Below, piece by piece: positions 1 to 53,334 of a stretch of DNA of 53,334 nt. Location: assembly GCA_902780865.1 (NCBI GenBank), contig CACZHC010000012.1, forward strand, positions 1 through 53,334. The letters are read 5' to 3'. The notes below the pieces were generated by a model, which was not told the DNA's origin, made no database searches, and saw only the letters and a program-made list of their open reading frames with translations. The position numbers were made by a program, and so were the translations under genes. The DNA is from an uncultured bacterium (GTDB lineage Bacteria; Verrucomicrobiota; Kiritimatiellia; RFP12; UBA1067). The stretch's first letter is position 1, and every line of letters begins with the position of its first letter.

Positions 1-49
1 CGACTCGGAGTACGCAGAGCTTGCCGCGAAGATCAAGTCCGCTTTGTGA
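1..49 (+). CDS. C-terminal end of an unidentified gene
   Basis: Reading from base 2, an open frame gives DSEYAELAAKIKSAL and stops with TGA at 47-49. The codons look like those of real genes nearby, so this is probably the 3' end of a gene that begins before the window. Too little remains to assign a family. Confidence 0.4.
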   Translation, partial: DSEYAELAAKIKSAL

Positions 50-132
50 ACGCCGTAGACGCTGCTGCAGGCCGTATCGGCGGAGCGTTGCACAGTGCCC
101 GAAGGGTGCGCCGAGGGTTGGAAGGATGAATT

Positions 133-771
133 ATGTCTGACATCGTTATTCGTGGAGAGACGCCGGCGGACTATGCTGCGGTTGAGAACCTCGTTCGCGA
201 ATCGTTCTGGAACGTCTATCGTCCGGGCTGCCTCGAGCATTTTGTCCTGCACCGCTTGCGCGATGCGCCGGAATTCGTCCGCGAGCTGGACTTCGTGATG
301 GAGAAGGGCGGACGGATAATCGGGCAGAACGTGTTCGTCATGGCAGAGATCGCGCTGGACGGAGGCGGCGAGCTTCCAGTTCTCGCGATGGGGCCGATCT
401 GCATCGACCGAACGCTTCAGCGCAAGGGGCTCGGAAAGAAGCTCCTGGACTACTCGCTCGACCGGGCGACGGAACTTGGCTTTGGCGCGGTCTGCTTCGA
501 GGGAAACATCGACTTTTACGGGAAGAGCGGTTTTGACGTCGCCTCGAAGAAAGGCGTACGCTACCATGGACTGCCAGAAGGGGCCGACGCCTCGTTCTTC
601 CTCTGCAAGGAGCTGCGTCACGGCTACCTTGCCGGCGTTCGAGGCGAATACGCCCCGCCGCGTCCGTACTTCGTTGCGGACGAGAATCCCGCCGAGTTCG
701 AGGCGTTCGAAGCCACTTTCCCGCCGAAGGAAAAACTCGTCCTGCCTGGGCAGATATTTGTCGGCCAGTGA
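133..771 (+). CDS. GNAT family N-acetyltransferase
   Basis: A 212-residue protein of the GCN5-related N-acetyltransferase fold, predicted to move an acetyl group from acetyl-CoA to an unknown amine; cytoplasmic, with no signal peptide. The N-terminal strand-helix IRGETPADYAAVENLVRESF is typical. The acetyl-CoA motif A is visible near residues 95-110 as GPICIDRTLQRKGLGKKLL, containing the Q-R-K-G-L-G pyrophosphate loop. The FYGKSGFD segment is the late GNAT motif in which a Tyr often acts as general acid. It resembles the YhbS-like (COG3153) branch. The start is supported by AAGGA at 122-126, six bases upstream of ATG. It stands alone, with a repeat-containing spacer downstream. The substrate cannot be read from sequence. 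Confidence 0.85.
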   Translation: MSDIVIRGETPADYAAVENLVRESFWNVYRPGCLEHFVLHRLRDAPEFVRELDFVMEKGGRIIGQNVFVMAEIALDGGGELPVLAMGPICIDRTLQRKGLGKKLLDYSLDRATELGFGAVCFEGNIDFYGKSGFDVASKKGVRYHGLPEGADASFFLCKELRHGYLAGVRGEYAPPRPYFVADENPAEFEAFEATFPPKEKLVLPGQIFVGQ

Positions 772-815
772 CTTTGGCCAGGCGGAGTCACCGGCGGCGT
801 ATACAGCATCCGACG

Positions 816-845
816 TTTCGTGTATTCCGTGGTTAACCATCCGCA
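816..845 (+). repeat. Short dispersed repeat, TTTCGTG type, copy 1
   Basis: This 30-base stretch reads TTTCGTGTATTCCGTGGTTA and continues to ACCATCCGCA. A near-identical copy lies at 4409-4438 with about four mismatches. Inside, TTTCGTG/TTCCGTG units recur with a nine-base period. Both copies are intergenic, downstream of a gene, on the plus strand. Confidence 0.65.
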
Positions 846-882
846 TATTCCCCAGCCGACGGTCATCAGCTTATGATAGCGT

Positions 883-936
883 TTGTTGCAATAGCGGGGT
901 GCTTATTGCATTAAGTAGTATGGGTTATTGCAATAA
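883..936 (+). promoter_or_regulatory. Three-site palindromic operator array
   Basis: Three related palindromes precede the DUF4143 ATPase gene: TTGTTGCAATAG (883-894), CTTATTGCATTAAG (902-915) and the perfect TTATTGCAATAA (925-936). Their centres fall at 888.5, 908.5 and 930.5, so they are 20 and 22 bases apart, about two helical turns, on one face of the DNA. The last overlaps the -35 box of the promoter. This is the expected layout for a repressor that binds cooperatively. The regulator is not identifiable in the window. Confidence 0.7.
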
Positions 937-957
937 GGCGACTGGAAATGCTATAAT
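928..957 (+). promoter_or_regulatory. Promoter of the DUF4143 ATPase gene
   Basis: TTGCAA (928-933), an 18-base spacer and TATAAT (952-957) preceded by TGC. The predicted transcript starts near 964, giving a short leader that contains the Shine-Dalgarno AAGGAGG ahead of ATG 982. The -35 box lies inside the third operator palindrome. Confidence 0.75.
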
Positions 958-981
958 ATCGGTGTTTCAAGGAGGATCAAC

Positions 982-2223
982 ATGGGCAGAAGTCTGAAAA
1001 AGGCCATACAGGAGCAGAAACTTGAACTTGAGCGTCTTCAGGCAGAGAAGATGCTCGAGCGAGCGCCTATGGGAAAGGTTGAAGTCAACAGTCCGTTGGC
1101 ACAGGCGGTCATCGGCATGAGGCGATCCGGGAAATCCGTTGTCTGCCGAAAGGCAATGATGGATTCGTCTGTCGCGTACGGATACGTTGACTTCGACGAC
1201 GAAGTGCTTGCCAAGATAGACGCATCTGAGCTGGACGACGTTCTTCAGTCGGTTTACGAAGTATATGGCAATGTCGATCATTTCCTTTTTGACGAGATAC
1301 AGAATGTCGAGGGGTGGCATCTTTTTGTGAACAGACTGCTGCGGGCCGATAAGCATGTCGTGATAACCGGCTCGAACGCCCGCCTCCTCACAGGTGACCT
1401 TGCGACGCATCTTACGGGGCGACACGTCCCCATATCTGTGTTCCCGTTTTCGTACGCGGAGTACTGTGCGTGGAACGGCGGCGACTCGGAGGCGGCGTGG
1501 AAGAAATACTTTTTCAGCGGTGGGCTCCCCGAGACGTTCGCCCTTTCCGACCAAAGAGGGTATGTGTCCGCATTGTACAATTCCATTCTATCCAGGGACA
1601 TTCTCGGCCGTCGCAAGGTGAGGAACGCGCAGCGGTTCATTGACGCGGCATACGTGCTGATGCAGCAGTTTTCGCGGGAGGTGTCATATGACGGACTGGC
1701 GCGGAAGGCCGGAATCTCGAGCGCGCACACGATGCAGACCTACATGGGATACCTGGTCGAATCGTATCTCGTCTCGCTCGTCCGCCGATATTCGACGAAG
1801 CCGGCGGAGCGCATACGCAACGAAAAACTGTATGTGTCGGACCCGGCGTTCATCTCGTACTTCACCGGCGTGCTCGGCTCGGACGAGGAGCTTGGCTGGC
1901 GGCTTGAGAACATCGTATATCTCGAGCTCCTGAGACGGAGGACGGACGACGACGCGGAGATATACTATTACAAGGACCAGACGAGCGACATCGACTTCTG
2001 CTGCGTGAGGCATGGAAAGATAGTCCAGTTCGTCCAAGTCGCATATACCATAGACGGCGTAAAGACGCGGAAGCGCGAGGTTGATCCGCTGATCTACGTC
2101 GCGAAGAAGACAGGTTGCAATGACCTGCTGCTGATAACCGACCACGACCATGACACAATTTCGGAAGACGGCGTTACAATCAAAGTAGTGACTGCCCGGG
2201 AATGGCTCCTTGGATTGTACTGA
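982..2223 (+). CDS. AAA+ ATPase with C-terminal DUF4143
   Basis: A 413-residue cytoplasmic ATPase of the AAA_14 plus DUF4143 type, common in bacteria and archaea and of poorly known function. A charged helix of about 30 residues comes first. The Walker A motif GMRRSGKS covers residues 45-52, and Walker B is FLFDEIQN around residue 100. A sensor-like VITGSNARLL follows. A winged-helix-like middle (FSREVSYDGLARKAGI) leads into the DUF4143 end, with ENIVYLELLRR and SDIDFCCV, the latter recalling a PD-(D/E)XK-like core. Shine-Dalgarno AAGGAGG lies 8 bases before ATG. The three-site operator immediately upstream suggests tight regulation, as for toxin-like or mobile-element genes. Such genes are often horizontally spread. 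The role is unknown. Confidence 0.85.
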   Translation: MGRSLKKAIQEQKLELERLQAEKMLERAPMGKVEVNSPLAQAVIGMRRSGKSVVCRKAMMDSSVAYGYVDFDDEVLAKIDASELDDVLQSVYEVYGNVDHFLFDEIQNVEGWHLFVNRLLRADKHVVITGSNARLLTGDLATHLTGRHVPISVFPFSYAEYCAWNGGDSEAAWKKYFFSGGLPETFALSDQRGYVSALYNSILSRDILGRRKVRNAQRFIDAAYVLMQQFSREVSYDGLARKAGISSAHTMQTYMGYLVESYLVSLVRRYSTKPAERIRNEKLYVSDPAFISYFTGVLGSDEELGWRLENIVYLELLRRRTDDDAEIYYYKDQTSDIDFCCVRHGKIVQFVQVAYTIDGVKTRKREVDPLIYVAKKTGCNDLLLITDHDHDTISEDGVTIKVVTAREWLLGLY

Positions 2224-2283
2224 GTCCTTCGGTGGCGGTGACATTGCGGAGGCTTTCCGCTTCAAGGACGGGCCGGAATGTGG

Positions 2284-2289
2284 TATCAT
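2284..2289 (+). promoter_or_regulatory. Extended -10 box TATCAT
   Basis: GG-TATCAT, a one-base variant of the GG-TATAAT box found before many genes here. Transcription would start around 2296, next to an in-frame ATG at 2298, upstream of the LamG-type gene. Confidence 0.5.
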
Positions 2290-2324
2290 ATTCCTTCATG
2301 ACAATCTGTAAAAGGGTGCAGAGA

Positions 2325-4394
2325 ATGAAGAGAATGTCATTTGTCTTTGGATTGGCGGCGGTTGCGGTGAGCACGACGCTCTCGGCGGCGACGGTGTCCG
2401 TGAGCAGCTTCAGGGGGACGGTGTACGGTCCCGGCGAGGCGACGCTCGCGTTCACGGGCGTGGATGCCGAGCAGGAGCTGTGGGTGGCGTGGGGCGCTGC
2501 TGACAAGGGTGCGGACATCTCGCAGTGGAGTAAGAGCGAGCAGCTGGGCACGATCGCCTCCGGCACGACCTCAGTCACGAACCGTCTGCCGGACGACGCG
2601 CGGCTGGGGCGCGCGGCGCGGTTCTTCCTCTCCCCGACCGGCGCGGCGAGCGACCAGCTCGACCTCACGGCGGCGCGCAGCGAGGACGTGTTCGCGGACG
2701 CCTACATCTGGATGCGCGGCATGGCGATCGACAAGAACGGAAACCACATCCTCGATGATAAAATTGGCGAGATCACCAACTCCCTCCACACCGTCGCGCT
2801 CAGTACCGGCTCCTACGGCGCGGCGGGGCACAAGCCCGTCATATCCAACGAGTTCGTGCGCCTGCCCGGACGCGGCGTGGGGCGGCAGATGCAGACGCTC
2901 TACTTCCCGCAGGACGTCGTCTGGACGAACGAGACGCAGACGCTCGGCTATGTCACCCCCTGCGCCGTGACGTGCGGTACGCCGCTTAAGGATTTCGTCA
3001 GCCACTACACCTGGATCGTCCGCTTCCGTCCCGACTTCTCCGAGCCGCTGCTGGACACCCAGTGGCTGCTCGGATTCGGCTACTACTCCCAGCGCGGCAT
3101 GATGTTTGGCCTGGCCGAAACCAGCACGGAGCGGCGCAAGCTCCAGGTCCACACGTACAACAGCAGCTGGGATCTGGGCGAGAACTTCGTGATCTCAAAC
3201 GGCTGCGGCTGGGTGGACTTCGCCGTGACGGTGGACGGCCAGAAGGTGACGGCATATCTGGTCAAGGACGGATTGACGACGCCGGACGGCAACACCGACA
3301 TCGGCCTTCTGAAGCGGGTGTCGCGGACGTATGCGGACTCGGTGAACCTCGTGCCGAGTTCCGGGGGGTTCTTGCGCTTCGGCACGGAATCCCAACAGAA
3401 CGGCACGTACGCGATGCCCGCGCCCAGTTCGGGCAACAACCACTACAAGTGCTTCAGGGGCAGCATCCAGCAGTTCGCGTGCTGGAAGCGGACGCTTTCC
3501 GAGCAGGAGATCCTGGCGGCGCTCGGCTGGCCGCGTGCGGAGACGTGGCGCGTGGGCGTCGAGAACGACGCGACGACGGAGCTTTCCGCCGACACGGCGC
3601 CGGAGGGCGGATTCGACGTGGACGGCGAGCTGTGGCCCGTTCCGAACGGCGGCCTCACGAACGGGGCGTCCGTCTCGTTCAAGTTCCCGATCGAGGCCGG
3701 GTATGACGACGGCCGCGCGCAGATCTTCCGCTGGAAGGCGACGAGCGACTCGGCGGAGGGCCTGCTGGGCGTGGCGGTCAACGGCAAGTCGATCGGCAAA
3801 CGTTCAATCAAGGCGGGCGAGACGCAGAGTTGGGTCGTGCGTGCGGCGGCGCTCATTGTCGGCACGAACACGCTCACCGTCACGCGCATCGACAGCGGCA
3901 CGGGTGTGGTGACGCTCGATGCGGCGGCGCTCGGTGGCGGCTGGCAGGTGGGCAGGCGCGACGACGACTGGACTGACTTCGGCCACGAGGGGGCTGTGTC
4001 CAACGAGTACCACGTGGTGGACGGCAACATGCGCCACGTGCCGCGCGCGATGCTGTACACGGGCGACGGCAACCACACGAGCTGGCACGCGGTGATGCCG
4101 CAGTCGCTCGCGGAGGAGTACGACTGGATTCTCCATTTCCGCACGGGCCCCGAAGGCGGTGGAGCGGGAACGCGCCTTTGCATCGACTTGAACGGAGAAC
4201 GCCTCGCGACGAAGGACGCGCCTGGCACGAAAACGGACCATCCTTTCGCCATCCCACGCGAGCTGCTGAAGGCGGGCGAAAACGTGTTTTCGTTCCTCAA
4301 CGACACGCAGTCCGGCACGGACTCCATCTCCATCGACTCCGTCTGGCTCGAGCCGTTCGCCCCGCGCAACGGCATGCTAATGATGGTGCCGTAG
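2325..4394 (+). CDS. Secreted LamG-like surface protein
   Basis: A 689-residue exported protein. From ATG 2325 the N-terminus is a clean signal peptide (MKRMSFVFGLAAVAVSTTLSA). An in-frame ATG at 2298 lies only 8 bases after the -10 box and could be a leaderless start with a longer n-region. Residues of about 130-410 form a LamG/concanavalin-like beta sandwich that ends in QFACWKRTLSEQEILAALGWPR, a typical LamG tail in this lineage. The C-terminal third resembles a galactose-binding/jelly-roll module (LCIDLNGERLATKDAPG, then SISIDSVWLEPF). No catalytic motif is visible. It is probably a cell-surface glycan-binding protein. It stands alone between repeats. The extreme C-terminus is GMLMMVP. 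Confidence 0.75.
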   Translation: MKRMSFVFGLAAVAVSTTLSAATVSVSSFRGTVYGPGEATLAFTGVDAEQELWVAWGAADKGADISQWSKSEQLGTIASGTTSVTNRLPDDARLGRAARFFLSPTGAASDQLDLTAARSEDVFADAYIWMRGMAIDKNGNHILDDKIGEITNSLHTVALSTGSYGAAGHKPVISNEFVRLPGRGVGRQMQTLYFPQDVVWTNETQTLGYVTPCAVTCGTPLKDFVSHYTWIVRFRPDFSEPLLDTQWLLGFGYYSQRGMMFGLAETSTERRKLQVHTYNSSWDLGENFVISNGCGWVDFAVTVDGQKVTAYLVKDGLTTPDGNTDIGLLKRVSRTYADSVNLVPSSGGFLRFGTESQQNGTYAMPAPSSGNNHYKCFRGSIQQFACWKRTLSEQEILAALGWPRAETWRVGVENDATTELSADTAPEGGFDVDGELWPVPNGGLTNGASVSFKFPIEAGYDDGRAQIFRWKATSDSAEGLLGVAVNGKSIGKRSIKAGETQSWVVRAAALIVGTNTLTVTRIDSGTGVVTLDAAALGGGWQVGRRDDDWTDFGHEGAVSNEYHVVDGNMRHVPRAMLYTGDGNHTSWHAVMPQSLAEEYDWILHFRTGPEGGGAGTRLCIDLNGERLATKDAPGTKTDHPFAIPRELLKAGENVFSFLNDTQSGTDSISIDSVWLEPFAPRNGMLMMVP

Positions 4395-4408
4395 GCATGC
4401 CGCGGACT

Positions 4409-4438
4409 TTTCGTGTATTTCGTGGTTAATCCTCCGCG
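4409..4438 (+). repeat. Short dispersed repeat, TTTCGTG type, copy 2
   Basis: Second copy of the 816-845 element, reading TTTCGTGTATTTCGTGGTTA then ATCCTCCGCG. Like copy 1 it lies in the spacer just after a gene (stop at 4394), here 47 bases before the next promoter. Confidence 0.65.
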
Positions 4439-4484
4439 ACGGATTTGCCGCGCCGCGCGGGTGTGCGGGAAGAATGGGATTTGG

Positions 4485-4490
4485 TATAAT
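4485..4490 (+). promoter_or_regulatory. Extended -10 box TATAAT
   Basis: ATTTGG-TATAAT, with no recognisable -35 at the right spacing. The start site would be near 4497, about 20 bases before the Shine-Dalgarno and ATG 4518. Confidence 0.65.
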
Positions 4491-4517
4491 GTATGTAGAA
4501 ACGAAAGGAGTCATGGA

Positions 4518-4931
4518 ATGAAAAGACTGATGGTTGTTGTTGCGGTTGCGCTTGCGTCGGTGATGGCGATTGCCGCGCAGTGCGAGGGCAAGACGCAGAA
4601 GGGCGAGCAGTGCAAGCGCGAGGCCGCCGAGGGCTCGAAGTTCTGCATTGGACACGCCGACCAGGCGAAGAAGCCCGATGTTAAGAAGCCCGACGCGAAG
4701 GATCCCGACGCGAAGGAGAAGGACGACGGACAGTGCTGGGCCGTGACGGATGCCGGAACGCGGTGCAAGCACAAGAAGGACGGCGAGAGCGACTACTGCA
4801 AGCTGCATGCGCCGTCCGTGAAGCCGTCCAAGCCCATCACCCAGTGCCGCGCCATGACCTACGAGGGCAAGCAGTGCACACGCAAGCCCGAAGAGGGCAA
4901 GCGCTACTGCGCTCAGCATGGAGAGAAGTGA
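4518..4931 (+). CDS. Exported protein with three Cys3His repeats
   Basis: A 137-residue exported protein: signal peptide MKRLMVVVAVALASVMAIAA, then three copies of a 27-residue cysteine module separated by a charged linker of KKPD/KDPDAK units. Each module follows QC-x5-T-x2-G-x2-C-x6-EG-x2-(F/Y)-C-x2-H, as in QCRAMTYEGKQC followed by GKRYCAQHG. Three cysteines and one histidine per module suggest a small metal site (zinc) or disulfide knot; the pattern resembles Pfam DUF5763. Shine-Dalgarno GAAAGGAG lies 7 bases upstream. The function is unknown. The modules are too similar to be ancient, so the array probably grew by internal duplication. Confidence 0.75.
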   Translation: MKRLMVVVAVALASVMAIAAQCEGKTQKGEQCKREAAEGSKFCIGHADQAKKPDVKKPDAKDPDAKEKDDGQCWAVTDAGTRCKHKKDGESDYCKLHAPSVKPSKPITQCRAMTYEGKQCTRKPEEGKRYCAQHGEK

Positions 4932-4940
4932 AAATAGACC

Positions 4941-4993
4941 TGCGGGGACAGGCCCCGCGAAACGCTGATTTTTCAAGGGGTTTGCTGCGGATG
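4941..4993 (+). repeat. 53-bp direct repeat, copy 1
   Basis: A 53-base element found again, base for base, at 5680-5732. It opens with the hairpin GCGGGG-ACAGG-CCCCGC and continues to TTTCAAGGGGTTTGCTGCGG. Copy 1 begins 10 bases after the stop of the cysteine-repeat gene. Confidence 0.85.
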
Positions 4994-4998
4994 CGCTA

Positions 4999-5024
4999 GC
5001 AGGGGTGCGGATTTGCACCCCTGT
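4999..5024 (+). terminator. Strong hairpin, possible terminator
   Basis: AGGGGTGC (5001-5008), loop GGATTT, GCACCCCT (5015-5022) form a perfect 8-bp stem, extended by C5000-G5023 and a G-T pair. A second small hairpin, CCGCC-TTC-GGCGG, follows about 10 bases later. No T-run follows, so this would be an atypical terminator or a processing structure. Confidence 0.45.
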
Positions 5025-5073
5025 AGCCACCGCCTTCGGCGGCTCCTCCCTTCTGTCGTCGGGGGATATGCGG

Positions 5074-5102
5074 TTGAGGTTCAGGGCGGCATTTGGTACA
5101 AT
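5074..5102 (+). promoter_or_regulatory. Promoter of the 3D-domain gene
   Basis: TTGAGG (5074-5079), 17-base spacer, TACAAT (5097-5102) preceded by TTTGG. The leader contains the Shine-Dalgarno TAGGAG ahead of ATG 5120. Confidence 0.6.
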
Positions 5103-5119
5103 CTGCGTAGGAGAAATGC

Positions 5120-5707
5120 ATGGGGTTTGTGAAGATTAGACAGCGGAAACCGATTGGGAGGATTTGGCCTCCCTTGCTGTGGATTTGCCCGTTTCTGTTA
5201 GTGGCCGTTGTCTTTATGCTGGTGGATAGCTGCAGTGTGCGTGAGAGAGCGGCGGCATCGGAAGAAAGCGCAGTCGACGATTGCGAAGTCGTTGGCGACG
5301 AGCATGAGCTGCTGGTTACCGGATACTGCAACTGCGGGAAGTGTTGCGGCTGGCGCAAGAAGTGGTTCTTCTTCGGCGAGCCGGTCTATGACTACGGCAA
5401 TCTAAGAGGCACGCCCAAGAAAGTCGGCGTCACGGCTTCAGGTGCGGTCGCGGCGAAGGGGACGATTGCCGCCGATCCGACGGTCTATCCCTTTGGAACA
5501 AGAATCTGGATTCCCGGATATGGCTCGGGAACCGTCCAGGACATCGGCGGATCGATCAAGGGCGCCCACATCGACATATGGTTTCCGTCCCATGGGGAGG
5601 CCTTGGCTTGGGGGGGCCGCAAGCTCAAGGTTAAAGTCGCAAAGAAAGAAGCAAAAGAGAAGCAAATGGGGCGGGAATCTGCGGGGACAGGCCCCGCGAA
5701 ACGCTGA
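5120..5707 (+). CDS. Membrane-anchored 3D domain protein
   Basis: A 195-residue protein with one N-terminal membrane segment (residues about 16-36, PPLLWICPFLLVAVVFMLV) and an extracytoplasmic 3D domain (PF06725), a double-psi barrel related to MltA-type lytic transglycosylases. The three conserved aspartates are visible in AADPTVYPFGTRIWIPGYG, VQDIGGSIKG and HIDIWF. The domain begins with VTGYCNCGKCCGW, whose four cysteines occur in many 3D proteins. The likely role is cutting or binding peptidoglycan. The last residues (ESAGTGPAKR and stop) are encoded by the 53-bp repeat, so the repeat has replaced or extended the natural C-terminus. Confidence 0.8.
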   Translation: MGFVKIRQRKPIGRIWPPLLWICPFLLVAVVFMLVDSCSVRERAAASEESAVDDCEVVGDEHELLVTGYCNCGKCCGWRKKWFFFGEPVYDYGNLRGTPKKVGVTASGAVAAKGTIAADPTVYPFGTRIWIPGYGSGTVQDIGGSIKGAHIDIWFPSHGEALAWGGRKLKVKVAKKEAKEKQMGRESAGTGPAKR

Positions 5708-5732
5708 TTTTTCAAGGGGTTTGCTGCGGATG
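5680..5732 (+). repeat. 53-bp direct repeat, copy 2
   Basis: Exact second copy of 4941-4993. It starts inside the 3D-domain gene and supplies that gene's final codons and its TGA stop (5705-5707). The 5' hairpin GCGGGG/CCCCGC therefore lies within the coding end. Confidence 0.85.
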
Positions 5733-5763
5733 GTTGGTGCGCGGCGAGCAAATTGGATTTTGC

Positions 5764-5769
5764 TATAAT
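5764..5769 (+). promoter_or_regulatory. Extended -10 box TATAAT
   Basis: TTTTGC-TATAAT with no clear -35. It places transcription near 5776, after the GTG at 5772 and before ATG 5799, which decides the start of the next gene. Confidence 0.6.
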
Positions 5770-5798
5770 ATGTGCATGTCACGAAAGGTCTAATCGAA

Positions 5799-6668
5799 AT
5801 GATTGTCGCCATACTATTATTGCTTATAGTTGTGAGCATTCCGGCGTGGTGTAGGCGCCGCAATGTCGGCATCATGACATGGGCGTTCCGCATGATTCCA
5901 CTGTTTGCGATTCTTGATCTCTTGACTGGCTGCCGTTTGATCGGTTTTACATGGATGATGGGCCTCGCCCTCTTTTCCCTGATCAGGGGATCGCTTTTGC
6001 TGGCCGGTGCTGTGCTGCTTCTGCTTCTTGTGATATGCGGCATGATCGTGTTCTGGCCAGGTTGGCGGTTGAAGATGCCCGGAAACAGGTTGCTGCGCGG
6101 GATCCTCTTGGGTGCTTATTCCTGCTGCAGCATTCTCATGGCGGCTGGATTTGCATTGTTCGCGATGGCATCCATTTCCGCCATGTGGATGTCCTGGCAA
6201 TTCCGCGTCATCGACTGTCGGTATGCGACCAAGGGCGAAATGGATGGCGGTTTTCGTCCCCGTGCATTTGCCAGATGGCTCCCGCCTGGCGTGAAAGACA
6301 TCCACTATCGAAGCGAGGCGAAGTTCGGCCAGGTTGAAGAGCGGTTGACCTGTCATTGCGAAGAGGCTGATTTGGTTCGGTTTGCCGTCGAGCACTCATA
6401 TCCGCTGGTGACGAATTCGTTTATAATGCTGGACTATCCTATACCGGAGCAGGGGATCCCGCAATACGTGCAGGAACAGATGGAAAAAGACGCCGAAACG
6501 CAGCAGAGGCTTGTTTTCGGCGAGAGGCCGCTGCCAGAGCGGTTCATCTCGTTGACTCAAAGCCATGCGTTTGACGGCGGGGCCTGTGGCGGCAGCTGGC
6601 GAGTCATCCTTGTGCTCGACCGGGATACAGGTGAGATGTCAGGCTATCACTGGAACAATTGCCTGTAG
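5799..6668 (+). CDS. Multi-pass membrane protein of unknown family
   Basis: A 289-residue protein, not recognised. The N-terminal half holds four or five hydrophobic segments: residues about 1-18; 30-55; 57-85, with LLLAGAVLLLLLVICGMIVF; and 105-132. A soluble half of about 150 residues follows. It contains CHCEEADLVRFAVEH and ends RVILVLDRDTGEMSGYHWNNCL, which looks like a small beta-rich extracytoplasmic domain. A GTG at 5772 is in frame but lies at or before the predicted transcription start. ATG 5799 with GAAAGG ten bases upstream is preferred. The stretch encoding ERFISLTQ recurs in a fragment at 7035-7118, so it may belong to a family with several members in this genome. Confidence 0.6.
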   Translation: MIVAILLLLIVVSIPAWCRRRNVGIMTWAFRMIPLFAILDLLTGCRLIGFTWMMGLALFSLIRGSLLLAGAVLLLLLVICGMIVFWPGWRLKMPGNRLLRGILLGAYSCCSILMAAGFALFAMASISAMWMSWQFRVIDCRYATKGEMDGGFRPRAFARWLPPGVKDIHYRSEAKFGQVEERLTCHCEEADLVRFAVEHSYPLVTNSFIMLDYPIPEQGIPQYVQEQMEKDAETQQRLVFGERPLPERFISLTQSHAFDGGACGGSWRVILVLDRDTGEMSGYHWNNCL

Positions 6669-6718
6669 TGCGTACTACTCCCTGCCGTAATTGTGAATGA
6701 TAGAGATGCGCAATATGC

Positions 6719-6724
6719 TATAAT
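6719..6724 (+). promoter_or_regulatory. Extended -10 box TATAAT
   Basis: ATATGC-TATAAT lies 22 bases before ATG 6747. No -35 at standard spacing is visible. Confidence 0.55.
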
Positions 6725-6746
6725 ATGCATCGAAAGGAAGACTGAC

Positions 6747-7004
6747 ATGGCGACAAAATGCAGGCATTGCGGTTCGTCGAGCTACGGTCACGGCTGCGCG
6801 TACGGCCCGGACAGGCTTCACGAGCATCGCGACGACGAGAAGCACTGCGAATGGTGCGGTTCGTCGAGCTACGGTCACGGGTGCGCGTATGGCCCGTACA
6901 GGTTGCACCGACACGGCCCGGGCGGCAACAAGTGCATCTGGTGCGGCTCGACGTCCAGCGGCTCGGGATGCCCCTACTCCCCGACGCGCCGACATGAGAA
7001 GTGA
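6747..7004 (+). CDS. Small protein of three CxxCG...GC...H repeats
   Basis: An 85-residue cytoplasmic protein made almost wholly of three tandem modules of about 27 residues: C-x2-CGS(S/T)S-x-G-x-GC-x-YGPxRLH. The first two are almost identical (CGSSSYGHGCAYGP). The third is CIWCGSTSSGSGC. Three cysteines plus histidines per module suggest a zinc ribbon-like metal site. There is no signal peptide, unlike the exported cysteine-repeat protein at 4518. Shine-Dalgarno GAAAGGAAG lies nine bases before ATG. The family name is unknown to me. The high nucleotide similarity of modules one and two indicates recent tandem duplication. Confidence 0.7.
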   Translation: MATKCRHCGSSSYGHGCAYGPDRLHEHRDDEKHCEWCGSSSYGHGCAYGPYRLHRHGPGGNKCIWCGSTSSGSGCPYSPTRRHEK

Positions 7005-7034
7005 TGGCGTTGCTGCCAAAGCAGGGATAGATCG

Positions 7035-7118
7035 CTGCCCGAGCGGTTCATCTCGTTGACTCAAAACAATGAGTTTGGCGGCGCGCTCGTCTTCCCGATC
7101 CTCAACCTCGGATTCTGA
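7035..7118 (+). pseudogene. Duplicated 3' gene fragment (FISLTQ family)
   Basis: An open stretch in one frame reads LPERFISLTQNNEFGGALVF and continues PILNLGF before TGA at 7116-7118. It has no start codon or ribosome site. Bases 7041-7065 are identical to 6537-6561 of the membrane protein gene (25 of 25). It looks like the remaining 3' end of a second family member, the rest of which has been lost or replaced by the small repeat gene. Confidence 0.6.
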
Positions 7119-7178
7119 TCGGGCCGATTGCCCGAAGGACTTTGGGCGCGGCGAGGCGGGCCCCGCGAAAGGGGGCTT

Positions 7179-7895
7179 TCACGGCGAAGTGACGGCGACT
7201 ACGTGGTCGTGCCCGTCCGGCGCGAACACGCGATGGTAGGTCCTGCCGTCCGCCGCGGCGCATTCGACGCGGACTTCGTCGCCTGCGAGCGTCTCTGACC
7301 TGAAGACGACTTCGGCATGCGCGGGGCATGCGTCGCCGCACGGTTCGAGCATCCACTCTATGTAGTGGACGTTGTTGACGTGTCCGTTCATGTCGATGTG
7401 CGACTTCTGCGCGCGGAACGAGCACGCCGGCATTCCGGCGACGTCGGGGAACTTGAACTTCGTGAACGGCATTTCCCCGAGAAGGGGCGTGTCTGCGGGA
7501 TCGGCCGCGTCGAAGACGGCTTCCGGAATCTTGACTACCTTTCGCGTCGCAAGGTCGATCAGCATCCATTCGCTCGAGGCCACGCCGAGGCGCTTGCCGT
7601 CGGAGTCCTTGAGCTCGAAGTCGCGCCAGGCCACGATGCGCCGTCCGCCGCGCGGGAACGTCTCGACCGTCACCTCGTCCTCCCACATCGGATAGCGGTC
7701 CATCTTGACGACGAGCCGAGTCAGCACCCACGAAATGTTCTCGCCGGCGGAATCGAAGTCGCTTTTCGAAAAGCCAAGGTGTTCGGCGTTGACGCTCGCC
7801 GCCTCCTGGAGGTAGTTGCAGATCGTCGGCAGGGTTGCGCGCGAATCGGCCCCGCACTCGTATGACCTTACTTTGAAAACGGTTTTTCCTCTCAT
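7179..7895 (-). CDS. Acyl-ACP thioesterase
   Basis: A 238-residue cytoplasmic enzyme of the FatA/FatB-like family (PF01643), which hydrolyses acyl-ACP to free fatty acid at the end of fatty acid synthesis. Two hot-dog domains are visible. The first contains NYLQEAASVNAEHLGFS and WVLTRLVVKMDRYPMWEDEV. The second carries the catalytic region HIDMNGHVNNVHYIEWMLE (residues 166-184), whose Asp, Asn, His and Glu match the plant and bacterial catalytic pattern. A good Shine-Dalgarno (AAAGGAAGAAAGG) precedes ATG. It is divergent from the SGNH hydrolase and shares with it a symmetric promoter. Confidence 0.9.
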   Translation of the reverse strand: MRGKTVFKVRSYECGADSRATLPTICNYLQEAASVNAEHLGFSKSDFDSAGENISWVLTRLVVKMDRYPMWEDEVTVETFPRGGRRIVAWRDFELKDSDGKRLGVASSEWMLIDLATRKVVKIPEAVFDAADPADTPLLGEMPFTKFKFPDVAGMPACSFRAQKSHIDMNGHVNNVHYIEWMLEPCGDACPAHAEVVFRSETLAGDEVRVECAAADGRTYHRVFAPDGHDHVVAVTSP

Positions 7896-7912
7896 TTTCG
7901 CCTTTCTTCCTT

Positions 7913-7979
7913 TGGCGTAGATTATACCATAACTCCGTCCTGGGCCGCAGAGGGCGGTTTTATGGTATAATCTACGCCA
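7913..7979. promoter_or_regulatory. Symmetric divergent promoter, 20-bp inverted repeat
   Basis: A perfect 20-bp inverted repeat: 7913-7932 (T then GGCGTAGATTATACCATAA) and 7960-7979 (TTATGGTATAATCTACGCC then A), with a 27-base spacer. Each arm contains one GG-TATAAT box: 7966-7971 on the plus strand for the SGNH gene and 7921-7926 on the minus strand for the thioesterase. Identity extends well beyond the box to the start-site region, so both genes would be transcribed from the same 20-base sequence. Confidence 0.8.
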
Positions 7980-8019
7980 TCAGGCGGACATGCCTGGACA
8001 CGAAAGGAAAGGTACAAAA

Positions 8020-9030
8020 ATGAAGATTGCCACACTTGCCGCGGTCATTGCGGCTGCCTCGGCCGCATTCGGAGAACTTGCCGTCAAGGACGGCGACACG
8101 CTCGCTTTTCTCGGAGACTCGATTACGCAGCAGGGGCAGGGAAGCCCCGACGGATACGTCAACCTCGTACTGCGCTCGCTCGCTCTCGAGGGAGTGTACG
8201 TCAATCCTGTGAAGGCCGGCATCGGCGGGAACAAGTCGAACGACATGTTGGCGCGGCTCGACAGGGACGTCCTCTCCCGGAAGCCGAAGGTGATGACGCT
8301 CTCGTGCGGCGTCAACGACGTGTGGCACCACGACTGGAACAAGGGCGTGTCGCTCGAGGACTACAAGAAGAACATCTCGGCGATATTCGACAAGTGCGCT
8401 GCGTCGAACTGCCAGGTCGTCGTGCTGACGGCGACCATGTTCGAGAAGCCCGAGATGGAGAAGTTCAAGCACAACGTGATGGTCGCGCCGTACAACGAGT
8501 GGCTCCGCGAGGAGGCGAAGCGCCGCGGATATCCCGTAGCGGACCTCAACGCCGACATGTGGAAGGCGCATGCCGACGATCCGTCTGTGAAGCTCACGCG
8601 CGACGGCGTGCACATGCTCCCCGCGGGCAACCGCCTGATGGCCCGCGGCGTCCTGCGCGCGCTCGGCATGGCGGAGGACCGGGTCGCCTCGCTCGACTGG
8701 GAGAACTGGAAGCCCGTCTGGGTGCTCTGCCGCTTCGACCTTAAGCCCGACGCAGACAAGGCCGACTACCTCGCTAAGACGAAGTCCGTCTTGGCGGCCG
8801 TCCGCGCCGAGCCCGGCTGCTGCGAGTACCGGCTCCTCGGCGACGCCGAGACCGACTGGGACAAGCCACAGCGCTTCGGCGACCGCACTCTCTGGATGCT
8901 CGAGAAGTGGCTTTCGGTCGGCGAGCTCAAGGCGCACCTCGCGACGCCCCACATGAAGAAGTTCGGCCCGTCGGTCGCCCCGATGCGCACGTCGTCCTCC
9001 TTCCACGTGCTTGAAGACGTCCTTCCCTGA
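8020..9030 (+). CDS. Secreted SGNH hydrolase fused to ABM domain
   Basis: A 336-residue exported protein. The signal peptide is residues 1-19 (MKIATLAAVIAAASAAFGE). An SGNH/GDSL esterase domain follows: block I GDSITQQG with Ser34, the oxyanion Gly and Asn in IGGNKSND and GVNDVW, and block V DGVHM with the Asp/His pair near residue 200. From about residue 230 a second domain begins (WVLCRFDLKPDADKADYLAK, EPGCCEYRLL, FGDRTLWMLEKW). It matches the antibiotic biosynthesis monooxygenase (ABM/YgiN-like) dimeric ferredoxin-like fold. The fusion is unusual. It probably deacylates a glycan or small ester outside the cytoplasm. Shine-Dalgarno GAAAGGAAAGG precedes ATG 8020. Confidence 0.85.
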   Translation: MKIATLAAVIAAASAAFGELAVKDGDTLAFLGDSITQQGQGSPDGYVNLVLRSLALEGVYVNPVKAGIGGNKSNDMLARLDRDVLSRKPKVMTLSCGVNDVWHHDWNKGVSLEDYKKNISAIFDKCAASNCQVVVLTATMFEKPEMEKFKHNVMVAPYNEWLREEAKRRGYPVADLNADMWKAHADDPSVKLTRDGVHMLPAGNRLMARGVLRALGMAEDRVASLDWENWKPVWVLCRFDLKPDADKADYLAKTKSVLAAVRAEPGCCEYRLLGDAETDWDKPQRFGDRTLWMLEKWLSVGELKAHLATPHMKKFGPSVAPMRTSSSFHVLEDVLP

Positions 9031-9045
9031 GTTTTTGGGAAGGAC
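9019..9045 (+). terminator. Hairpin at the end of the SGNH gene
   Basis: GTCCTTCCC (9019-9027) and GGGAAGGAC (9037-9045) pair perfectly over nine bases around a nine-base loop that contains the TGA stop. An overlapping alternative, GGACC/GGTCC, follows. There is no T-run after the stem, so efficiency is uncertain. Confidence 0.5.
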
Positions 9046-9074
9046 CGGAGGTCCACGGCTTAGGGTTGGGCTTG

Positions 9075-10460
9075 ATGAGCGTGAAGCCAGTAGAACAGAG
9101 CCTTTTCTCCGGCCGGACGGATGGAGAGCCGGACGAAAGCGTCCCGCTTGCGGAACGCCTGCGGCCACGCACGCTTGACGAAGTCGTAGGCCAGTCGCAT
9201 CTCGTCGGCGAGGGGAAGATACTGCGCGGGATGATCGAGCGCGATGTCGTCCCCTCGATGATCTTCTGGGGCCCGCCGGGCGTAGGGAAGACGACGCTCG
9301 CCAACGTGATCGCCCGGACGACGAACGCCCGGTTCATCACATTCTCCGCGGTGACGAGCGGCATCAAGGAAATCAAGGAAGTGATGCACCAGGCGGACGA
9401 AGACCGTGCCTTCGGGCGCAAGACGATTGTCTTCGTCGACGAAATACACCGCTTCAACAAGGCGCAGCAGGACGCGTTTCTCCCGTTCGTCGAGCGCGGC
9501 AGCATCATCCTCATCGGCGCGACGACGGAGAATCCGTCCTTCGAGGTCAACGGGGCGCTGCTCTCGCGCTGCAAGGTGTTTGTCCTCAAGGGGCTCGGCG
9601 AGGACGATCTCGTCACGCTTCTCAGGCGCGCCGTAACCGACGCTCGAGGCTTTGGCTCGATGAAGGTCCGCGTATCAGACGACCAGCTCCGCGCCCTCGC
9701 CGTCTTCGCGAACGGCGATGCGCGCGCGGCGCTTTCGTCGCTCGAGATGGTCGTCTTGAACTGCGGCGGAGATGGCGGCGAGCTTGTCGTTGACGATGGC
9801 GTTCTGGAGCAGTGCACGTCCCGCAAGTCGCTTCTCTACGACAAGGACGGCGAGGAGCACTACAACATCATCTCGGCGCTTCACAAGTCGATGCGCAACT
9901 CGGACCCTGACGCGGCGGTATACTGGCTCGCGCGGATGCTGGAAGGAGGAGAGGATCCGCTCTATGTCGCACGGCGCGTCACTCGCTTCGCGGCGGAGGA
10001 CGTGGGGCTCGCAGATCCGCGCGCGCTGGAAATCGCTGTCGCCGCGCAGCATGCCTGCCACTTCATCGGCATGCCCGAGTGTTCCGTCCATCTGGCGGAG
10101 GCGGTAATCTACCTCTCCATCGCGCCGAAGTCCAATTCGTCCTACATCGCCTACGAAAAGGCGAAGAAGGACGCGCTTACCCGCACCGCCGAGCCGGTCC
10201 CGCTCTCGATTCGCAACGCCCCTACAAAGCTTATGAAGGAGCTTGGCTATGGGAAGGGGTATCGCCTTGCGCACTACGAGGAGAACAAGATAGCGGACCT
10301 CCAGTGTCTTCCCGATTCCCTCCAGGGCACCGAGTACTATGTCCCCACGAGCGAAGGCGTCGAGGCGCGCATCAAGACTCGCCTTGAGCAGATCAAGGCC
10401 TGGAAGGCGGAGCTCAAGAGGAAGAGGCAAAATCAAGGGCCGTCCCCCTCGTCGCCCTAG
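9075..10460 (+). CDS. rarA: Replication-associated recombination protein A
   Basis: A 461-residue AAA+ clamp-loader-like ATPase (RarA/MgsA/WRNIP1 family) that acts at stalled replication forks. LAERLRPRTLDEVVGQSHLV opens the family signature. Walker A is GPPGVGKTT, Walker B VFVDEIHRFNK, and sensor 1 IGATTENPSFEVN. The MgsA C-terminal region with YWLARMLEGGEDPLYVARR and ASEDVGLADP-like AAEDVGLADP is characteristic. ATG 9075 is preferred. A TTG at 9066 in the same frame is possible. The ribosome site is weak (AGGG). Length is normal for the family. Confidence 0.93.
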   Translation: MSVKPVEQSLFSGRTDGEPDESVPLAERLRPRTLDEVVGQSHLVGEGKILRGMIERDVVPSMIFWGPPGVGKTTLANVIARTTNARFITFSAVTSGIKEIKEVMHQADEDRAFGRKTIVFVDEIHRFNKAQQDAFLPFVERGSIILIGATTENPSFEVNGALLSRCKVFVLKGLGEDDLVTLLRRAVTDARGFGSMKVRVSDDQLRALAVFANGDARAALSSLEMVVLNCGGDGGELVVDDGVLEQCTSRKSLLYDKDGEEHYNIISALHKSMRNSDPDAAVYWLARMLEGGEDPLYVARRVTRFAAEDVGLADPRALEIAVAAQHACHFIGMPECSVHLAEAVIYLSIAPKSNSSYIAYEKAKKDALTRTAEPVPLSIRNAPTKLMKELGYGKGYRLAHYEENKIADLQCLPDSLQGTEYYVPTSEGVEARIKTRLEQIKAWKAELKRKRQNQGPSPSSP

Positions 10461-10506
10461 CGCAGCCGCCTTCGACGCGTCAAACTTCCCGAGTCCCTGT
10501 CCCCAC

Positions 10507-10536
10507 TTGCCGCAGGTTCGCGCGATGTGGTATACT
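10507..10536 (+). promoter_or_regulatory. Promoter of tdh-kbl
   Basis: TTGCCG (10507-10512), 18-base spacer and GTGG-TATACT (10531-10536). The leader includes ATAGGAG, eight bases before ATG 10572 of tdh. Confidence 0.55.
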
Positions 10537-10571
10537 ACGACAAAACACCTCTCCATAGGAGTCGCCGACAA

Positions 10572-11597
10572 ATGAAAGCCATAGCAAAGGTTGCGCCCGA
10601 GAAGGGCGTCGAGCTGGTCGAGAAGCCGATGCCCGAGATGGGCATAAACGACGTCCTCATCAAGATCAAGAAGACCGCGATCTGCGGAACCGACGTCCAC
10701 ATCTACGAGTGGAACTCCTGGGCGCAGGAGGAGATCAAGCCGCCGCTCACCATCGGCCACGAATACGTCGGCGAAGTCGTCGAAGTCGGCTCGAACGTAA
10801 AGAGCGTCAAGGTCGGCGAGCGAGTGAGCGGCGAAGGCCACATCGTGTGCGGCCACTGCCGCAACTGCCGCGCGGGCCAGCGCCACCTCTGCCGCGAGAC
10901 GAAGGGCGTCGGCGTAAACCGCGACGGCGCTTTCGCGGAATATCTTTGCATCCCCGAGTCGAACGTGTGGCACTGCGATCCGTCGATCGACGACGAGCTC
11001 TACTCCATCTTCGATCCGTTCGGAAATGCGACTCATACGGCGCTCAGCTTCAACATGGTAGGCGAAGATGTCCTGATCACCGGCGCGGGCCCGATCGGCA
11101 TCATGGCGGCCGGGATCTCTAAGTACGTCGGCGCGCGGAACGTCGTCGTCGTGGACGTGAACGACTATCGGCTCAATCTCGCGAAGCGCCTCGGCGCGAC
11201 GCGCACCGTCAACGCGAAAAAAGAGAAGCTCGAGGACGTGATGAAAGAACTCGGCATGGTCGAGGGCTTTGACGTCGGCCTCGAGATGAGCGGCGCCGCG
11301 CCATGTCTCCACCAGATGATCGAGACGATGAACACCGGCGGCAGAATCGCGCTCCTCGGCATCCACGGACCCGATACGAAGGTCAACTGGAACCACATCG
11401 TCTGGAAGGGACTCAAGATAAAGGGCATCTACGGGCGCGAGATGTTCGAGACCTGGTACAAGATGGGCGCGATGATCCAGGGCGGGCTCGACATATCTCC
11501 CGTCATCACGCACCGTTTCAAGTACACCGACTACGAAAAGGGCTTCGAGGCGATGATCTCTGGGAAGTCCGGCAAGGTTATCCTCGACTGGGAATAA
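10572..11597 (+). CDS. tdh: L-threonine 3-dehydrogenase
   Basis: A 341-residue zinc-dependent medium-chain dehydrogenase, the same length as E. coli Tdh. It oxidises L-threonine to 2-amino-3-ketobutyrate with NAD+. Visible features: catalytic zinc ligand Cys in [25 protein letters not shown], four structural-zinc cysteines in [15 protein letters not shown], the Tdh-specific [14 protein letters not shown], and the Rossmann loop [12 protein letters not shown]. The C-terminal [16 protein letters not shown] is diagnostic. It is followed after 15 bases by kbl, which consumes its unstable product, so the two form one operon. Confidence 0.96.
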
Positions 11598-11612
11598 GAA
11601 AGGGAAACGAAA

Positions 11613-12788
11613 ATGTACGGCAAGTTCCAGACATATCTTCAGGAGACTATTTCCGACCTCAAGGCGAAGAGCCTCTACAAGAACGAGAAGATCATCGCGA
11701 CCCCGCAGGGCGCGAACGTCGTCCTCGAGAACGGCACGAAACTTCTCAACATGTGCGCGAACAACTACCTTGGGCTCGCGAACCATCCCGAGATAATCGA
11801 GGCGTCGCGCGAGGCGACCGCGAAGTACGGCTACGGCATGGGCTCCGTCCGCTTCATCTGCGGAACGGACTCTCTCCACAAGCAGCTCGAGCGCGCCGTC
11901 GCGGACTTCACGAAGACCGACGACTGCATCCTCTTCGGCTCGTGCTTTGACGCGAACGGAGGCGTCTTCGAGGCGCTTCTCGGGCCCGATGACGCGATAA
12001 TCTCGGATGCCCTCAACCACGCGTCGATCATCGACGGCGTCCGGCTCTGCAAGGCGAAGCGCTTCCGCTACGCGAACGGCGACATGGCAGACCTCGAAAA
12101 GCAGCTTCAGGCCGCTGGCGAGGCAGGCGTTCGCTTCAAGCTCATCGTCACCGACGGCGTCTTCTCGATGGACGGAATCATCGCGCCTTTGAAGGAGATA
12201 TGCGATCTCGCGGACAAGTATGAGGCGCTTGTCATGGTCGATGACTCGCACGCCGTCGGCGTCCTCGGCGAGACGGGCGCGGGCTCGGTCGAGGACTGCG
12301 GCGTGACTGGGCGCGTCGACATCATCACCGGCACGTTCGGCAAGGCGCTCGGCGGCGCGTCTGGCGGCTATGTCGCTGCGCGTCAGGAAATAGTCGACAT
12401 CCTTCGCCAGAAGGCGAGGCCGTACCTCTTCTCGAACGCAGTTCCGCCGCCTGTCGCGGCCGCGTCTATAAAGGCGATCGAGCTCGTGAAGACGAGACCC
12501 GAGCTCAGGGCGCAGCTCAACGCCAACGCGAAGCGCTTCCGCGAGGGTATGGCGAAGCTCGGTTTCGATCTTGTTCCAGGCCACCACCCGATCGTCCCCG
12601 TCATGCTCGGAGACGCGGTTGTCGCCGTCAAGATGAGCGAGAACCTCTACAAGAACGGCGTCTATGCGACCGCGTTCTTCTATCCCGTCGTGCCGATGGG
12701 GAAGGCGAGGATCCGCACGCAGATGTCTGCCGCGCATACGGCGGAAGACATCGACTTCGCGATAGACGCGTTCGCAAGGAGCCGCTGA
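11613..12788 (+). CDS. kbl: 2-amino-3-ketobutyrate CoA ligase
   Basis: A 391-residue PLP enzyme of the alpha-oxoamine synthase family. It splits 2-amino-3-ketobutyrate with CoA into glycine and acetyl-CoA, completing threonine breakdown with Tdh. Key segments are [12 protein letters not shown], the PLP-contacting [13 protein letters not shown], and the Schiff-base lysine in [15 protein letters not shown]. The C-terminal [19 protein letters not shown] is typical. Shine-Dalgarno AAAGGG precedes ATG. In an anaerobe this pair can supply glycine and acetyl-CoA from threonine. Confidence 0.96.
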
Positions 12789-12801
12789 AAACGACTTTGA
12801 C

Positions 12802-14208
12802 ATGATACTCCTCGCCGCGAGTCTCTTCTTCACGAACCCGTCTCCGCTGGAGATGCCGCGGGCGCAGGCGTATCTTGTGAAGGAGAAGGGCGTCTACCGC
12901 CTTGAGGACCGTTTCGACAAGACAGACCTCTGGATATCGCGCACTGTCGACGGCTCGTGGCGCGACGACTACGGGCGCGAGTTCCTCTTGGCGACGCTCG
13001 CCAATGCCGTTCCTCCGCTTGAGAAGGACGCCCCTGTGACTCGCGCCGGCTATGTCGCGGCGTTGTCGCCAATAGGGAAGAAGGACTCAGGCTCGCTCTT
13101 TTACGCAGTCGACATGCTTTCCCCCGTTGCCCCGACGGAGGAGTTCACCCGTCCGCACCAGACGCCGCGCGGCTACAAGGAAGTGCGCTACTACCAGGGA
13201 ACAAACGAGTCTGCGATCGTGTGCGCGTACCTGCCAGAGAAGTCGGAGCGCTGGTCGTTCGCCGCGTGGACCCTGGCCGACGGCGATGACTTTGGCGAGA
13301 TGATGAAGACGTTTGAGGACGAGTTTCTTGCCAAGGAACGCCCCGACCTCGACGAGCGCCGCGCATCCGAGGGCAAGGGCCGCGCCAGGAAGAAGGGCGA
13401 AATGCCGGGCGAGCGCGAGCTCCTTCGCGCCGATGCGCGGCACTCGGTCGCGCTTTACGACACGTGGCGCGTCACCGACGGCGACGAGTTCACCGTGCTC
13501 GACGACATTGGGAGCGCCCATTCCTTCACCGTCGCGGTCACGAACGACCTGAAGCGCATGCGCGCCGCATACGCCGCGGCAGTGCCTTCGCCAATTGACG
13601 GCTCGAACGTCCTCTGCGTCGCGCGCATCTTCGCGTCGCGCAAGGAATATCTCGACGCGCTCGAGGCCAACGAGCACGACGACATGGAATGGAGCGCCGC
13701 GTACTGGAGCCCGAAGAGGCGCGAGCTTGTCGCGTATCTCCCGCCGGACGGGTCGGAGAAGCTTCTCGAGACGATCCGCCACGAGGCGTTCCACCAGTAT
13801 CTCTCCTACGCGACATCGATGATATCGGCGTCGCCGTGGTTCAACGAAGGGTATGCCCAGTATTTCGAGAATGGGCCGAAAGGGCCTGACTTCGTCGATC
13901 CCGCGGATCTCGACATGACGCTTGCCGAGCAGTTGCCCGCGCTTATGGCGATGGGCTACGACGAATTCTATGCAGGCACGGATCAGGAACGGCGGCTGAA
14001 GTACCGTCTCGCGCTTACGATTGCAGTCTTTCTCGAGAAGGGCGCTCCCGAGGTCCGTTTTGAGCCGTTCAAGGACGTGAAGCGCGACTATGTGGACGCG
14101 CTCATCAAGACGAAGGACATGAGGAAGGCGACTGCGGCAGCGTTCAAGACCGAGGACAACATGAAGCTCTTCGTCAACGAATGGGCCAAGTACTGGAAAA
14201 AGCAATGA
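12802..14208 (+). CDS. Secreted gluzincin metallopeptidase-like protein
   Basis: A 468-residue protein with a short hydrophobic N-terminus (MILLAASLFFTNPSPLEMPR) that may be a signal peptide. Residues up to about 200 form an unassigned domain with a long charged linker (GRARKKGEMPGERELL). The C-terminal half carries a zinc site: HEAFHQY (HExxH, near residues 328-332) and NEGYAQYFE near 348, whose Glu is the expected third ligand. This is the gluzincin arrangement and resembles DUF1570-type proteins. It lies 13 bases after kbl and its stop overlaps gluQ, so it belongs to the same transcription unit. The substrate is unknown. Confidence 0.75.
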   Translation: MILLAASLFFTNPSPLEMPRAQAYLVKEKGVYRLEDRFDKTDLWISRTVDGSWRDDYGREFLLATLANAVPPLEKDAPVTRAGYVAALSPIGKKDSGSLFYAVDMLSPVAPTEEFTRPHQTPRGYKEVRYYQGTNESAIVCAYLPEKSERWSFAAWTLADGDDFGEMMKTFEDEFLAKERPDLDERRASEGKGRARKKGEMPGERELLRADARHSVALYDTWRVTDGDEFTVLDDIGSAHSFTVAVTNDLKRMRAAYAAAVPSPIDGSNVLCVARIFASRKEYLDALEANEHDDMEWSAAYWSPKRRELVAYLPPDGSEKLLETIRHEAFHQYLSYATSMISASPWFNEGYAQYFENGPKGPDFVDPADLDMTLAEQLPALMAMGYDEFYAGTDQERRLKYRLALTIAVFLEKGAPEVRFEPFKDVKRDYVDALIKTKDMRKATAAAFKTEDNMKLFVNEWAKYWKKQ

Positions 14209-15185
14209 AGTACGTCGGCCGTCTTGCGCCGAGCCCGACTGGGGCGCTGCACCTCGGAAATGCGAGGACTTTCTTGATTGCGTGGCTGCGCACGCGCTCG
14301 CTCGGCGGCAAGATGGTCTTCCGCATGGAGGATCTCGACCATCCGAAGGACAAGCCAGGCGCGGCGGCGGACGCGGTTCGTGATCTCCGCTGGCTCGGCT
14401 TCGACTGGGACGAGGAGTACGTGCAGTCCGAGAGGAAGGACCTTTACCGCGACGCGATTTCCTCGCTCGTTTCTCGCGGCCTTGCGTATCCGTGCGTTTG
14501 CTCGCGCCGCGATGTCGAGGCCGCGCAGTCTGCGCCGCACGAGGGCGAGCAGCTTTTCTATCCCGGCACCTGCCGCAATCGCTTCGCTTCTTGGGGCGAG
14601 GCATACGACTATCTCAATCCACTCTCCAACTCCAACTCAAAACTCCAACCACCCCGTTCTCCCTGCTGGCGGTTCCGCGTCGCCGAAGGCTCCCGCGTCG
14701 CGTTCTACGATGTCTTTGCGGGGCATTTCGAGCAGGATGTCTCCGCGACGCTTGGCGACTTCCCGCTTGCGCGCGACGAGTTTGGCGCGGGCTACACTCT
14801 TGCCTGCGCGGTTGACGACATAGCGATGGGGGTGACCGAAGTCGTGCGAGGCGACGACCTCCTTGCCGCGACTCCCGCGCAGATTCTCGTCTCTCGCGCG
14901 CTTGGCGCCGAGCGCGAGATTTCCTACTGCCATGTGCCGCTTGTCGTAGGGCCGGACGGCAAGCGCCTTGCAAAGCGGCATGGCGATACGCGTATTGCCG
15001 CGTATCGTGCGGCGGGCGTTCGCCCCGAGCAAGTCATAGGGCGGCTTGCGGCGAGCTGTGGCTGGGCGGAAGATGGCGAGGAGATTTCGCTCGCGGCGCT
15101 TTTGCCGCGCTTCGACCTCTCGACGGTTCCCCACGCGCCGTATTTTTCGAGCCGCAGCGAGACTGAGATTTTGCATCTCAAATAG
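14205..15185 (+). CDS. gluQ: Glutamyl-Q tRNA(Asp) synthetase
   Basis: A 326-residue truncated glutamyl-tRNA synthetase paralogue that attaches glutamate to the queuosine base of tRNA-Asp. It has the class I signature RLAPSPTGALHLGN (HIGH motif, residues 16-19) and the KMSKS-like KRLAKR near 252-257, but no anticodon-binding domain, as expected for GluQ. Zinc-site cysteines are seen in YPCVCSRRDV and YPGTC. ATG 14205 overlaps the previous stop (ATGA), indicating translational coupling. A low-complexity stretch (LSNSNSKLQPP) is encoded by an AACTCCAAC-type microrepeat and looks like a local expansion. Confidence 0.92.
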   Translation: MKYVGRLAPSPTGALHLGNARTFLIAWLRTRSLGGKMVFRMEDLDHPKDKPGAAADAVRDLRWLGFDWDEEYVQSERKDLYRDAISSLVSRGLAYPCVCSRRDVEAAQSAPHEGEQLFYPGTCRNRFASWGEAYDYLNPLSNSNSKLQPPRSPCWRFRVAEGSRVAFYDVFAGHFEQDVSATLGDFPLARDEFGAGYTLACAVDDIAMGVTEVVRGDDLLAATPAQILVSRALGAEREISYCHVPLVVGPDGKRLAKRHGDTRIAAYRAAGVRPEQVIGRLAASCGWAEDGEEISLAALLPRFDLSTVPHAPYFSSRSETEILHLK

Positions 15186-15205
15186 GATTTTTCTGATTTT
15201 TTTGG

Positions 15206-15211
15206 TATAAT
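15206..15211 (+). promoter_or_regulatory. Extended -10 box TATAAT
   Basis: A T-rich run then TTTGG-TATAAT. Only six bases separate the box from ATG 15218, so transcription would start at or next to the A of the start codon. Confidence 0.65.
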
Positions 15212-15217
15212 GTCACC

Positions 15218-17935
15218 ATGAAGAATGGCATATATGGACATGCCATGCGCATTTTCTGCGTAGGGGTACTTTTTGCGTTTGCCGGCTTTGCTTCGCATGG
15301 CGCGGCGCATCGCTTTACTGTGACGCTGAATGCTGGTGCCGCGGCCGCTGAGAATGTGCCAGTAGCTCTTCGGCTTTCGCCGGGACTTGTCCGGGGTTTC
15401 GACTACGCGGTAGCAGGGGACGGTACTCACTTCGAGATTTCAGAAGAGAACGGCGCTATCCTCCCCTACGAGATCGACACTTGGAATCCAGATGGAGAGT
15501 CCCTCCTTTGGGTTAAGGTCCCGTTCTTCGTAAAAGGCAGGAAGCTGACCGTTGTATACGGTCGCACGAACGAGGACATGACCAATGCGGCGCAGGTTTG
15601 GTCGAACTACATCGGCGTCTGGCACATGAACGCCGTGAATGCCGCCGGCAAGTATCCAAACTCCACGGGTGACGCGCTGTTCGACGGCGAGGTGTCGTCA
15701 TTCTCAAAGGTTGGCGAGTCGGGCAAGTTTGGCCAGTCCGTCCTGATTTTCACGAACGCGATGCACTCCCTGAACAACGTGCCCGAAGCGAAAGAAAAGG
15801 GGGGTATGTTCATTCCCGACGGCGGCAACCTCAATCTGGTGAATAACTTCACGGTGTCCAGCTGGTTCAACCACGCGACGGTCGACAACCCCGCCATCGG
15901 CGCGGGCGATGACAAGACGCGTGCCTTTCGCTTCGACACACTCTTTTGCAAGCGGAAGCATCCGAAGGCGAATAACGCCCTCAATAATGGTTCGAGGGCC
16001 GGATTCTCCCTCCGTGTAAACGAAAACAAGCCCACGGCTGTGAATCTTGTCGTCAATGGACAAACGGACGCCGACAACGAGTCGCAGCTTCCTCGCTCGA
16101 TCGAGAACGGCGCATGGCAGCACCTGGCCTTGTCGTTCGATGCCGAGGGACGCTCTGCTACATGGCTCAACGGTGTCTGCGTCACAAACCACAACGTGAC
16201 CATACAGGACAACGACGAGCCGCTTGTCATCGGAAATACCTCCGCGGCCTATCGCGACAACGAGGGCAACCGAGCCTGGGGTGGGCATGCGGACGAAGTT
16301 CGCCTCCTTCGGGGAACACCGTCCGCTGCCTATCTCGCCGCAGAATACGCGGCAATGGCGAACGAGCATGAATATGGTTCTGAAACATGCCTGCTTACGA
16401 TTGACAAGAACGAGCATTTCGACGATTCTGTGACTGTATCTAGCGACATCCCGCCAGCCGCGGATGGCGCATACTACGTCGGTACGACTATCACGCTTAC
16501 GGCCGTTCCCAACGAGACTGGAACCTTCCGGAAATGGTACGGCGATGTCCCGCGGGAGGGTTGGACGAACGCAACGGTCTCTTTCGTCATTGAGCGCGAC
16601 AGCTGGGTCTACGCGCGATTTGTTCACCCGTGGACGCTCTCCGCCGACAAGACCACGATGAGCGACGGCAACTTCACGGTCTATGTCTCGGTCCTGAACG
16701 AGGGCGCGCATACGCTGACGGTCGGCAAGGCAGCGGAAGCCGGCCTTTCCCCCGAGAGCGACACCGGCATCGGGACGATTGATCTCGGCGGGCCGATCCG
16801 GCTTGCGGGTGACGCGACGCCCTGGACGATCGACAAGTTCGGGGGAAGCCGCGGATCGCAGTCCTTCCCGGTCTCCCGCACGAATGAAGTCCCTTTCCGC
16901 TATCTTTCTCCTGGAACCGTGACGACGACAGCCACGCATGGAACCCAGTTGTTCCACCGAGGTGACACTGGCGAGGACAAACCGCCGCTTTTTGGAGCTC
17001 CTTACACGATGATTGTCCTGGACGAGCCGGCAGGTTCGGCTTTGATCTGTAACTACATGTTTAGCAGTCAGGCCGATCTTACAAAGCTCATCATCCAGGC
17101 GCCGAACGTGACAGAGTTGTTCCGGTCGGGGGACGTCAACAGTGTTCTCGCCCGGGTTTTCTCCGCTCAGCCGTTGGTGGACACCCGGTTTGACTGGTGG
17201 GACCTACCGTCCGTATCCAGGATCCAGCACGGTTTCTTCGTGAAAGAGTGGGGGACCGACGGCTCGTTGCGTATACGCATTCCGGCCAAGGGCACACTCT
17301 CTCTCCCGAACCTGCGGGATATCGACTGGCTCGCTGAAACAACCGATTATGACGGCGGATCGCCGTTTTTATTGATGCCGAATGTGGAGGGGATATCTCT
17401 CGGTGGCGCGACCGAGGAGACAACGGTCACCAACCTCTGCACCTATGCGTTCGCCGGCGATTCGTCGCTTCGAAAGTTGACGCTCCATGCATCGCCCGAC
17501 ATGACGGTCGGGACGCGGATATTCTCCGACAAGTCATACAACACGAGCAATGGGGTGGAAGTTATCGACGGTGTTACCTACAGCACTGGTACACGAACCT
17601 CTCGGGGTCGCGTGCCGGACGTGATACACTTTACGGGGCAGGCAGTGTCGGAGGAGGCGGTCTCGAACCTTCTTGCGGATGTGTCTACGGTCTCGGCGGG
17701 CGCGAAACCGGTTGCAATCTACGCTTCGAAATATCAGGCGGGCTGGTGGGGCGTCGGTCGGGCCGAATGGATATCTACGCCGACTGCAAAAGAACGCGAC
17801 GCATATCCCGGCAAGAAGCTGCTCGGCGTTTACCGCGCAGGTGCCGCGGCGCCATCCGGCAAGGCGGTGATAATCCACTGCGACAATGATTGGGACAGGG
17901 GAATGGAACCGGGGCTTTTCATTCGTCTGCGGTAA
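15218..17935 (+). CDS. Large secreted DUF2341/LamG surface protein
   Basis: A 905-residue exported protein with a signal sequence (RIFCVGVLFAFAGFASHGAA). Residues about 30-130 match DUF2341 (HFEISEENGAILPYEIDTW, LLWVKVPFFVKGRKLTVVYG). A LamG sandwich follows (YIGVWHMN, SIENGAWQHLALSFD, WGGHADEVRLLRG), then an InlB-like beta-grasp repeat near 390-455 (YYVGTTITLTAVPNETGTFR, KWYGD). The C-terminal 400 residues look like a beta-solenoid or leucine-rich-like fold, not assigned, ending GLFIRLR. ATG 15218 is six bases after the -10 box and has no Shine-Dalgarno; ATG 15245 is an alternative, also without one. It is probably a surface glycan-binding protein. Confidence 0.75.
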   Translation: MKNGIYGHAMRIFCVGVLFAFAGFASHGAAHRFTVTLNAGAAAAENVPVALRLSPGLVRGFDYAVAGDGTHFEISEENGAILPYEIDTWNPDGESLLWVKVPFFVKGRKLTVVYGRTNEDMTNAAQVWSNYIGVWHMNAVNAAGKYPNSTGDALFDGEVSSFSKVGESGKFGQSVLIFTNAMHSLNNVPEAKEKGGMFIPDGGNLNLVNNFTVSSWFNHATVDNPAIGAGDDKTRAFRFDTLFCKRKHPKANNALNNGSRAGFSLRVNENKPTAVNLVVNGQTDADNESQLPRSIENGAWQHLALSFDAEGRSATWLNGVCVTNHNVTIQDNDEPLVIGNTSAAYRDNEGNRAWGGHADEVRLLRGTPSAAYLAAEYAAMANEHEYGSETCLLTIDKNEHFDDSVTVSSDIPPAADGAYYVGTTITLTAVPNETGTFRKWYGDVPREGWTNATVSFVIERDSWVYARFVHPWTLSADKTTMSDGNFTVYVSVLNEGAHTLTVGKAAEAGLSPESDTGIGTIDLGGPIRLAGDATPWTIDKFGGSRGSQSFPVSRTNEVPFRYLSPGTVTTTATHGTQLFHRGDTGEDKPPLFGAPYTMIVLDEPAGSALICNYMFSSQADLTKLIIQAPNVTELFRSGDVNSVLARVFSAQPLVDTRFDWWDLPSVSRIQHGFFVKEWGTDGSLRIRIPAKGTLSLPNLRDIDWLAETTDYDGGSPFLLMPNVEGISLGGATEETTVTNLCTYAFAGDSSLRKLTLHASPDMTVGTRIFSDKSYNTSNGVEVIDGVTYSTGTRTSRGRVPDVIHFTGQAVSEEAVSNLLADVSTVSAGAKPVAIYASKYQAGWWGVGRAEWISTPTAKERDAYPGKKLLGVYRAGAAAPSGKAVIIHCDNDWDRGMEPGLFIRLR

Positions 17936-17951
17936 GAAAGGGAAGATTGCG

Positions 17952-18809
17952 ATGAACAAGTTGTCCGCTGTCGTGTTGATGCTCGTTGCGTGCAGGACAG
18001 CCGCTGCTGTCATTGAACCAACCGCGCCGAACGCGGTTGATCACGCGCATGTCCGTGCGCCGCTGCAATTGGCCATCTTTTCAAGTCATGTAGAGGACAT
18101 AGCACGGCAGAAAGGCGTGTCTTTCGCGGAGGCGGCGGCTAAAGTGCGCACGGCAGGCATAAGTGGAATTACGGTGATGGATGGACTTGCCGCCGACAGG
18201 ATCGCCGCGGCGAGGAACGCGGGACTTGCGGTTGCGTGCGTCGTCGGATGGCCGGAGTTCGAGAAGGGCTACGATGAGGCGAAGTGCGAGGCGCTTGTGT
18301 CGCTTGCCGTATCTAACGGTTGCCATCAGGTGATGCTCGTGCCTGGGTTCTATCCATCGGCCGCCGAGGACGCCGCTCTTTTCGACGTGATCGTTCGCCG
18401 GACGAGGCGGTTCGCCGCCATGGCCGCAGCGCGTGGGGTGGAGACGCTTGTCGAGGACTTCGACGACGAACGATCGCCGACCTGCGGGATCCGGCGCACA
18501 AAAGCGTTTCTTGAAGCCGCGCCTTCTGTCGGTTTCGTCTACGACACCGGCAACTTCAACGGCCCGGGGGAGCGTGCCGAGAGCGGGCTTGAGCTTCTGC
18601 CGCGAACGCGGCACTTCCATCTTAAGGATCGCCCGTTCGGCGACAGCCGCGGTTCGTGCGCAGTGGGGTCTGGCGTTGTGCCCGTCGCGCGGATAGTCTC
18701 CGCTGCGCGCGACGCCGGCTACGGCGGGTGGTTTACCATCGAGCACTTTGGCGCGACAAATATGCTCGAGTGCGTCGAGGCCTCAGCGTCGTTTCTCCGT
18801 GCGCTTTAG
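17952..18809 (+). CDS. Exported sugar isomerase/epimerase-like TIM barrel
   Basis: A 285-residue protein of the xylose isomerase-like TIM barrel family (PF01261) with a signal peptide (MNKLSAVVLMLVACRTAAA). Metal-site residues are visible: Glu in LVEDFDDE, Asp in FVYDTGNFN, His/Asp in RHFHLKDRP and Glu in FTIEHFG. Family members isomerise or epimerise sugars or keto-acids. Substrate cannot be inferred. Shine-Dalgarno GGGAAG lies seven bases before ATG 17952, 16 bases after the LamG gene. It converges with and overlaps by four bases the regulator gene on the other strand. Confidence 0.8.
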   Translation: MNKLSAVVLMLVACRTAAAVIEPTAPNAVDHAHVRAPLQLAIFSSHVEDIARQKGVSFAEAAAKVRTAGISGITVMDGLAADRIAAARNAGLAVACVVGWPEFEKGYDEAKCEALVSLAVSNGCHQVMLVPGFYPSAAEDAALFDVIVRRTRRFAAMAAARGVETLVEDFDDERSPTCGIRRTKAFLEAAPSVGFVYDTGNFNGPGERAESGLELLPRTRHFHLKDRPFGDSRGSCAVGSGVVPVARIVSAARDAGYGGWFTIEHFGATNMLECVEASASFLRAL

Positions 18810-19981
18810 CCCGCGCCGGATGTGCCGCGGCTGGAAGAAGGCGGAAACGAGTGGCGGCTTCTGAATTCCCGCATCGTCATGCCGTAGCGCTGGCGGAAGA
18901 GTTTCTTCGGATGGTTCTCGCTGCCGAATCCGCAGCGCTTGCAGATTGTAGAGATTGGCAGGGAAGAAGACGACAGGAGCTTTCTCAGCGCTTCGAGCCG
19001 CCGTTTCACTATCGCCTGCCCGGGTGGGGTCGCCCCGTGTTCGCGGAACCTGAGGTTCAGCAGACGGCGTGATATCCGCATGTGCGCACAGACGTCCGCG
19101 ACGGTGATCCCGGACGTGGCGTTCTTCTCGATGTACTCAAGCGCCCTGTCAATGACGTTGACGCCAGGATTTTCGGAGAAAGTGGTGTTTCGTGCGACGA
19201 GCCGCCGGAAGCCGCAGCGAATCGACGGCGAAACGGGCTGTCCCGAAAGCATTCTTATGACTGCCTGCATCGCCTCGTAACCTTCGCGCTCAAAATCCGG
19301 CTCGATGGATGTAAGCGTCGGCGACACGCTTTCGCAAAGGAATTCCTCGTTGTCTACGCTGATAATCGACACGTCTTGCGGAACGGCAAGCCCGTTTTTT
19401 GCGCTGATGTTCAGCACCTTTGCGGCGTATGTGTCGTTTGCGGCGAACACGCCAATGGGCTTCGGTAGGGCGAGAAGCTGCTTTTCGCATTCGGCCTCGG
19501 AAAGTGTGACACATGGACAGTGTCCGGATTTCTTGACTGCCTTGCGAAACTCCCTGTCGCGTTCCTGCGACCATATCGGATCATCGGTTGCCGGGTAGTA
19601 GGCGAAAGAAGCGAAGTGACGCGTCTTGGCGAGCGCCCGCAACGCCTCGCATGCGACGGACTTGTTGTCGGTAAGGATTTCGCATGAGTTACGGTACGGT
19701 TTGTCTATCTTGAATATTGTTACCATCGGAAAGCCAATCCGTCCCAGATGCGTGACTGTCTTCTCCACGTTAAAGGCGCCGATTATGAACGCCTTTACAC
19801 CCTCTGCGATCTCCCGGTCGGCGTATTTCGGCGTGAGGTTGCGGCCCTCGTCCATCAGCTTGAGCTCTATGCCGCCGTGTTCCGACGCCGCGCGGAATAT
19901 TCCGCTCAGCTTGCGAGTGCGCGAGATAATCGATTTGTTGAGCGCGACAAGAACTGAAATCGGTTTTTGGGCATTTTTCAT
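18806..19981 (-). CDS. XylR-like transcription regulator (LacI-type sensor, AraC HTH)
   Basis: A 391-residue regulator with a periplasmic-binding-protein-like sugar-sensing domain first (residues about 8-270, with GVFAANDTYAAKVL, VPQDVSIISVDNEEF and LTSIEPDFEREGYEAMQ) and an AraC-type double helix-turn-helix last (VADVCAHMRISRRLLNLRFREHG, STICKRCGFGSENHPKKLFRQRYG). This order is that of E. coli XylR. It has no N-terminal LacI HTH. It probably senses a pentose or derived sugar and controls the divergent LamG/esterase/GH2 operon. A minus-strand TATACT lies seven bases before its ATG, so the mRNA may be leaderless. Confidence 0.88.
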   Translation of the reverse strand: MKNAQKPISVLVALNKSIISRTRKLSGIFRAASEHGGIELKLMDEGRNLTPKYADREIAEGVKAFIIGAFNVEKTVTHLGRIGFPMVTIFKIDKPYRNSCEILTDNKSVACEALRALAKTRHFASFAYYPATDDPIWSQERDREFRKAVKKSGHCPCVTLSEAECEKQLLALPKPIGVFAANDTYAAKVLNISAKNGLAVPQDVSIISVDNEEFLCESVSPTLTSIEPDFEREGYEAMQAVIRMLSGQPVSPSIRCGFRRLVARNTTFSENPGVNVIDRALEYIEKNATSGITVADVCAHMRISRRLLNLRFREHGATPPGQAIVKRRLEALRKLLSSSSLPISTICKRCGFGSENHPKKLFRQRYGMTMREFRSRHSFPPSSSRGTSGAG

Positions 19982-20104
19982 ATTGGATAGTATATCATAT
20001 TCGTTGCCGATAATGATATATCTTTATTCCTATTATGATTGGTAAAGACTTGTATAATATAGGCATAAATTGACAATAGTGCTGATGGCATAGAAAGAAT
20101 ACTT
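19982..20104. promoter_or_regulatory. Divergent regulator/operon control region
   Basis: This AT-rich 123-base spacer holds the minus-strand TATACT (19989-19994) for the regulator and a plus-strand TTG-TATAAT (20053-20058) for the LamG/CE15/GH2 operon. Between them are AT-rich partial palindromes (GATATATC around 20016 and ATAATGATA versus TATTATGAT), possible AraC-family sites. The exact operator cannot be fixed by eye. Confidence 0.55.
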
Positions 20105-21421
20105 ATGAAGTTCATGTTTCTACACAACATGTCGAACGGCTTGCGCTATGGCATGGTAGTGGTTGCGGTTTCGTTTATTGCAGGAATAACCACCGCGGCA
20201 TCCCTCGACGTAGCGAGGTTTGGGAAGGAGCTTGCCTTCACGACGTCTGGCTATGATGGTTCGAGCGAACTGGAGCATCTGCCGGTTCTCGTGCGGCTGT
20301 CCGAGGAGATACCAGGATTTGCGTACGCCGATGTCGGTGCGACGGTGTCCGACGTTTATGGATCGCTACGCTTTGCCGACGACTCCGGAACTTCCCTCGA
20401 CTACGAGGTTGAATGCTGGGACACTTCTGGCGAGTCGGTCGTATGGGTGTCACTTCCGAGGGTCGACGGAAGAAACGTCAAATTCACTGCCTACTGGTCG
20501 GTACGTTCGAATTCCGCACTTCCAGAGGTGTTTCCGACAAACGTATGGATTTCCGCAGGCTATGTGGGCGTATGGCACTTCACGAATACCAGCAGCGATA
20601 AAAAGTATATTCCTGACGCGACCGGAAGAGACGCACGGCTTGTCGCGTCAGCCAGTCATGAGTCCATACAAGGTGTCGGCTCTACAGTCGATTCGTTTCC
20701 GCCGGGCATCAGAGAAAAGAAGGAAAGCGCGAACGGAACGCCATTCCGTCAGGCGGCATGGCCGAGACTTTCCGCCGCAAATACTTCTGATTGGACCTTT
20801 TCCCTGACGGGGTACAGCACGGAGGTGTGGTACAACTCGCATGGTCTTGGCTCCACGGCGAACAGCTATATATTCGCTTCTGCTGCTCAAACTAAATATG
20901 GCGCTGATGTGAATTGGAACCCCCACAACGGGATTCAGGTTTACGAGAAGCATGCCTTTCTTGTGCCGACAAAGGTGGTTTCAAGCGATGGTGCTGCAAC
21001 GAACCTTGTGCAGGTTTTTTCGACCAAATCGCCGCATTGGGCAGATGAAGCGACGAATTGCTGGCATTGGCTTTCGGCCGTCTGGCCACCCGTAGGGTCC
21101 GACCGCGCCGCAGTGCTGTACGAGGGCGGCGAGGCTTACGGTGGCGGATTGCGGCAGCTGGCCACCCATTCGTCAGTCGTCCACGCAATCGATTTCACTG
21201 CGCCTCCAGATGCGGCTTTCTATGGCGCGATGGGCATTGTCGGCGGTGCGGATAACAGCGGGAGTGCCAACATTTGCTGCGACGAGGCGCGTGTTCGCCG
21301 CGGCATTTCCAGCGAGGACTGGATCCAGGCCAACTGGGACACGCAGAGAGTGGGGTCGGATTTCTTGACGGCAGGAACGGTGAAGGTTCGGAATCTTGCG
21401 TTCTTCATCATAGTGCGCTAA
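20105..21421 (+). CDS. Secreted DUF2341/LamG surface protein
   Basis: A 438-residue exported protein: signal peptide (LRYGMVVVAVSFIAGITTAA), DUF2341 domain near residues 35-145 (SLRFADDSGTSLDYEVECWD, VVWVSLPRVDGRNVKFTAYW) and a LamG domain near 150-420 (YVGVWHFTNT, CCDEARVRRGISSEDWIQANWD). It ends LAFFIIVR. It shares its domain order with the larger protein at 15218. It is the first gene of an operon with the esterase and GH2 genes, so it probably binds the same polysaccharide at the surface. The Shine-Dalgarno is weak (AGAAAGAA). Confidence 0.78.
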   Translation: MKFMFLHNMSNGLRYGMVVVAVSFIAGITTAASLDVARFGKELAFTTSGYDGSSELEHLPVLVRLSEEIPGFAYADVGATVSDVYGSLRFADDSGTSLDYEVECWDTSGESVVWVSLPRVDGRNVKFTAYWSVRSNSALPEVFPTNVWISAGYVGVWHFTNTSSDKKYIPDATGRDARLVASASHESIQGVGSTVDSFPPGIREKKESANGTPFRQAAWPRLSAANTSDWTFSLTGYSTEVWYNSHGLGSTANSYIFASAAQTKYGADVNWNPHNGIQVYEKHAFLVPTKVVSSDGAATNLVQVFSTKSPHWADEATNCWHWLSAVWPPVGSDRAAVLYEGGEAYGGGLRQLATHSSVVHAIDFTAPPDAAFYGAMGIVGGADNSGSANICCDEARVRRGISSEDWIQANWDTQRVGSDFLTAGTVKVRNLAFFIIVR

Positions 21422-21439
21422 GTACAGGGAGAATACAGG

Positions 21440-22666
21440 ATGAGCAGGCTTTCGGTTGTCGTCTCTTTGTCTGCTGCGTGCGCGGCATGCGCGGCGTTTG
21501 CGGCGGTCGCCGTCGAGATGGCGGAGCCGAAGGACGTGCCGCCGCTGTTCGCCGAAGGCGAGGCGCGGACCGTCGAGGAATGGCGCGACGTGCGCAGGCC
21601 CGCCGTAAAGAAGCTTCTCGAAAGCGAGGTCTACGGCCGCCGCCCCGTCGAACGTCCGCCGCACCTCGCTTTTTCCGCGCTTGAGCCGGACGCCGTGATG
21701 ATGGGCGGCGCGGCAATCCGCAAGCGCGTGCGCGTCGAATACGGCGGCGCGTTCGGCACGAACTCGTTCACGTTCACGGCGTTCATCCCGCGGCAGGAGA
21801 AGCCGGCCCCGTCGTTCGTCTTCGTCTGCAACCGCCCGCCGGACGAGGTCATCGACCCGACGCGCCGCGTGAAGAGCGGCTTCTGGCCTGCCGAGGAGAT
21901 TGTCGCGCGCGGCTATGCGGCGATAGCGTTCGCGTTCGACGAAGTGACGCCCGACCGCGAGCACGGCAACACGCTTGGCGTCTTCGCGGCGTTCGAGGAC
22001 GTGACGGCGAAGTACCGCCCCTATGACAGGTGGGGGGCGCTTTCCGCATGGGGCTGGGCGGCGAGCCTCGTTCTCGACTGGATTGAGACAGAGCCGTCTT
22101 TGGACGCGAAGCATGTCGCGGTGATCGGCCATTCGCGCGGCGGAAAGACCGCGCTCGTGGCGGCGGCGTGGGACGAGCGTTTCGCGATGGCGTGCTCCAA
22201 TGACTCGGGTTGCGGCGGCGCGAAGCTGCATCACGCCGACTTGCCTAATTCGGAGATGATCTCCCATTCGATCCGTTCGCGCGCGTTCTGGTACTGCAAC
22301 AGGTACAGGATGTGGGCGAATCGCGACAAGGAGACGCCGTTCGACCAGCACATGCTTGTCGCGATGATTGCGCCACGGCTTGTCTGCATCGGCTCTGCGA
22401 CAGAAGACCCCTGGGCCGGGCCCTGCGGCGAATACCTGACTGCGCGGCTTGCGTCTGAAGCGTGGCGCGTCTTCGGGCGGAAGGGGCTTGTGTCTGACGG
22501 CTTCCCCGCGCCAGAGACTCCGCAGCAGGACGGCGACATTTCCTACCATCTTCGACGCGGTGAGCACGACCTCACCCCGTACGACTGGAACGTCTACATG
22601 GACTTCGCGGACCGCCACGGCTGGCGGTGCGCGCGTGGGCAAGGCAAGGAGGAAGCTGGGGAATGA
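21440..22666 (+). CDS. Glucuronoyl esterase-like hydrolase (CE15)
   Basis: A 408-residue secreted alpha/beta hydrolase closely resembling bacterial CE15 glucuronoyl esterases, which cut the ester between lignin alcohols and 4-O-methylglucuronic acid on xylan. After the signal peptide (SVVVSLSAACAACAAFAAVA), the nucleophile is in GHSRGGKTAL (Ser232), followed by SNDSGCGGAKL. The PFDQHMLVAMIAPRLVCIGSA segment and an acidic residue in ATEDPWAGP follow, and the catalytic His is probably in RRGEHDLTPYDW. Shine-Dalgarno AGGGAG is a few bases before ATG. Its stop overlaps the GH2 start (ATGA), so the two are made together. Confidence 0.87.
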   Translation: MSRLSVVVSLSAACAACAAFAAVAVEMAEPKDVPPLFAEGEARTVEEWRDVRRPAVKKLLESEVYGRRPVERPPHLAFSALEPDAVMMGGAAIRKRVRVEYGGAFGTNSFTFTAFIPRQEKPAPSFVFVCNRPPDEVIDPTRRVKSGFWPAEEIVARGYAAIAFAFDEVTPDREHGNTLGVFAAFEDVTAKYRPYDRWGALSAWGWAASLVLDWIETEPSLDAKHVAVIGHSRGGKTALVAAAWDERFAMACSNDSGCGGAKLHHADLPNSEMISHSIRSRAFWYCNRYRMWANRDKETPFDQHMLVAMIAPRLVCIGSATEDPWAGPCGEYLTARLASEAWRVFGRKGLVSDGFPAPETPQQDGDISYHLRRGEHDLTPYDWNVYMDFADRHGWRCARGQGKEEAGE

Positions 22667-25600
22667 AAAGCCGGTGCATTTTCTTGGCAATGTGCGCTGT
22701 GGCGTTCGCCGCAAGCGGAGAAGTTGTATTGGATTCTGGCAAGCCTCGCTCTTTTGAAGCCGGGCAAAGCAAAGGCTGGAAGGTGAAGCTCGCGCCAGAC
22801 TGGGCCGTCTTGACAGTCAAGACGCGCGTCAAGCCGACGGACGTCGTTGTCGGGAAGGACAACTGGATGAACGCACGTGTCCCGATGAGCTTCCACGACG
22901 CGGACGGAAAGCAGGTCGGCGGCTGGCCGAACGTCTTCGGCTTCGAGGGGACGCACGACTGGATCGACTGCGAGCGCGACTACGCAGTGCCGGCGGGCGC
23001 TGCAAGTCTCAACATCGCGATAGGCAACTACGGGAAGTCCGGAACGGCCGAGTTCGCGCCGCTCACGGTCTCGGTGAAGCGTCGCCATGTGAAAGGGCCA
23101 TGCAACGCGCCGTTGCCAGATGGCGTGAAGGGCGATCCGTGGGGGCTTGACGACGCATGGTGCCAGAAGACGGCGACTCGTTCGCGCTGGTCTCTCAACG
23201 GGCTTTGGGGCTGGCGGCCGCCGCTTGTTGACGACAAGGAGGGCTTAGTGCCGGGTCCGGAGGACAACTGGGGTTGGGGCAAGATACCGTCCGTATGGGA
23301 CCGCGGCGACGAATGGCAGCGCGACGGGCAGATGGTCTATCTCTCTCCGTGGCTCGAAGACAATGGCGTCAAGCCGGGAATCGGCGACCGCGCGTGGTAT
23401 CGCCGCGATTTCACGATGCCGAAGGAGGCGGCGGGGAAGCGCATAGTCCTGACGTTCACGATGCTTCAGACCCATGCAGTCGTCTATGTCGACGGGAAGC
23501 GCGCGGCGGAGGTGTCGTTTCCTGGTGGCGAGGCGGACATCACGGAGTTCGCGAAACCCGGCGAAAGGCAGTCGATAGTCCTCGACGTGACGGCGTATCC
23601 GCTCAATCCCTTGACGCTCGATTTCAACGCGCCGGACCGGGCAACCGAGCGGAAGAGCGAAGTTAAGTACCGCGGCGTGACAGGCGACGTCTATCTCGAC
23701 GTGTTGCCGAAAGGTGCGCGTGTCGCCGACGCGACGGTGGAGTGCGACGTCAAGGGCGGCAAGGCGACGTTCGTCGCCGACTGCGAGGGCGTCTCGGGCG
23801 AAGTCGAACTTGAAGTGCATGTGTACGACACGGCGGATGTGGCGAAAGTCGGGTCGCTTAAGCCCGTATTCCGGGCCTTAAGCACTGGCACGAGGCCCGA
23901 TGCGGAGGGGCGCGTCGCATTTGCCGCGGACTTTGCCGGCGCGAAGAAGTGGGACGTCAACACCCCGCAGAACCGCTATGTTTGCGCGATGGAGTTGAAG
24001 GACGCGAAAGGGCGGACGCTCGATGCCGCGCTGCCGTTTGCGTTCGGGTTCCGAGACGTCCGCATCAATGGGCGCGATCTCTTGCTGAACGGCACGCCGA
24101 TCCATCTCCGTGCGCTCTACAACCGGTCCATCAATGCTTCTGCTGGCGTTGCTTGCCGCGAGTCGTCGCTCGAGTTATGCCGCCGTCTTAAGGAAGAGGG
24201 TTTCAACTACGTCATTGCTGGCAACTACAACTTCTCGCCAGGCGAGGTTTCCTATATGGACGACTTCCTCGATGCCTGCGACGAGACGGGAATGCTCTTC
24301 TCGTTCTCCCTGCCGCATGTGCGCGACTTTGGAATGAAGCTCGAAGACCCTGCGGTCGCGGCGCGGTATCGCACCCTCGCCAAGTGGTGCATCCGCCGCG
24401 CCAGGAACCACCCGAGCGTCGTCACCTACGCGATGAACCACAATTTCGCGGGCTATTCGGGCGACATGGATCCGCAGAGGATCGACGGGAAATACGACTT
24501 CGAGCCAGAGTCCGGCAACGGACGCGTGGAGGCTACGATCCGCACCCGTCGCCGTGCGCACGAGGCGTGGGCGATTGCGAAGTCGATAGATCCGACGCGC
24601 CCGATCTACCACCACGAGTCTGGCAATCTCGACGACTTCCACACGGTCAACATCTACCTCGACTGGGCTCCAGTGCAGGAGCGCAGCGACTGGCTTTCGC
24701 ACTGGAGCGGAGAAGGGGTGAAGCCGCTATTCTTCGTCGAGTGGGGCATGCCGCACATCTGCTCCTGGTCGAGCTACCGCGGACCGCTCTTCATCTGGCG
24801 CAATCCCGGCTACATGAGCTTGTGGGCGAGCGAATACGCGGCGGCGTTTCTTGGCGACGCGGCCTATTTCGGAAGCGACCCCTTGACGGTCAAGGCGCTC
24901 AAGAAGGAGGAATCGCTTTGGACGCGCCAACGGCCTTTCATGTGGACTGAGCTCAATGGGCCGCTCAGGGAAATGGAAGACCGCTACACCGGCGTCCAGT
25001 CCATTTACATGGCCGACAACTGGCGTAGCCACCGCGCCTGGGGCATCACCGCGATGCTGCCGTGGGACCAGGGCAACTTCCATCGTGGCGGAGGAACGCC
25101 GACGCGCGTCAATCCCCGCCGCTGGGAAGGGCTTAAACGCCCAGGCATCGTTCCCGACACGATCCGCGACGAGGGCTGGGACACTGGAACTGGCGACGCC
25201 TCGCGCTACGCCTTGAGCGCGGTTGGCGAGACGCTTGTCAGGTGGAATCGCGAGGACTGCGCGTTTATCGGCGGGAAGGGCGTGTTCACGGACAAGGCGC
25301 ATCATTTCCGCCCTGGCGATAAGGTGGAGAAGACGCTCGTAGTCATGAACGATCGCCGCGTTGCGCAAGATGTCGAATGGTCGTGCGAACTCGTCGGCGG
25401 GAGAGGGCGTATCGGCGAGGCGCTGCGTGGCAAGGTGGCTGTGCCGCCAGGGATGCGGCGCGATGTGCCGGTTTCGCTCGCTCTTCCAGATCGCGCAGGG
25501 CGCTATGTGCTTCGCGCGGAGTTCCGCTTTGCCGACGGCGTTGTGCAGAAGGATGAGTTTGGCGTAGAGGCCTACGCTGCCGCTGCGGTTGACGAGAAGT

Positions 25601-26910
25601 CAAAGACGCCGTTCCTCTACGATCCGAAAGGGATGACGGCTAAGGAGCTTGACCGGCTCGGGGTGAAGTATGTCCGCCTCTCCCTTGACGAATTTAAGAT
25701 GAAGGCGTCGGACGCGAATCTCGAACCAGAGACGCCGTTTGTCGTTGGCAGGGAGTGTCTCTCGCGCGAGCTAATGTACGGCGTCCTTGTTCCAGCTGCG
25801 CGGAAGTCACGTGCCCGCGTCCTCGTCTTCGAGCAGGACAAGACGACGCTTGAGGCGGTGGGTTTTCGAGTTCAAGCCTACGGACTCAGGACGACTTTCC
25901 CGCGCTTTCGCGACGACCGCCTCGGCCTTTCTCTCGACACCGCCATGCTGCGCGACTGGAACGGCGAATCGACTATAGTACCGCCTTACTTCGCAGACAT
26001 CCCGAGGAACGAGCTCAACTACCTGACGGACACATGGGCGGGCTACCTCAACACGCGCGTGTGGCGGTGCGGCAACCGTGGCTGCGTAGCGACGGTCATC
26101 CCGGAGAAGCCGACGGTAGGCGACTGGCGCGCACTCGTGGACGGCGGTTTCGATCTCCAGTATGCGCCGCTTCTTGACTGGACGATAGGCGACGGGCGCA
26201 TCACGTTCTGCCAGCTCGATGTCACCGCTCGGACGGCGGTCGATCCCGTGGCGGACGATGTCGTGCGTCGCCTTGTCTCGCGGCTTGGCGATGGCGTCAG
26301 GATCTGGTCGAAGAATCCCCGTGCGTTTGGCCGCACGGCGTGGATAGCGACGCGCGATCTCGCGAACGCCCTGAGGCAGCACGATGGCGACAGAGAGAGC
26401 GGTCTATACAGTGTCTATGTCGCCGCGTCTGGCGCTGAAAAGCCGAAGAACTTCCTTGACCGCGTTGCGAATGGAGCGAGTGTCCTCTGTCTCGGCTTCA
26501 CGGCGAAGGAAGTCGCTGAGTGGAGCCCTGTGCCACTCGAGATGGCACATACGAACGGATGCCTCGCTTCGCGCATAGAGGAACTGCCGGGGGTGCTGAA
26601 CGGACTTTCGAACGCCGACTGGTCGTGGCATGGCGAGATGGAATTCGATGCGTTCACTAAACCGGTGAAGGACGGCAACGAAGCGTTCCGTATAGTCAGG
26701 CACGGGAAGGGGAAGATTGTGTTCTGGCAGGTTCCGCCGTGGGCCATAGACGACGAGGCGAAGCCGTATCTTAGGACGACGAAGCGCCGTGCGCAGTATG
26801 TGCTCTGCAGGATTCTCGCCAATATGGAGATGGACTTCGCAACGGATGTGGTGCGCTATGCGGACGCCCCCATCCCGGAGGATGACCCGTATCGCTACTA
26901 CAGGTGGTGA
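22663..26910 (+). CDS. Giant secreted GH2-like glycoside hydrolase
   Basis: A 1,415-residue exported protein (signal MKSRCIFLAMCAVAFAASGE). Residues about 165-360 form a GH2 sugar-binding domain (IGDRAWYRRDFTMPKEAAGK, VVYVDGKRAAEVSFPGG). An Ig-like domain comes next, then a clan-A TIM barrel (VRINGRDLLLNGTPIHLRAL, HPSVVTYAMNHN). The likely nucleophile is Glu693 in FFVEWGMPH. The position where GH2 enzymes carry the Asn-Glu acid/base reads Asn592-His593, which is unusual. The last 400 residues hold further beta domains and a Rossmann-like segment (GRITFCQLDVTAR, GKGKIVFWQVPPWA). The substrate is probably a glucuronoxylan- or galactoside-type polymer, by context only. Confidence 0.82.
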   Translation: MKSRCIFLAMCAVAFAASGEVVLDSGKPRSFEAGQSKGWKVKLAPDWAVLTVKTRVKPTDVVVGKDNWMNARVPMSFHDADGKQVGGWPNVFGFEGTHDWIDCERDYAVPAGAASLNIAIGNYGKSGTAEFAPLTVSVKRRHVKGPCNAPLPDGVKGDPWGLDDAWCQKTATRSRWSLNGLWGWRPPLVDDKEGLVPGPEDNWGWGKIPSVWDRGDEWQRDGQMVYLSPWLEDNGVKPGIGDRAWYRRDFTMPKEAAGKRIVLTFTMLQTHAVVYVDGKRAAEVSFPGGEADITEFAKPGERQSIVLDVTAYPLNPLTLDFNAPDRATERKSEVKYRGVTGDVYLDVLPKGARVADATVECDVKGGKATFVADCEGVSGEVELEVHVYDTADVAKVGSLKPVFRALSTGTRPDAEGRVAFAADFAGAKKWDVNTPQNRYVCAMELKDAKGRTLDAALPFAFGFRDVRINGRDLLLNGTPIHLRALYNRSINASAGVACRESSLELCRRLKEEGFNYVIAGNYNFSPGEVSYMDDFLDACDETGMLFSFSLPHVRDFGMKLEDPAVAARYRTLAKWCIRRARNHPSVVTYAMNHNFAGYSGDMDPQRIDGKYDFEPESGNGRVEATIRTRRRAHEAWAIAKSIDPTRPIYHHESGNLDDFHTVNIYLDWAPVQERSDWLSHWSGEGVKPLFFVEWGMPHICSWSSYRGPLFIWRNPGYMSLWASEYAAAFLGDAAYFGSDPLTVKALKKEESLWTRQRPFMWTELNGPLREMEDRYTGVQSIYMADNWRSHRAWGITAMLPWDQGNFHRGGGTPTRVNPRRWEGLKRPGIVPDTIRDEGWDTGTGDASRYALSAVGETLVRWNREDCAFIGGKGVFTDKAHHFRPGDKVEKTLVVMNDRRVAQDVEWSCELVGGRGRIGEALRGKVAVPPGMRRDVPVSLALPDRAGRYVLRAEFRFADGVVQKDEFGVEAYAAAAVDEKSKTPFLYDPKGMTAKELDRLGVKYVRLSLDEFKMKASDANLEPETPFVVGRECLSRELMYGVLVPAARKSRARVLVFEQDKTTLEAVGFRVQAYGLRTTFPRFRDDRLGLSLDTAMLRDWNGESTIVPPYFADIPRNELNYLTDTWAGYLNTRVWRCGNRGCVATVIPEKPTVGDWRALVDGGFDLQYAPLLDWTIGDGRITFCQLDVTARTAVDPVADDVVRRLVSRLGDGVRIWSKNPRAFGRTAWIATRDLANALRQHDGDRESGLYSVYVAASGAEKPKNFLDRVANGASVLCLGFTAKEVAEWSPVPLEMAHTNGCLASRIEELPGVLNGLSNADWSWHGEMEFDAFTKPVKDGNEAFRIVRHGKGKIVFWQVPPWAIDDEAKPYLRTTKRRAQYVLCRILANMEMDFATDVVRYADAPIPEDDPYRYYRW

Positions 26911-26930
26911 GAGATTGCGGTTCCTAAAAA

Positions 26931-26964
26931 CTTTGCGTACTCTGCGACTTTGCGTCTCTGCGTT
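26931..26964 (+). repeat. CTYTGCG nonamer-type repeat
   Basis: CTTTGCG, CTCTGCG, CTTTGCG and CTCTGCG follow each other with an eight-to-nine-base period, ending in TT. Bases 26939-26964 are identical to 28438-28463. It lies between the GH2 stop and the Shine-Dalgarno of the next gene. Confidence 0.75.
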
Positions 26965-26972
26965 AAGCTCAT

Positions 26973-27031
26973 GAAAGGAAACTGAAAATGGAAAGAAGAG
27001 AGTTCATAAAGGCAAGTGCGATGATGGCGGG
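26973..27031 (+). repeat. 59-bp start-cassette repeat, copy 1
   Basis: Identical over 59 bases to 28483-28541. It covers the Shine-Dalgarno GAAAGG, the spacer, ATG and the first 14 codons (Tat signal MERREFIKASAMMA). It uses AGA and ATA codons that are rare in the surrounding GC-rich genes. Confidence 0.9.
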
Positions 27032-28376
27032 CGCGATGGTTGCGCCGAAGGGCGCATTGGCCGACTCTGTCCTGAGAGCGCCGATGAAGGCGATCACGAT
27101 CTCGAAGACGAGCTGCGGCTTCGAGCGCGAGCCGATGGTGAGGCCGTTCGGCTTCAAGGGCGGGTACTTGACCGAGGAGTGGATCGTCTCCGCTTTCGTA
27201 AAGTCGACTTCAGGGAAGCACGGCATAGGACTTGGCACGCAGAATTGCCTCTGGTCCGATGCGAAGGTGTTTGCGTCCAATTCCGAGGCGGGCGGCAACG
27301 CGATCATGTTCTCGATGACGCAGTATGCGCTTAAGCTGCTCGTCGGCAAGACCTTTACCTCTCCTGTCGAGCTCAACGACTGGCTCTGGCCGCAAGTGTG
27401 GGAGTACGGCAAGAAGGTTTCGGCGAATCCCGACCTTCGCGCGACTTACGCCTTGAACGCGCTCGTCGCGGTAGACAACGCCGTGTGGGTTCTCTTCGCC
27501 CGAGAAAACGGGCTAAAGTCGTTCGACGAGATGATTCCGGGCGCCTACCGCCCAGCTCTTGCCGCGCATCACGCGAAGTGCGCGTCGATTCCGCTCTTCT
27601 CCTACAAGGTTCCGGTCGCGGAGATCAAGGAGGCGGTCGACTCGGGCTACTTCTTCATGAAGATCAAGATCGGCCAGCCAGGGACTCAGGAAGAGATGCT
27701 TGCAAAGGACATGGCCCGCGTCTCCGAGATACACGCCGTCCTGAAGGACTGCCGCACTCCCTACACGAAGTCGGGGAAGCTCCCTTACTACTTCGACGCG
27801 AACGGCCGCTACGAGAAGAAGGAGACGTTCCTCAAGTTCATCGACCACTTGAAGAAGATCGGCGCGTACGACCAGGTTGCAATCGTCGAGGAGCCGTTTG
27901 ACGAATACGCCGACATCGACGTGAACGACATTCCGCTCCGCCTCGCGGCGGACGAGTCGGCGCATACGGTGAAGGACGCGCTGGAACGCATCAAGATGGG
28001 CTATCGCGCGATGGCCCTGAAGCCGATTGCGAAGACGATGTCGATGTCGATGAAGATTGCCGAAGCCGCGTATGAAAAGGACATCCCCTGCTTCTGCGCG
28101 GATCTGACGGTATGTCCCGCGATGGTCGAGTGGAACAAGGCGGTTGCCTCGCGACTCCCCGCGTTCCCGGGGATTGGCGATCTCGGGCTCGTCGAGACGA
28201 ACGGGCACATGAACTTCCGCAACTGGGAGACGATGCGCAAGGATCTCGCCTATCCTGACGCGCATTGGACGCGCACCGAGAAGGGCGTCTTCGAGTGCGA
28301 CGCGGACTACTACGCGAAGTCGGGCGGGATCCTCGAGCCGATGTCGCGCTACGAAAAGATGTATGAGAAGGTTTAA
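26988..28376 (+). CDS. Tat-exported enolase-superfamily epimerase/dehydratase
   Basis: A 462-residue protein with a twin-arginine signal (RREFIKASAMMAGAM) and an enolase-superfamily barrel of the mandelate racemase/muconate lactonizing group. Visible active-site parts are the catalytic KIK (Lys225 and Lys227), metal ligands Asp in YYFDANGRY, Glu in VEEPFDEY and Asp/Glu in AADESAH, and the late Lys in MALKPIAK. Members racemise or dehydrate sugar acids or dipeptides. Next to a glucuronoyl esterase, a sugar-acid substrate is plausible. A Tat signal on this family is frequent in PVC bacteria. The first 14 codons are shared base for base with the next gene. Confidence 0.82.
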   Translation: MERREFIKASAMMAGAMVAPKGALADSVLRAPMKAITISKTSCGFEREPMVRPFGFKGGYLTEEWIVSAFVKSTSGKHGIGLGTQNCLWSDAKVFASNSEAGGNAIMFSMTQYALKLLVGKTFTSPVELNDWLWPQVWEYGKKVSANPDLRATYALNALVAVDNAVWVLFARENGLKSFDEMIPGAYRPALAAHHAKCASIPLFSYKVPVAEIKEAVDSGYFFMKIKIGQPGTQEEMLAKDMARVSEIHAVLKDCRTPYTKSGKLPYYFDANGRYEKKETFLKFIDHLKKIGAYDQVAIVEEPFDEYADIDVNDIPLRLAADESAHTVKDALERIKMGYRAMALKPIAKTMSMSMKIAEAAYEKDIPCFCADLTVCPAMVEWNKAVASRLPAFPGIGDLGLVETNGHMNFRNWETMRKDLAYPDAHWTRTEKGVFECDADYYAKSGGILEPMSRYEKMYEKV

Positions 28377-28384
28377 GGTTTTTT

Positions 28385-28463
28385 AACGCAGAGGCGCGGA
28401 GACGCAGAGAAGTTGTCGTCCTTGAAAAACTCTGCGCACTCTGCGACTTTGCGTCTCTGCGTT
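28385..28463 (+). repeat. Inverted pair of CTYTGCG repeats
   Basis: Left arm AACGCAGAGGCGCGGAGACG (from 28385, to 28409) and right arm 28439-28463 are imperfect reverse complements (about 21 of 25), separated by a 29-base loop. The element can form a long stem-loop between the enolase-type and Gfo/Idh genes, acting as attenuator, terminator or mRNA stabiliser. Confidence 0.7.
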
Positions 28464-28482
28464 GAGATCATTAAAGTTTAAA

Positions 28483-28541
28483 GAAAGGAAACTGAAAATG
28501 GAAAGAAGAGAGTTCATAAAGGCAAGTGCGATGATGGCGGG
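28483..28541 (+). repeat. 59-bp start-cassette repeat, copy 2
   Basis: Copy of 26973-27031 with no mismatch. It supplies the ribosome site and Tat signal of the Gfo/Idh gene. Between it and the upstream repeat this copy has about 11 extra bases (TTAAAGTTTAA). Confidence 0.9.
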
Positions 28542-29922
28542 TGCTATGGCCGTGCCGAATATCCTGAGGGCGCAGGGCTCCAGGGGACGCGTGCGTATGG
28601 GATTCATCGGCGTCGGGAACCGCGGAACGCAGCTTCTCCACATTTTCATGAAGAACCCGCTTGTCGAGGTGACGGCGCTTGCAGACATCTACGAGCCGTA
28701 CCTGAAGCGCGACGATTCCGCGTTCGACCCGAAGTTCCTCGAATGGGGGCTTAAGGGGCGGCTTCCGAATTTCCGCAACAAGGACGGCTCCCTGAAGAAG
28801 CAGGAAGTCGAGCTTGCCGAGCGCATCAAGGCGGGAACGTGCAAGCTCTACAAGGACTACAAGGCGCTTCTCGCGGATCCGAACGTCGACGCCGTCTGCA
28901 TTGCGACGCCCGACCACTGGCATGCGATTCAGACAATCGACGCGATCAAGGCCGGGAAGGACGTCTACTGCGAGAAGCCCCTCACGGCGACTGTCGCCGA
29001 GGGGCGCGCGATGGTGAATGCCCAGAAGAACTCGCGGCAGATCGTCGCCGTTGGCCTGAACCGTCGCGGCAACGACGCGTATCGCGAACTCAAGAAGGCG
29101 ATTGCGACGGGGAAGTATGGCTTATTCCGCACGGGCCGCGCCGCGCGCGTCTCGAACATCTGCCCGAACGGAATCGGCAAGTGCCCGCCGTGCGAGCCGC
29201 CGAAGGGCATGGACTGGGACGCGTGGCTTGGGCCTCGCGCCTACCGACCCTACAAGTACACGATCGCGCCGTACTACTTCCGCTGGCAAGTCGACTTCTC
29301 GAGCCAGGTCGGGAATTGGGGCGTCCACTATCTTGACGCGATGCGCTGGATGATGGACGAAAGGGCGCCTTCCGCGATCACGGCCGTCGGCGGCAAGTAC
29401 TACACGGGCGATCGCTCGGACGCGACGATTCCCGACACGATGTTCTGCATCTTCGAGTTTGCGAGCGGCAAGGCGATGGAGTTCAACGTCTTCGAGGGCG
29501 GGCGCTCCAATCCGATCAAGCAGGGCGAACTTGAGCTCGCCTCTGGAGACGCCACGATCTTCGCAGACCAGCAGGGCTGGGAGATACTTCCTTCGAAGAG
29601 CAAGGAGTTCAACAATCCCGTAAACACCTTCGCGCCGCAGAAGTACGTCTTCAAGGAGGCGCTTCTCGACGACGGTTCTGCGGAGAGCGCGACGAAGAAC
29701 GTGATAGGCGACTTCGTTGACCGCTGCATCGACCGCAACCCCGCCGTCCTCTGCCCGCTCGAGGAAGGGCATCGCTCGACTTGTTTCGCGCATCTCGCCA
29801 ACATCGCCTACAAGCTCGGCCGCCGTCTCGAATGGGATGCTGATGCGGAGCGCTTCACGAACTGCGACGAGGCGAACGCGCTGCTTCACTACAGGTACAG
29901 AGACGGCTACAGCCTCGGCTGA
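28498..29922 (+). CDS. Tat-exported Gfo/Idh/MocA oxidoreductase
   Basis: A 474-residue NAD(P)-dependent oxidoreductase with a twin-arginine signal. The Rossmann motif is GFIGVGNRGTQ, and the family EKP motif appears as VYCEKPLTATV, whose Lys is usually catalytic. VGNWGVHYLDAMRWMM is the typical His/Asp segment. In this secreted branch (IPR PVC-type Gfo/Idh) NAD(H) is thought to stay bound and the enzyme acts on glycosides or inositols, some by redox-assisted hydrolysis. The start at ATG 28498 is set by the AAAGGAAA ribosome site. It is probably co-transcribed with the enolase-type gene. Confidence 0.88.
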   Translation: MERREFIKASAMMAGAMAVPNILRAQGSRGRVRMGFIGVGNRGTQLLHIFMKNPLVEVTALADIYEPYLKRDDSAFDPKFLEWGLKGRLPNFRNKDGSLKKQEVELAERIKAGTCKLYKDYKALLADPNVDAVCIATPDHWHAIQTIDAIKAGKDVYCEKPLTATVAEGRAMVNAQKNSRQIVAVGLNRRGNDAYRELKKAIATGKYGLFRTGRAARVSNICPNGIGKCPPCEPPKGMDWDAWLGPRAYRPYKYTIAPYYFRWQVDFSSQVGNWGVHYLDAMRWMMDERAPSAITAVGGKYYTGDRSDATIPDTMFCIFEFASGKAMEFNVFEGGRSNPIKQGELELASGDATIFADQQGWEILPSKSKEFNNPVNTFAPQKYVFKEALLDDGSAESATKNVIGDFVDRCIDRNPAVLCPLEEGHRSTCFAHLANIAYKLGRRLEWDADAERFTNCDEANALLHYRYRDGYSLG

Positions 29923-29980
29923 GCAGCCGGATGCGAAGAAGGATTCGGGCTATATGGAGTTCTTGTAGAAGGAGGTCGCA

Positions 29981-31366
29981 ATGGTCTTGTGTGTATTTGC
30001 CGTGTTCTCCGCCGCGTGGATATTCCGCTCCGCGCCGCTCGCCGGCGATCCGGCCGTGGGGCGCGAAATCTCGCCGGATGTCCACGAGCTGCGCATCCCT
30101 TCGCGCGGCTCGTGCGGCTGGTGGGAGACGAAACGCGGAATAGTGCCGCTTGGCGAGGTTCATGTCGGCGCGACGGCGGAAATCACCCTCGACGACGCCG
30201 GCGACTCGGCATACAACGACGTGATGATGCTCGTGAGGTGGAATTTCCCGGGCGACGGCGTGGACAGGTCGCGCTCCGGCAACGGAATCGACAGGAGAGA
30301 GTTCTACCAGCGCGATTTCGTCGCCTACACGGACAGGACCGAGGGCGGAAAGACGGTCAGAACGTTTTCCGAGACCTTCCCCGTCCCAGGTGAATGCGAT
30401 TCGGTGGAGATCGAGTTCATCGCCAAGTGGCACCCGATGACGGTGACGGTGCGCGACGTGAGCTGCGGCGTCGCGAGCCTCGGCTCGAATCCGCGCGTTG
30501 TCCGCTGCGTCGTCGGCAATCCTCACGAGGCGACAGGAAACAGGATCATCGCCGCGCGGCGCAGGGCGGGCGAGGAGATGACGGGTGAGAAGACGATGGC
30601 CGTGCAGCTCGCGCAGATGGAAGCCTGTCTCACGAACATCTTCGCCAACGTGGAGAAGCCCGACATCGTCCTTTTTGCCGAATGCCTCTCTACGCAGGGC
30701 GCGGACGATCCCGCCTCTGTCGCGGAGCCGGTGCCGGGCGGACCGAGCTGGCGCCTCGCGGAGAAATACGCGAAGATGCACCGCTGCAACATCGCGATGA
30801 ACGTGAGGGAGCGCGACGCAGACGGGCTGTGCCACAACACGCTGTTCGTATGCGACCGCGAAGGGCGGCTCGCCGGACTCTACCGCAAGACCCATCTAAC
30901 GAGCGGAGAGTACAAGATGGGGCTCGTGCCTGGCGATTCGTTCCCCGTTTTCGATCTCGACTTCGGACGCGTCGGCGCGCTCGTGTGCTGGGACAACTGG
31001 TTCTCAGAGTCGATCAAACTCGTCAGGCGCGGCGGTGCGGAGCTCCTGCTCTTTCCGCTCGCAGGCTGCGCTCAGGATCACATAGACACGGTCTTCCCCT
31101 CGCGCGCGATCGACGCGGGGATTCCGATCCTCGTCGCGACACGGCAGGGGAAACTGCCGAGCGGCATGATCGACCGCGACGGGAAATGGATTGCCAGGAC
31201 TTTCGAGGACTGCGGCTTCGCCGTCGCGGACATAGACCTTAAGGACCGCAAACGCACGTTCTGGCTGTCCGTCGGGCCGGGCATGGGCGATCCATACGAA
31301 CTCTACTGCGACGAGAGCCGTCCCGAGCTCTACGAAAAGTTCAATTGGCGAAAGCCGAGGAAATGA
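29981..31366 (+). CDS. Nitrilase-superfamily carbon-nitrogen hydrolase
   Basis: A 461-residue protein. The N-terminus is hydrophobic (VLCVFAVFSAAWIF), possibly a signal or membrane anchor. Residues about 30-160 are an extra beta-rich domain. The C-terminal CN-hydrolase domain carries the catalytic triad: Glu234 in LFAECLS, Lys303 in YRKTHL and Cys336 in LVCWDNWF. The superfamily hydrolyses amides, nitriles or carbamoyl groups. Strong Shine-Dalgarno AGAAGGAGG, with the next gene starting five bases after its stop. Location outside the cytoplasm is inferred; an amide-bearing sugar could be the substrate. Confidence 0.83.
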   Translation: MVLCVFAVFSAAWIFRSAPLAGDPAVGREISPDVHELRIPSRGSCGWWETKRGIVPLGEVHVGATAEITLDDAGDSAYNDVMMLVRWNFPGDGVDRSRSGNGIDRREFYQRDFVAYTDRTEGGKTVRTFSETFPVPGECDSVEIEFIAKWHPMTVTVRDVSCGVASLGSNPRVVRCVVGNPHEATGNRIIAARRRAGEEMTGEKTMAVQLAQMEACLTNIFANVEKPDIVLFAECLSTQGADDPASVAEPVPGGPSWRLAEKYAKMHRCNIAMNVRERDADGLCHNTLFVCDREGRLAGLYRKTHLTSGEYKMGLVPGDSFPVFDLDFGRVGALVCWDNWFSESIKLVRRGGAELLLFPLAGCAQDHIDTVFPSRAIDAGIPILVATRQGKLPSGMIDRDGKWIARTFEDCGFAVADIDLKDRKRTFWLSVGPGMGDPYELYCDESRPELYEKFNWRKPRK

Positions 31367-31370
31367 AGAC

Positions 31371-32312
31371 ATGGACAGACGCGAATTCCTGACATCCGCT
31401 TCCGCCGCGGCGCTCGTCGGGTGCACGACCGGCGGACGCATCGGTGACGCACAGACTGCGGACATCGAGTACCACGTGTTCTCAAAGATGTTCCAGCCGC
31501 CTGTGACGAAGAGCCCCGAGGAGCTGTGCGAGCTCATGAAGAAGGCGGGGTTCGACGGAATCCAGTGGACCGTGCGCAAGGGCGGACACGTCGACCCCGC
31601 GAACGTCGCGGCGGATCTGCCGCGCCTGTGCCGAATAGCCGAGAGCTTCGGCCTCAAAAACAGGTCGATCTGCACAGACATAACGTCCGACGCCTCCGGT
31701 CGACCCGGCCTTTCTGACGGCGCCGAGACGGCGCTCAGGGTCGCAGCGGACTGCGGCATCGGGATGTTCCGTCCGGCGTACTTCTTCTACGACGCAAAGA
31801 ACGAGTCGTTCGCACGATCTCTAGAGCGCATCCGCCGCGGCTTCGCCGGTCTTGCGCGGCTTGCGGAGCGGACGGGCGTGAAGGCGACGTACCAGAACCA
31901 TTCGTCGTGGGGCCCGAGCGTGTTCGGCGGGCTCGTCTGGGACGTTTACGAATGCATCCGAGACCTTGATCCCCGACATGTCGGGCTTGAGTATGATCCG
32001 ATGCACGCTTTCTTCGAGACGAACCTCTCGTGGACGCACGGATTCGACCTTGTTGCGCCGTGGATATCGTCCGTCGACCTCAAGGATTTCCACTACTGCC
32101 TTGACGCGAAGAACGAAAAGATGATGAAGAAGGCGATGGTCGCGGCAGGAGATGGCGTCGTTCCGTGGAAGACGGTGCGCGACCTTGTCGCGGCCCACGA
32201 ACTGCGTCCGCTCTACATCGTCCATTTCGAATACGATTTCGACAAGTCAGACCTCCTGAAGGCGGTCAAGACCGAAGTCGACGCGTTTAGAAGTGTTCTC
32301 GCTCTGGAATAG
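31371..32312 (+). CDS. Tat lipoprotein, xylose isomerase-like TIM barrel
   Basis: A 313-residue protein beginning MDRREFLTSASAAALVGC, a twin-arginine signal with a lipobox (ALVGC), so it is probably a membrane-bound lipoprotein. The rest is a PF01261 sugar isomerase/epimerase barrel, with metal ligands likely Glu in YQNHSS-linked strands, Asp in GLEYDPMHAF, Asp in SVDLKDFHY and Glu near HFEYDFD. It closes the carbohydrate operon begun upstream. After its stop comes a good Shine-Dalgarno (GAAAGGAGG, 32314-32322) with no gene behind it. Confidence 0.8.
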   Translation: MDRREFLTSASAAALVGCTTGGRIGDAQTADIEYHVFSKMFQPPVTKSPEELCELMKKAGFDGIQWTVRKGGHVDPANVAADLPRLCRIAESFGLKNRSICTDITSDASGRPGLSDGAETALRVAADCGIGMFRPAYFFYDAKNESFARSLERIRRGFAGLARLAERTGVKATYQNHSSWGPSVFGGLVWDVYECIRDLDPRHVGLEYDPMHAFFETNLSWTHGFDLVAPWISSVDLKDFHYCLDAKNEKMMKKAMVAAGDGVVPWKTVRDLVAAHELRPLYIVHFEYDFDKSDLLKAVKTEVDAFRSVLALE

Positions 32313-32328
32313 TGAAAGGAGGAGCATC

Positions 32329-32350
32329 CCTGACGGTTTTTGCCGTCAGG
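32329..32350. terminator. Convergent-gene hairpin
   Basis: CCTGACGG (32329-32336), loop TTTTTG, CCGTCAGG (32343-32350): a perfect 8-bp stem between the convergent TIM-barrel and pseudouridine synthase genes, overlapping the latter's stop codon. It lacks a T-run on either strand, and may act in both directions. Confidence 0.5.
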
Positions 32351-32999
32351 CGTAGACGATGTCTTCGGGCGGCGGCGCGGCAAATGTGACGCGCTTGTGT
32401 GTCACGGGGTGGAGGAACGACAGCTCCACGGCGTGCAGCAGCTGCCGCGCGGGCCGGCGCTTCATGTGTCGGTCCTTTTCGGCGTTGCCGTAGGTCTTGT
32501 CGCCCACTATGGGACAGCCGAGGGATGCCGCGTGGATTCGTATCTGGTGCATGCGCCCGGTATCGATCTTGAACTCGACGAGAGAGATGCCGTCGTGCTT
32601 CCCGAGGGTCTTCCAGTGCGTGACGGCGCTTAGGCGCTCGCGCCCGACGGGCTCGTCTATCGTTCCGCTCTTTGGCTTTGGGCTTCCGTGGACGACGGCG
32701 AGATAGGTCTTTTTCACCGTCTCGTGCGATTCGAACTGGTGGCGGAGATTGAGATAGGCGGCTTGGGTCTTTGCGAACACCATGACGCCGCTCGTCTCGA
32801 TGTCGAGCCGATGGACGACACCAGGCCTTTCCGCCGAGCCGACGTGCGCCATCTGGGGGTAGAGCCGCACGAGCGAGGCCGTAAGCGCGCCTTCTTCGTG
32901 ACCAGGCGCCGGGTGGACGATTGTGCCAGCGGGCTTGTCGACGACGACAATGTCCTTGTCCTCGTAGATTATGCCGATATCTGGCGATTGTCTTTTCAT
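32346..32999 (-). CDS. RluA-family pseudouridine synthase
   Basis: A 217-residue enzyme that converts specific uridines in rRNA or tRNA to pseudouridine. The catalytic motif is RPGVVHRLDIETSGVMVFAKT with the nucleophilic Asp in HRLD. It also has IIYEDKDIVVVDKPAGTIVHP (motif I) and GRMHQIRIHAASLGCPIVGD (motif III). It has no S4 RNA-binding domain, so it is like the short RluA/TruC-type members rather than RluD. The exact target base is not predictable. No clear Shine-Dalgarno is seen upstream. Confidence 0.92.
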   Translation of the reverse strand: MKRQSPDIGIIYEDKDIVVVDKPAGTIVHPAPGHEEGALTASLVRLYPQMAHVGSAERPGVVHRLDIETSGVMVFAKTQAAYLNLRHQFESHETVKKTYLAVVHGSPKPKSGTIDEPVGRERLSAVTHWKTLGKHDGISLVEFKIDTGRMHQIRIHAASLGCPIVGDKTYGNAEKDRHMKRRPARQLLHAVELSFLHPVTHKRVTFAAPPPEDIVYA

Positions 33000-33110
33000 T
33001 TTACTGGTTTTCGGCGAGTATGCCGGCTCAAGGTCGGGTATTCTACTGAATTGATCTTAAAGCTGTCAACAGCGGCTATTTTGGCGTTTTAGATTTTCAT
33101 GGCGACCCCC

Positions 33111-33139
33111 TTGCATTCCAGAGGGGAAAATAGTATACT
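33111..33139 (+). promoter_or_regulatory. Promoter of the tRNA cluster
   Basis: TTGCAT (33111-33116), 17-base spacer, TATACT (33134-33139). It lies 20 bases before the first tRNA, so one transcript likely covers all three tRNAs. Confidence 0.65.
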
Positions 33140-33159
33140 ATTACCCGTTTTCCGATTTT

Positions 33160-33236
33160 GGGGCTGTAGCTCAACTGGATAGAGCATCAGACTACGAATC
33201 TGAGGGTTGTGGGTTCGACTCCCGCCAGCCCCGCCA
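33160..33236 (+). tRNA. tRNA-Arg (ACG)
   Basis: A 77-base cloverleaf with acceptor GGGGCTG/CAGCCCC, D-loop AGCTCAACTGGATAGAGC, anticodon loop CTACGAA in the TCAGA/TCTGA stem, T-loop GGGTTCGACTCCC, and an encoded CCA end. Anticodon ACG, expected to be edited to ICG by TadA. Confidence 0.95.
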
Positions 33237-33252
33237 GTCGGAGAAGCCAGAT

Positions 33253-33329
<77 letters not shown>

Positions 33330-33348
33330 ATCTAATCTGGCACGCCGT

Positions 33349-33425
33349 CGGACCGTAGCGCAGCCTGGTAGCGCGTTTGCTTGGGGTGCAAAAGGTCACG
33401 AGTTCAAATCTCGTCGGTCCGACCA
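33349..33425 (+). tRNA. tRNA-Pro (GGG)
   Basis: 77 bases, acceptor CGGACCG/CGGTCCG, D-arm AGCGCAGCCTGGTAGCGCG, anticodon loop TTGGGGT in the TTTGC/GCAAA stem giving anticodon GGG, T-loop GAGTTCAAATCTC, encoded CCA. The CGG acceptor start is typical of proline tRNAs. Confidence 0.95.
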
Positions 33426-33780
33426 TTTCTGTTCGATGTGCCACTGTTTGACTTCATTTTACAACACCAAAAGGGGGCACAGAAGGGGGTACGGGAAATG
33501 GGCCGCCGCTCCCATCACACTCTGGCGGTAAATCCCAGCACACATCTTGTGTGGCGTCCGAGCTGTCATAGCACGAACATCAGCTCGTTTTCCAGCCTCA
33601 AAAATTTTTTACGATTTAAGATTAGATTTAAGATTCGTTTGGTATAATGGTCGTAAACTCAACGACATAGAGTGATACGTGGAGACTTGGAATCCCCGTG
33701 GCGCTTTCTGGCGGGGTTGCGATTTGGTATAATAAATAAAATTCTTAAGGAGCCGAAATGTTGTTAAAGGAGACACCGTA
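33426..33780 (+). other. Control region ahead of the accessory island
   Basis: This 355-base stretch between tRNA-Pro and the next gene holds no convincing gene apart from a tiny leader cistron. It contains a tandem GATTTAAGATT repeat (33613-33623, 33625-33635), a first TATAAT (33643-33648), and a first leader with hairpin GTCGT/ACGAC and the stem CCCCG/CGGGG (near 33696-33718). A second TATAAT (33728-33733) follows. The first 180 bases after the tRNA (33426-33600) show nothing I can identify. A tRNA 3' end is a usual integration site, but I see no direct repeat of it here. Confidence 0.5.
33643..33733 (+). promoter_or_regulatory. Tandem promoters P1 and P2
   Basis: Two TTTGG-TATAAT boxes, at 33643-33648 and 33728-33733, 85 bases apart. 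P1 is preceded at once by the tandem GATTTAAGATT repeat, a possible operator. The RNA between P1 and P2 can fold into two hairpins. P2 gives a short AT-rich leader with AAGGAG before the mini-cistron. Confidence 0.6.
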
Positions 33781-33781
33781 A
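33758..33781 (+). CDS. Seven-residue leader cistron (MLLKETP)
   Basis: ATG at 33758, TAA at 33779-33781. It has its own Shine-Dalgarno (TTAAGGAG, about 7 bases upstream). Its codons AAG-GAG form the Shine-Dalgarno of the next gene, and its stop overlaps that gene's start as TAATG. This is a complete translational-coupling device. No function of the peptide itself is implied. Confidence 0.55.
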   Translation: MLLKETP

Positions 33782-34407
33782 TGGATGGCGCCATGTGTGC
33801 TGGCATGGTGCGCCTTTGGACGGCGGGAACGCGGATTGCCTGTTTTCTCACTGTGGTGATGCCTTTCGCCGCGCTTGCCCGGACAATCCTCGTGCCGACT
33901 CAGCCTGTGTCGCCCTATCTTGACACCGAGGTTTCGACGAATTTCGCGTTGCATGCAGGGCGCACTGACACATGGGGGGTCGACCTCCGAATCCAGATAG
34001 CCAGTACGCCCACAAACGACCTCGAGGTCGCCTTCGGGGTCGATGCAAACACGAACGGAGTTCTCGAAGTCGAGGAGATTGAGACGGTCTACGGCTGGCG
34101 GGGAGGGCGCTACTTTGTCGAGAACGTCTCTGGATGGGACAGGATCGAGACGGAGGCCGCCACAAACGCCTTGTGCAGCGTTCTCGAGGTCAGCCTGCAA
34201 AACAGCTCGTCCGCCGTTCCAAGGCGTTTTGCGGCAACGTGCGGCGGAGAGGCGGCGTTCGCTTCCTTGGCGGCCACACCGCCTCCTGCTTGGCTCTTCA
34301 GGCGCGAGTGGGACATGGTGCGCGTCGTGCGGCGCGGCGCGGGGATCCCGTCGGAGTGGGTTCGCTGCGACATCGAGTACCAGTCGTTCTCCATAAGGCT
34401 GAGGTGA
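33781..34407 (+). CDS. Small secreted protein, unknown family
   Basis: A 208-residue exported protein, not recognised. Signal peptide near residues 12-34 (RIACFLTVVMPFAALA, cleavage probably after ALA). The mature part looks beta-rich (WGVDLRIQIASTPTNDLEVAF), with an acidic EF-like stretch GVDANTNGVLEVEEIETVYG. It ends QSFSIRLR, a C-terminal tail resembling those of the LamG proteins at 15218 and 20105. It is translated from a leader-coupled start and sits four bases before the 1,584-residue protein gene, so both are expressed together. Possibly a secreted partner of that protein. Confidence 0.6.
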   Translation: MDGAMCAGMVRLWTAGTRIACFLTVVMPFAALARTILVPTQPVSPYLDTEVSTNFALHAGRTDTWGVDLRIQIASTPTNDLEVAFGVDANTNGVLEVEEIETVYGWRGGRYFVENVSGWDRIETEAATNALCSVLEVSLQNSSSAVPRRFAATCGGEAAFASLAATPPPAWLFRREWDMVRVVRRGAGIPSEWVRCDIEYQSFSIRLR

Positions 34408-34411
34408 CGCC

Positions 34412-37400
34412 ATGCTGACGAAGATGTGGACAGGTTCCTTGCTGTTTCTCCTTTTCGCCTCGCTCGTGGCGCTGGCGGTCGCCGTTGCATACGAGAAGGA
34501 CTTTCATCCCCTGTGGGACTTTGCGGCTAGGTTCAGGCGCTTGCCTTTCGGGAAGCGGCTGGCGGTAATCGTGTTCGTCTGCGCCATGTGGGCCTATGCG
34601 AGCATCAAACCGGGCGACGGCGGCGGCAACGGCGGCGGAGGCGATGGCGGTGGCGGCACCAACAACGTGCCGCAGATGGTGCCGGGACCGGGCAACCTCG
34701 ACCCGATGTCTCTGCCAGGCGGAGGGCTTCAGGGTTTGCAGGGTCAGGCACACCTGAACCCGGAGCTGCATCCTGTCAACCAGCCCGTGGGCGGCGGGGC
34801 GACTTTCAATCTTGTCGGCTTCGAGCCAATCACCTCGACGAACACGACCCGGACGCTGGAGGCGGCGGACTTCGAGCGCGGATTCGTGATGACCCGCATC
34901 GGCACTGACGAGGAGTTCGACTTCACGCCACCGCCCAATGCGACCATCGTCTCCGACTGGCGCTCGTTCGGCGCGGCGACGGACTGGGTTTATGTCGCGC
35001 TGACAAACTGGATGTTCACGGTCGGCACAAACGAAGTGGAACGGTTGCGCGTCTATTCCTTCGGCAAGGTTGCTCCGCTTGTCCGCGATGCTGCCGGGAC
35101 GATAGCCACGGACAACTGGTTCGCCCCGTTCATGGCGACTCTCGGCGTCGTGCCCGAGGCTAGCTGGGGATTGCTCGACGAGGCAGACGCGGGCTCTTGC
35201 GACCGCTTCGCGGCTCGCGCTTCGCGCTCGGCCAACCTGATCGCTACGCGACAGGCGCATTTGCCAAGCCAGGTGTGGTATGCAGTGACCCAGGACAACA
35301 CGCTTGTCGTCACCTGGCAGAACGCGCTTCTTGACCGCGACACCGGGAAGCCCGTCTCGTTCCAGGTAGAGTTCTTCACGGACGGCAGGTTCATCTTCCG
35401 CTACGACCTTTCACGGCTTGGCGGCGGGGAGGCGGCAAATGTCCTCGCGGGCGCTTCGTTCTGCGGCAACGAGTGGGCCACCAACTCCCTGCCGACGAAC
35501 GTCACCTCGATGGCGTTCTACCCGCTTTCGGAGGACGATGCATACGACCAGGACCCCGACGGTGATGGGCTTCTCACCATAGACGAGCTGTTCTTCTACG
35601 ACACAGACCCCCACAACGCCGACACGGACTACGACGGCCTTGCAGACGACGCGGAACTGCTTGTCTACAATTCCGACCCGCTCGACCCTAACTCCATCAG
35701 CGCCGCCTACTGCGACGGATTTGCCGCGAAGCTCGGCGACCTCGACCCGTTCTACTGCCCAGAGGGCTCGACGAATACCGTTCTCGAACACATCTTTTAC
35801 TCTGGCACGACCAATGGCGTCTTCGCCTACCCGACCTCGACGGTCGAGACGGCGGTGTTGAAGATCATGGTCTCTGGCGAGGGTACGGGGCGGCTTGTCG
35901 TGGGAGATGCTGTCGTGCCGCTTGTTGCGCCGCCTCCAATGCGGAGTGGAGCGCAGACGAACACATTGCTTCTTGCCGTTGGGAAGGGAGTCCGAAAGTC
36001 GCTATGGTGGGACAAGCCCGATGGGCTTGACGTTGCCCTTCGTTCTGACGACTTGCTCATAGGCAGGATGCCGACATGGTACTTGCCTCATGGCTGGCTC
36101 GCGTTCCCGCACACAGACGCGACCACTCCCTGCATCCACGACTTTGTTTCAAATGGCAAGACTGTCTCGCTCGTGCATGGAGAGGAGTTCCCTGGCCTCA
36201 CCGCTACTTGGACCAACGGCAATGCCGATGTCGAGATAGAGAACCTGCCGCCGGACTCTGCCGAAATCCATGGCCATTTTGCGAGGAACCAAACCCGGCC
36301 CATTTCCTACACCGTAGATCACCCCAGTCGTCTCAACGAAGAGCCAGTGGCGTTTGCGCAGACGCTCCGCTTCTGCCCCAACCTTGCGGACGAGGACGCG
36401 CCTCCAGGGGTGGAGGACGAGGATTATGATTCGAGTGAATGGCCAATGCAAAGCGGGATGCCTGAAGTGGAAGACACGACGAGCGAGTACGAGGCTGCGG
36501 CGGAGTACGCGCGTATCGCCGGGCTCCCGCTCGCGCAGGGGGTTCTCCAGCTTTACGGCCCGATAGACCGTGAGGACATGGTCTCCCTCACGGTCCCGAC
36601 GGGGGCTCCGGTCCGCTGTTGCGACTGCCTAGACCACTGGCAGAGCAACTACGTCGCCGCCGCGTGGACATCGCCCCGGCTTTCGGTTTACGATGTTGCG
36701 GACAACCACTTCGACATTTCCTACGAGGACGTCATGGTGTCCGTGCGCGGAGAATACCCGAGCCGCGAACCATACGGAGACGGAGTCCTCTTCGTCACGA
36801 ACGGAGCGCCATCGTTTACAAAGGCATACACGGTTCTTGGCGTGGACATAGAGAACTTGTACGGCCCGGCGCTGTCGGAGTATGCGTCGCTCAACGCGTC
36901 TTTCGGCTTCCCGATTACCGTAACCACTAATCTTGACAATGCGACAGAACTTGAATTCCAATCAGATGTATTGCTCTCCAATGGAGTGTTCAAAGTTGCC
37001 ATAGATGACGCGACTGCACCTTTCGAGATATGGATTGGCGGATGCTGGACGTGGGACGACGATCTTTGCGAGAATGTATATCATCCGCCGTTTTTGCTGG
37101 TGGATAGCGCACGTGCGGACGGACGGCACTTCACCGTTCGCCAATGGCGTAAATTGGCAGAAGATCGTGGGTACGGGCGGTATTTGCCTTTTTACATCCT
37201 GTCGTCTTCGACGGGCCGTTGCGATCTTGTGTTTTCGTATGTCTTTGACCAAAATGGCTCTGCGATACGCTCGGCTGTCCGTCGCCGCATTACCTCGGTC
37301 AACCCGCCGTTGCTTGTGGACTATGACAGGGACGGCCGGATAGATTCATCTGATGCGTTGGCTTGGATTGACGGGAGACTCGCTTATTTCTGGAAGAACG

Positions 37401-39166
37401 ACGACAAATTCAAGGGCGATGACGCATTCAGATCCTCCTCTGCGCTCAACTCCGGAAATGGCGTGGTAGATGGCCGGAATGATCTCGTAAACTTCCTTAC
37501 TATTGGTGTTGATGTTTCTGCGTTTGCATCTCGCTGGAGCGCCCTTGATGTCGATTATCGCATTGTAGCGTATTCAAGTGGTTTGAGAAATGCCAAGCTT
37601 GCTCTTGCGGACATACAATGGTCGCAGATTGGCGATGCCGCATTTGGAGAAGACTTTGACATTCACGGCAATGCTCTCTACGAAGCGCCTATAGCCACGC
37701 TCGGCACGGGAACCAATCTGCCGCCTTCGTTTGTCGCGTTGTCTCATACCGGGAGAAGTACGCTTTTTGTGGAGTTCCCTGACGAACAGCGAAATGACAG
37801 TCTGTATCTGAGGATATACTCGAAGTCGGACGGCTCCTGCCTTTACTCGCAGGCGATGCGGCTCCACGTCGGCAACGTCTCCGGGATGATCGGCTGGCTG
37901 AATCTCAGGGGGGCGGCAGGTGGATCGGATGGCGTTCCGACACGGCTGTCGACTCCGGACTGGCCGGCCGATGCACATGGGCCGGGCAATGTCGTGTTTG
38001 TCCACGGCTACAACATGGCCGAAGATGCGGAGACTCCTGACTGGGCGAAAAACGTATTCAAGAAGCTGTGGTGGTCCGGCCTTGATAGGGGCTTTGTAGC
38101 CGTTCAATGGCGAGGCAACGAGGGTCAGTACTATCAAGTCGGATATGGCTGGGTATCGCCCAACTACTACGGCAATGTACAGAACGCATTTGCGACGGCT
38201 TCAGCATTGAAGACGGCTATGGACGATGTGCAAAGCCCCAAGTGGTTCATTGCCCACTCACTTGGCAATATGCTGGTATCCGCTGCAATTCAAGATTACG
38301 AAATGCCTTATGAAAGGTACTTCATGCTCAATGCGGCGGTTGCTATGGAGGCTTACGACCCGACATTTGGAATCTCGCAGGAGTCACATGATAACATGAC
38401 GCCGGTGGCTTGGACGAACTACGTGGACATGGTTCGAGCGACGCATTGGTTTGAGCTATTCCCGGAGGGAGACGGACGTCGGCTGCTCACATGGAAGGGG
38501 CGCTTTTCAAATGTAACGAACATTGTCAACTTCTATTCCACACAGGAGGATGTCGTCTGCAATGGAGACGGAACGCAGATGCCGTATGGCAGGCCCTATT
38601 CTTGGTACAACCAAGAGTATCGCAAGGGGTCGTGGGCCATGATGCTTCACGAATACGAAGGCGGCTGGGAATTCAATCCATATCATGACACGGTTACCGG
38701 TTCATGGGTTGGTAACGAGTACGTCGAGCATAGACAGAGGATGTCGCCGCAGGACGCGGCCAACTTGACTGGTGAGACCCTCCGGCAACATCCGTTCTTC
38801 CTTGATTTTGCAAATCCGGAGATGTACACTTCATCCAACGGATTGATTGTCGCTTCCAATTATCTCTACCGAGCGAAAATGCTTGCCTACGCCATTCCTT
38901 CGGAGTCGTACGCGGTTGGCGCGAATCCTTTGCCTGGACTCAATGCCTATACAAATGCGATTACAGGTGCAGTCGTACCTTCGCGTAACCATAATATGGC
39001 CGCCGAATACACATTTGGCCAAGATGACTTGCCGCAAAATGGAAGTGAATTTGAAGATAAACATAGGGACTGGCAACACAGCACTTTTGTCCAGCGCTCA
39101 TACAAGCGTGTGCATCAGTTGTTCAAGGCCATAACACAGACCATTAAGGAGGAATCCAATGAATAG
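34412..39166 (+). CDS. 1,584-residue anchored protein with C-terminal alpha/beta hydrolase
   Basis: Two hydrophobic segments (residues about 8-26 and 50-64) and a Gly-rich linker (67-80) lead into a long extracytoplasmic part. Residues about 90-370 include a nidogen-like beta domain (QVWYAVTQDNTLVVTWQNAL). Thrombospondin type 3 calcium repeats follow near 380-425 (DQDPDGDGLLTIDE, DTDYDGLADDAE), and an EF-hand/dockerin-like pair near 970-1030 (DYDRDGRIDSSD, NGVVDGRND). The C-terminal alpha/beta hydrolase begins at GNVVFVHGYNM (~1190). Ser1283 in AHSLGN is the nucleophile and His1556 in RDWQHSTF a likely catalytic base. The last 114 residues recur in the orphan gene at 42520. Base composition becomes AT-richer after about 36,900. 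A lipase-like surface enzyme or effector is possible. Confidence 0.72.
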   Translation: MLTKMWTGSLLFLLFASLVALAVAVAYEKDFHPLWDFAARFRRLPFGKRLAVIVFVCAMWAYASIKPGDGGGNGGGGDGGGGTNNVPQMVPGPGNLDPMSLPGGGLQGLQGQAHLNPELHPVNQPVGGGATFNLVGFEPITSTNTTRTLEAADFERGFVMTRIGTDEEFDFTPPPNATIVSDWRSFGAATDWVYVALTNWMFTVGTNEVERLRVYSFGKVAPLVRDAAGTIATDNWFAPFMATLGVVPEASWGLLDEADAGSCDRFAARASRSANLIATRQAHLPSQVWYAVTQDNTLVVTWQNALLDRDTGKPVSFQVEFFTDGRFIFRYDLSRLGGGEAANVLAGASFCGNEWATNSLPTNVTSMAFYPLSEDDAYDQDPDGDGLLTIDELFFYDTDPHNADTDYDGLADDAELLVYNSDPLDPNSISAAYCDGFAAKLGDLDPFYCPEGSTNTVLEHIFYSGTTNGVFAYPTSTVETAVLKIMVSGEGTGRLVVGDAVVPLVAPPPMRSGAQTNTLLLAVGKGVRKSLWWDKPDGLDVALRSDDLLIGRMPTWYLPHGWLAFPHTDATTPCIHDFVSNGKTVSLVHGEEFPGLTATWTNGNADVEIENLPPDSAEIHGHFARNQTRPISYTVDHPSRLNEEPVAFAQTLRFCPNLADEDAPPGVEDEDYDSSEWPMQSGMPEVEDTTSEYEAAAEYARIAGLPLAQGVLQLYGPIDREDMVSLTVPTGAPVRCCDCLDHWQSNYVAAAWTSPRLSVYDVADNHFDISYEDVMVSVRGEYPSREPYGDGVLFVTNGAPSFTKAYTVLGVDIENLYGPALSEYASLNASFGFPITVTTNLDNATELEFQSDVLLSNGVFKVAIDDATAPFEIWIGGCWTWDDDLCENVYHPPFLLVDSARADGRHFTVRQWRKLAEDRGYGRYLPFYILSSSTGRCDLVFSYVFDQNGSAIRSAVRRRITSVNPPLLVDYDRDGRIDSSDALAWIDGRLAYFWKNDDKFKGDDAFRSSSALNSGNGVVDGRNDLVNFLTIGVDVSAFASRWSALDVDYRIVAYSSGLRNAKLALADIQWSQIGDAAFGEDFDIHGNALYEAPIATLGTGTNLPPSFVALSHTGRSTLFVEFPDEQRNDSLYLRIYSKSDGSCLYSQAMRLHVGNVSGMIGWLNLRGAAGGSDGVPTRLSTPDWPADAHGPGNVVFVHGYNMAEDAETPDWAKNVFKKLWWSGLDRGFVAVQWRGNEGQYYQVGYGWVSPNYYGNVQNAFATASALKTAMDDVQSPKWFIAHSLGNMLVSAAIQDYEMPYERYFMLNAAVAMEAYDPTFGISQESHDNMTPVAWTNYVDMVRATHWFELFPEGDGRRLLTWKGRFSNVTNIVNFYSTQEDVVCNGDGTQMPYGRPYSWYNQEYRKGSWAMMLHEYEGGWEFNPYHDTVTGSWVGNEYVEHRQRMSPQDAANLTGETLRQHPFFLDFANPEMYTSSNGLIVASNYLYRAKMLAYAIPSESYAVGANPLPGLNAYTNAITGAVVPSRNHNMAAEYTFGQDDLPQNGSEFEDKHRDWQHSTFVQRSYKRVHQLFKAITQTIKEESNE
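38822..39166 (+). repeat. C-terminal module repeat, copy 1
   Basis: The 345-base 3' end of the large hydrolase gene (residues 1471-1584, from MYTSSNGLIVASNYLYRA). It is strongly similar at DNA level to 42613-42954. The first 115 bases differ at only about ten positions. The middle differs, and the end (KHRDWQHSTFVQRSYKRV) is again conserved. Confidence 0.85.
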
Positions 39167-40145
39167 ACCTATCATAGCAGTGTCGCTCAGTTTGTTTGCT
39201 AGCGCTGGCTGTGCTAGTGAACGATTGCATGTCAACGTTGTTGATAATTATGATGAGCCTGTCTCAAATGCTGTAGTGCAAGTAAGTTTTACATCGGGGC
39301 ATGTGGTTTTTGGGAGAGGAACCCCACGCTATTATTCAGATAAAACGGATGTGGCTGGAAATGCGATTGTAAAGTTTGACTGTGACAATTCGGATGTCCA
39401 TTGGTCGGTAAAGGCCGATGGCTATTATCCTAGCGACACCTATAAAGAGAAATTCAAAATCGATGTAGTGCAGATTCCGCCAGCATATTACAATGTAGTC
39501 ATGCTTGAGCATGAGAAGAAAGGAAAGGCCAAGCTCTGGAAAAAGCTAAACCCGCAGCCGATGATTGCACATGGAGTTGGCTATATGGAGGATCAGCGTT
39601 TATTCCCTACAGCGAACGGCAAATACGGCTTTGACATTGTGAAGTTTGACTGGCTTCCTCCTTTGGGGAAAGGTGAGATTGCCGACTTTTATCTCGTCCG
39701 GCGAATCGGAGAGGTGGTGCCAGACGGGATTGTCGGCTATTTGGAGTTCGCCGACAGGTGCGGGATGTACATGGCAAAACAGACGGGCAGCAAGACGTTT
39801 CCGGCGACTTATGAGGCAAACACAAATGCGTTGTTCAAGGCACAAATTCCTTTCATATTTGACCATGCGGATGACGGCAGCAAAGCTGTGACATACAAAG
39901 ACATAGTTGGTGAAGACGAGTATGGTGTGCTGCGAACGCGGGTTGTCTGCGACGAACATGGGAATATCATCAAGGCAAATTATTCAAAAGTTCTTGGCCC
40001 ATTCCGTGCGGGACATGCTTATCGGGGATGGGTTTTGTATACACCTTGCGCGGTTTTCAACCCCCGTGTAAACGACCCTAATCTCGAATCCGACCCTGAA
40101 CACAGTTATGACCCCAATCTTAAACGTCCATCACTCGCACCGTAA
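39159..40145 (+). CDS. Lipoprotein-like partner A of the hydrolase protein
   Basis: A 328-residue exported protein. The signal ends SLFASAGCASERL, with Cys17 a probable lipidation site although the lipobox is imperfect. An N-terminal carboxypeptidase-regulatory-like beta domain follows (LHVNVVDNYDEPVSNAVVQV), then an unassigned domain ending LRTRVVCDEHGNIIKANYSK and AVFNPRVNDPNLE. It is a paralogue of the proteins at 42947 and, more distantly, 41527. Its ATG overlaps the stop of the large gene by eight bases (ATGAATAG), indicating coupled translation. Visibly AT-richer than flanking core genes. Immunity or chaperone function toward the hydrolase is inferred only from position. Confidence 0.7.
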   Translation: MNRPIIAVSLSLFASAGCASERLHVNVVDNYDEPVSNAVVQVSFTSGHVVFGRGTPRYYSDKTDVAGNAIVKFDCDNSDVHWSVKADGYYPSDTYKEKFKIDVVQIPPAYYNVVMLEHEKKGKAKLWKKLNPQPMIAHGVGYMEDQRLFPTANGKYGFDIVKFDWLPPLGKGEIADFYLVRRIGEVVPDGIVGYLEFADRCGMYMAKQTGSKTFPATYEANTNALFKAQIPFIFDHADDGSKAVTYKDIVGEDEYGVLRTRVVCDEHGNIIKANYSKVLGPFRAGHAYRGWVLYTPCAVFNPRVNDPNLESDPEHSYDPNLKRPSLAP

Positions 40146-40198
40146 TGGCGACCAGCCTGTGATATTATAGTGCTAACCGTAAATGAAAGTGGCTTGAA

Positions 40199-40864
40199 AT
40201 GAATCAAAGGGAGCGCAACGAGAAGCATTGTTGGATTTTTCCGCTTGTTGTCATGGCGGCATTTGCTGCGAAAGTCACTTGCGGTGCGCAAATATGGCCG
40301 TGTCCTGGGATATGCTTTACGGGAGACGTAAATTTCCCAAGGTTGGAGAAAGGGGTGGTGCTCCTCGACATGGGAATTCCGCAAACAGAACGTCCCTCTG
40401 TATATGGACTGAGCTTTTCGTTTTGGCGCAGCCACTATGAAGAGAAGATGATGGGCGTTCAATTTGGGCTTGTGGAGGCTGTCGCCGCAGATGCATACGG
40501 CATTCAGTTGGCATTGGCCAATGACGCAGGGCGTGGAGCGGGCGTTCAAGTGGGCTTGTTTAACATCTATGACGATGCTTCGTTTCGACTTCAAGCAGGC
40601 CTTTGGAATTCCTATCGGATTTCTCTTAATTGGAATTACAGTAGGCCAACAAATTCTGGTGGATACGGCGTACAACTTGGGCTTATGAATATGTCATCGA
40701 AAGGAGGGCATCTTCAATTAGGTTTTCTGAATTTTGCCGATAAGTCCACGGTTTTCCAATTTGGGTTTTATAACAATATGGACAAGGAATCGCGCGGATT
40801 ACAAATAGGAATCATAAACGAGGTTGGCAATAATGGTTCTCCGTTCATAGGTTGGAATTGGTAG
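40199..40864 (+). CDS. LA_2272-type surface repeat protein
   Basis: A 221-residue exported protein with a signal sequence (FPLVVMAAFAAKVTCGA). From residue 80 on it contains repeated short strands of the type G-(V/I/L)-Q-(L/I/F)-G-L-x-N: MGVQFGLVEA, YGIQLALAND, AGVQVGLFNI, YGVQLGLMNM, HLQLGFLNFA, VFQFGFYNNM, RGLQIGIINEV. This repeat is known from Leptospira LA_2272-like surface proteins and forms a beta-structure, perhaps in the outer membrane. AT-rich, with a weak Shine-Dalgarno. It is probably part of the accessory island rather than of core metabolism. Confidence 0.7.
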   Translation: MNQRERNEKHCWIFPLVVMAAFAAKVTCGAQIWPCPGICFTGDVNFPRLEKGVVLLDMGIPQTERPSVYGLSFSFWRSHYEEKMMGVQFGLVEAVAADAYGIQLALANDAGRGAGVQVGLFNIYDDASFRLQAGLWNSYRISLNWNYSRPTNSGGYGVQLGLMNMSSKGGHLQLGFLNFADKSTVFQFGFYNNMDKESRGLQIGIINEVGNNGSPFIGWNW

Positions 40865-40895
40865 GTTGGTATGGTGCCACAATAAGGAGCGTCCC

Positions 40896-41429
40896 ATGAA
40901 TAACATTACAGGCATGAATATCCTGATTCTGCAAGGTTCGCCGAGGGCGAACGGAAACACGGCGTGGATGGCGGAGGAGTACCGCAAGGCGGCGGAGGCG
41001 GCCGGGCACAAGGTGGCGCTTGTCGACGTGTCGCACAAGAAGATCGCCGGGTGCATGGCCTGCGGGTATTGTCGCGGCAAGGGGAACGGGGCGTGCATCC
41101 AGAAGGACGACATGCAGGAACTCTACCCGCTCCTGGCCGAGGCGGAGGTTCTCGTCCTCGCGTCGCCGATCTACTACTTCACCATGTCCGCACAGCTTCA
41201 GGCACCGATCCAGCGAATCTACTGCATGAACAAGCCGGGCAAGCTGAAGAAGATGGCGCTCCTCGCGTCCTCCTATTCGCCCAACGTGTACGACGGCGCA
41301 ATCGGGGAGTATCGCGGCATCCTCAACTATTGGGGCGTCGAGGATACGGGCATCGTCACGGCCAAAAACGACGAGCAGAAGACGGACGCCACCCGCGGCC
41401 GCATCCTTGAACTCGCCGGGAAACTTTGA
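40896..41429 (+). CDS. Flavodoxin-fold NAD(P)H-dependent FMN reductase
   Basis: A 177-residue cytoplasmic flavoprotein of the NADPH-dependent FMN reductase/iron-sulfur flavoprotein family. FMN phosphate loop GSPRANGNTAWM (residues about 14-25), then the family ASPIYYFTMSAQLQAPIQR. Between them is a cysteine cluster ACGYCRGKGNGACIQKDDM, which in related proteins binds a 4Fe-4S cluster or is redox-active. Shine-Dalgarno AAGGAGC precedes ATG 40896. It is GC-rich with normal codon use and thus unlike the AT-rich genes on both sides, suggesting it was part of the ancestral chromosome or came from elsewhere. A perfect hairpin follows its stop. Confidence 0.88.
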   Translation: MNNITGMNILILQGSPRANGNTAWMAEEYRKAAEAAGHKVALVDVSHKKIAGCMACGYCRGKGNGACIQKDDMQELYPLLAEAEVLVLASPIYYFTMSAQLQAPIQRIYCMNKPGKLKKMALLASSYSPNVYDGAIGEYRGILNYWGVEDTGIVTAKNDEQKTDATRGRILELAGKL

Positions 41430-41449
41430 ATGGAGTTATGATGTTCAAG

Positions 41450-41480
41450 GACGACTATGGGGTCCGACCCCATAGTCGTC
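41450..41480 (+). terminator. Perfect 13-bp hairpin with GGGGTCCGACCCC core
   Basis: GACGACTATGGGG (41450-41462), loop TCCGA, CCCCATAGTCGTC (41468-41480). It lies 20 bases after the flavoprotein stop and could terminate or protect its mRNA. The core resembles GGGGTCAGACCCC-type palindromes that are scattered in many bacterial genomes. No T-run follows directly. Confidence 0.55.
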
Positions 41481-41526
41481 ACGTATTCAAATTTTATGAG
41501 AGACTCAAAGAGGAAGGAGCACTTCA

Positions 41527-42504
41527 ATGAAAACTTCTGTTTCTAAATGCCGTTTTATGGCGAGCGTGGTACTTGCGGCCTGCCTTTCGCAGCAAGCGAG
41601 TGCAGTATCGCGTGAATTCGAGAACGCTTGTCACAACGGTGCTGACGCAAGGGTTGAGTTTCATGTTGTTGACGACATGGGCATGCCGATTCACAATGCA
41701 AGGGTCAATGTCTTCTTTGACATGATCGACCGTTCTAAGGGGCGGAGGATTATCGGGAACACGGACACGAACGGCGTTTTTGTAGCCGAGGCAAAGACAG
41801 GCGGCATCCTTGAAGTTGAAGTGACTGGCGACCATCACTATCGAAGCAAGCGGCATATGAGTTTCATTGCGATGGGGAGCGAGCATGAGGTGTCCGGCGG
41901 CAAATGGCAGCCCTGGGGGGCCAAAGAGGACATTGTGCTTTTGCCAATTAAAAATCCAGCCGCGAGAAGAGTGACTTCTTCAGGATGGAAAGACACACAT
42001 GAATTGAACAAGTGGATCGGGTTCGATTGCGAACGGTACGATTTTGTCACGCCATTTGGAAGCGGCAAGGAATCCGATATGGAAGTGTTCTTTGATTGGA
42101 ACGGGGTGTGGGATTCGGGTTACGATGGCATGGCATTGAAACTTCGCTTCCCCGCCAAATTCTCCGGCGGGTACTATGCGAACAAGACGCCAGGGAGCGA
42201 GTATTTCGGTGTCTACAGTGCGGACACGAATGGTGTGTACAAAAGTGAGTTTTCTTTCTCGGAGCGAGTTGGAAGCCGCGATAGGCGTGGAAGAGTTACA
42301 AGCTGGGATCGGCATTTGTTTGATCAGTCAAAAGTCCTTGTGGTCAGGAGCAGGTGCAAATTGAATGAAGACGGAACGCTAAAGTCCGCTCACTATTTCC
42401 AGTTGGGGGAGATAAGATTTTCCGGCGACGAGAGGGGGGCCGCCCTTAGGTTCCTCTCGATTTTCAATCCGACTCCGAACGACACCAACCTTGAGCCGAA
42501 ATAA
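41527..42504 (+). CDS. Lipoprotein, partner family paralogue B
   Basis: A 325-residue exported protein. The signal contains a good lipobox VVLAAC (Cys19), so it is probably a lipoprotein. The N-terminal beta domain (VEFHVVDDMGMPIHNARVNVFFD) is the same carboxypeptidase-regulatory type as in the proteins at 39159 and 42947. The C-terminal part matches them in VVRSRCKLNEDGTLKSAHYF and FNPTPNDTNLE. The middle is divergent and contains a GYYANKTPGSEYFGVY segment. Shine-Dalgarno AGGAAGGAG precedes ATG. Unlike the other two, it has no hydrolase module directly upstream, perhaps a lost one. Confidence 0.7.
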   Translation: MKTSVSKCRFMASVVLAACLSQQASAVSREFENACHNGADARVEFHVVDDMGMPIHNARVNVFFDMIDRSKGRRIIGNTDTNGVFVAEAKTGGILEVEVTGDHHYRSKRHMSFIAMGSEHEVSGGKWQPWGAKEDIVLLPIKNPAARRVTSSGWKDTHELNKWIGFDCERYDFVTPFGSGKESDMEVFFDWNGVWDSGYDGMALKLRFPAKFSGGYYANKTPGSEYFGVYSADTNGVYKSEFSFSERVGSRDRRGRVTSWDRHLFDQSKVLVVRSRCKLNEDGTLKSAHYFQLGEIRFSGDERGAALRFLSIFNPTPNDTNLEPK

Positions 42505-42507
42505 TCA

Positions 42508-42515
42508 GGGGGGGG
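42508..42515 (+). repeat. Homopolymer G8 tract
   Basis: Eight consecutive G lie between the stop at 42504 and ATG 42520, at the place of a Shine-Dalgarno. Such tracts can change length during replication. Confidence 0.6.
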
Positions 42516-42519
42516 CTAC

Positions 42520-42954
42520 ATGAACCGCATTGTAACAACATACTGTACTAGCTGCTGGATTCCTGCCGTGGTACATGTCGTGTCGTTCATTGTGGCCTCC
42601 TCCTATTCGCCCATGTACACTTCTTCCAACGGATTGATCGTTGCTTCAAACTATCTATACCGAGCGGAAATGCTTGCCTACGCCATTCCTTCGGAGTCGT
42701 ACGCGGTTGGCGCGAATCCATTGCCTGGACGAACTTCTATGACCCCACAAAGTCCGCCAGATGGTCTATACTACAATCACGACATGGCAACACTTTTTAC
42801 GTCAGGCATAGGTGATTTGCCGCCTAATGGCGATGATTCCGAGGACAAGCACCGAGATTGGCAGCACAGCACTTTCGTGCAGAGGTCTTATAAAAGAGTC
42901 AACCAGCTTTTCAAGGAGATAATGAAACACATCAAGGAGTCTGCTAATGAATAA
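42520..42954 (+). CDS. Orphan C-terminal hydrolase module
   Basis: A 144-residue protein whose residues 32-144 match residues 1471-1584 of the 1,584-residue protein: MYTSSNGLIVASNYLYRAEM, then YAIPSESYAVGANPLPG, a variable middle and HRDWQHSTFVQRSYKRV. It includes the putative catalytic His region but not the Ser nucleophile domain. The first 31 residues are a hydrophobic, unrelated lead (VVHVVSFIVASSYSP) that may act as signal or anchor. The gene overlaps the next partner gene by eight bases (ATGAATAA), like the full-length copy. It is either an expressed orphan module for recombination or a decaying remnant. Confidence 0.65.
   Translation: MNRIVTTYCTSCWIPAVVHVVSFIVASSYSPMYTSSNGLIVASNYLYRAEMLAYAIPSESYAVGANPLPGRTSMTPQSPPDGLYYNHDMATLFTSGIGDLPPNGDDSEDKHRDWQHSTFVQRSYKRVNQLFKEIMKHIKESANE
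42613..42954 (+). repeat. C-terminal module repeat, copy 2
   Basis: Copy of 38822-39166. The homology begins exactly at ATGTACACTTC, internal to the orphan gene, and ends at its stop, which overlaps the adjacent partner gene in the same way. Confidence 0.85.
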
Positions 42955-43999
42955 GAATCTTATTGCAATGGCATGTCTTTTGATGGCAAACTGTGGTTGT
43001 GCCAGCGAAAGGCTCTATGTCAAGGTAATTGACGACGATGGACGCCCGGTTACAAATGCTGTTGTCACTGTTGGTGCTCCTCCCAAGACGGTGTTCTGGG
43101 GAAGTAATAGCCAACGAAATAAAGGTAAATCTTATAATTCCCAGACTGACGCAAATGGTGAGGCAGTAGTCTCGTTCAATTGCACTGCTGCCACTTTTCG
43201 TTGGAGTGTAAAGGCGGACGGATGCTATCCAAGCAATGTTTTTGAAGAAAGGTTCAAGGAGTTTGACGAGGTGGTTGTGCCTCCAGCTTTTACCAAGGTG
43301 ATTCTCCATGGACATGAGAAACATGGCAATGTAATTCTTTACCGCAAGAAGAATCCACAACCGATGTATGCGCATTCGCGCGAAAATGTTGTTAAGTCAC
43401 CCATTGCCAATGGACGGTATGGCTTTGACCTTCAGGTGTTTGACTGGGTTTCGCCGCATGGCAATGGCAAGATTGCGGATTTTTATTATGTCAGAGAACG
43501 TCCTGATGAAACGAATGCCACAAAAAGGACTATTTATGATAAAAGCGGATTTTTCCAATTTAGAAGGGGGGAGCCGGGATTTCCCAATGTCGGTGATGTT
43601 GTTGGACGTATTGAGTTTGATGAAAATTGTGGAGCATACATAGAGAAGCAGACTGGATGCGAGAGCTTCCCGTCAACACATTGTGCGGATGTTCGACGAG
43701 AATACGTCAGCTCGATTCCGATTACCATTATGTTTTGCGACGAATTCCGCGTTTGGGTATGTGAGTCACCAGTTATAAACGGCAATGAATACATGGTGAT
43801 TCGTTCACGTGTGAAATGTGATGAACAAGGCAATATCATTTCGGCTAATTATTCAAAGATTCTTGGGCCAGCAGGTTTTGCTGGGTTGATAAATTTTGAG
43901 GAATCTGTTTTCAACCCCCGCCCCAACGACACCAATCTTGAATTCGATCCCGAACGAAACCTCTATCAAGGCAAGAAGGGCCGGGGAATGATTCCGTAA
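42947..43999 (+). CDS. Lipoprotein-like partner C of the orphan module
   Basis: A 350-residue exported protein, a clear paralogue of the one at 39159: shared GCASERL(Y/H)VKV, DDDGRPVTNAVV, WSVKADGCYPSN, NPQPMYAHS, GRYGFDLQVFDWVSPHGNGK, IADFYYVRE, RSRVKCDEQGNIISANYSK and VFNPRPNDTNLE. Cys before ASER is a probable lipidation site. It has an insertion near residues 185-205 compared with copy A. Start overlaps the orphan module's stop (ATGAATAA). AT-rich. The degree of divergence from copy A suggests diversification rather than simple recent duplication. Confidence 0.7.
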   Translation: MNKNLIAMACLLMANCGCASERLYVKVIDDDGRPVTNAVVTVGAPPKTVFWGSNSQRNKGKSYNSQTDANGEAVVSFNCTAATFRWSVKADGCYPSNVFEERFKEFDEVVVPPAFTKVILHGHEKHGNVILYRKKNPQPMYAHSRENVVKSPIANGRYGFDLQVFDWVSPHGNGKIADFYYVRERPDETNATKRTIYDKSGFFQFRRGEPGFPNVGDVVGRIEFDENCGAYIEKQTGCESFPSTHCADVRREYVSSIPITIMFCDEFRVWVCESPVINGNEYMVIRSRVKCDEQGNIISANYSKILGPAGFAGLINFEESVFNPRPNDTNLEFDPERNLYQGKKGRGMIP

Positions 44000-44011
44000 A
44001 GGGAGCCTCGA

Positions 44012-44038
44012 ATGTATAAGACGGTGTTAAGTTCCTAA
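44012..44038 (+). CDS. Possible 8-residue leader or gene remnant
   Basis: After the stop at 43999, AAAGGGAGC is followed by ATG 44012 and eight codons (MYKTVLSS) to TAA at 44036-44038. The ribosome site is good for such a small frame. It may be a remnant start of a lost gene or a leader for the lipoprotein gene at 44059. Confidence 0.25.
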   Translation: MYKTVLSS

Positions 44039-44058
44039 TTGTTAAGGGGTTCGTGCAC

Positions 44059-45069
44059 ATGAAGTTTGTAACCATTCTCAGAATTGCCGTGTCGGCACTC
44101 ATGTTGGTGGTCTTGGGGTGCGCAACGTTTGGCAGTAAGAAATACGTTGGCGCATGGCTCGGGTCTTCTGCAAAGGCCAAGCATGGCGTAAACATCAGAT
44201 TGGACGAAGGCGGAGTTGGCTACGCGATGACCTATATCGGTGCCGTTCCTCTAAAGTGGCGGGAGACGGACACAAATCGCCTTGATGTCAGATTCAGCTG
44301 TGGTGATGGTTCTCTTTTCTTCTACGACATGTCTTATTCGCCGGAAGATCGGACGTTGCGGCTTTTGCATGAGAAAAGAGTCCGGTTCCGCGATGGGCGT
44401 GTGTCGGGTGAACGCAGCTTCGACGACATGATTCTTTGTCGGTCGAACGAGTACGCAAAGGCAATGGCGCCTGCAATCGAGTATGCAGAGAAGGTAAAGG
44501 ATTTCCATGACAAGTCTGAAAGGGAACGGAATCAACGCATGCCCGAGATGGAGACCAACCGCATGGTGTTTGCGTCGTGGGATGAGGTCGGACAGCTTTG
44601 CAAACCTCTGCAAGATGGGTGGACCGTCAGCCTTTCATCCGGCAGTTGCCCGAAACCATCTGTATTCATTGACCCAAGGGGGCAGGACGGTCGGATTGAG
44701 GTCAAGATACTCGGTGGTCAGTTTGTCATCGGAGATCCCAACGACAAGTGCGATTTCGAGATCGCTAGACGGCATAACGTCTTGTCGCCCGTAGAGGCCG
44801 TCCCGTCAAATGCGACTCCCATACCCGGCTTAAGTTGGGACGCGACAATCGAGGCAGACACACTTCGTAGGGTTCGGGACAAGGGATGGAAGGTAGGTCG
44901 TGTTGTCTATTGCAATGAGCATTTCTTCTATGCAACATATCACACGCACTACACCATTCAGACTGGAGACATGTCCGTTGACGAGCTGGTGGGGTCACTT
45001 CAGGAGTGTTTCGGCGAGGCGTTGAAACCGCCGCTCAAAGCGTCTCTGCGAAAAACCAAAACCCCGTGA
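44059..45069 (+). CDS. Lipoprotein of unknown family
   Basis: A 336-residue exported lipoprotein: signal with perfect lipobox VVLGC (Cys near residue 21). Residues about 30-135 form a small beta domain (KYVGAWLGSSAKAKHGVNIR) that may be a lipocalin-like or DUF-type barrel. The second half contains KPSVFIDPRGQDGRIEVKIL and a C-terminal VDELVGSLQECFGEAL. I do not recognise the family. ATG 44059 is preferred over the GTG at 44053, with AAGGGG ten bases upstream. It is the last gene of the AT-richer island and lies in the same orientation as the hydrolase/partner genes. Confidence 0.6.
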   Translation: MKFVTILRIAVSALMLVVLGCATFGSKKYVGAWLGSSAKAKHGVNIRLDEGGVGYAMTYIGAVPLKWRETDTNRLDVRFSCGDGSLFFYDMSYSPEDRTLRLLHEKRVRFRDGRVSGERSFDDMILCRSNEYAKAMAPAIEYAEKVKDFHDKSERERNQRMPEMETNRMVFASWDEVGQLCKPLQDGWTVSLSSGSCPKPSVFIDPRGQDGRIEVKILGGQFVIGDPNDKCDFEIARRHNVLSPVEAVPSNATPIPGLSWDATIEADTLRRVRDKGWKVGRVVYCNEHFFYATYHTHYTIQTGDMSVDELVGSLQECFGEALKPPLKASLRKTKTP

Positions 45070-45148
45070 CTCGGACAATGATGGGATCTGACTGCCACTT
45101 TTCTTGACATTGTTTCACGCGGCTGATTTTGTCGCGGCTGATTTTTGC

Positions 45149-45274
45149 TATAATATTCTCATCCCGTGAGGCGCATAGCGAGATACGGGGTGTGCCGATT
45201 TTAGTTGCGGTTTTCCGCTCGTTGCGTCATTGGCGATTTGTTTTGCCCACAAATTGCCGCGGATTTGCTATAAT
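45149..45274 (+). promoter_or_regulatory. Tandem promoters of rnfC
   Basis: Two TTTGC-TATAAT boxes at 45149-45154 and 45269-45274. The first is preceded by a direct repeat CGCGGCTGATTTT (near 45118 and 45134). The 110-base leader between them contains CCCGTGAGGCGC with ATACGGGG, able to pair. No known riboswitch motif is evident. Upstream, 45070-45120 shows only a decayed GGGATCTGACTGCC palindrome-like sequence. Confidence 0.6.
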
Positions 45275-45315
45275 ACCCCTACAGTTCGCTCCTTTGCGGC
45301 TGGAAGGGAATACTA

Positions 45316-46695
45316 GTGAAGACTGTAAAATCACCTTTTCATTTCAAAGGCGGGGTTCACCCCGACTACAACAAGGAACTGGCGCGCGACAAGGCGATAG
45401 AGAAGCTGCCGCTTCCCGCCGAGCTTGTAGTCTCGATGTCGCAGCACCTCGGCGCACCTGCGAAGTGCCTCGTCAAGGTTGGCGACTTCGTGAAGCGCGG
45501 CCAGCTCATCGGCGAGAAGAACGGTTTTATTTCGGTGTGCGTCCGTGCGCCGGCCGATGGCAAGGTCAAGGCCATCGAGAAGCGTCTTGGCCCGGCGGGC
45601 GGCAAGGCCGACGCGGTGATTCTCGATACCACTGCCCCTGCGCCCGAGGGCGTCGCTGCGGTAGAGCCGCTTCCGCCGCTTGATTGGAAGACTGCTTCGC
45701 GCGAAGATCTTTTGAAGCGCGTCGAGGAGGCTGGGATCTGCGGCATGGGCGGCGCGGGATTCCCGACGTCCGTAAAGCTCAACCCGCCGCCTGGGAAGCG
45801 CTGCGAATATCTCGTCCTCAATGGCGCGGAGTGCGAACCGTATCTGACCGCCGACTTCCGCGTGATGCTTGAGCGCGCCGACCGCATACGCCTCGGCGTC
45901 GAGATAATGAGAAAGATCCTTGGCGGACCGGCCGTCAGAATCGCGGTAGAGGCAAACAAGCCCGAGGCGATCGCCGCGCTTGAAAAGGCGTTCGCCGACA
46001 TCGAAGGCAACGTCGAGATCGTCGTCCTTCCCGTGCTCTACCCGCAGGGAAGCGAAAAGCACCAGATCTACGCGACGGTCGGGCGTGTTGTCCCCGAGCC
46101 GCCCGCGCTCCCGATCGACGTCGGGTGTGTCGTCGAGAACGTCGGCACGGTCGCCGCGATCGCCGATGCCGTCGAGAAGGGCGAGCCGCTTCTCGAGCGC
46201 GTCACTACGGTTTCCGGCGATGCAGTCGTCGAGCCCAAGAACATCCTTGCACCGAGCGGAACTAAGTACTCCGACCTCGTCGCTTTCTGCGGCGGCGAGA
46301 AGGAACCGCCAGCGAAGGTAATCTCCGGCGGCACGATGATGGGCTTCGCAGTCTCGACACTCGAGATCGGGACGACAAAGACGACGTCGGGTCTTCTTCT
46401 CCTCTCAAGGAGGAAGGTCTTCCAGTATGCGTCTGGCGCGTGCATCAACTGCGGGCGCTGCCTCAGGGCATGTCCGATGGGGCTCAACCCCGCGCTCATC
46501 TCGAAGGCGGTGGACGCAAACGACATCAAGGCCGCAGAGGACGCGCACGTCATGGACTGCATCGAGTGCGGCGCGTGCAGCTTCGGCTGCCCCGCCTACC
46601 GCACGATTACCCAGAGCTGCCGCCGCGCGAAGAACTCGATTCGTGCGCGCATCGCGGCGGAGAAGGCAAAGGCCCAGGCAGCGGCGGCAAAGTAA
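45316..46695 (+). CDS. rnfC: Rnf complex subunit C
   Basis: A 459-residue subunit of the Rnf ion-translocating ferredoxin:NAD+ oxidoreductase. An N-terminal biotinyl/lipoyl-like domain (LVKVGDFVKRGQLIGEKNGF) is followed by the NADH/FMN-binding Nuo51-like fold (GICGMGGAGFPTSVKL, LNGAECEPYLTAD), an SLBB segment, and two 4Fe-4S clusters: CINCGRCLRACP and CIECGACSFGCP. GTG 45316 start with GGAAGGG upstream. It couples ferredoxin oxidation to NAD+ reduction at the membrane, fitting an anaerobic fermenter. Length is typical of the short clostridial form. Confidence 0.95.
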   Translation: MKTVKSPFHFKGGVHPDYNKELARDKAIEKLPLPAELVVSMSQHLGAPAKCLVKVGDFVKRGQLIGEKNGFISVCVRAPADGKVKAIEKRLGPAGGKADAVILDTTAPAPEGVAAVEPLPPLDWKTASREDLLKRVEEAGICGMGGAGFPTSVKLNPPPGKRCEYLVLNGAECEPYLTADFRVMLERADRIRLGVEIMRKILGGPAVRIAVEANKPEAIAALEKAFADIEGNVEIVVLPVLYPQGSEKHQIYATVGRVVPEPPALPIDVGCVVENVGTVAAIADAVEKGEPLLERVTTVSGDAVVEPKNILAPSGTKYSDLVAFCGGEKEPPAKVISGGTMMGFAVSTLEIGTTKTTSGLLLLSRRKVFQYASGACINCGRCLRACPMGLNPALISKAVDANDIKAAEDAHVMDCIECGACSFGCPAYRTITQSCRRAKNSIRARIAAEKAKAQAAAAK

Positions 46696-46704
46696 GGAGT
46701 CGAC

Positions 46705-47706
46705 ATGAAGCCCAAAGATACAGCAGAGCACTACATTCTTTCCAGCTCGCCCCACGCGCATGCCAACGCGAGCGTCTCGCGCATCATGCTCGACGTCATA
46801 ATCGCGCTTCTCCCGACGACCGCGATGGGAATCTACTTCTTCGGCATGCCCGCCGTGTGGACGATCGCGGTGTGCGTTTCGACGTGCATCGTGACGGAAG
46901 CGCTTTGCCGCATGGCGATGAAGCGCGACAACACTATCGGAGACCTTTCTGCAGTGCTGACGGGCCTTCTTCTCGCGCTGAACCTACCCGCGGGGATTCC
47001 GCTGTGGATGGCGGTCGTCGGTTCGATCTTTGCCATTGCCATCGCGAAGCAGGTGTTCGGTGGGCTAGGCATGAATCCGTTCAACCCCGCGCTTGCCGCG
47101 CGTGCGTTCATGCTCATTTCCTTTACAGGCCCGATGACGACGTGGCTCAAGCCGTTCTGGTGGAAGACTCCCGAGGCCGCGACGACTGCAACGCCTCTTG
47201 CGGTGATGAAGACTTGGTTCGTCGCCGAGGCGACGGCCTCTGCGTCTCCCCATGGGCTCTACAACGCCGCGTGCAAGGGCGTTCCCTCGCTTTGCGACAT
47301 GCTTGTCGGCAACATGCCTGGCTGCATTGGCGAAGTGTCGGCGATTGCACTCGCCATTGGCGCCATCTATCTCCTCTGGCGCAAGGTCATCACCTGGCAT
47401 ATCCCGTTTGCGTTCATCGCGACGGTGTTCGTCTATTCGCTGATAGCCGGTGGAGCCCCTGCGATGATGCAGGTCCTGACGGGTGGTGTCATGATCGGTG
47501 CGTGCTTCATGGCGACGGACTACGTGACGAGCCCGATCACCGCGAAGGGCAAGCTCGTGTTCGGTTTCGGCTGCGGACTTCTCTGCATGTTGATTCGCCA
47601 GTTCGGTTCCTATCCCGAGGGCTGCTCGTTCGCGATCCTCATCATGAACGCCGTCTGTCCGCTCATCAACCGCTGGACCCAGCCCAAGCCCTTCGGCGCA
47701 AAATAG
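46705..47706 (+). CDS. rnfD: Rnf complex subunit D
   Basis: A 333-residue membrane subunit of Rnf with 8-10 hydrophobic segments. The threonine of the ATTATPLAVMK segment (residues about 158-168) is the expected site of covalently bound FMN. The C-terminal LTGGVMIGACFMATDYVTSP and IRQFGSYPEGCSFAILIMNA are typical of clostridial-type RnfD. It starts nine bases after rnfC with AAGGAG. The genes expected next (rnfG, E, A, B) do not follow; a macro-domain gene remnant does. Confidence 0.95.
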   Translation: MKPKDTAEHYILSSSPHAHANASVSRIMLDVIIALLPTTAMGIYFFGMPAVWTIAVCVSTCIVTEALCRMAMKRDNTIGDLSAVLTGLLLALNLPAGIPLWMAVVGSIFAIAIAKQVFGGLGMNPFNPALAARAFMLISFTGPMTTWLKPFWWKTPEAATTATPLAVMKTWFVAEATASASPHGLYNAACKGVPSLCDMLVGNMPGCIGEVSAIALAIGAIYLLWRKVITWHIPFAFIATVFVYSLIAGGAPAMMQVLTGGVMIGACFMATDYVTSPITAKGKLVFGFGCGLLCMLIRQFGSYPEGCSFAILIMNAVCPLINRWTQPKPFGAK

Positions 47707-47721
47707 GAACAGAGCATAGAG

Positions 47722-47841
47722 AAAGATGCCCCGAAGATCGCCGTGCGGGCGGTGAGGGAATTTTTAGCCGCAAAGAACGCAAAGGTCGCAGAGGCAGATG
47801 TGATTTTCTGCTGCTCCTCGGCGCACGATGTGGCGGTATAA
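47722..47841 (+). pseudogene. Remnant of a macro-domain gene 3' end
   Basis: One open frame from 47722 reads [20 protein letters not shown] and on through VIFCCSSAHDVAV to TAA at 47839-47841. It matches the C-terminal 40 residues of the intact macro protein downstream, including the repeat-encoded FLAAKNAK. It has no start or ribosome site, and lies 15 bases after rnfD. Confidence 0.75.
47768..47794 (-). repeat. CTYTGCG nonamer-type repeat (inverted)
   Basis: CCGCAAAGAACGCAAAGGTC then GCAGAGG: the reverse complement of the CTCTGCG/CTTTGCG repeats at 26931 and 28439, with nine-base period, here inside the macro-gene remnant. Confidence 0.7.
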
Positions 47842-47941
47842 TCAGATTTTGACCAGCTGTTGAAAAATTGAACGGCGGATGGCGTGGTATGCGCCGTCCG
47901 CCGCTTGATTTTGCGTTGGCACGAAAGTTGCGGAGTTTTGC

Positions 47942-47947
47942 TATAAT
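47942..47947 (+). promoter_or_regulatory. Extended -10 box TATAAT
   Basis: TTTTGC-TATAAT, about 45 bases before the start of the macro-domain gene. No convincing -35. Confidence 0.6.
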
Positions 47948-47991
47948 GGTGGCGGCGAGAAGAGTGAAGCTGCAAACAGGAGATGCGAACG

Positions 47992-48585
47992 ATGATCAAG
48001 ATAATCCAGGGCGATATAACGACGCTGGCGGTGGATGCCATCGTCAACGCGGCAAATCAGGTGATGCTCGGTGGCGGCGGAGTTGACGGCGCGATACATC
48101 GCGCGGCGGGACCGGAGCTTTACGAAGCGTGTCTCAGGGTGCCGGAGGTGCGGCCAGGTGTGAGGTGCCCGACGGGCGAGGCGCGCATCACGCCGGGCTT
48201 CAAATTGCCTGCGAAGTTTGTCATCCACACTGTCGGGCCGGTCTATCGCGAAATAACCGCCCCTTGCGGGGGTTCGCGACCCATGGGGAAGCGAACACGC
48301 CGAGCGGAGCGAGTGCCGAGGCAACATGGCGAGCCCGAAAAACTTGCGGCCTGCTACCGCAACTCGCTCGCGCTCGCAGCGGAGAACGGCTGCAAATCGA
48401 TTGCCTTCCCATGCATCTCCACGGGCATATACGGCTATCCGAAGGAAGATGCCGCGGAGATTGCGGTGCGGGAGGTGCGGGAGTTTTTAGCCGCAAAGAA
48501 CGCAAAGGACGCAGAGGAGATGGAAGTGATCTTCTGCTGCTTTTCGTCGAGCGACGTGACGGTGTATGAACGGATTCTGTCATGA
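47992..48585 (+). CDS. Macro domain protein (ADP-ribose-related)
   Basis: A 197-residue macro domain close to YmdB-type O-acetyl-ADP-ribose deacetylases: [36 protein letters not shown], and [20 protein letters not shown]. It probably hydrolyses or binds ADP-ribose derivatives. Two stretches have no counterpart in the family: residues about 87-115 ([20 protein letters not shown] and on to GEPEK), encoded by a GC-rich hairpin-forming insert (GTTCGC...GCGAAC), and [12 protein letters not shown] near 164-176, encoded by a CTYTGCG-type repeat. Reading frame is kept in both. ATG 47992 is chosen for the AGGAG nine bases upstream; ATG 47983 is too close to it. Its end overlaps the next gene (ATGA). 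Confidence 0.83.
48491..48516 (-). repeat. CTYTGCG-type repeat inside the macro gene
   Basis: CCGCAAAGAACGCAAAGGAC then GCAGAG, reverse complement of the intergenic repeats. It is translated as [10 protein letters not shown] without breaking the frame and replaces the short linker before the last beta strand of the macro fold. Confidence 0.75.
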
Positions 48586-49100
48586 CCACCTTTCTCTCCA
48601 ATCGCGACATCTACACCTCCGTCGTCTGCGGGATTGTGCCGCAGGCGAAGGAGCGGCTGTGGATCGCGACCGCCGACATTAAGGATATGTATGTCGATAC
48701 TGGCGGGCGGGAGATGGTGCCGTTTCTGGAAGTGCTGGACGGGATGGTGAAGCGCGGAGTGGAGGTGCGGCTGATACATGCGAAAGACCCGGGGCCGAAC
48801 TGGCGGGATGACTTCGACCGCTATCCGACGCTTTGGAGGGCGATGGAACGGATGCTCTGTCCGCGCGTCCATTTCAAGTGCATCATCGTTGACGGCGTGA
48901 AGGCGTACTTCGGTTCGGCGAACCTCACTGGCGCGGGGATGGGCGCGAAGAGCGAGAAGAAGCGTAACTTTGAGAACGGCATCCTCACCGACGACCCCGC
49001 GCTCGTCGGGCCACTCGCCGAGCAGTTCGATTCTGTCTGGCGAGGCGACTTCTGCCGCGACTGTGGCCGCCGCGACCATTGCGGTGATCCGGTGGTATAG
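48582..49100 (+). CDS. Single-HKD phospholipase D-like protein
   Basis: A 172-residue PLD-superfamily protein with one HKD motif, [20 protein letters not shown] (residues about 97-116), followed by the conserved [13 protein letters not shown]. Single-HKD proteins usually dimerise to form one active site and act as nucleases or phosphodiesterases. The C-terminus carries a cysteine cluster [13 protein letters not shown], perhaps a metal or Fe-S site. ATG overlaps the macro gene's TGA, so the two proteins are made together. There is no signal peptide. A joint role in nucleic acid or ADP-ribose-adduct repair is inference. Confidence 0.82.
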
Positions 49101-49191
49101 TCGCTTGCAATACTGTGAGGAAGCATCTGTAACGAGTCACTTGGCTGGAAGATGCCGCCGCGTGAAGTAGACGCGTCCGCGTTCGGGATGG

Positions 49192-49197
49192 TATAAT
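49192..49197 (+). promoter_or_regulatory. Extended -10 box TATAAT of the first EF-G gene
   Basis: ATGG-TATAAT with just eight bases to ATG 49206 and no Shine-Dalgarno between, so the mRNA appears leaderless or nearly so. Confidence 0.65.
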
Positions 49198-49205
49198 ATC
49201 CGCCC

Positions 49206-51284
49206 ATGAGCTCAGAGCTATCGAATGTAAGGAACATAGGAATCGTCGCCCACATCGACGCGGGCAAGACGACGACTACCGAGCGCATCCTCCTCTATAC
49301 CGGCAAGATTCACCACGCCGGAGACGTCCACGACGCAAACACGACGACGGACTTCATGATCCAGGAGAAGGAACACGGCATAACGATCCAGTCCGCCGCG
49401 ATCTCCTGCCAGTGGAACGGCCACGACATCAACATCATCGACACCCCCGGACACGTCGACTTCACGATGGAAGTCGAGCGCTCGCTCCGCGTCCTCGACG
49501 GCGCGGTGTGCGTCTTCTGCGCGGTAGGCGGCGTTCAGCCGCAGTCCGAGACGGTCTGGCGCCAGGCGAACCGCTACAACGTTCCGCGAATCGCCTTCGT
49601 CAACAAGATGGACCGCATGGGCGCAGACTTCCAGCGCGTCGTCGGCGAGCTCAGGGACAAGCTCAAGGCGAACGCCTGCCCAATAGAGCTCCCGATCGGG
49701 CGCGAAGACGGCTTCAAAGGCGTCGTCGATCTCGTCAACATGAAGTCGGTGATCTGGAAGGACGATGATTCCGACCAGGGCCAGACGTTCACCGTAGGCG
49801 AGATTCCCGCCGAGATGAAGGACGAGGCGGAGCTCGCGCGCGCGGAACTCGTCGAGAAGGTAGCCGACGTCGACGAAGGCGTCATGGAGGCGTTTCTCGA
49901 GAAGGGCGACCTGACGCCCGAGGAGCTCGTCCCCGCGATTCGCCGCGCGACCGTCTCTGGCGCGTTCGTTCCCGTCCTCTGCGGCAGCTCCTTCAAGAAC
50001 AAGGGCGTGCAGCCGCTTCTCGACGCTATCTGCGCCTATCTCCCCGCGCCGACGGACCGCCCGCCAGTCGAGGCGACAGACCTCAAGAGCGGCGAGAAGG
50101 TGACGCGCAAGCAGGAGGACTCCGAGCTCCTCACCTCGCTCGTCTTCAAGATCGCGACCGATCCGTTCGTGGGGCGGCTCTTTTTCGTGCGCGTCTACGG
50201 CGGCGTCCTGAAGAAGGGCGCGAACGCCTACAACCCGCGCACGAAGAAGCGCGAGCGCATAATGAAGATCGTGCGCCTCTTCGCAGACGACCGCACCGAG
50301 GTCGACGAGCTCCGCGCCGGCGACATTGGCGCAATCGTGGGACTCAAGGAAGTCACGACTGGCGACACGCTCTGCTCGGAAATGAAGCCGTGCCACCTCG
50401 AGCGCATCGTCGCTCCCCAGCCCGTGATGTTCATGGCGATCGAGCCCAAGAGCTCGGCCGACAAGGACAAGCTCGTCGAGTCGATGAAGGCGCTTGCTGC
50501 CGAAGACCCCACCTGCCAGTTCCGCGAGGACGAGGAGACGGGGCAGACGATTCTCTCCGGCATGGGCGAGCTTCATCTCGAGATTCTCGTCGACCGCCTG
50601 AAGCGCGAGTTCAAGTGCGCGGCGAACGTCGGAAAGCCGATGGTGAGCTACTGCGAGACGGTGACAAAGAGCGCGGTAAAGGAATTTACCTTCGACCGCG
50701 AGCTCGGCGGCAAGCGCCACGCGGTGACGCTCAAGATCGAGGTGAAGCCGCTTGAGCGCGGCAAGGGCGCGAAGGTCGAGCTTTCGCGCGATTTCGTGAA
50801 CCTCGTCGCCGAGAAGCGCCTCCAGGAATGCGTTAAGCAGGGTCTCGAGGATGGTGTCGTGACTGGCGTTCTCGCGCGCTATCCAATGACGGACATCGAG
50901 GTGACGTGCCTTTCCGCCACGCTCGTCGATCCCGAGATTTCCGATGAAGTCGCGTTCCGCTCTGCGGCGATGATGGGCTTCCGCGAAGCGGCCGAGGCCG
51001 CGGCGCCTGAGTTCCTCGAGCCGATCATGAAGCTTGAAATCACGACGCCGCCCGAATCGGTCGGCGAAGTCCTTGGCGATCTCAACGGACGCCGCGGCAC
51101 GGTGCTCAGCATGGATATGAAGGGCGACCTACAGCTCGTGAACGCCCGCGTCCCGCTCGCGTCGATGTTCGGCTATGCGACGGCAATCCGCTCGCTCACG
51201 AAGGGCCGTGCCTCCTACTCGATGGAGACCGACCAGTTCGAGCTCGCGCCGAAAAACGTCCGCGAAGAGATATTGAGCAAGTAG
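49206..51284 (+). CDS. fusA: Elongation factor G paralogue (divergent)
   Basis: A 692-residue five-domain translational GTPase. G1 is AHIDAGKTT, switch [14 protein letters not shown]3 DTPGHVDF and G4 NKMD, so GTP binding is intact. Domain IV differs from translocating EF-G: the usual [11 protein letters not shown] stretch is replaced by [17 protein letters not shown]. Switch I has His in place of the usual Arg (EHGIT rather than ERGIT). This pattern recalls the second EF-G subfamily found in spirochaetes, planctomycetes and mitochondria, which in known cases works in ribosome recycling or is specialised. Possibly leaderless. It is followed by the canonical copy after 119 bases, each with its own promoter. 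Confidence 0.9.
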
Positions 51285-51337
51285 GGGGTTGTTTGGCTGG
51301 GCCGATGGGGGCACAGTTAAAAAGTCCAAATTCGCAC

Positions 51338-51367
51338 TTGAAAGCGGAGGCACATTTTCGCTATAAT
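51338..51367 (+). promoter_or_regulatory. Promoter of the second EF-G gene
   Basis: TTGAAA (51338-51343), 18-base spacer, TTCGC-TATAAT (51362-51367). The leader contains AAAAGGA about ten bases before ATG 51404. Confidence 0.65.
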
Positions 51368-51403
51368 ATCCGCTCATTTTGCAAAGAAAAGGACAAATAG
51401 AAA

Positions 51404-53334
51404 ATGGCAAAGCGCGACATTCCGCTCGATCACGTGAGAAACTTCGGCATCATGGCCCACATCGACGGTGGCAAGACCACCACGTCGGAGCGCATTCTCT
51501 ACTACTCGGGCAAGAACTACAAGATCGGCGAGGTGCATGACGGCGCCGCGACGATGGACTTCATGGTGCAGGAGCAGGAGCGCGGCATCACGATCCAGTC
51601 CGCCGCGACGTGCGTTCAGTGGGGCGACTACCGCCTGTCGCTGATCGACACTCCCGGACACGTCGACTTCACGGCTGAGGTGGAGCGTTCGCTCCGCGTT
51701 CTCGACGGCGCCGTGGCTCTCTACTGCGCGGTCGGCGGCGTGCAGCCGCAGTCCGAGCAGGTGTGGCGCCAGTCCGAGAAGTACAAGGTGCCGAAGATCG
51801 CGTTCGTCAACAAGATGGACCGCGTCGGCGCGAACTTCTACAGCGTCATGGAGCAGATGAAGAACCAGCTCGGTGCGAACCCGGTTCCGGTCGTTATCCC
51901 GATCGGCGCGGCGGAGTCGTTCGAGGGTGTCATCGACCTCATCAAGATGAAGGCGCTCTACTTCGACATGAAGAGCCTCGGCAAGACGGTCCTCGAGAAG
52001 GACATCCCCGAGGAGTACGTCGAGAAGGCCAAGGAGTGGCGCCAGAAGATGCTCGAGAGCGCGGCCGAGCAGGACGATGCGCTCATGGAGAAGTTCTTCG
52101 CGGGCGAGGAGCTCACGAACGAGGAGATCGAGATGGGCCTGCGCAAGGGCTGCCTCTCCCGCGCCATCACCCCCGCTTTCTGCGGCACGGCGTTCAAGGA
52201 CAAGGGCATCCAGCCTCTCCTCGACGGCGTGTGCAAGTACCTTCCCTCTCCGCTCGACGCGGGCGCGGCCGTCAGCCAGGACAACCCCGACGAGAAGCGC
52301 GAGGTCAGCGACGACGAGCCTTTCTGCGGTCTTGCGTTCAAGATCATGAACGACCCGAAGTCCGGCGGCAAGATCACGTTCGTGCGCGTCTACTCGGGCA
52401 CGATGAAGCTCGGCGCCGAGATGCTCGACTCCACGATCAACAAGGAGCAGCGCATCTCCCGTCTCTTCCGCATGCACGCCGCCAAGCAGGAGCCTCTCGA
52501 CGAGGCGCATGCCGGCGACATCGTCGCGTGCGTCGGCCTCACCGAGACGCGCACGGGCGACACGCTCTGCGACCCCGAGCATCCGATCACGCTCGAGTCC
52601 ATCGACTTCCCCGCGCCCGTCATCTCGGTCGCCGTCAAGCCGAAGAGCCGCGGCGACAACGAGAAGCTCGGCGTCGCGCTGCACGCTCTCGCGATGGAGG
52701 ACCCGACGTTCGTCGTCAGCTTCGACCAGGAGACCTCCGAGACGATCATCGCCGGCATGGGCGAGCTCTACCTCGAGGTCATCGTCGACCGCCTGAAGCG
52801 CGAGTTCAACGTCGAGTGCGACGTGGGCGCTCCGCAGGTCGCGTACCGCGAGACGATCACGGTTCCGGTCGACAACGAGTACAAGCACGTCAAGCAGTCC
52901 GGCGGCCGCGGCCAGTACGCGCACGTCTGCCTCAAGCTCGCTCCGCAGGAGCCGGGCAAGGGCTTCGAGTTCGTCAACGAGGTCAAGGGCGGCGTGATTC
53001 CGACGGAGTACATCCCGGCGGTCGAGAAGGGCGTCAAGAAGGCGCTCGAGTCGGGTCCGCTCGCGGGCTTCCCGGTCGTGGACGTCAAGGCGACGGTCTA
53101 CTTCGGCTCGTACCACGAGGTCGACTCGAACGAATTCGCGTTCATCACCTGCGCGATGCAGTGCTTCAAGCAGGCGTTCATGAAGGCGAAGCCGCAGCTC
53201 CTCGAGCCGATGATGGACGTCGAGGTCGTCGTTCCCGAGCAGTACATGGGCGCGGCGAACGGCTCGATCAACCAGCGCCGCGGGCGCATCGAGGGCATGG
53301 AGGACCGCGCGGGCGTCAAGCTCCTCAAGGCGAC
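51404..53334 (+). CDS. fusA: Elongation factor G, canonical type (3' end cut by window)
   Basis: The first 643 residues of an EF-G that runs off the window. Motifs: [12 protein letters not shown] (a Gly where most EF-Gs have Ala, HIDAGKTT), [36 protein letters not shown]. Domain IV has the standard [37 protein letters not shown] and [12 protein letters not shown]. So this is the copy expected to catalyse translocation, sharing that job or dividing it with the upstream paralogue. Codon use is strongly biased (GAG, AAG, CTC), as in highly expressed genes. The reverse strand is open as a consequence and is not a gene. Confidence 0.95.

Follow-up and report, generated by a model that had tools for sequence, protein, structure and literature searches.

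The window, which is the whole stretch of 53,334 nucleotides that we analyzed (contig CACZHC010000012.1 of assembly GCA_902780865.1), comes from an uncultured gut bacterium of the Kiritimatiellia and includes a gene for a large protein with a GH2 fold (Table 1). The ATG of this gene overlaps the stop codon of a CE15-type glucuronoyl esterase gene (as ATGA), and the sequence AAGGAGG lies about 10 bases upstream of the ATG, so the two genes are very likely translated together. Judging by eye, the GH2-fold protein has a probable N-terminal signal peptide.

Downstream of the GH2-fold gene are a MR_MLE enolase-superfamily protein (26988-28376) and a Gfo/Idh/MocA oxidoreductase with a TAT signal (28498-29922); these two proteins share their first 17 residues, MERREFIKASAMMAGAM, which resemble a TAT signal. 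The nearest NCBIfam model for the oxidoreductase is glycoside 3-dehydrogenase, at 114.6 bits, which is far under the cut-off of 750. TIM barrels of the AP_endonuc_2 family are encoded at 17886-18809 and 31371-32312; together with the oxidoreductase, they resemble the gene sets for oxidative 3-keto deglycosylation. The proteins encoded at 15218-17935 and 20105-21421 have weak matches to DUF2341, and the first of these also has a LamG-type lectin domain and a match to Flg_new_2. They are perhaps surface glycan binders. There are also three tandem tRNA genes at 33160-33422.

Table 1. Features of the GH2-fold gene and of the esterase gene that precedes it. Residues are numbered from the start of the GH2-fold protein, and counts are of family members.
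Feature	Position	Strand	Basis
CE15-type glucuronoyl esterase gene	21440..22666	+	PF22244, E = 4.6e-30; ATGA overlap with the GH2-fold gene
GH2-fold protein, 1415 amino acids	22663..26910	+	ORF and translation; Pfam GH2 domains; model and PDB matches
GH2 N-terminal sugar-binding jelly-roll, residues 243-307	23389..23583	+	PF22666, E = 1.8e-6
TIM barrel, residues 482 (beta1) to 802 (just past beta8)	24106..25068	+	Strands in the model; PF02836
VVTYAMNHN, which ends beta4 at the acid/base place and has no Glu (24442-24444 encodes Asn594)	24418..24444	+	Alignments
Asp601, loop after beta4	24463..24465	+	Asp or Glu at 601 in 73/94
His651, just after beta5	24613..24615	+	His in 91/94
Tyr665, just after beta6	24655..24657	+	94/94
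Glu673, on the short helix that follows beta6, in P-x-Q-E-R-x-D-W	24679..24681	+	Glu in 85 and Asp in 9 of 94; helix in the model
Glu693 in beta7, nucleophile place	24739..24741	+	94/94; pairs with the Glu that is the nucleophile in ordinary GH2s
Glu724, start of helix alpha7	24832..24834	+	94/94
Ig-like domain, residues 863-971	25249..25575	+	4kkq_A, Z 12.9, rmsd 2.0, 104 aligned
Possible class I amidotransferase-like domain, residues 979-1213	25597..26301	+	8hx9_B match; Arg1076 and Trp1099 invariant

Pfam gives the protein the N-terminal domain of GH2 (PF22666, 28.6 bits with a cut-off of 27) and the GH2 TIM barrel (PF02836, residues 467-727), the latter at 21.4 bits, which is barely above the cut-off of 21. 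NCBIfam's models for beta-galactosidase and beta-glucuronidase match it at scores that are far under their cut-offs. A structure prediction had been proposed when the gene was first read from its sequence, and the AlphaFold2 model of residues 225-1415 (85 aligned sequences; pLDDT 90.9, pTM 0.92) bears out the GH2 fold. The best PDB match from Foldseek was the GH2 enzyme 8u01 (E = 4.6e-32), with low TM-scores for the whole model (0.35 by query length, and 0.44), and the best PDB match from VIA-align was another GH2 enzyme, 6b6l_A (Z 23.6, rmsd 4.1, 426 aligned). From Pfam, the model, and the PDB matches, the domain order is as expected for GH2: the sugar-binding jelly-roll comes first, then the Ig-like domain, and then the TIM barrel. 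In the model, VVTYAMNHN (residues 586-594) closes strand beta4 (586-591) and the Glu693 of FVEWG lies inside beta7 (689-694), where residue numbers are model numbers plus 224. Both motifs are within 24400-24760.

Beyond the barrel, a further model, which covers residues 862-1415 (pLDDT 88.7, pTM 0.90), shows another Ig-like domain, followed by a region that we tentatively describe as a class I amidotransferase-like domain. The amidotransferase-type chain 8hx9_B was one of 50 matches listed for that region (residues 979-1213; Z 11.4, rmsd 3.6, 174 aligned), and there was no chain of this type among the 50 Foldseek matches listed for the C-terminal half. No GH42 chain was seen among the matches listed for this half either, which excludes nothing. 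Because Arg1076 and Trp1099 are invariant across all 85 sequences that were aligned, the C-terminal half probably takes part in the function of the protein.

GH2 enzymes have a catalytic acid/base Glu, preceded by Asn, at the end of beta4. The sequence-only reading had claimed that the protein lacks this Glu, and a family-level search, which it had also proposed, confirms this. We collected a family of 94 sequences: the query and 93 relatives from its phylum. At 90% identity, these form 85 clusters. None of the 94 has Glu anywhere in the aligned residues 589-598. Seven have Asp in this range, and none of those is at 593-595. The pair His-Asn is found at 593-594 in 53 of the 94 sequences. By contrast to the acid/base Glu, the claim that Glu693 is present at the nucleophile place holds for every member. 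This residue, in beta7, aligns with the Glu that is the nucleophile in ordinary GH2s, so the same role is predicted for it.

The exact register at beta4 depends on the alignment. When phmmer aligned the protein to 6u7i, His593 was paired with the Asn of "Asn-Glu" and the alignment stopped just ahead of the Glu; when a profile of the family was aligned to 5uj6, Asn594 was paired with the Glu itself. Against LacZ, L028, and L157, there is a one-residue insertion, so that the Asn is matched by Asn594 and the Glu by residue 595. In a MAFFT alignment with ten ordinary GH2s, Asn594 is opposite the Asn in six of them and opposite the Glu in the other four. With either register, there is no Glu at the acid/base place. 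Residue 595 is variable across the family (30 Ala, 10 Phe, 10 Ser, 8 Gln, 7 Tyr, and others among the 94). The original reading was right that VVTYAMNHN is the acid/base segment, but its equation of Asn592-His593 with Asn-Glu differs by one or two residues from all of these alignments.

How well is the family separated from ordinary GH2s? A hidden Markov model for the barrel, built from 48 sequences, had 110 distinct hits, and no hit scored between 145.6 and 65 bits. We dropped 3 incomplete sequences and 13 that scored below 66 bits (ordinary or other GH2s, as well as 2 fragments). All of the 48 sequences already lacked the acid/base Glu, and relatives weaker than our cut-offs (E = 1e-30 or 1e-10) are mostly outside the family set, so intermediates could have been missed.

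We compared the family to ten ordinary GH2s, all from the same phylum, that were chosen from 13. (L040 and L154 were left out because they were missed by the pattern for the site, and L155 because it is incomplete.) This comparison used 84 rows for the family: nine near-copies were set aside, as was L005, which is the remaining copy of one of the paralogues in the query's genome. In a quick tree, with the motif columns removed and with some long branches, the family lies on one side of a branch from the ten ordinary GH2s (SH-aLRT 100), and the 45 rows with His-Asn form one clade (99). (In the alignment for the tree, L023 is out of register at its nucleophile segment.) Four more residues that are present in all ten ordinary GH2s are each found in under 20% of the 84 family rows: His near 488, Arg near 518, His near 521, and Glu near 549. 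We take these to be the counterparts of LacZ's His357, Arg388, His391, and Glu416. Since these four common residues are gone and the family forms one clade, the active site appears to have been rebuilt, and our best reading of the alignments is that the family left ordinary GH2 in this way. The earlier suggestion of a new branch of clan GH-A thus stands as far as the branch is concerned, given the support of 100 and the loss of further GH2 residues.

No named family model describes this group. At E = 0.01, 62 of the 84 barrels match PF02836 and 50 match PF00703; the matches from NCBIfam are to GH2 enzymes only, except for one stray match.

The missing Glu does not reflect a problem with the genome or its assembly: the genome has 13 matches to PF02836, of which 2 belong to the rebuilt family, and the other 11 are ordinary GH2s that all keep Asn-Glu, so the loss belongs to the family. 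Nor is it the decay of a single gene: the Glu is missing from every family member, while Glu693, Tyr665, and Glu724 are invariant and 673 is always Glu or Asp. Relative to four relatives at 93-95% identity, dN/dS is 0.12-0.14 over the whole gene and 0.06-0.11 when only the barrel is counted; relative to L013, dN/dS is 0.17. This purifying selection, along with the invariant Glu693, supports the earlier view that the enzyme is unlikely to be dead.

Our best explanation, to which we give slightly less than an even chance, is that the protein is an active glycosidase-like enzyme in which Glu693 would be the nucleophile and another conserved group would supply the acid. We infer that this enzyme would be secreted and would act on a carbohydrate, with the architecture of GH2 plus the C-terminal Ig-like domain and perhaps the amidotransferase-like domain. 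Glu693, on beta7, would attack the sugar, aided by Tyr665 on beta6 (which we take to be the place of LacZ's Tyr503) and by Asn594 on beta4 (which is Asn in 90 of the 94 members). It had also been suggested that a different residue acts as the acid/base; this is plausible, and the alignment offers named candidates.

Our first choice to replace the lost Glu of beta4 would be Glu673. Apart from Glu693 and Glu724, no acid is more constant, and Glu673 should be on the active-site face, just after beta6. At this column, which is in a poorly aligned loop, the ten ordinary GH2s have Thr (3), Glu (3), Asp (2), Pro (1), or Ser (1). Because some family members have Asp instead and because 5 of the 10 ordinary GH2s also have an acid, Glu673 might be less family-specific than it seems, or merely structural. 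(Position 676 is also Asp or Glu in 91 of 94 members.) The second choice would be Asp601, in the loop that bore the old Glu. Somewhere in 595-603, there is an Asp or Glu in 89 of the 94 members, including all 53 with His-Asn at 593-594. The third choice would be His651, alone or with a carboxylate; at this column, the ordinary GH2s have Glu (6 of 10) or Ala (4 of 10). There are exceptions: 5 of the 94 members have no acid in 595-603, 3 lack His651, and 4 lack the supporting Asn594 (L017, L086, L088, and L091).

We also considered Glu724 as the relocated acid. The automatic alignment is poor there, and we ranked it lower despite its invariance because, by eye, its segment resembles the E-[FY] at the start of alpha7 in L156 and L157. 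Glu724 was possibly inherited from GH2.

A more specific proposal is that this is an undescribed glycoside hydrolase family that arose from GH2, relocated its acid/base to the loop after beta6 (Glu673) or to the loop after beta4 (Asp601), kept the nucleophile on beta7, and has a new sugar site. We think that this full combination is somewhat unlikely. The new sugar site would perhaps be completed by the C-terminal domain with Arg1076 and Trp1099.

Alternatively, the loss of the acid/base Glu and of the four other residues that are common to the ordinary GH2s could mean that the glycosidase activity is gone. The barrel would then be a module for binding or sensing glycans, with the invariant residues holding the ligand, and it fits with this idea that Arg1076 and Trp1099, which lie outside the barrel in the C-terminal half, are as invariant as residues of the barrel. 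But all 94 members keep Glu693, Tyr665, and an acid at 673, which a mere binder does not obviously need, so we consider a non-catalytic protein unlikely.

Another possibility is that the protein is catalytic but does not carry out retaining hydrolysis. The reaction would be an inversion or an elimination, with Glu693 as the general base and an acid from elsewhere in the protein. In clan GH-A, the Arg at the place near 518 contacts the nucleophile, so its loss might point this way, as might the invariance of Arg1076 and Trp1099 and the downstream Gfo/Idh/MocA protein with its distant match to glycoside 3-dehydrogenase. However, Tyr665 and Asn594 are kept, and their counterparts in GH2 serve the retaining mechanism. 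Also, Gfo/Idh/MocA genes are near few other members of the family: at a threshold of 1e-8, relatives of this gene were found at just four loci (L113, L115, L122, and L136) beyond the near-identical loci L041-L044, and Gfo/Idh/MocA proteins account for 3 of 83 nearest neighbors. We consider a non-retaining reaction to be improbable.

It is more doubtful still that Glu693 acts with no acid from the protein, as in myrosinase, because the leaving group of the substrate is a good one or the acid comes from the substrate itself. The shortage of constant acids would make sense: within the barrel, only Glu693 and columns 673 and 724 are acidic in every one of the 94 members, and 595 varies. But more of the site has changed here, while in myrosinase the GH1 site is otherwise intact, and no thioglycoside-related gene was recognized among the neighbors (in the best 25 of the 80 families for 83 neighbors).

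Finally, a carboxylate from a nearby segment might occupy the usual acid/base place, so that the site would be spatially close to that of ordinary GH2s, and Asp601 is just seven residues past Asn594, but this seems very unlikely given that none of the alignments places a Glu on beta4 itself and that four other common residues are lost too. Overall, we favor an active glycosidase-like enzyme with Glu693 as its nucleophile and a replaced acid, and from the pattern of conservation, the family may well cleave sugars in a manner that is not yet described.

The operon with CE15 had been taken as another argument that the enzyme is functional. The coupling is real in this genome and in four near-identical relatives (L041-L044), where CE15, enolase-superfamily, and Gfo/Idh/MocA genes flank the GH2-fold gene as they do here, but it says little about the family. 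At the other loci that we examined (all but L001), tblastn at 1e-8 found neither CE15 nor the enolase-superfamily gene; many of the flanks were about 1.5 kb, and a distant CE15 could be missed at this threshold. We do not consider the partnership with CE15 to be a family trait. While the GH2-fold genes of these relatives are 93-95% identical to the query, identity to the esterase gene (21440-22666) is about 70% for L041 and L043, 94% for L042, and 99% for L044, as if the CE15 esterase had been exchanged between relatives.

More broadly, none of the loci examined revealed a partner gene that is conserved across the family. When we clustered the ORFs from 62 stretches, using a crude choice of ORFs that included some antisense ones, the only recurrent neighbor group besides the family itself was of proteins of about 258 amino acids, in 19 of the 62. 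Among the 83 nearest neighbors from 47 loci, Pfam's hits (the best 25 of 80 families) included Peripla_BP_3 (7), GntR (5), and DUF1559 (5). Some of these neighbors are related to sugars, in line with our best explanation: besides Peripla_BP_3 and GntR, they include LacI (2), L-rhamnose isomerase (1), GH39 (1), and alpha-L-fucosidase (1). We do not rely on the neighborhood to indicate the substrate. The L-rhamnose isomerase (RhaA) is a single case: it is at 10616-11860 of L113, whose GH2-fold protein is 65% identical, and it is directly upstream on the same strand.

The family is not rare in its phylum. The query's own genome, which is 85.57% complete, has three nearly full-length relatives (36% identity) as well as fragments of more distant relatives on contig C24. 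Across 387 sampled genomes from the phylum, 52 have matches to the protein at E = 1e-30 (this includes its own genome, and some match one part only). At E = 1e-10, a cut-off that also admits ordinary GH2s, 20 of 58 nearer genomes have matches. The near-identical relatives are from metagenome-assembled genomes of Lentisphaerae or Kiritimatiellae, which GTDB places in the Verrucomicrobiota. To look beyond the phylum, we used a method that finds close relatives only: one scan of genome contigs gave just four near-identical loci, and a scan of viral contigs with this single protein gave no relatives. We found no such family in the titles and the beginnings of abstracts of papers on the replacement of the acid/base in GH2 or GH-A, on GH2s from Kiritimatiellae, or on the amidotransferase domain of GH42. 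Annotation by similarity would call the family members GH2 beta-galactosidases, which is probably wrong, and the family may hide unknown activities for degrading polysaccharides. By keeping one catalytic Glu while dropping the other and its neighbors, the family would also provide a natural experiment in how the active site of a glycosidase can be rebuilt.

The closest known system is GH2 itself (the LacZ, beta-glucuronidase, and exo-beta-galactosidase types). The family shares its jelly-roll, Ig-like, and TIM barrel domains, and it keeps Asn at beta4, Tyr at beta6, and Glu at the nucleophile place of beta7. It differs from GH2 in the missing acid/base Glu and in the loss of the Arg near 518, the His near 521 and 488, and the Glu near 549; the query protein also has extra C-terminal domains, and its matches to NCBIfam's models fall far short. 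GH42 enzymes have an amidotransferase-like domain, and both GH42 and GH5 enzymes have both catalytic Glu, one of which is missing from our family. Like the fold of the query, GH42-type enzymes and Op5Man5 are TIM barrel glycosidases; Op5Man5 is a verrucomicrobial exo-mannosidase from GH5, with a GH42-like build outside of GH42 (PMC8233224). As for a catalytic His, there are GH3 enzymes with an Asp-His catalytic dyad, such as NagZ from B. subtilis (PMC6403190), which set a precedent for a TIM barrel whose catalysis does not depend on a lone Glu. GH3 is a different family, and a His-carboxylate pair is only a possibility in ours. Myrosinase (GH1), which acts on thioglycosides, is also a TIM barrel glycosidase without the acid/base Glu. 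In myrosinase, Gln replaces that residue and the rest of the GH1 site is kept, while in our family more has changed. The usual description of clan GH-A has one fixed Glu on beta4 and another on beta7; the family that we describe here has the Glu of beta7 and lacks the one on beta4.

Follow-up and report, generated by a model that had tools for sequence, protein, structure and literature searches.

The locus described here probably encodes a polymorphic effector/immunity-like system, built on an alpha/beta hydrolase with a specificity loop beside its active site. This reading draws on the anatomy of the locus, the co-variation of its parts, exchange between species, displacement of old gene ends and recurrence across the class. 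The window, that is, the whole stretch of DNA analysed (53,334 nucleotides; G000:C12), is part of a 3.36-Mb draft genome. A PADLOC scan found nothing. The features are as follows.

34412..39166, + strand: full-length hydrolase gene, 1584 aa, with two N-terminal hydrophobic segments, a long middle of extracellular type and a C-terminal alpha/beta hydrolase
38822..38938, + strand: conserved arm of the hydrolase, 39 codons ahead of the variable segment, 93% DNA identity with the orphan
38877-38928, + strand: 52-bp run identical in the hydrolase arm and the orphan
38939..39064, + strand: hypervariable segment of type A, directly 5' of the catalytic His; same type in RUG14821
39065..39163, + strand: conserved C-terminal end of the hydrolase with the predicted catalytic His
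39159..40145, + strand: partner A, of secreted lipoprotein type, with an Ig/transthyretin-like N-terminal domain and a variable C-terminal half; overlaps the hydrolase by 8 bp
41480..41530, + strand: former hydrolase end, a 16-codon remnant (HVFKFYERLKEEGALQ and a stop); its stop overlaps the start of partner B
41527..42504, + strand: partner B, displaced; 79% identity with the cognate partner now present in G096:C97
42520..42597, + strand: 5' part of the orphan ORF, matching the beginning of an unrelated ORF for a small membrane protein; fusion joint near 42598-42612
42613..42954, + strand: orphan hydrolase tail of type C, 113 codons and a stop (arm 42613-42729, variable segment 42730-42852, end 42853-42951)
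42947..43999, + strand: partner C, 350 aa; overlaps the orphan tail by 8 bp; 59% identity to the RUG14528 partner

The interval from partner A to the orphan holds an LA_2272-type surface-repeat protein, an FMN-reductase-like gene and partner B. The surface-repeat protein (40199-40864; NCBIfam NF047436, E 6e-20) lies between the current and the displaced modules.

The catalytic domain of the hydrolase carries an oxyanion motif (VHGYN), a nucleophile motif (AHSLG) and a histidine in DWQHS. The HG, the serine of the AHSLG-type motif and the histidine of W-x-H-S were invariant across the members. AHSLG is a near relative of the GxSxG-type motif, as carried by the alpha/beta hydrolases of Tle/Tli pairs. 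Abhydrolase_6 and DUF900 were each matched in the C-terminal domains of 18 of 24 members (E<=0.1). A Pfam search with the full-length protein at E<=1 gave zero matches, and this included the RHS/YD repeats that mark Rhs proteins and TPS/FHA domains. The sole match in a profile search of the PDB was marginal, to a pancreatic-type lipase (E 0.3), and the Tle and Tli structures were not matched. The AlphaFold model of the hydrolase had a pLDDT of 36 and was left out of interpretation. That of the partner (pLDDT 59, with weak Foldseek matches) backs the N-terminal Ig/transthyretin-like domain only. This partner domain is of the Ig/CarboxypepD_reg/transthyretin-like kind, and the C-terminal half is uncharacterised. 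By a simple count, 42 of 44 partners had an N-terminal hydrophobic signal and 14 of 44 a lipobox-like motif.

The stop of the hydrolase gene and the start of partner A overlap at 39159-39166 (ATGAATAG), and the stop of the orphan tail and the start of partner C overlap at 42947-42954 (ATGAATAA). Both overlaps are the 8-mer ATGAATAR, in agreement with an earlier note on this DNA, which had described the same 8-bp overlap at the two joints. Partner B (41527) is likewise preceded by the 16-codon tail remnant (41480-41530), which ends in FYERLKEEGALQ and a stop, with an ATGA overlap. Overlap of tail and partner is the rule across the family: among 28 units, its length was 4 bp in 19 with the ORF starts as called and in three more after correction of starts by eye, and 8 bp in two.

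The orphan ORF (42520-42954) encodes 144 aa. Its homology to the hydrolase C terminus starts at 42613 and takes in 113 of these (~70% identity, E 2e-46). As the same note had read it, the putative catalytic His (DWQHSTF) is present in the tail and the Ser, that of the AHSLG motif, is missing. The first ~26 residues of the orphan (42520-42597) correspond to the beginning of an unrelated ORF for a small membrane protein, which lies 3' of a partner in G032:C13 (first 78 bases of the orphan; 81% over 139 bp), and this makes the orphan an in-frame fusion. A 16-bp identity (TCCTCCTATTCGCCCA) was observed between the fusion junction (42598-42613) and the FMN-reductase-like gene (41268-41283), and this is possibly a recombination junction. 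The DNA identity of hydrolase and orphan was 93% in the 39-codon arm, 49% in the variable part and 68% in the last 33 codons, where 13 of the 20 changed codons were synonymous. The claim that the tail is near identical at both ends thus holds for the protein, but not for the DNA of the last 33 codons. The arm was shared recently by hydrolase and orphan, and the tail end diverged anciently.

The types of the window were found separately in other species. In RUG14821 (L053), tail and partner are both of type A (partner 70% to partner A), and a leftover partner end of type C lies downstream; in RUG14528 (L013/L054), both are of type C (partner 59% to partner C). The amino acid identity of the variable segments was 60% between window A and RUG14821 and 54% between orphan C and RUG14528. 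Across types, it was ~29-39% for variable segments and 42-47% for partners (42% for partner A vs C). A and C are two old types common to several species. On account of such old trans-species types, a fresh duplication of A into C was rejected, and the proposal that tail and partner had been duplicated as one unit was not supported. Because A and C occur as old alleles in separate species elsewhere, C would be a displaced or acquired end and not a new copy of A. The arm of the window, 93% identical between full gene and orphan, is 70-75% identical to those of the other two species; a recent arm joined to anciently diverged ends fits recombination at the arm. Several side observations were made in these relatives. 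In RUG14528 (L013, 8118-9249), the hydrolase is frameshifted near 8771 and its catalytic His motif is interrupted by a TAG (W*HSTF), with the partner intact, and a separate fragment of the hydrolase core lies at 6744-6983. In RUG14821 (L053), short C-type/A-type partner C-terminal remnants (9376-9480 and 10490-10567) stand beside a third partner gene, and a 408-aa ORF at 8134-9360 is divergent and partner-like.

Partner B was 79% identical to the current partner of G096:C97 (next best 42%), and the tail end also matched. B is therefore probably the trace of a former 3' end in the lineage of the window's hydrolase gene. The dN (0.13) and dS (1.12) of B against this relative, which are pairwise values from which the time of displacement is not separable, are consistent with constraint on partner B.

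Species with 83-91% identical hydrolase DNA split abruptly 190-225 nt 5' of the stop. The hydrolases of G027:C18 and G039 were 91% identical over 3,367 bp, and mostly 94-100% identical in the ~900 bp that lead up to the break; from 191 nt 5' of the stop, identity dropped to ~50% and stayed there through the partner. A 110-bp piece (95%) of the second partner of G039 was left downstream in G027. G002 and G032:C13 (82.7% over 4,076 bp) parted at -216/-225. The tails of the window part in the same region, the full gene and the orphan at about -230/-224. Longer exchanges were also found, between the window and G096:C97 (85% up to -1839) and between G000:C48 and G055 (94% up to -1762). In the latter two loci (L019/L062), the 94% identity covers 4,155 bp and takes in the upstream flank and the hydrolase's N-terminal part, and the catalytic ends are unrelated, which is end exchange on a larger scale inside the genus.

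The displacement of an old tail end and its partner downstream was seen directly. Positions +989..+3052 past the hydrolase stop of G055 correspond to -41..+2022 of G096:C9 (99.1% over 2,064 bp). The current tail end (41 nt) and partners of G096:C9 therefore sit in G055 behind a different tail and partner. The downstream orphan module of G008:C286 corresponds in turn to the current tail end and partner of G055 (81.5% over 1,031 bp). Many of the genomes compared are draft assemblies. The locus thus has a conserved upstream part, an exchangeable C-terminal end and an adjacent partner, as polymorphic toxins do. That tail and partner move together with their coupling kept, as the note had proposed, was supported by the type matching, the co-variation and the displaced units. 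Its idea of an end swap was largely upheld, since different tails have been joined to the large gene between species at one breakpoint.

Co-variation was analysed in the 28 hydrolase and partner loci of the genus, with a 12-locus clade as a sub-set. Partner identity tracked the variable segment beyond the core (28 loci; partial Mantel r = 0.33, p = 2e-4; such p-values assume exchangeable loci and are supportive, not exact), so that the proposed check for co-variation of partner and variable middle across many tails came out positive. Within the clade, which was chosen by the look of tails and core, the correlation of variable segment and partner was r = 0.52 without a significant contribution from the core. 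The scan along the hydrolase peaked solely at the variable segment, and the co-variation lay in the C-half of the partner (r = 0.61) vs 0.11 in the N-half. With full controls (core, pre-arm, tail end and partner N-half), the C-half and the variable segment were correlated at r = 0.62 (p = 5e-5) in the clade of 12, r = 0.28 (p = 1e-4) in all 28 loci and r = 0.22 (p = 0.03) in the remaining 16 alone. As the tail end and the partner N-half separate the co-varying parts, simple linkage is no explanation. Individual modules behaved in the same way. Two orphan modules at distant loci of G230 had identical 40-codon arms, variable segments of 82%, tail ends of 69%, partner N-halves of 65% and C-halves of 97% identity. 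Two modules of G155 had tail ends of 98% (DNA) and N-halves of 85% identity, with variable segments of 62% and C-halves of 46%. The co-variation of end and partner thus exceeds phylogeny, as in polymorphic toxins. It shows a matched pair, but not in itself inhibition.

Plain decay, in which a second tandem copy of hydrolase and partner lost most of its hydrolase and nothing more happened, would leave graded remnants and frameshifted hydrolases such as that of RUG14528. However, the types are common across species and co-vary with the partner, the breakpoints coincide, the arms were recently shared but the ends are old, and displaced modules equal the current end of another species. Decay alone is disfavoured by the displaced modules and the co-variation, and we consider it very improbable.

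The effector/immunity-like organisation recurs beyond the genus. Within the class, 61 of 240 genomes had the hydrolase family, and so did 38 of 108 genera. Class-wide loci contained 29 short ORFs with a tail end, including three cut or frameshifted main copies; the Ser motif was absent in 22, and a partner lay directly 3' of 28, which is no genome-wide rate since the ORFs came from 20 regions picked for orphan or paired copies. Downstream modules of orphan end and partner are a further property in common with polymorphic toxins. G155, a genome of one contig, has six tail matches without the Ser region, no intact hydrolase and 11 partner matches that are mostly open, and G173 has orphan tails and lacks the recipient hydrolase gene. 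G230, G155 and G173 are each assembled as a single contig, which argues against artefacts of assembly. The remnants ahead of extra partners ranged from ~6 codons up to almost whole catalytic domains. In a tail-remnant test of 14 extra partners, seven outscored and one tied the best of 816 control ORF starts, which were listed mechanically and whose top score (10.85) may itself represent a real tail. Extra partners without a tail remnant exist, for example at L059 and L020. A single ORF at L095 (4393-5688) fuses a partner and an orphan hydrolase tail in frame, and is followed by another partner with a 4-bp overlap.

These remnants bear on the role of the orphan tails. The earlier note held that such a tail makes sense only as a replacement end, which does not fit the short remnants or G155, where there is no hydrolase to repair. 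Retention of the partner, with the tail as a leftover and translational lead-in, explains the remnants better, and it is possible that an orphan tail also serves as a donor. Orphan tails might instead be silent cassettes, a donor store that varies the enzyme end (as a surface or for its substrate) while the partner moves along. The orphan arms are near-identical to the full gene and the ends divergent (93% in the window, 97-99% in G075, 86-95% in G297), and an orphan of G230 has a 98% arm in common with a full gene at another locus, as a donor store would predict. But many remnants (6-50 codons) are too short as a loop source, G155 and G173 hold tails without a recipient gene, and such a model has no need of partner co-variation. 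We regard it as improbable as the whole explanation; silent-cassette use may exist alongside immunity.

Lipase-specific foldases are specific partners of secreted lipases. The partner could accordingly be a cognate chaperone or activator, either a specific foldase or an anchoring lipoprotein, and loop and partner would then co-evolve without toxicity. Its downstream position, translational coupling and export agree with this, as does the co-variation expected of contact surfaces. However, extra partners are stacked, up to four at one genus locus, and G155 has kept its partners with no hydrolase left, where a clientless foldase should vanish. This role is unlikely, although less so than the silent store. 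The persistence of partners without an intact enzyme, in G155 and beside the frameshifted hydrolase of RUG14528, counts for immunity.

In the effector/immunity reading, we believe that a very large protein, apparently membrane-anchored or exported, ends in an alpha/beta hydrolase of lipase/esterase type. A short hypervariable segment, probably beside the mouth of the active site, would set which partner fits. The partner, exported and often lipoprotein-like, would be made by translational coupling from the hydrolase stop, and its C-terminal half would bear the matching specificity and most likely inhibit the enzyme. Incoming units of tail and partner would recombine into the hydrolase 3' end via the conserved DNA 5' of the variable segment; the enzyme would gain a new loop, and the former tail end and partner would be pushed downstream. 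The old partner would be retained for the protection that it continues to give against neighbours of the old type. Applied to the window, this would make A the current end, B an earlier end cut to 16 codons and its partner, and C another old or acquired end that has kept its homology arm and a whole variable segment. That the enzyme is hydrolytically active, that it is delivered to neighbours and toxic to them, and that the partner inhibits it are what we infer from this arrangement. Against it, no delivery domain or secretion system of the sort expected of polymorphic toxins was recognised in searches with Pfam (full protein), for TssC (absent from seven genomes) and for a CdiB-type transporter (in one of seven), and not every extra partner has a tail remnant.

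A tentative extension, to which we give somewhat less than even chances, is that this is an undescribed, class-wide system of kin discrimination or antagonism, with a constant exported hydrolase, a recombining specificity loop of ~25-60 residues next to its active site that is matched by the partner C-half, and delivery by neither CDI nor T6SS; the stacked partners would then reflect rivals met. Our literature search returned no paper joining Kiritimatiellota with a polymorphic toxin, and DUF900 was not named there as a polymorphic toxin effector. If the reading is true, a largely uncultured and unstudied bacterial class joins those with polymorphic effector/immunity-like loci, pair specificity is narrowed to a short loop and one partner half, and partner arrays become readable as a record of past types. 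Two named relatives bear RUG (rumen) assembly names. The co-variation supplies many natural cognate and non-cognate pairs.

Several known systems resemble the locus. Nuclease colicins are plasmid bacteriocins with cognate cytoplasmic immunity proteins. Like the present family, they keep the catalytic fold constant and set immunity specificity in a small hypervariable patch, and they have remnant gene ends and extra immunity genes. Unlike them, the enzyme here is a hydrolase, not a nuclease, and the partner is exported, not cytoplasmic. In the passages of PMC9860674 used here, known lipase effectors come paired with lipoprotein immunity proteins, and the outer-membrane lipoprotein Tli3 plugs the crevice of the T6SS lipase effector Tle3 and inhibits it. 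As in Tle3/Tli3 (PMC9860674), a Ser-His-Asp alpha/beta hydrolase is followed here by an exported or lipoprotein-type protein, which is the inhibitor in the case of Tli3. Unlike Tle3/Tli3, no Tle/Tli structure profile was matched here, and TssC, the only T6SS component searched, was absent in seven of seven genomes. Arrays of orphan tails, present here, are not described for Tle3/Tli3 in those passages of PMC9860674.

In CDI, as here, a large N-terminal part is conserved, the variable C-terminal end and downstream partner are swapped together, and old units end up downstream as orphan pairs, frequently arrayed, whose conserved 5'-end sequence permits recombination (PMC4927057). The orphan cdiA-CT/cdiI modules have been read in two ways, as fossils kept for immunity or as silent stores for reuse (PMC4927057). 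Unlike CDI, the full protein here had no TPS/FHA Pfam match, a CdiB-type transporter was present in only one of the seven genomes searched, and a short segment inside one catalytic domain varies, whereas CDI varies a whole toxin domain. The Maf islands of Neisseria (mafB, mafB-CT cassettes and mafI) likewise have a full-length gene followed by alternative C-terminal cassettes with their own immunity genes, and what is an alternative end in one strain is expressed in another (PMC4287609). The proteins are different from those of Maf: here the enzyme fold is constant, only the specificity segment varies, and the partner is exported.
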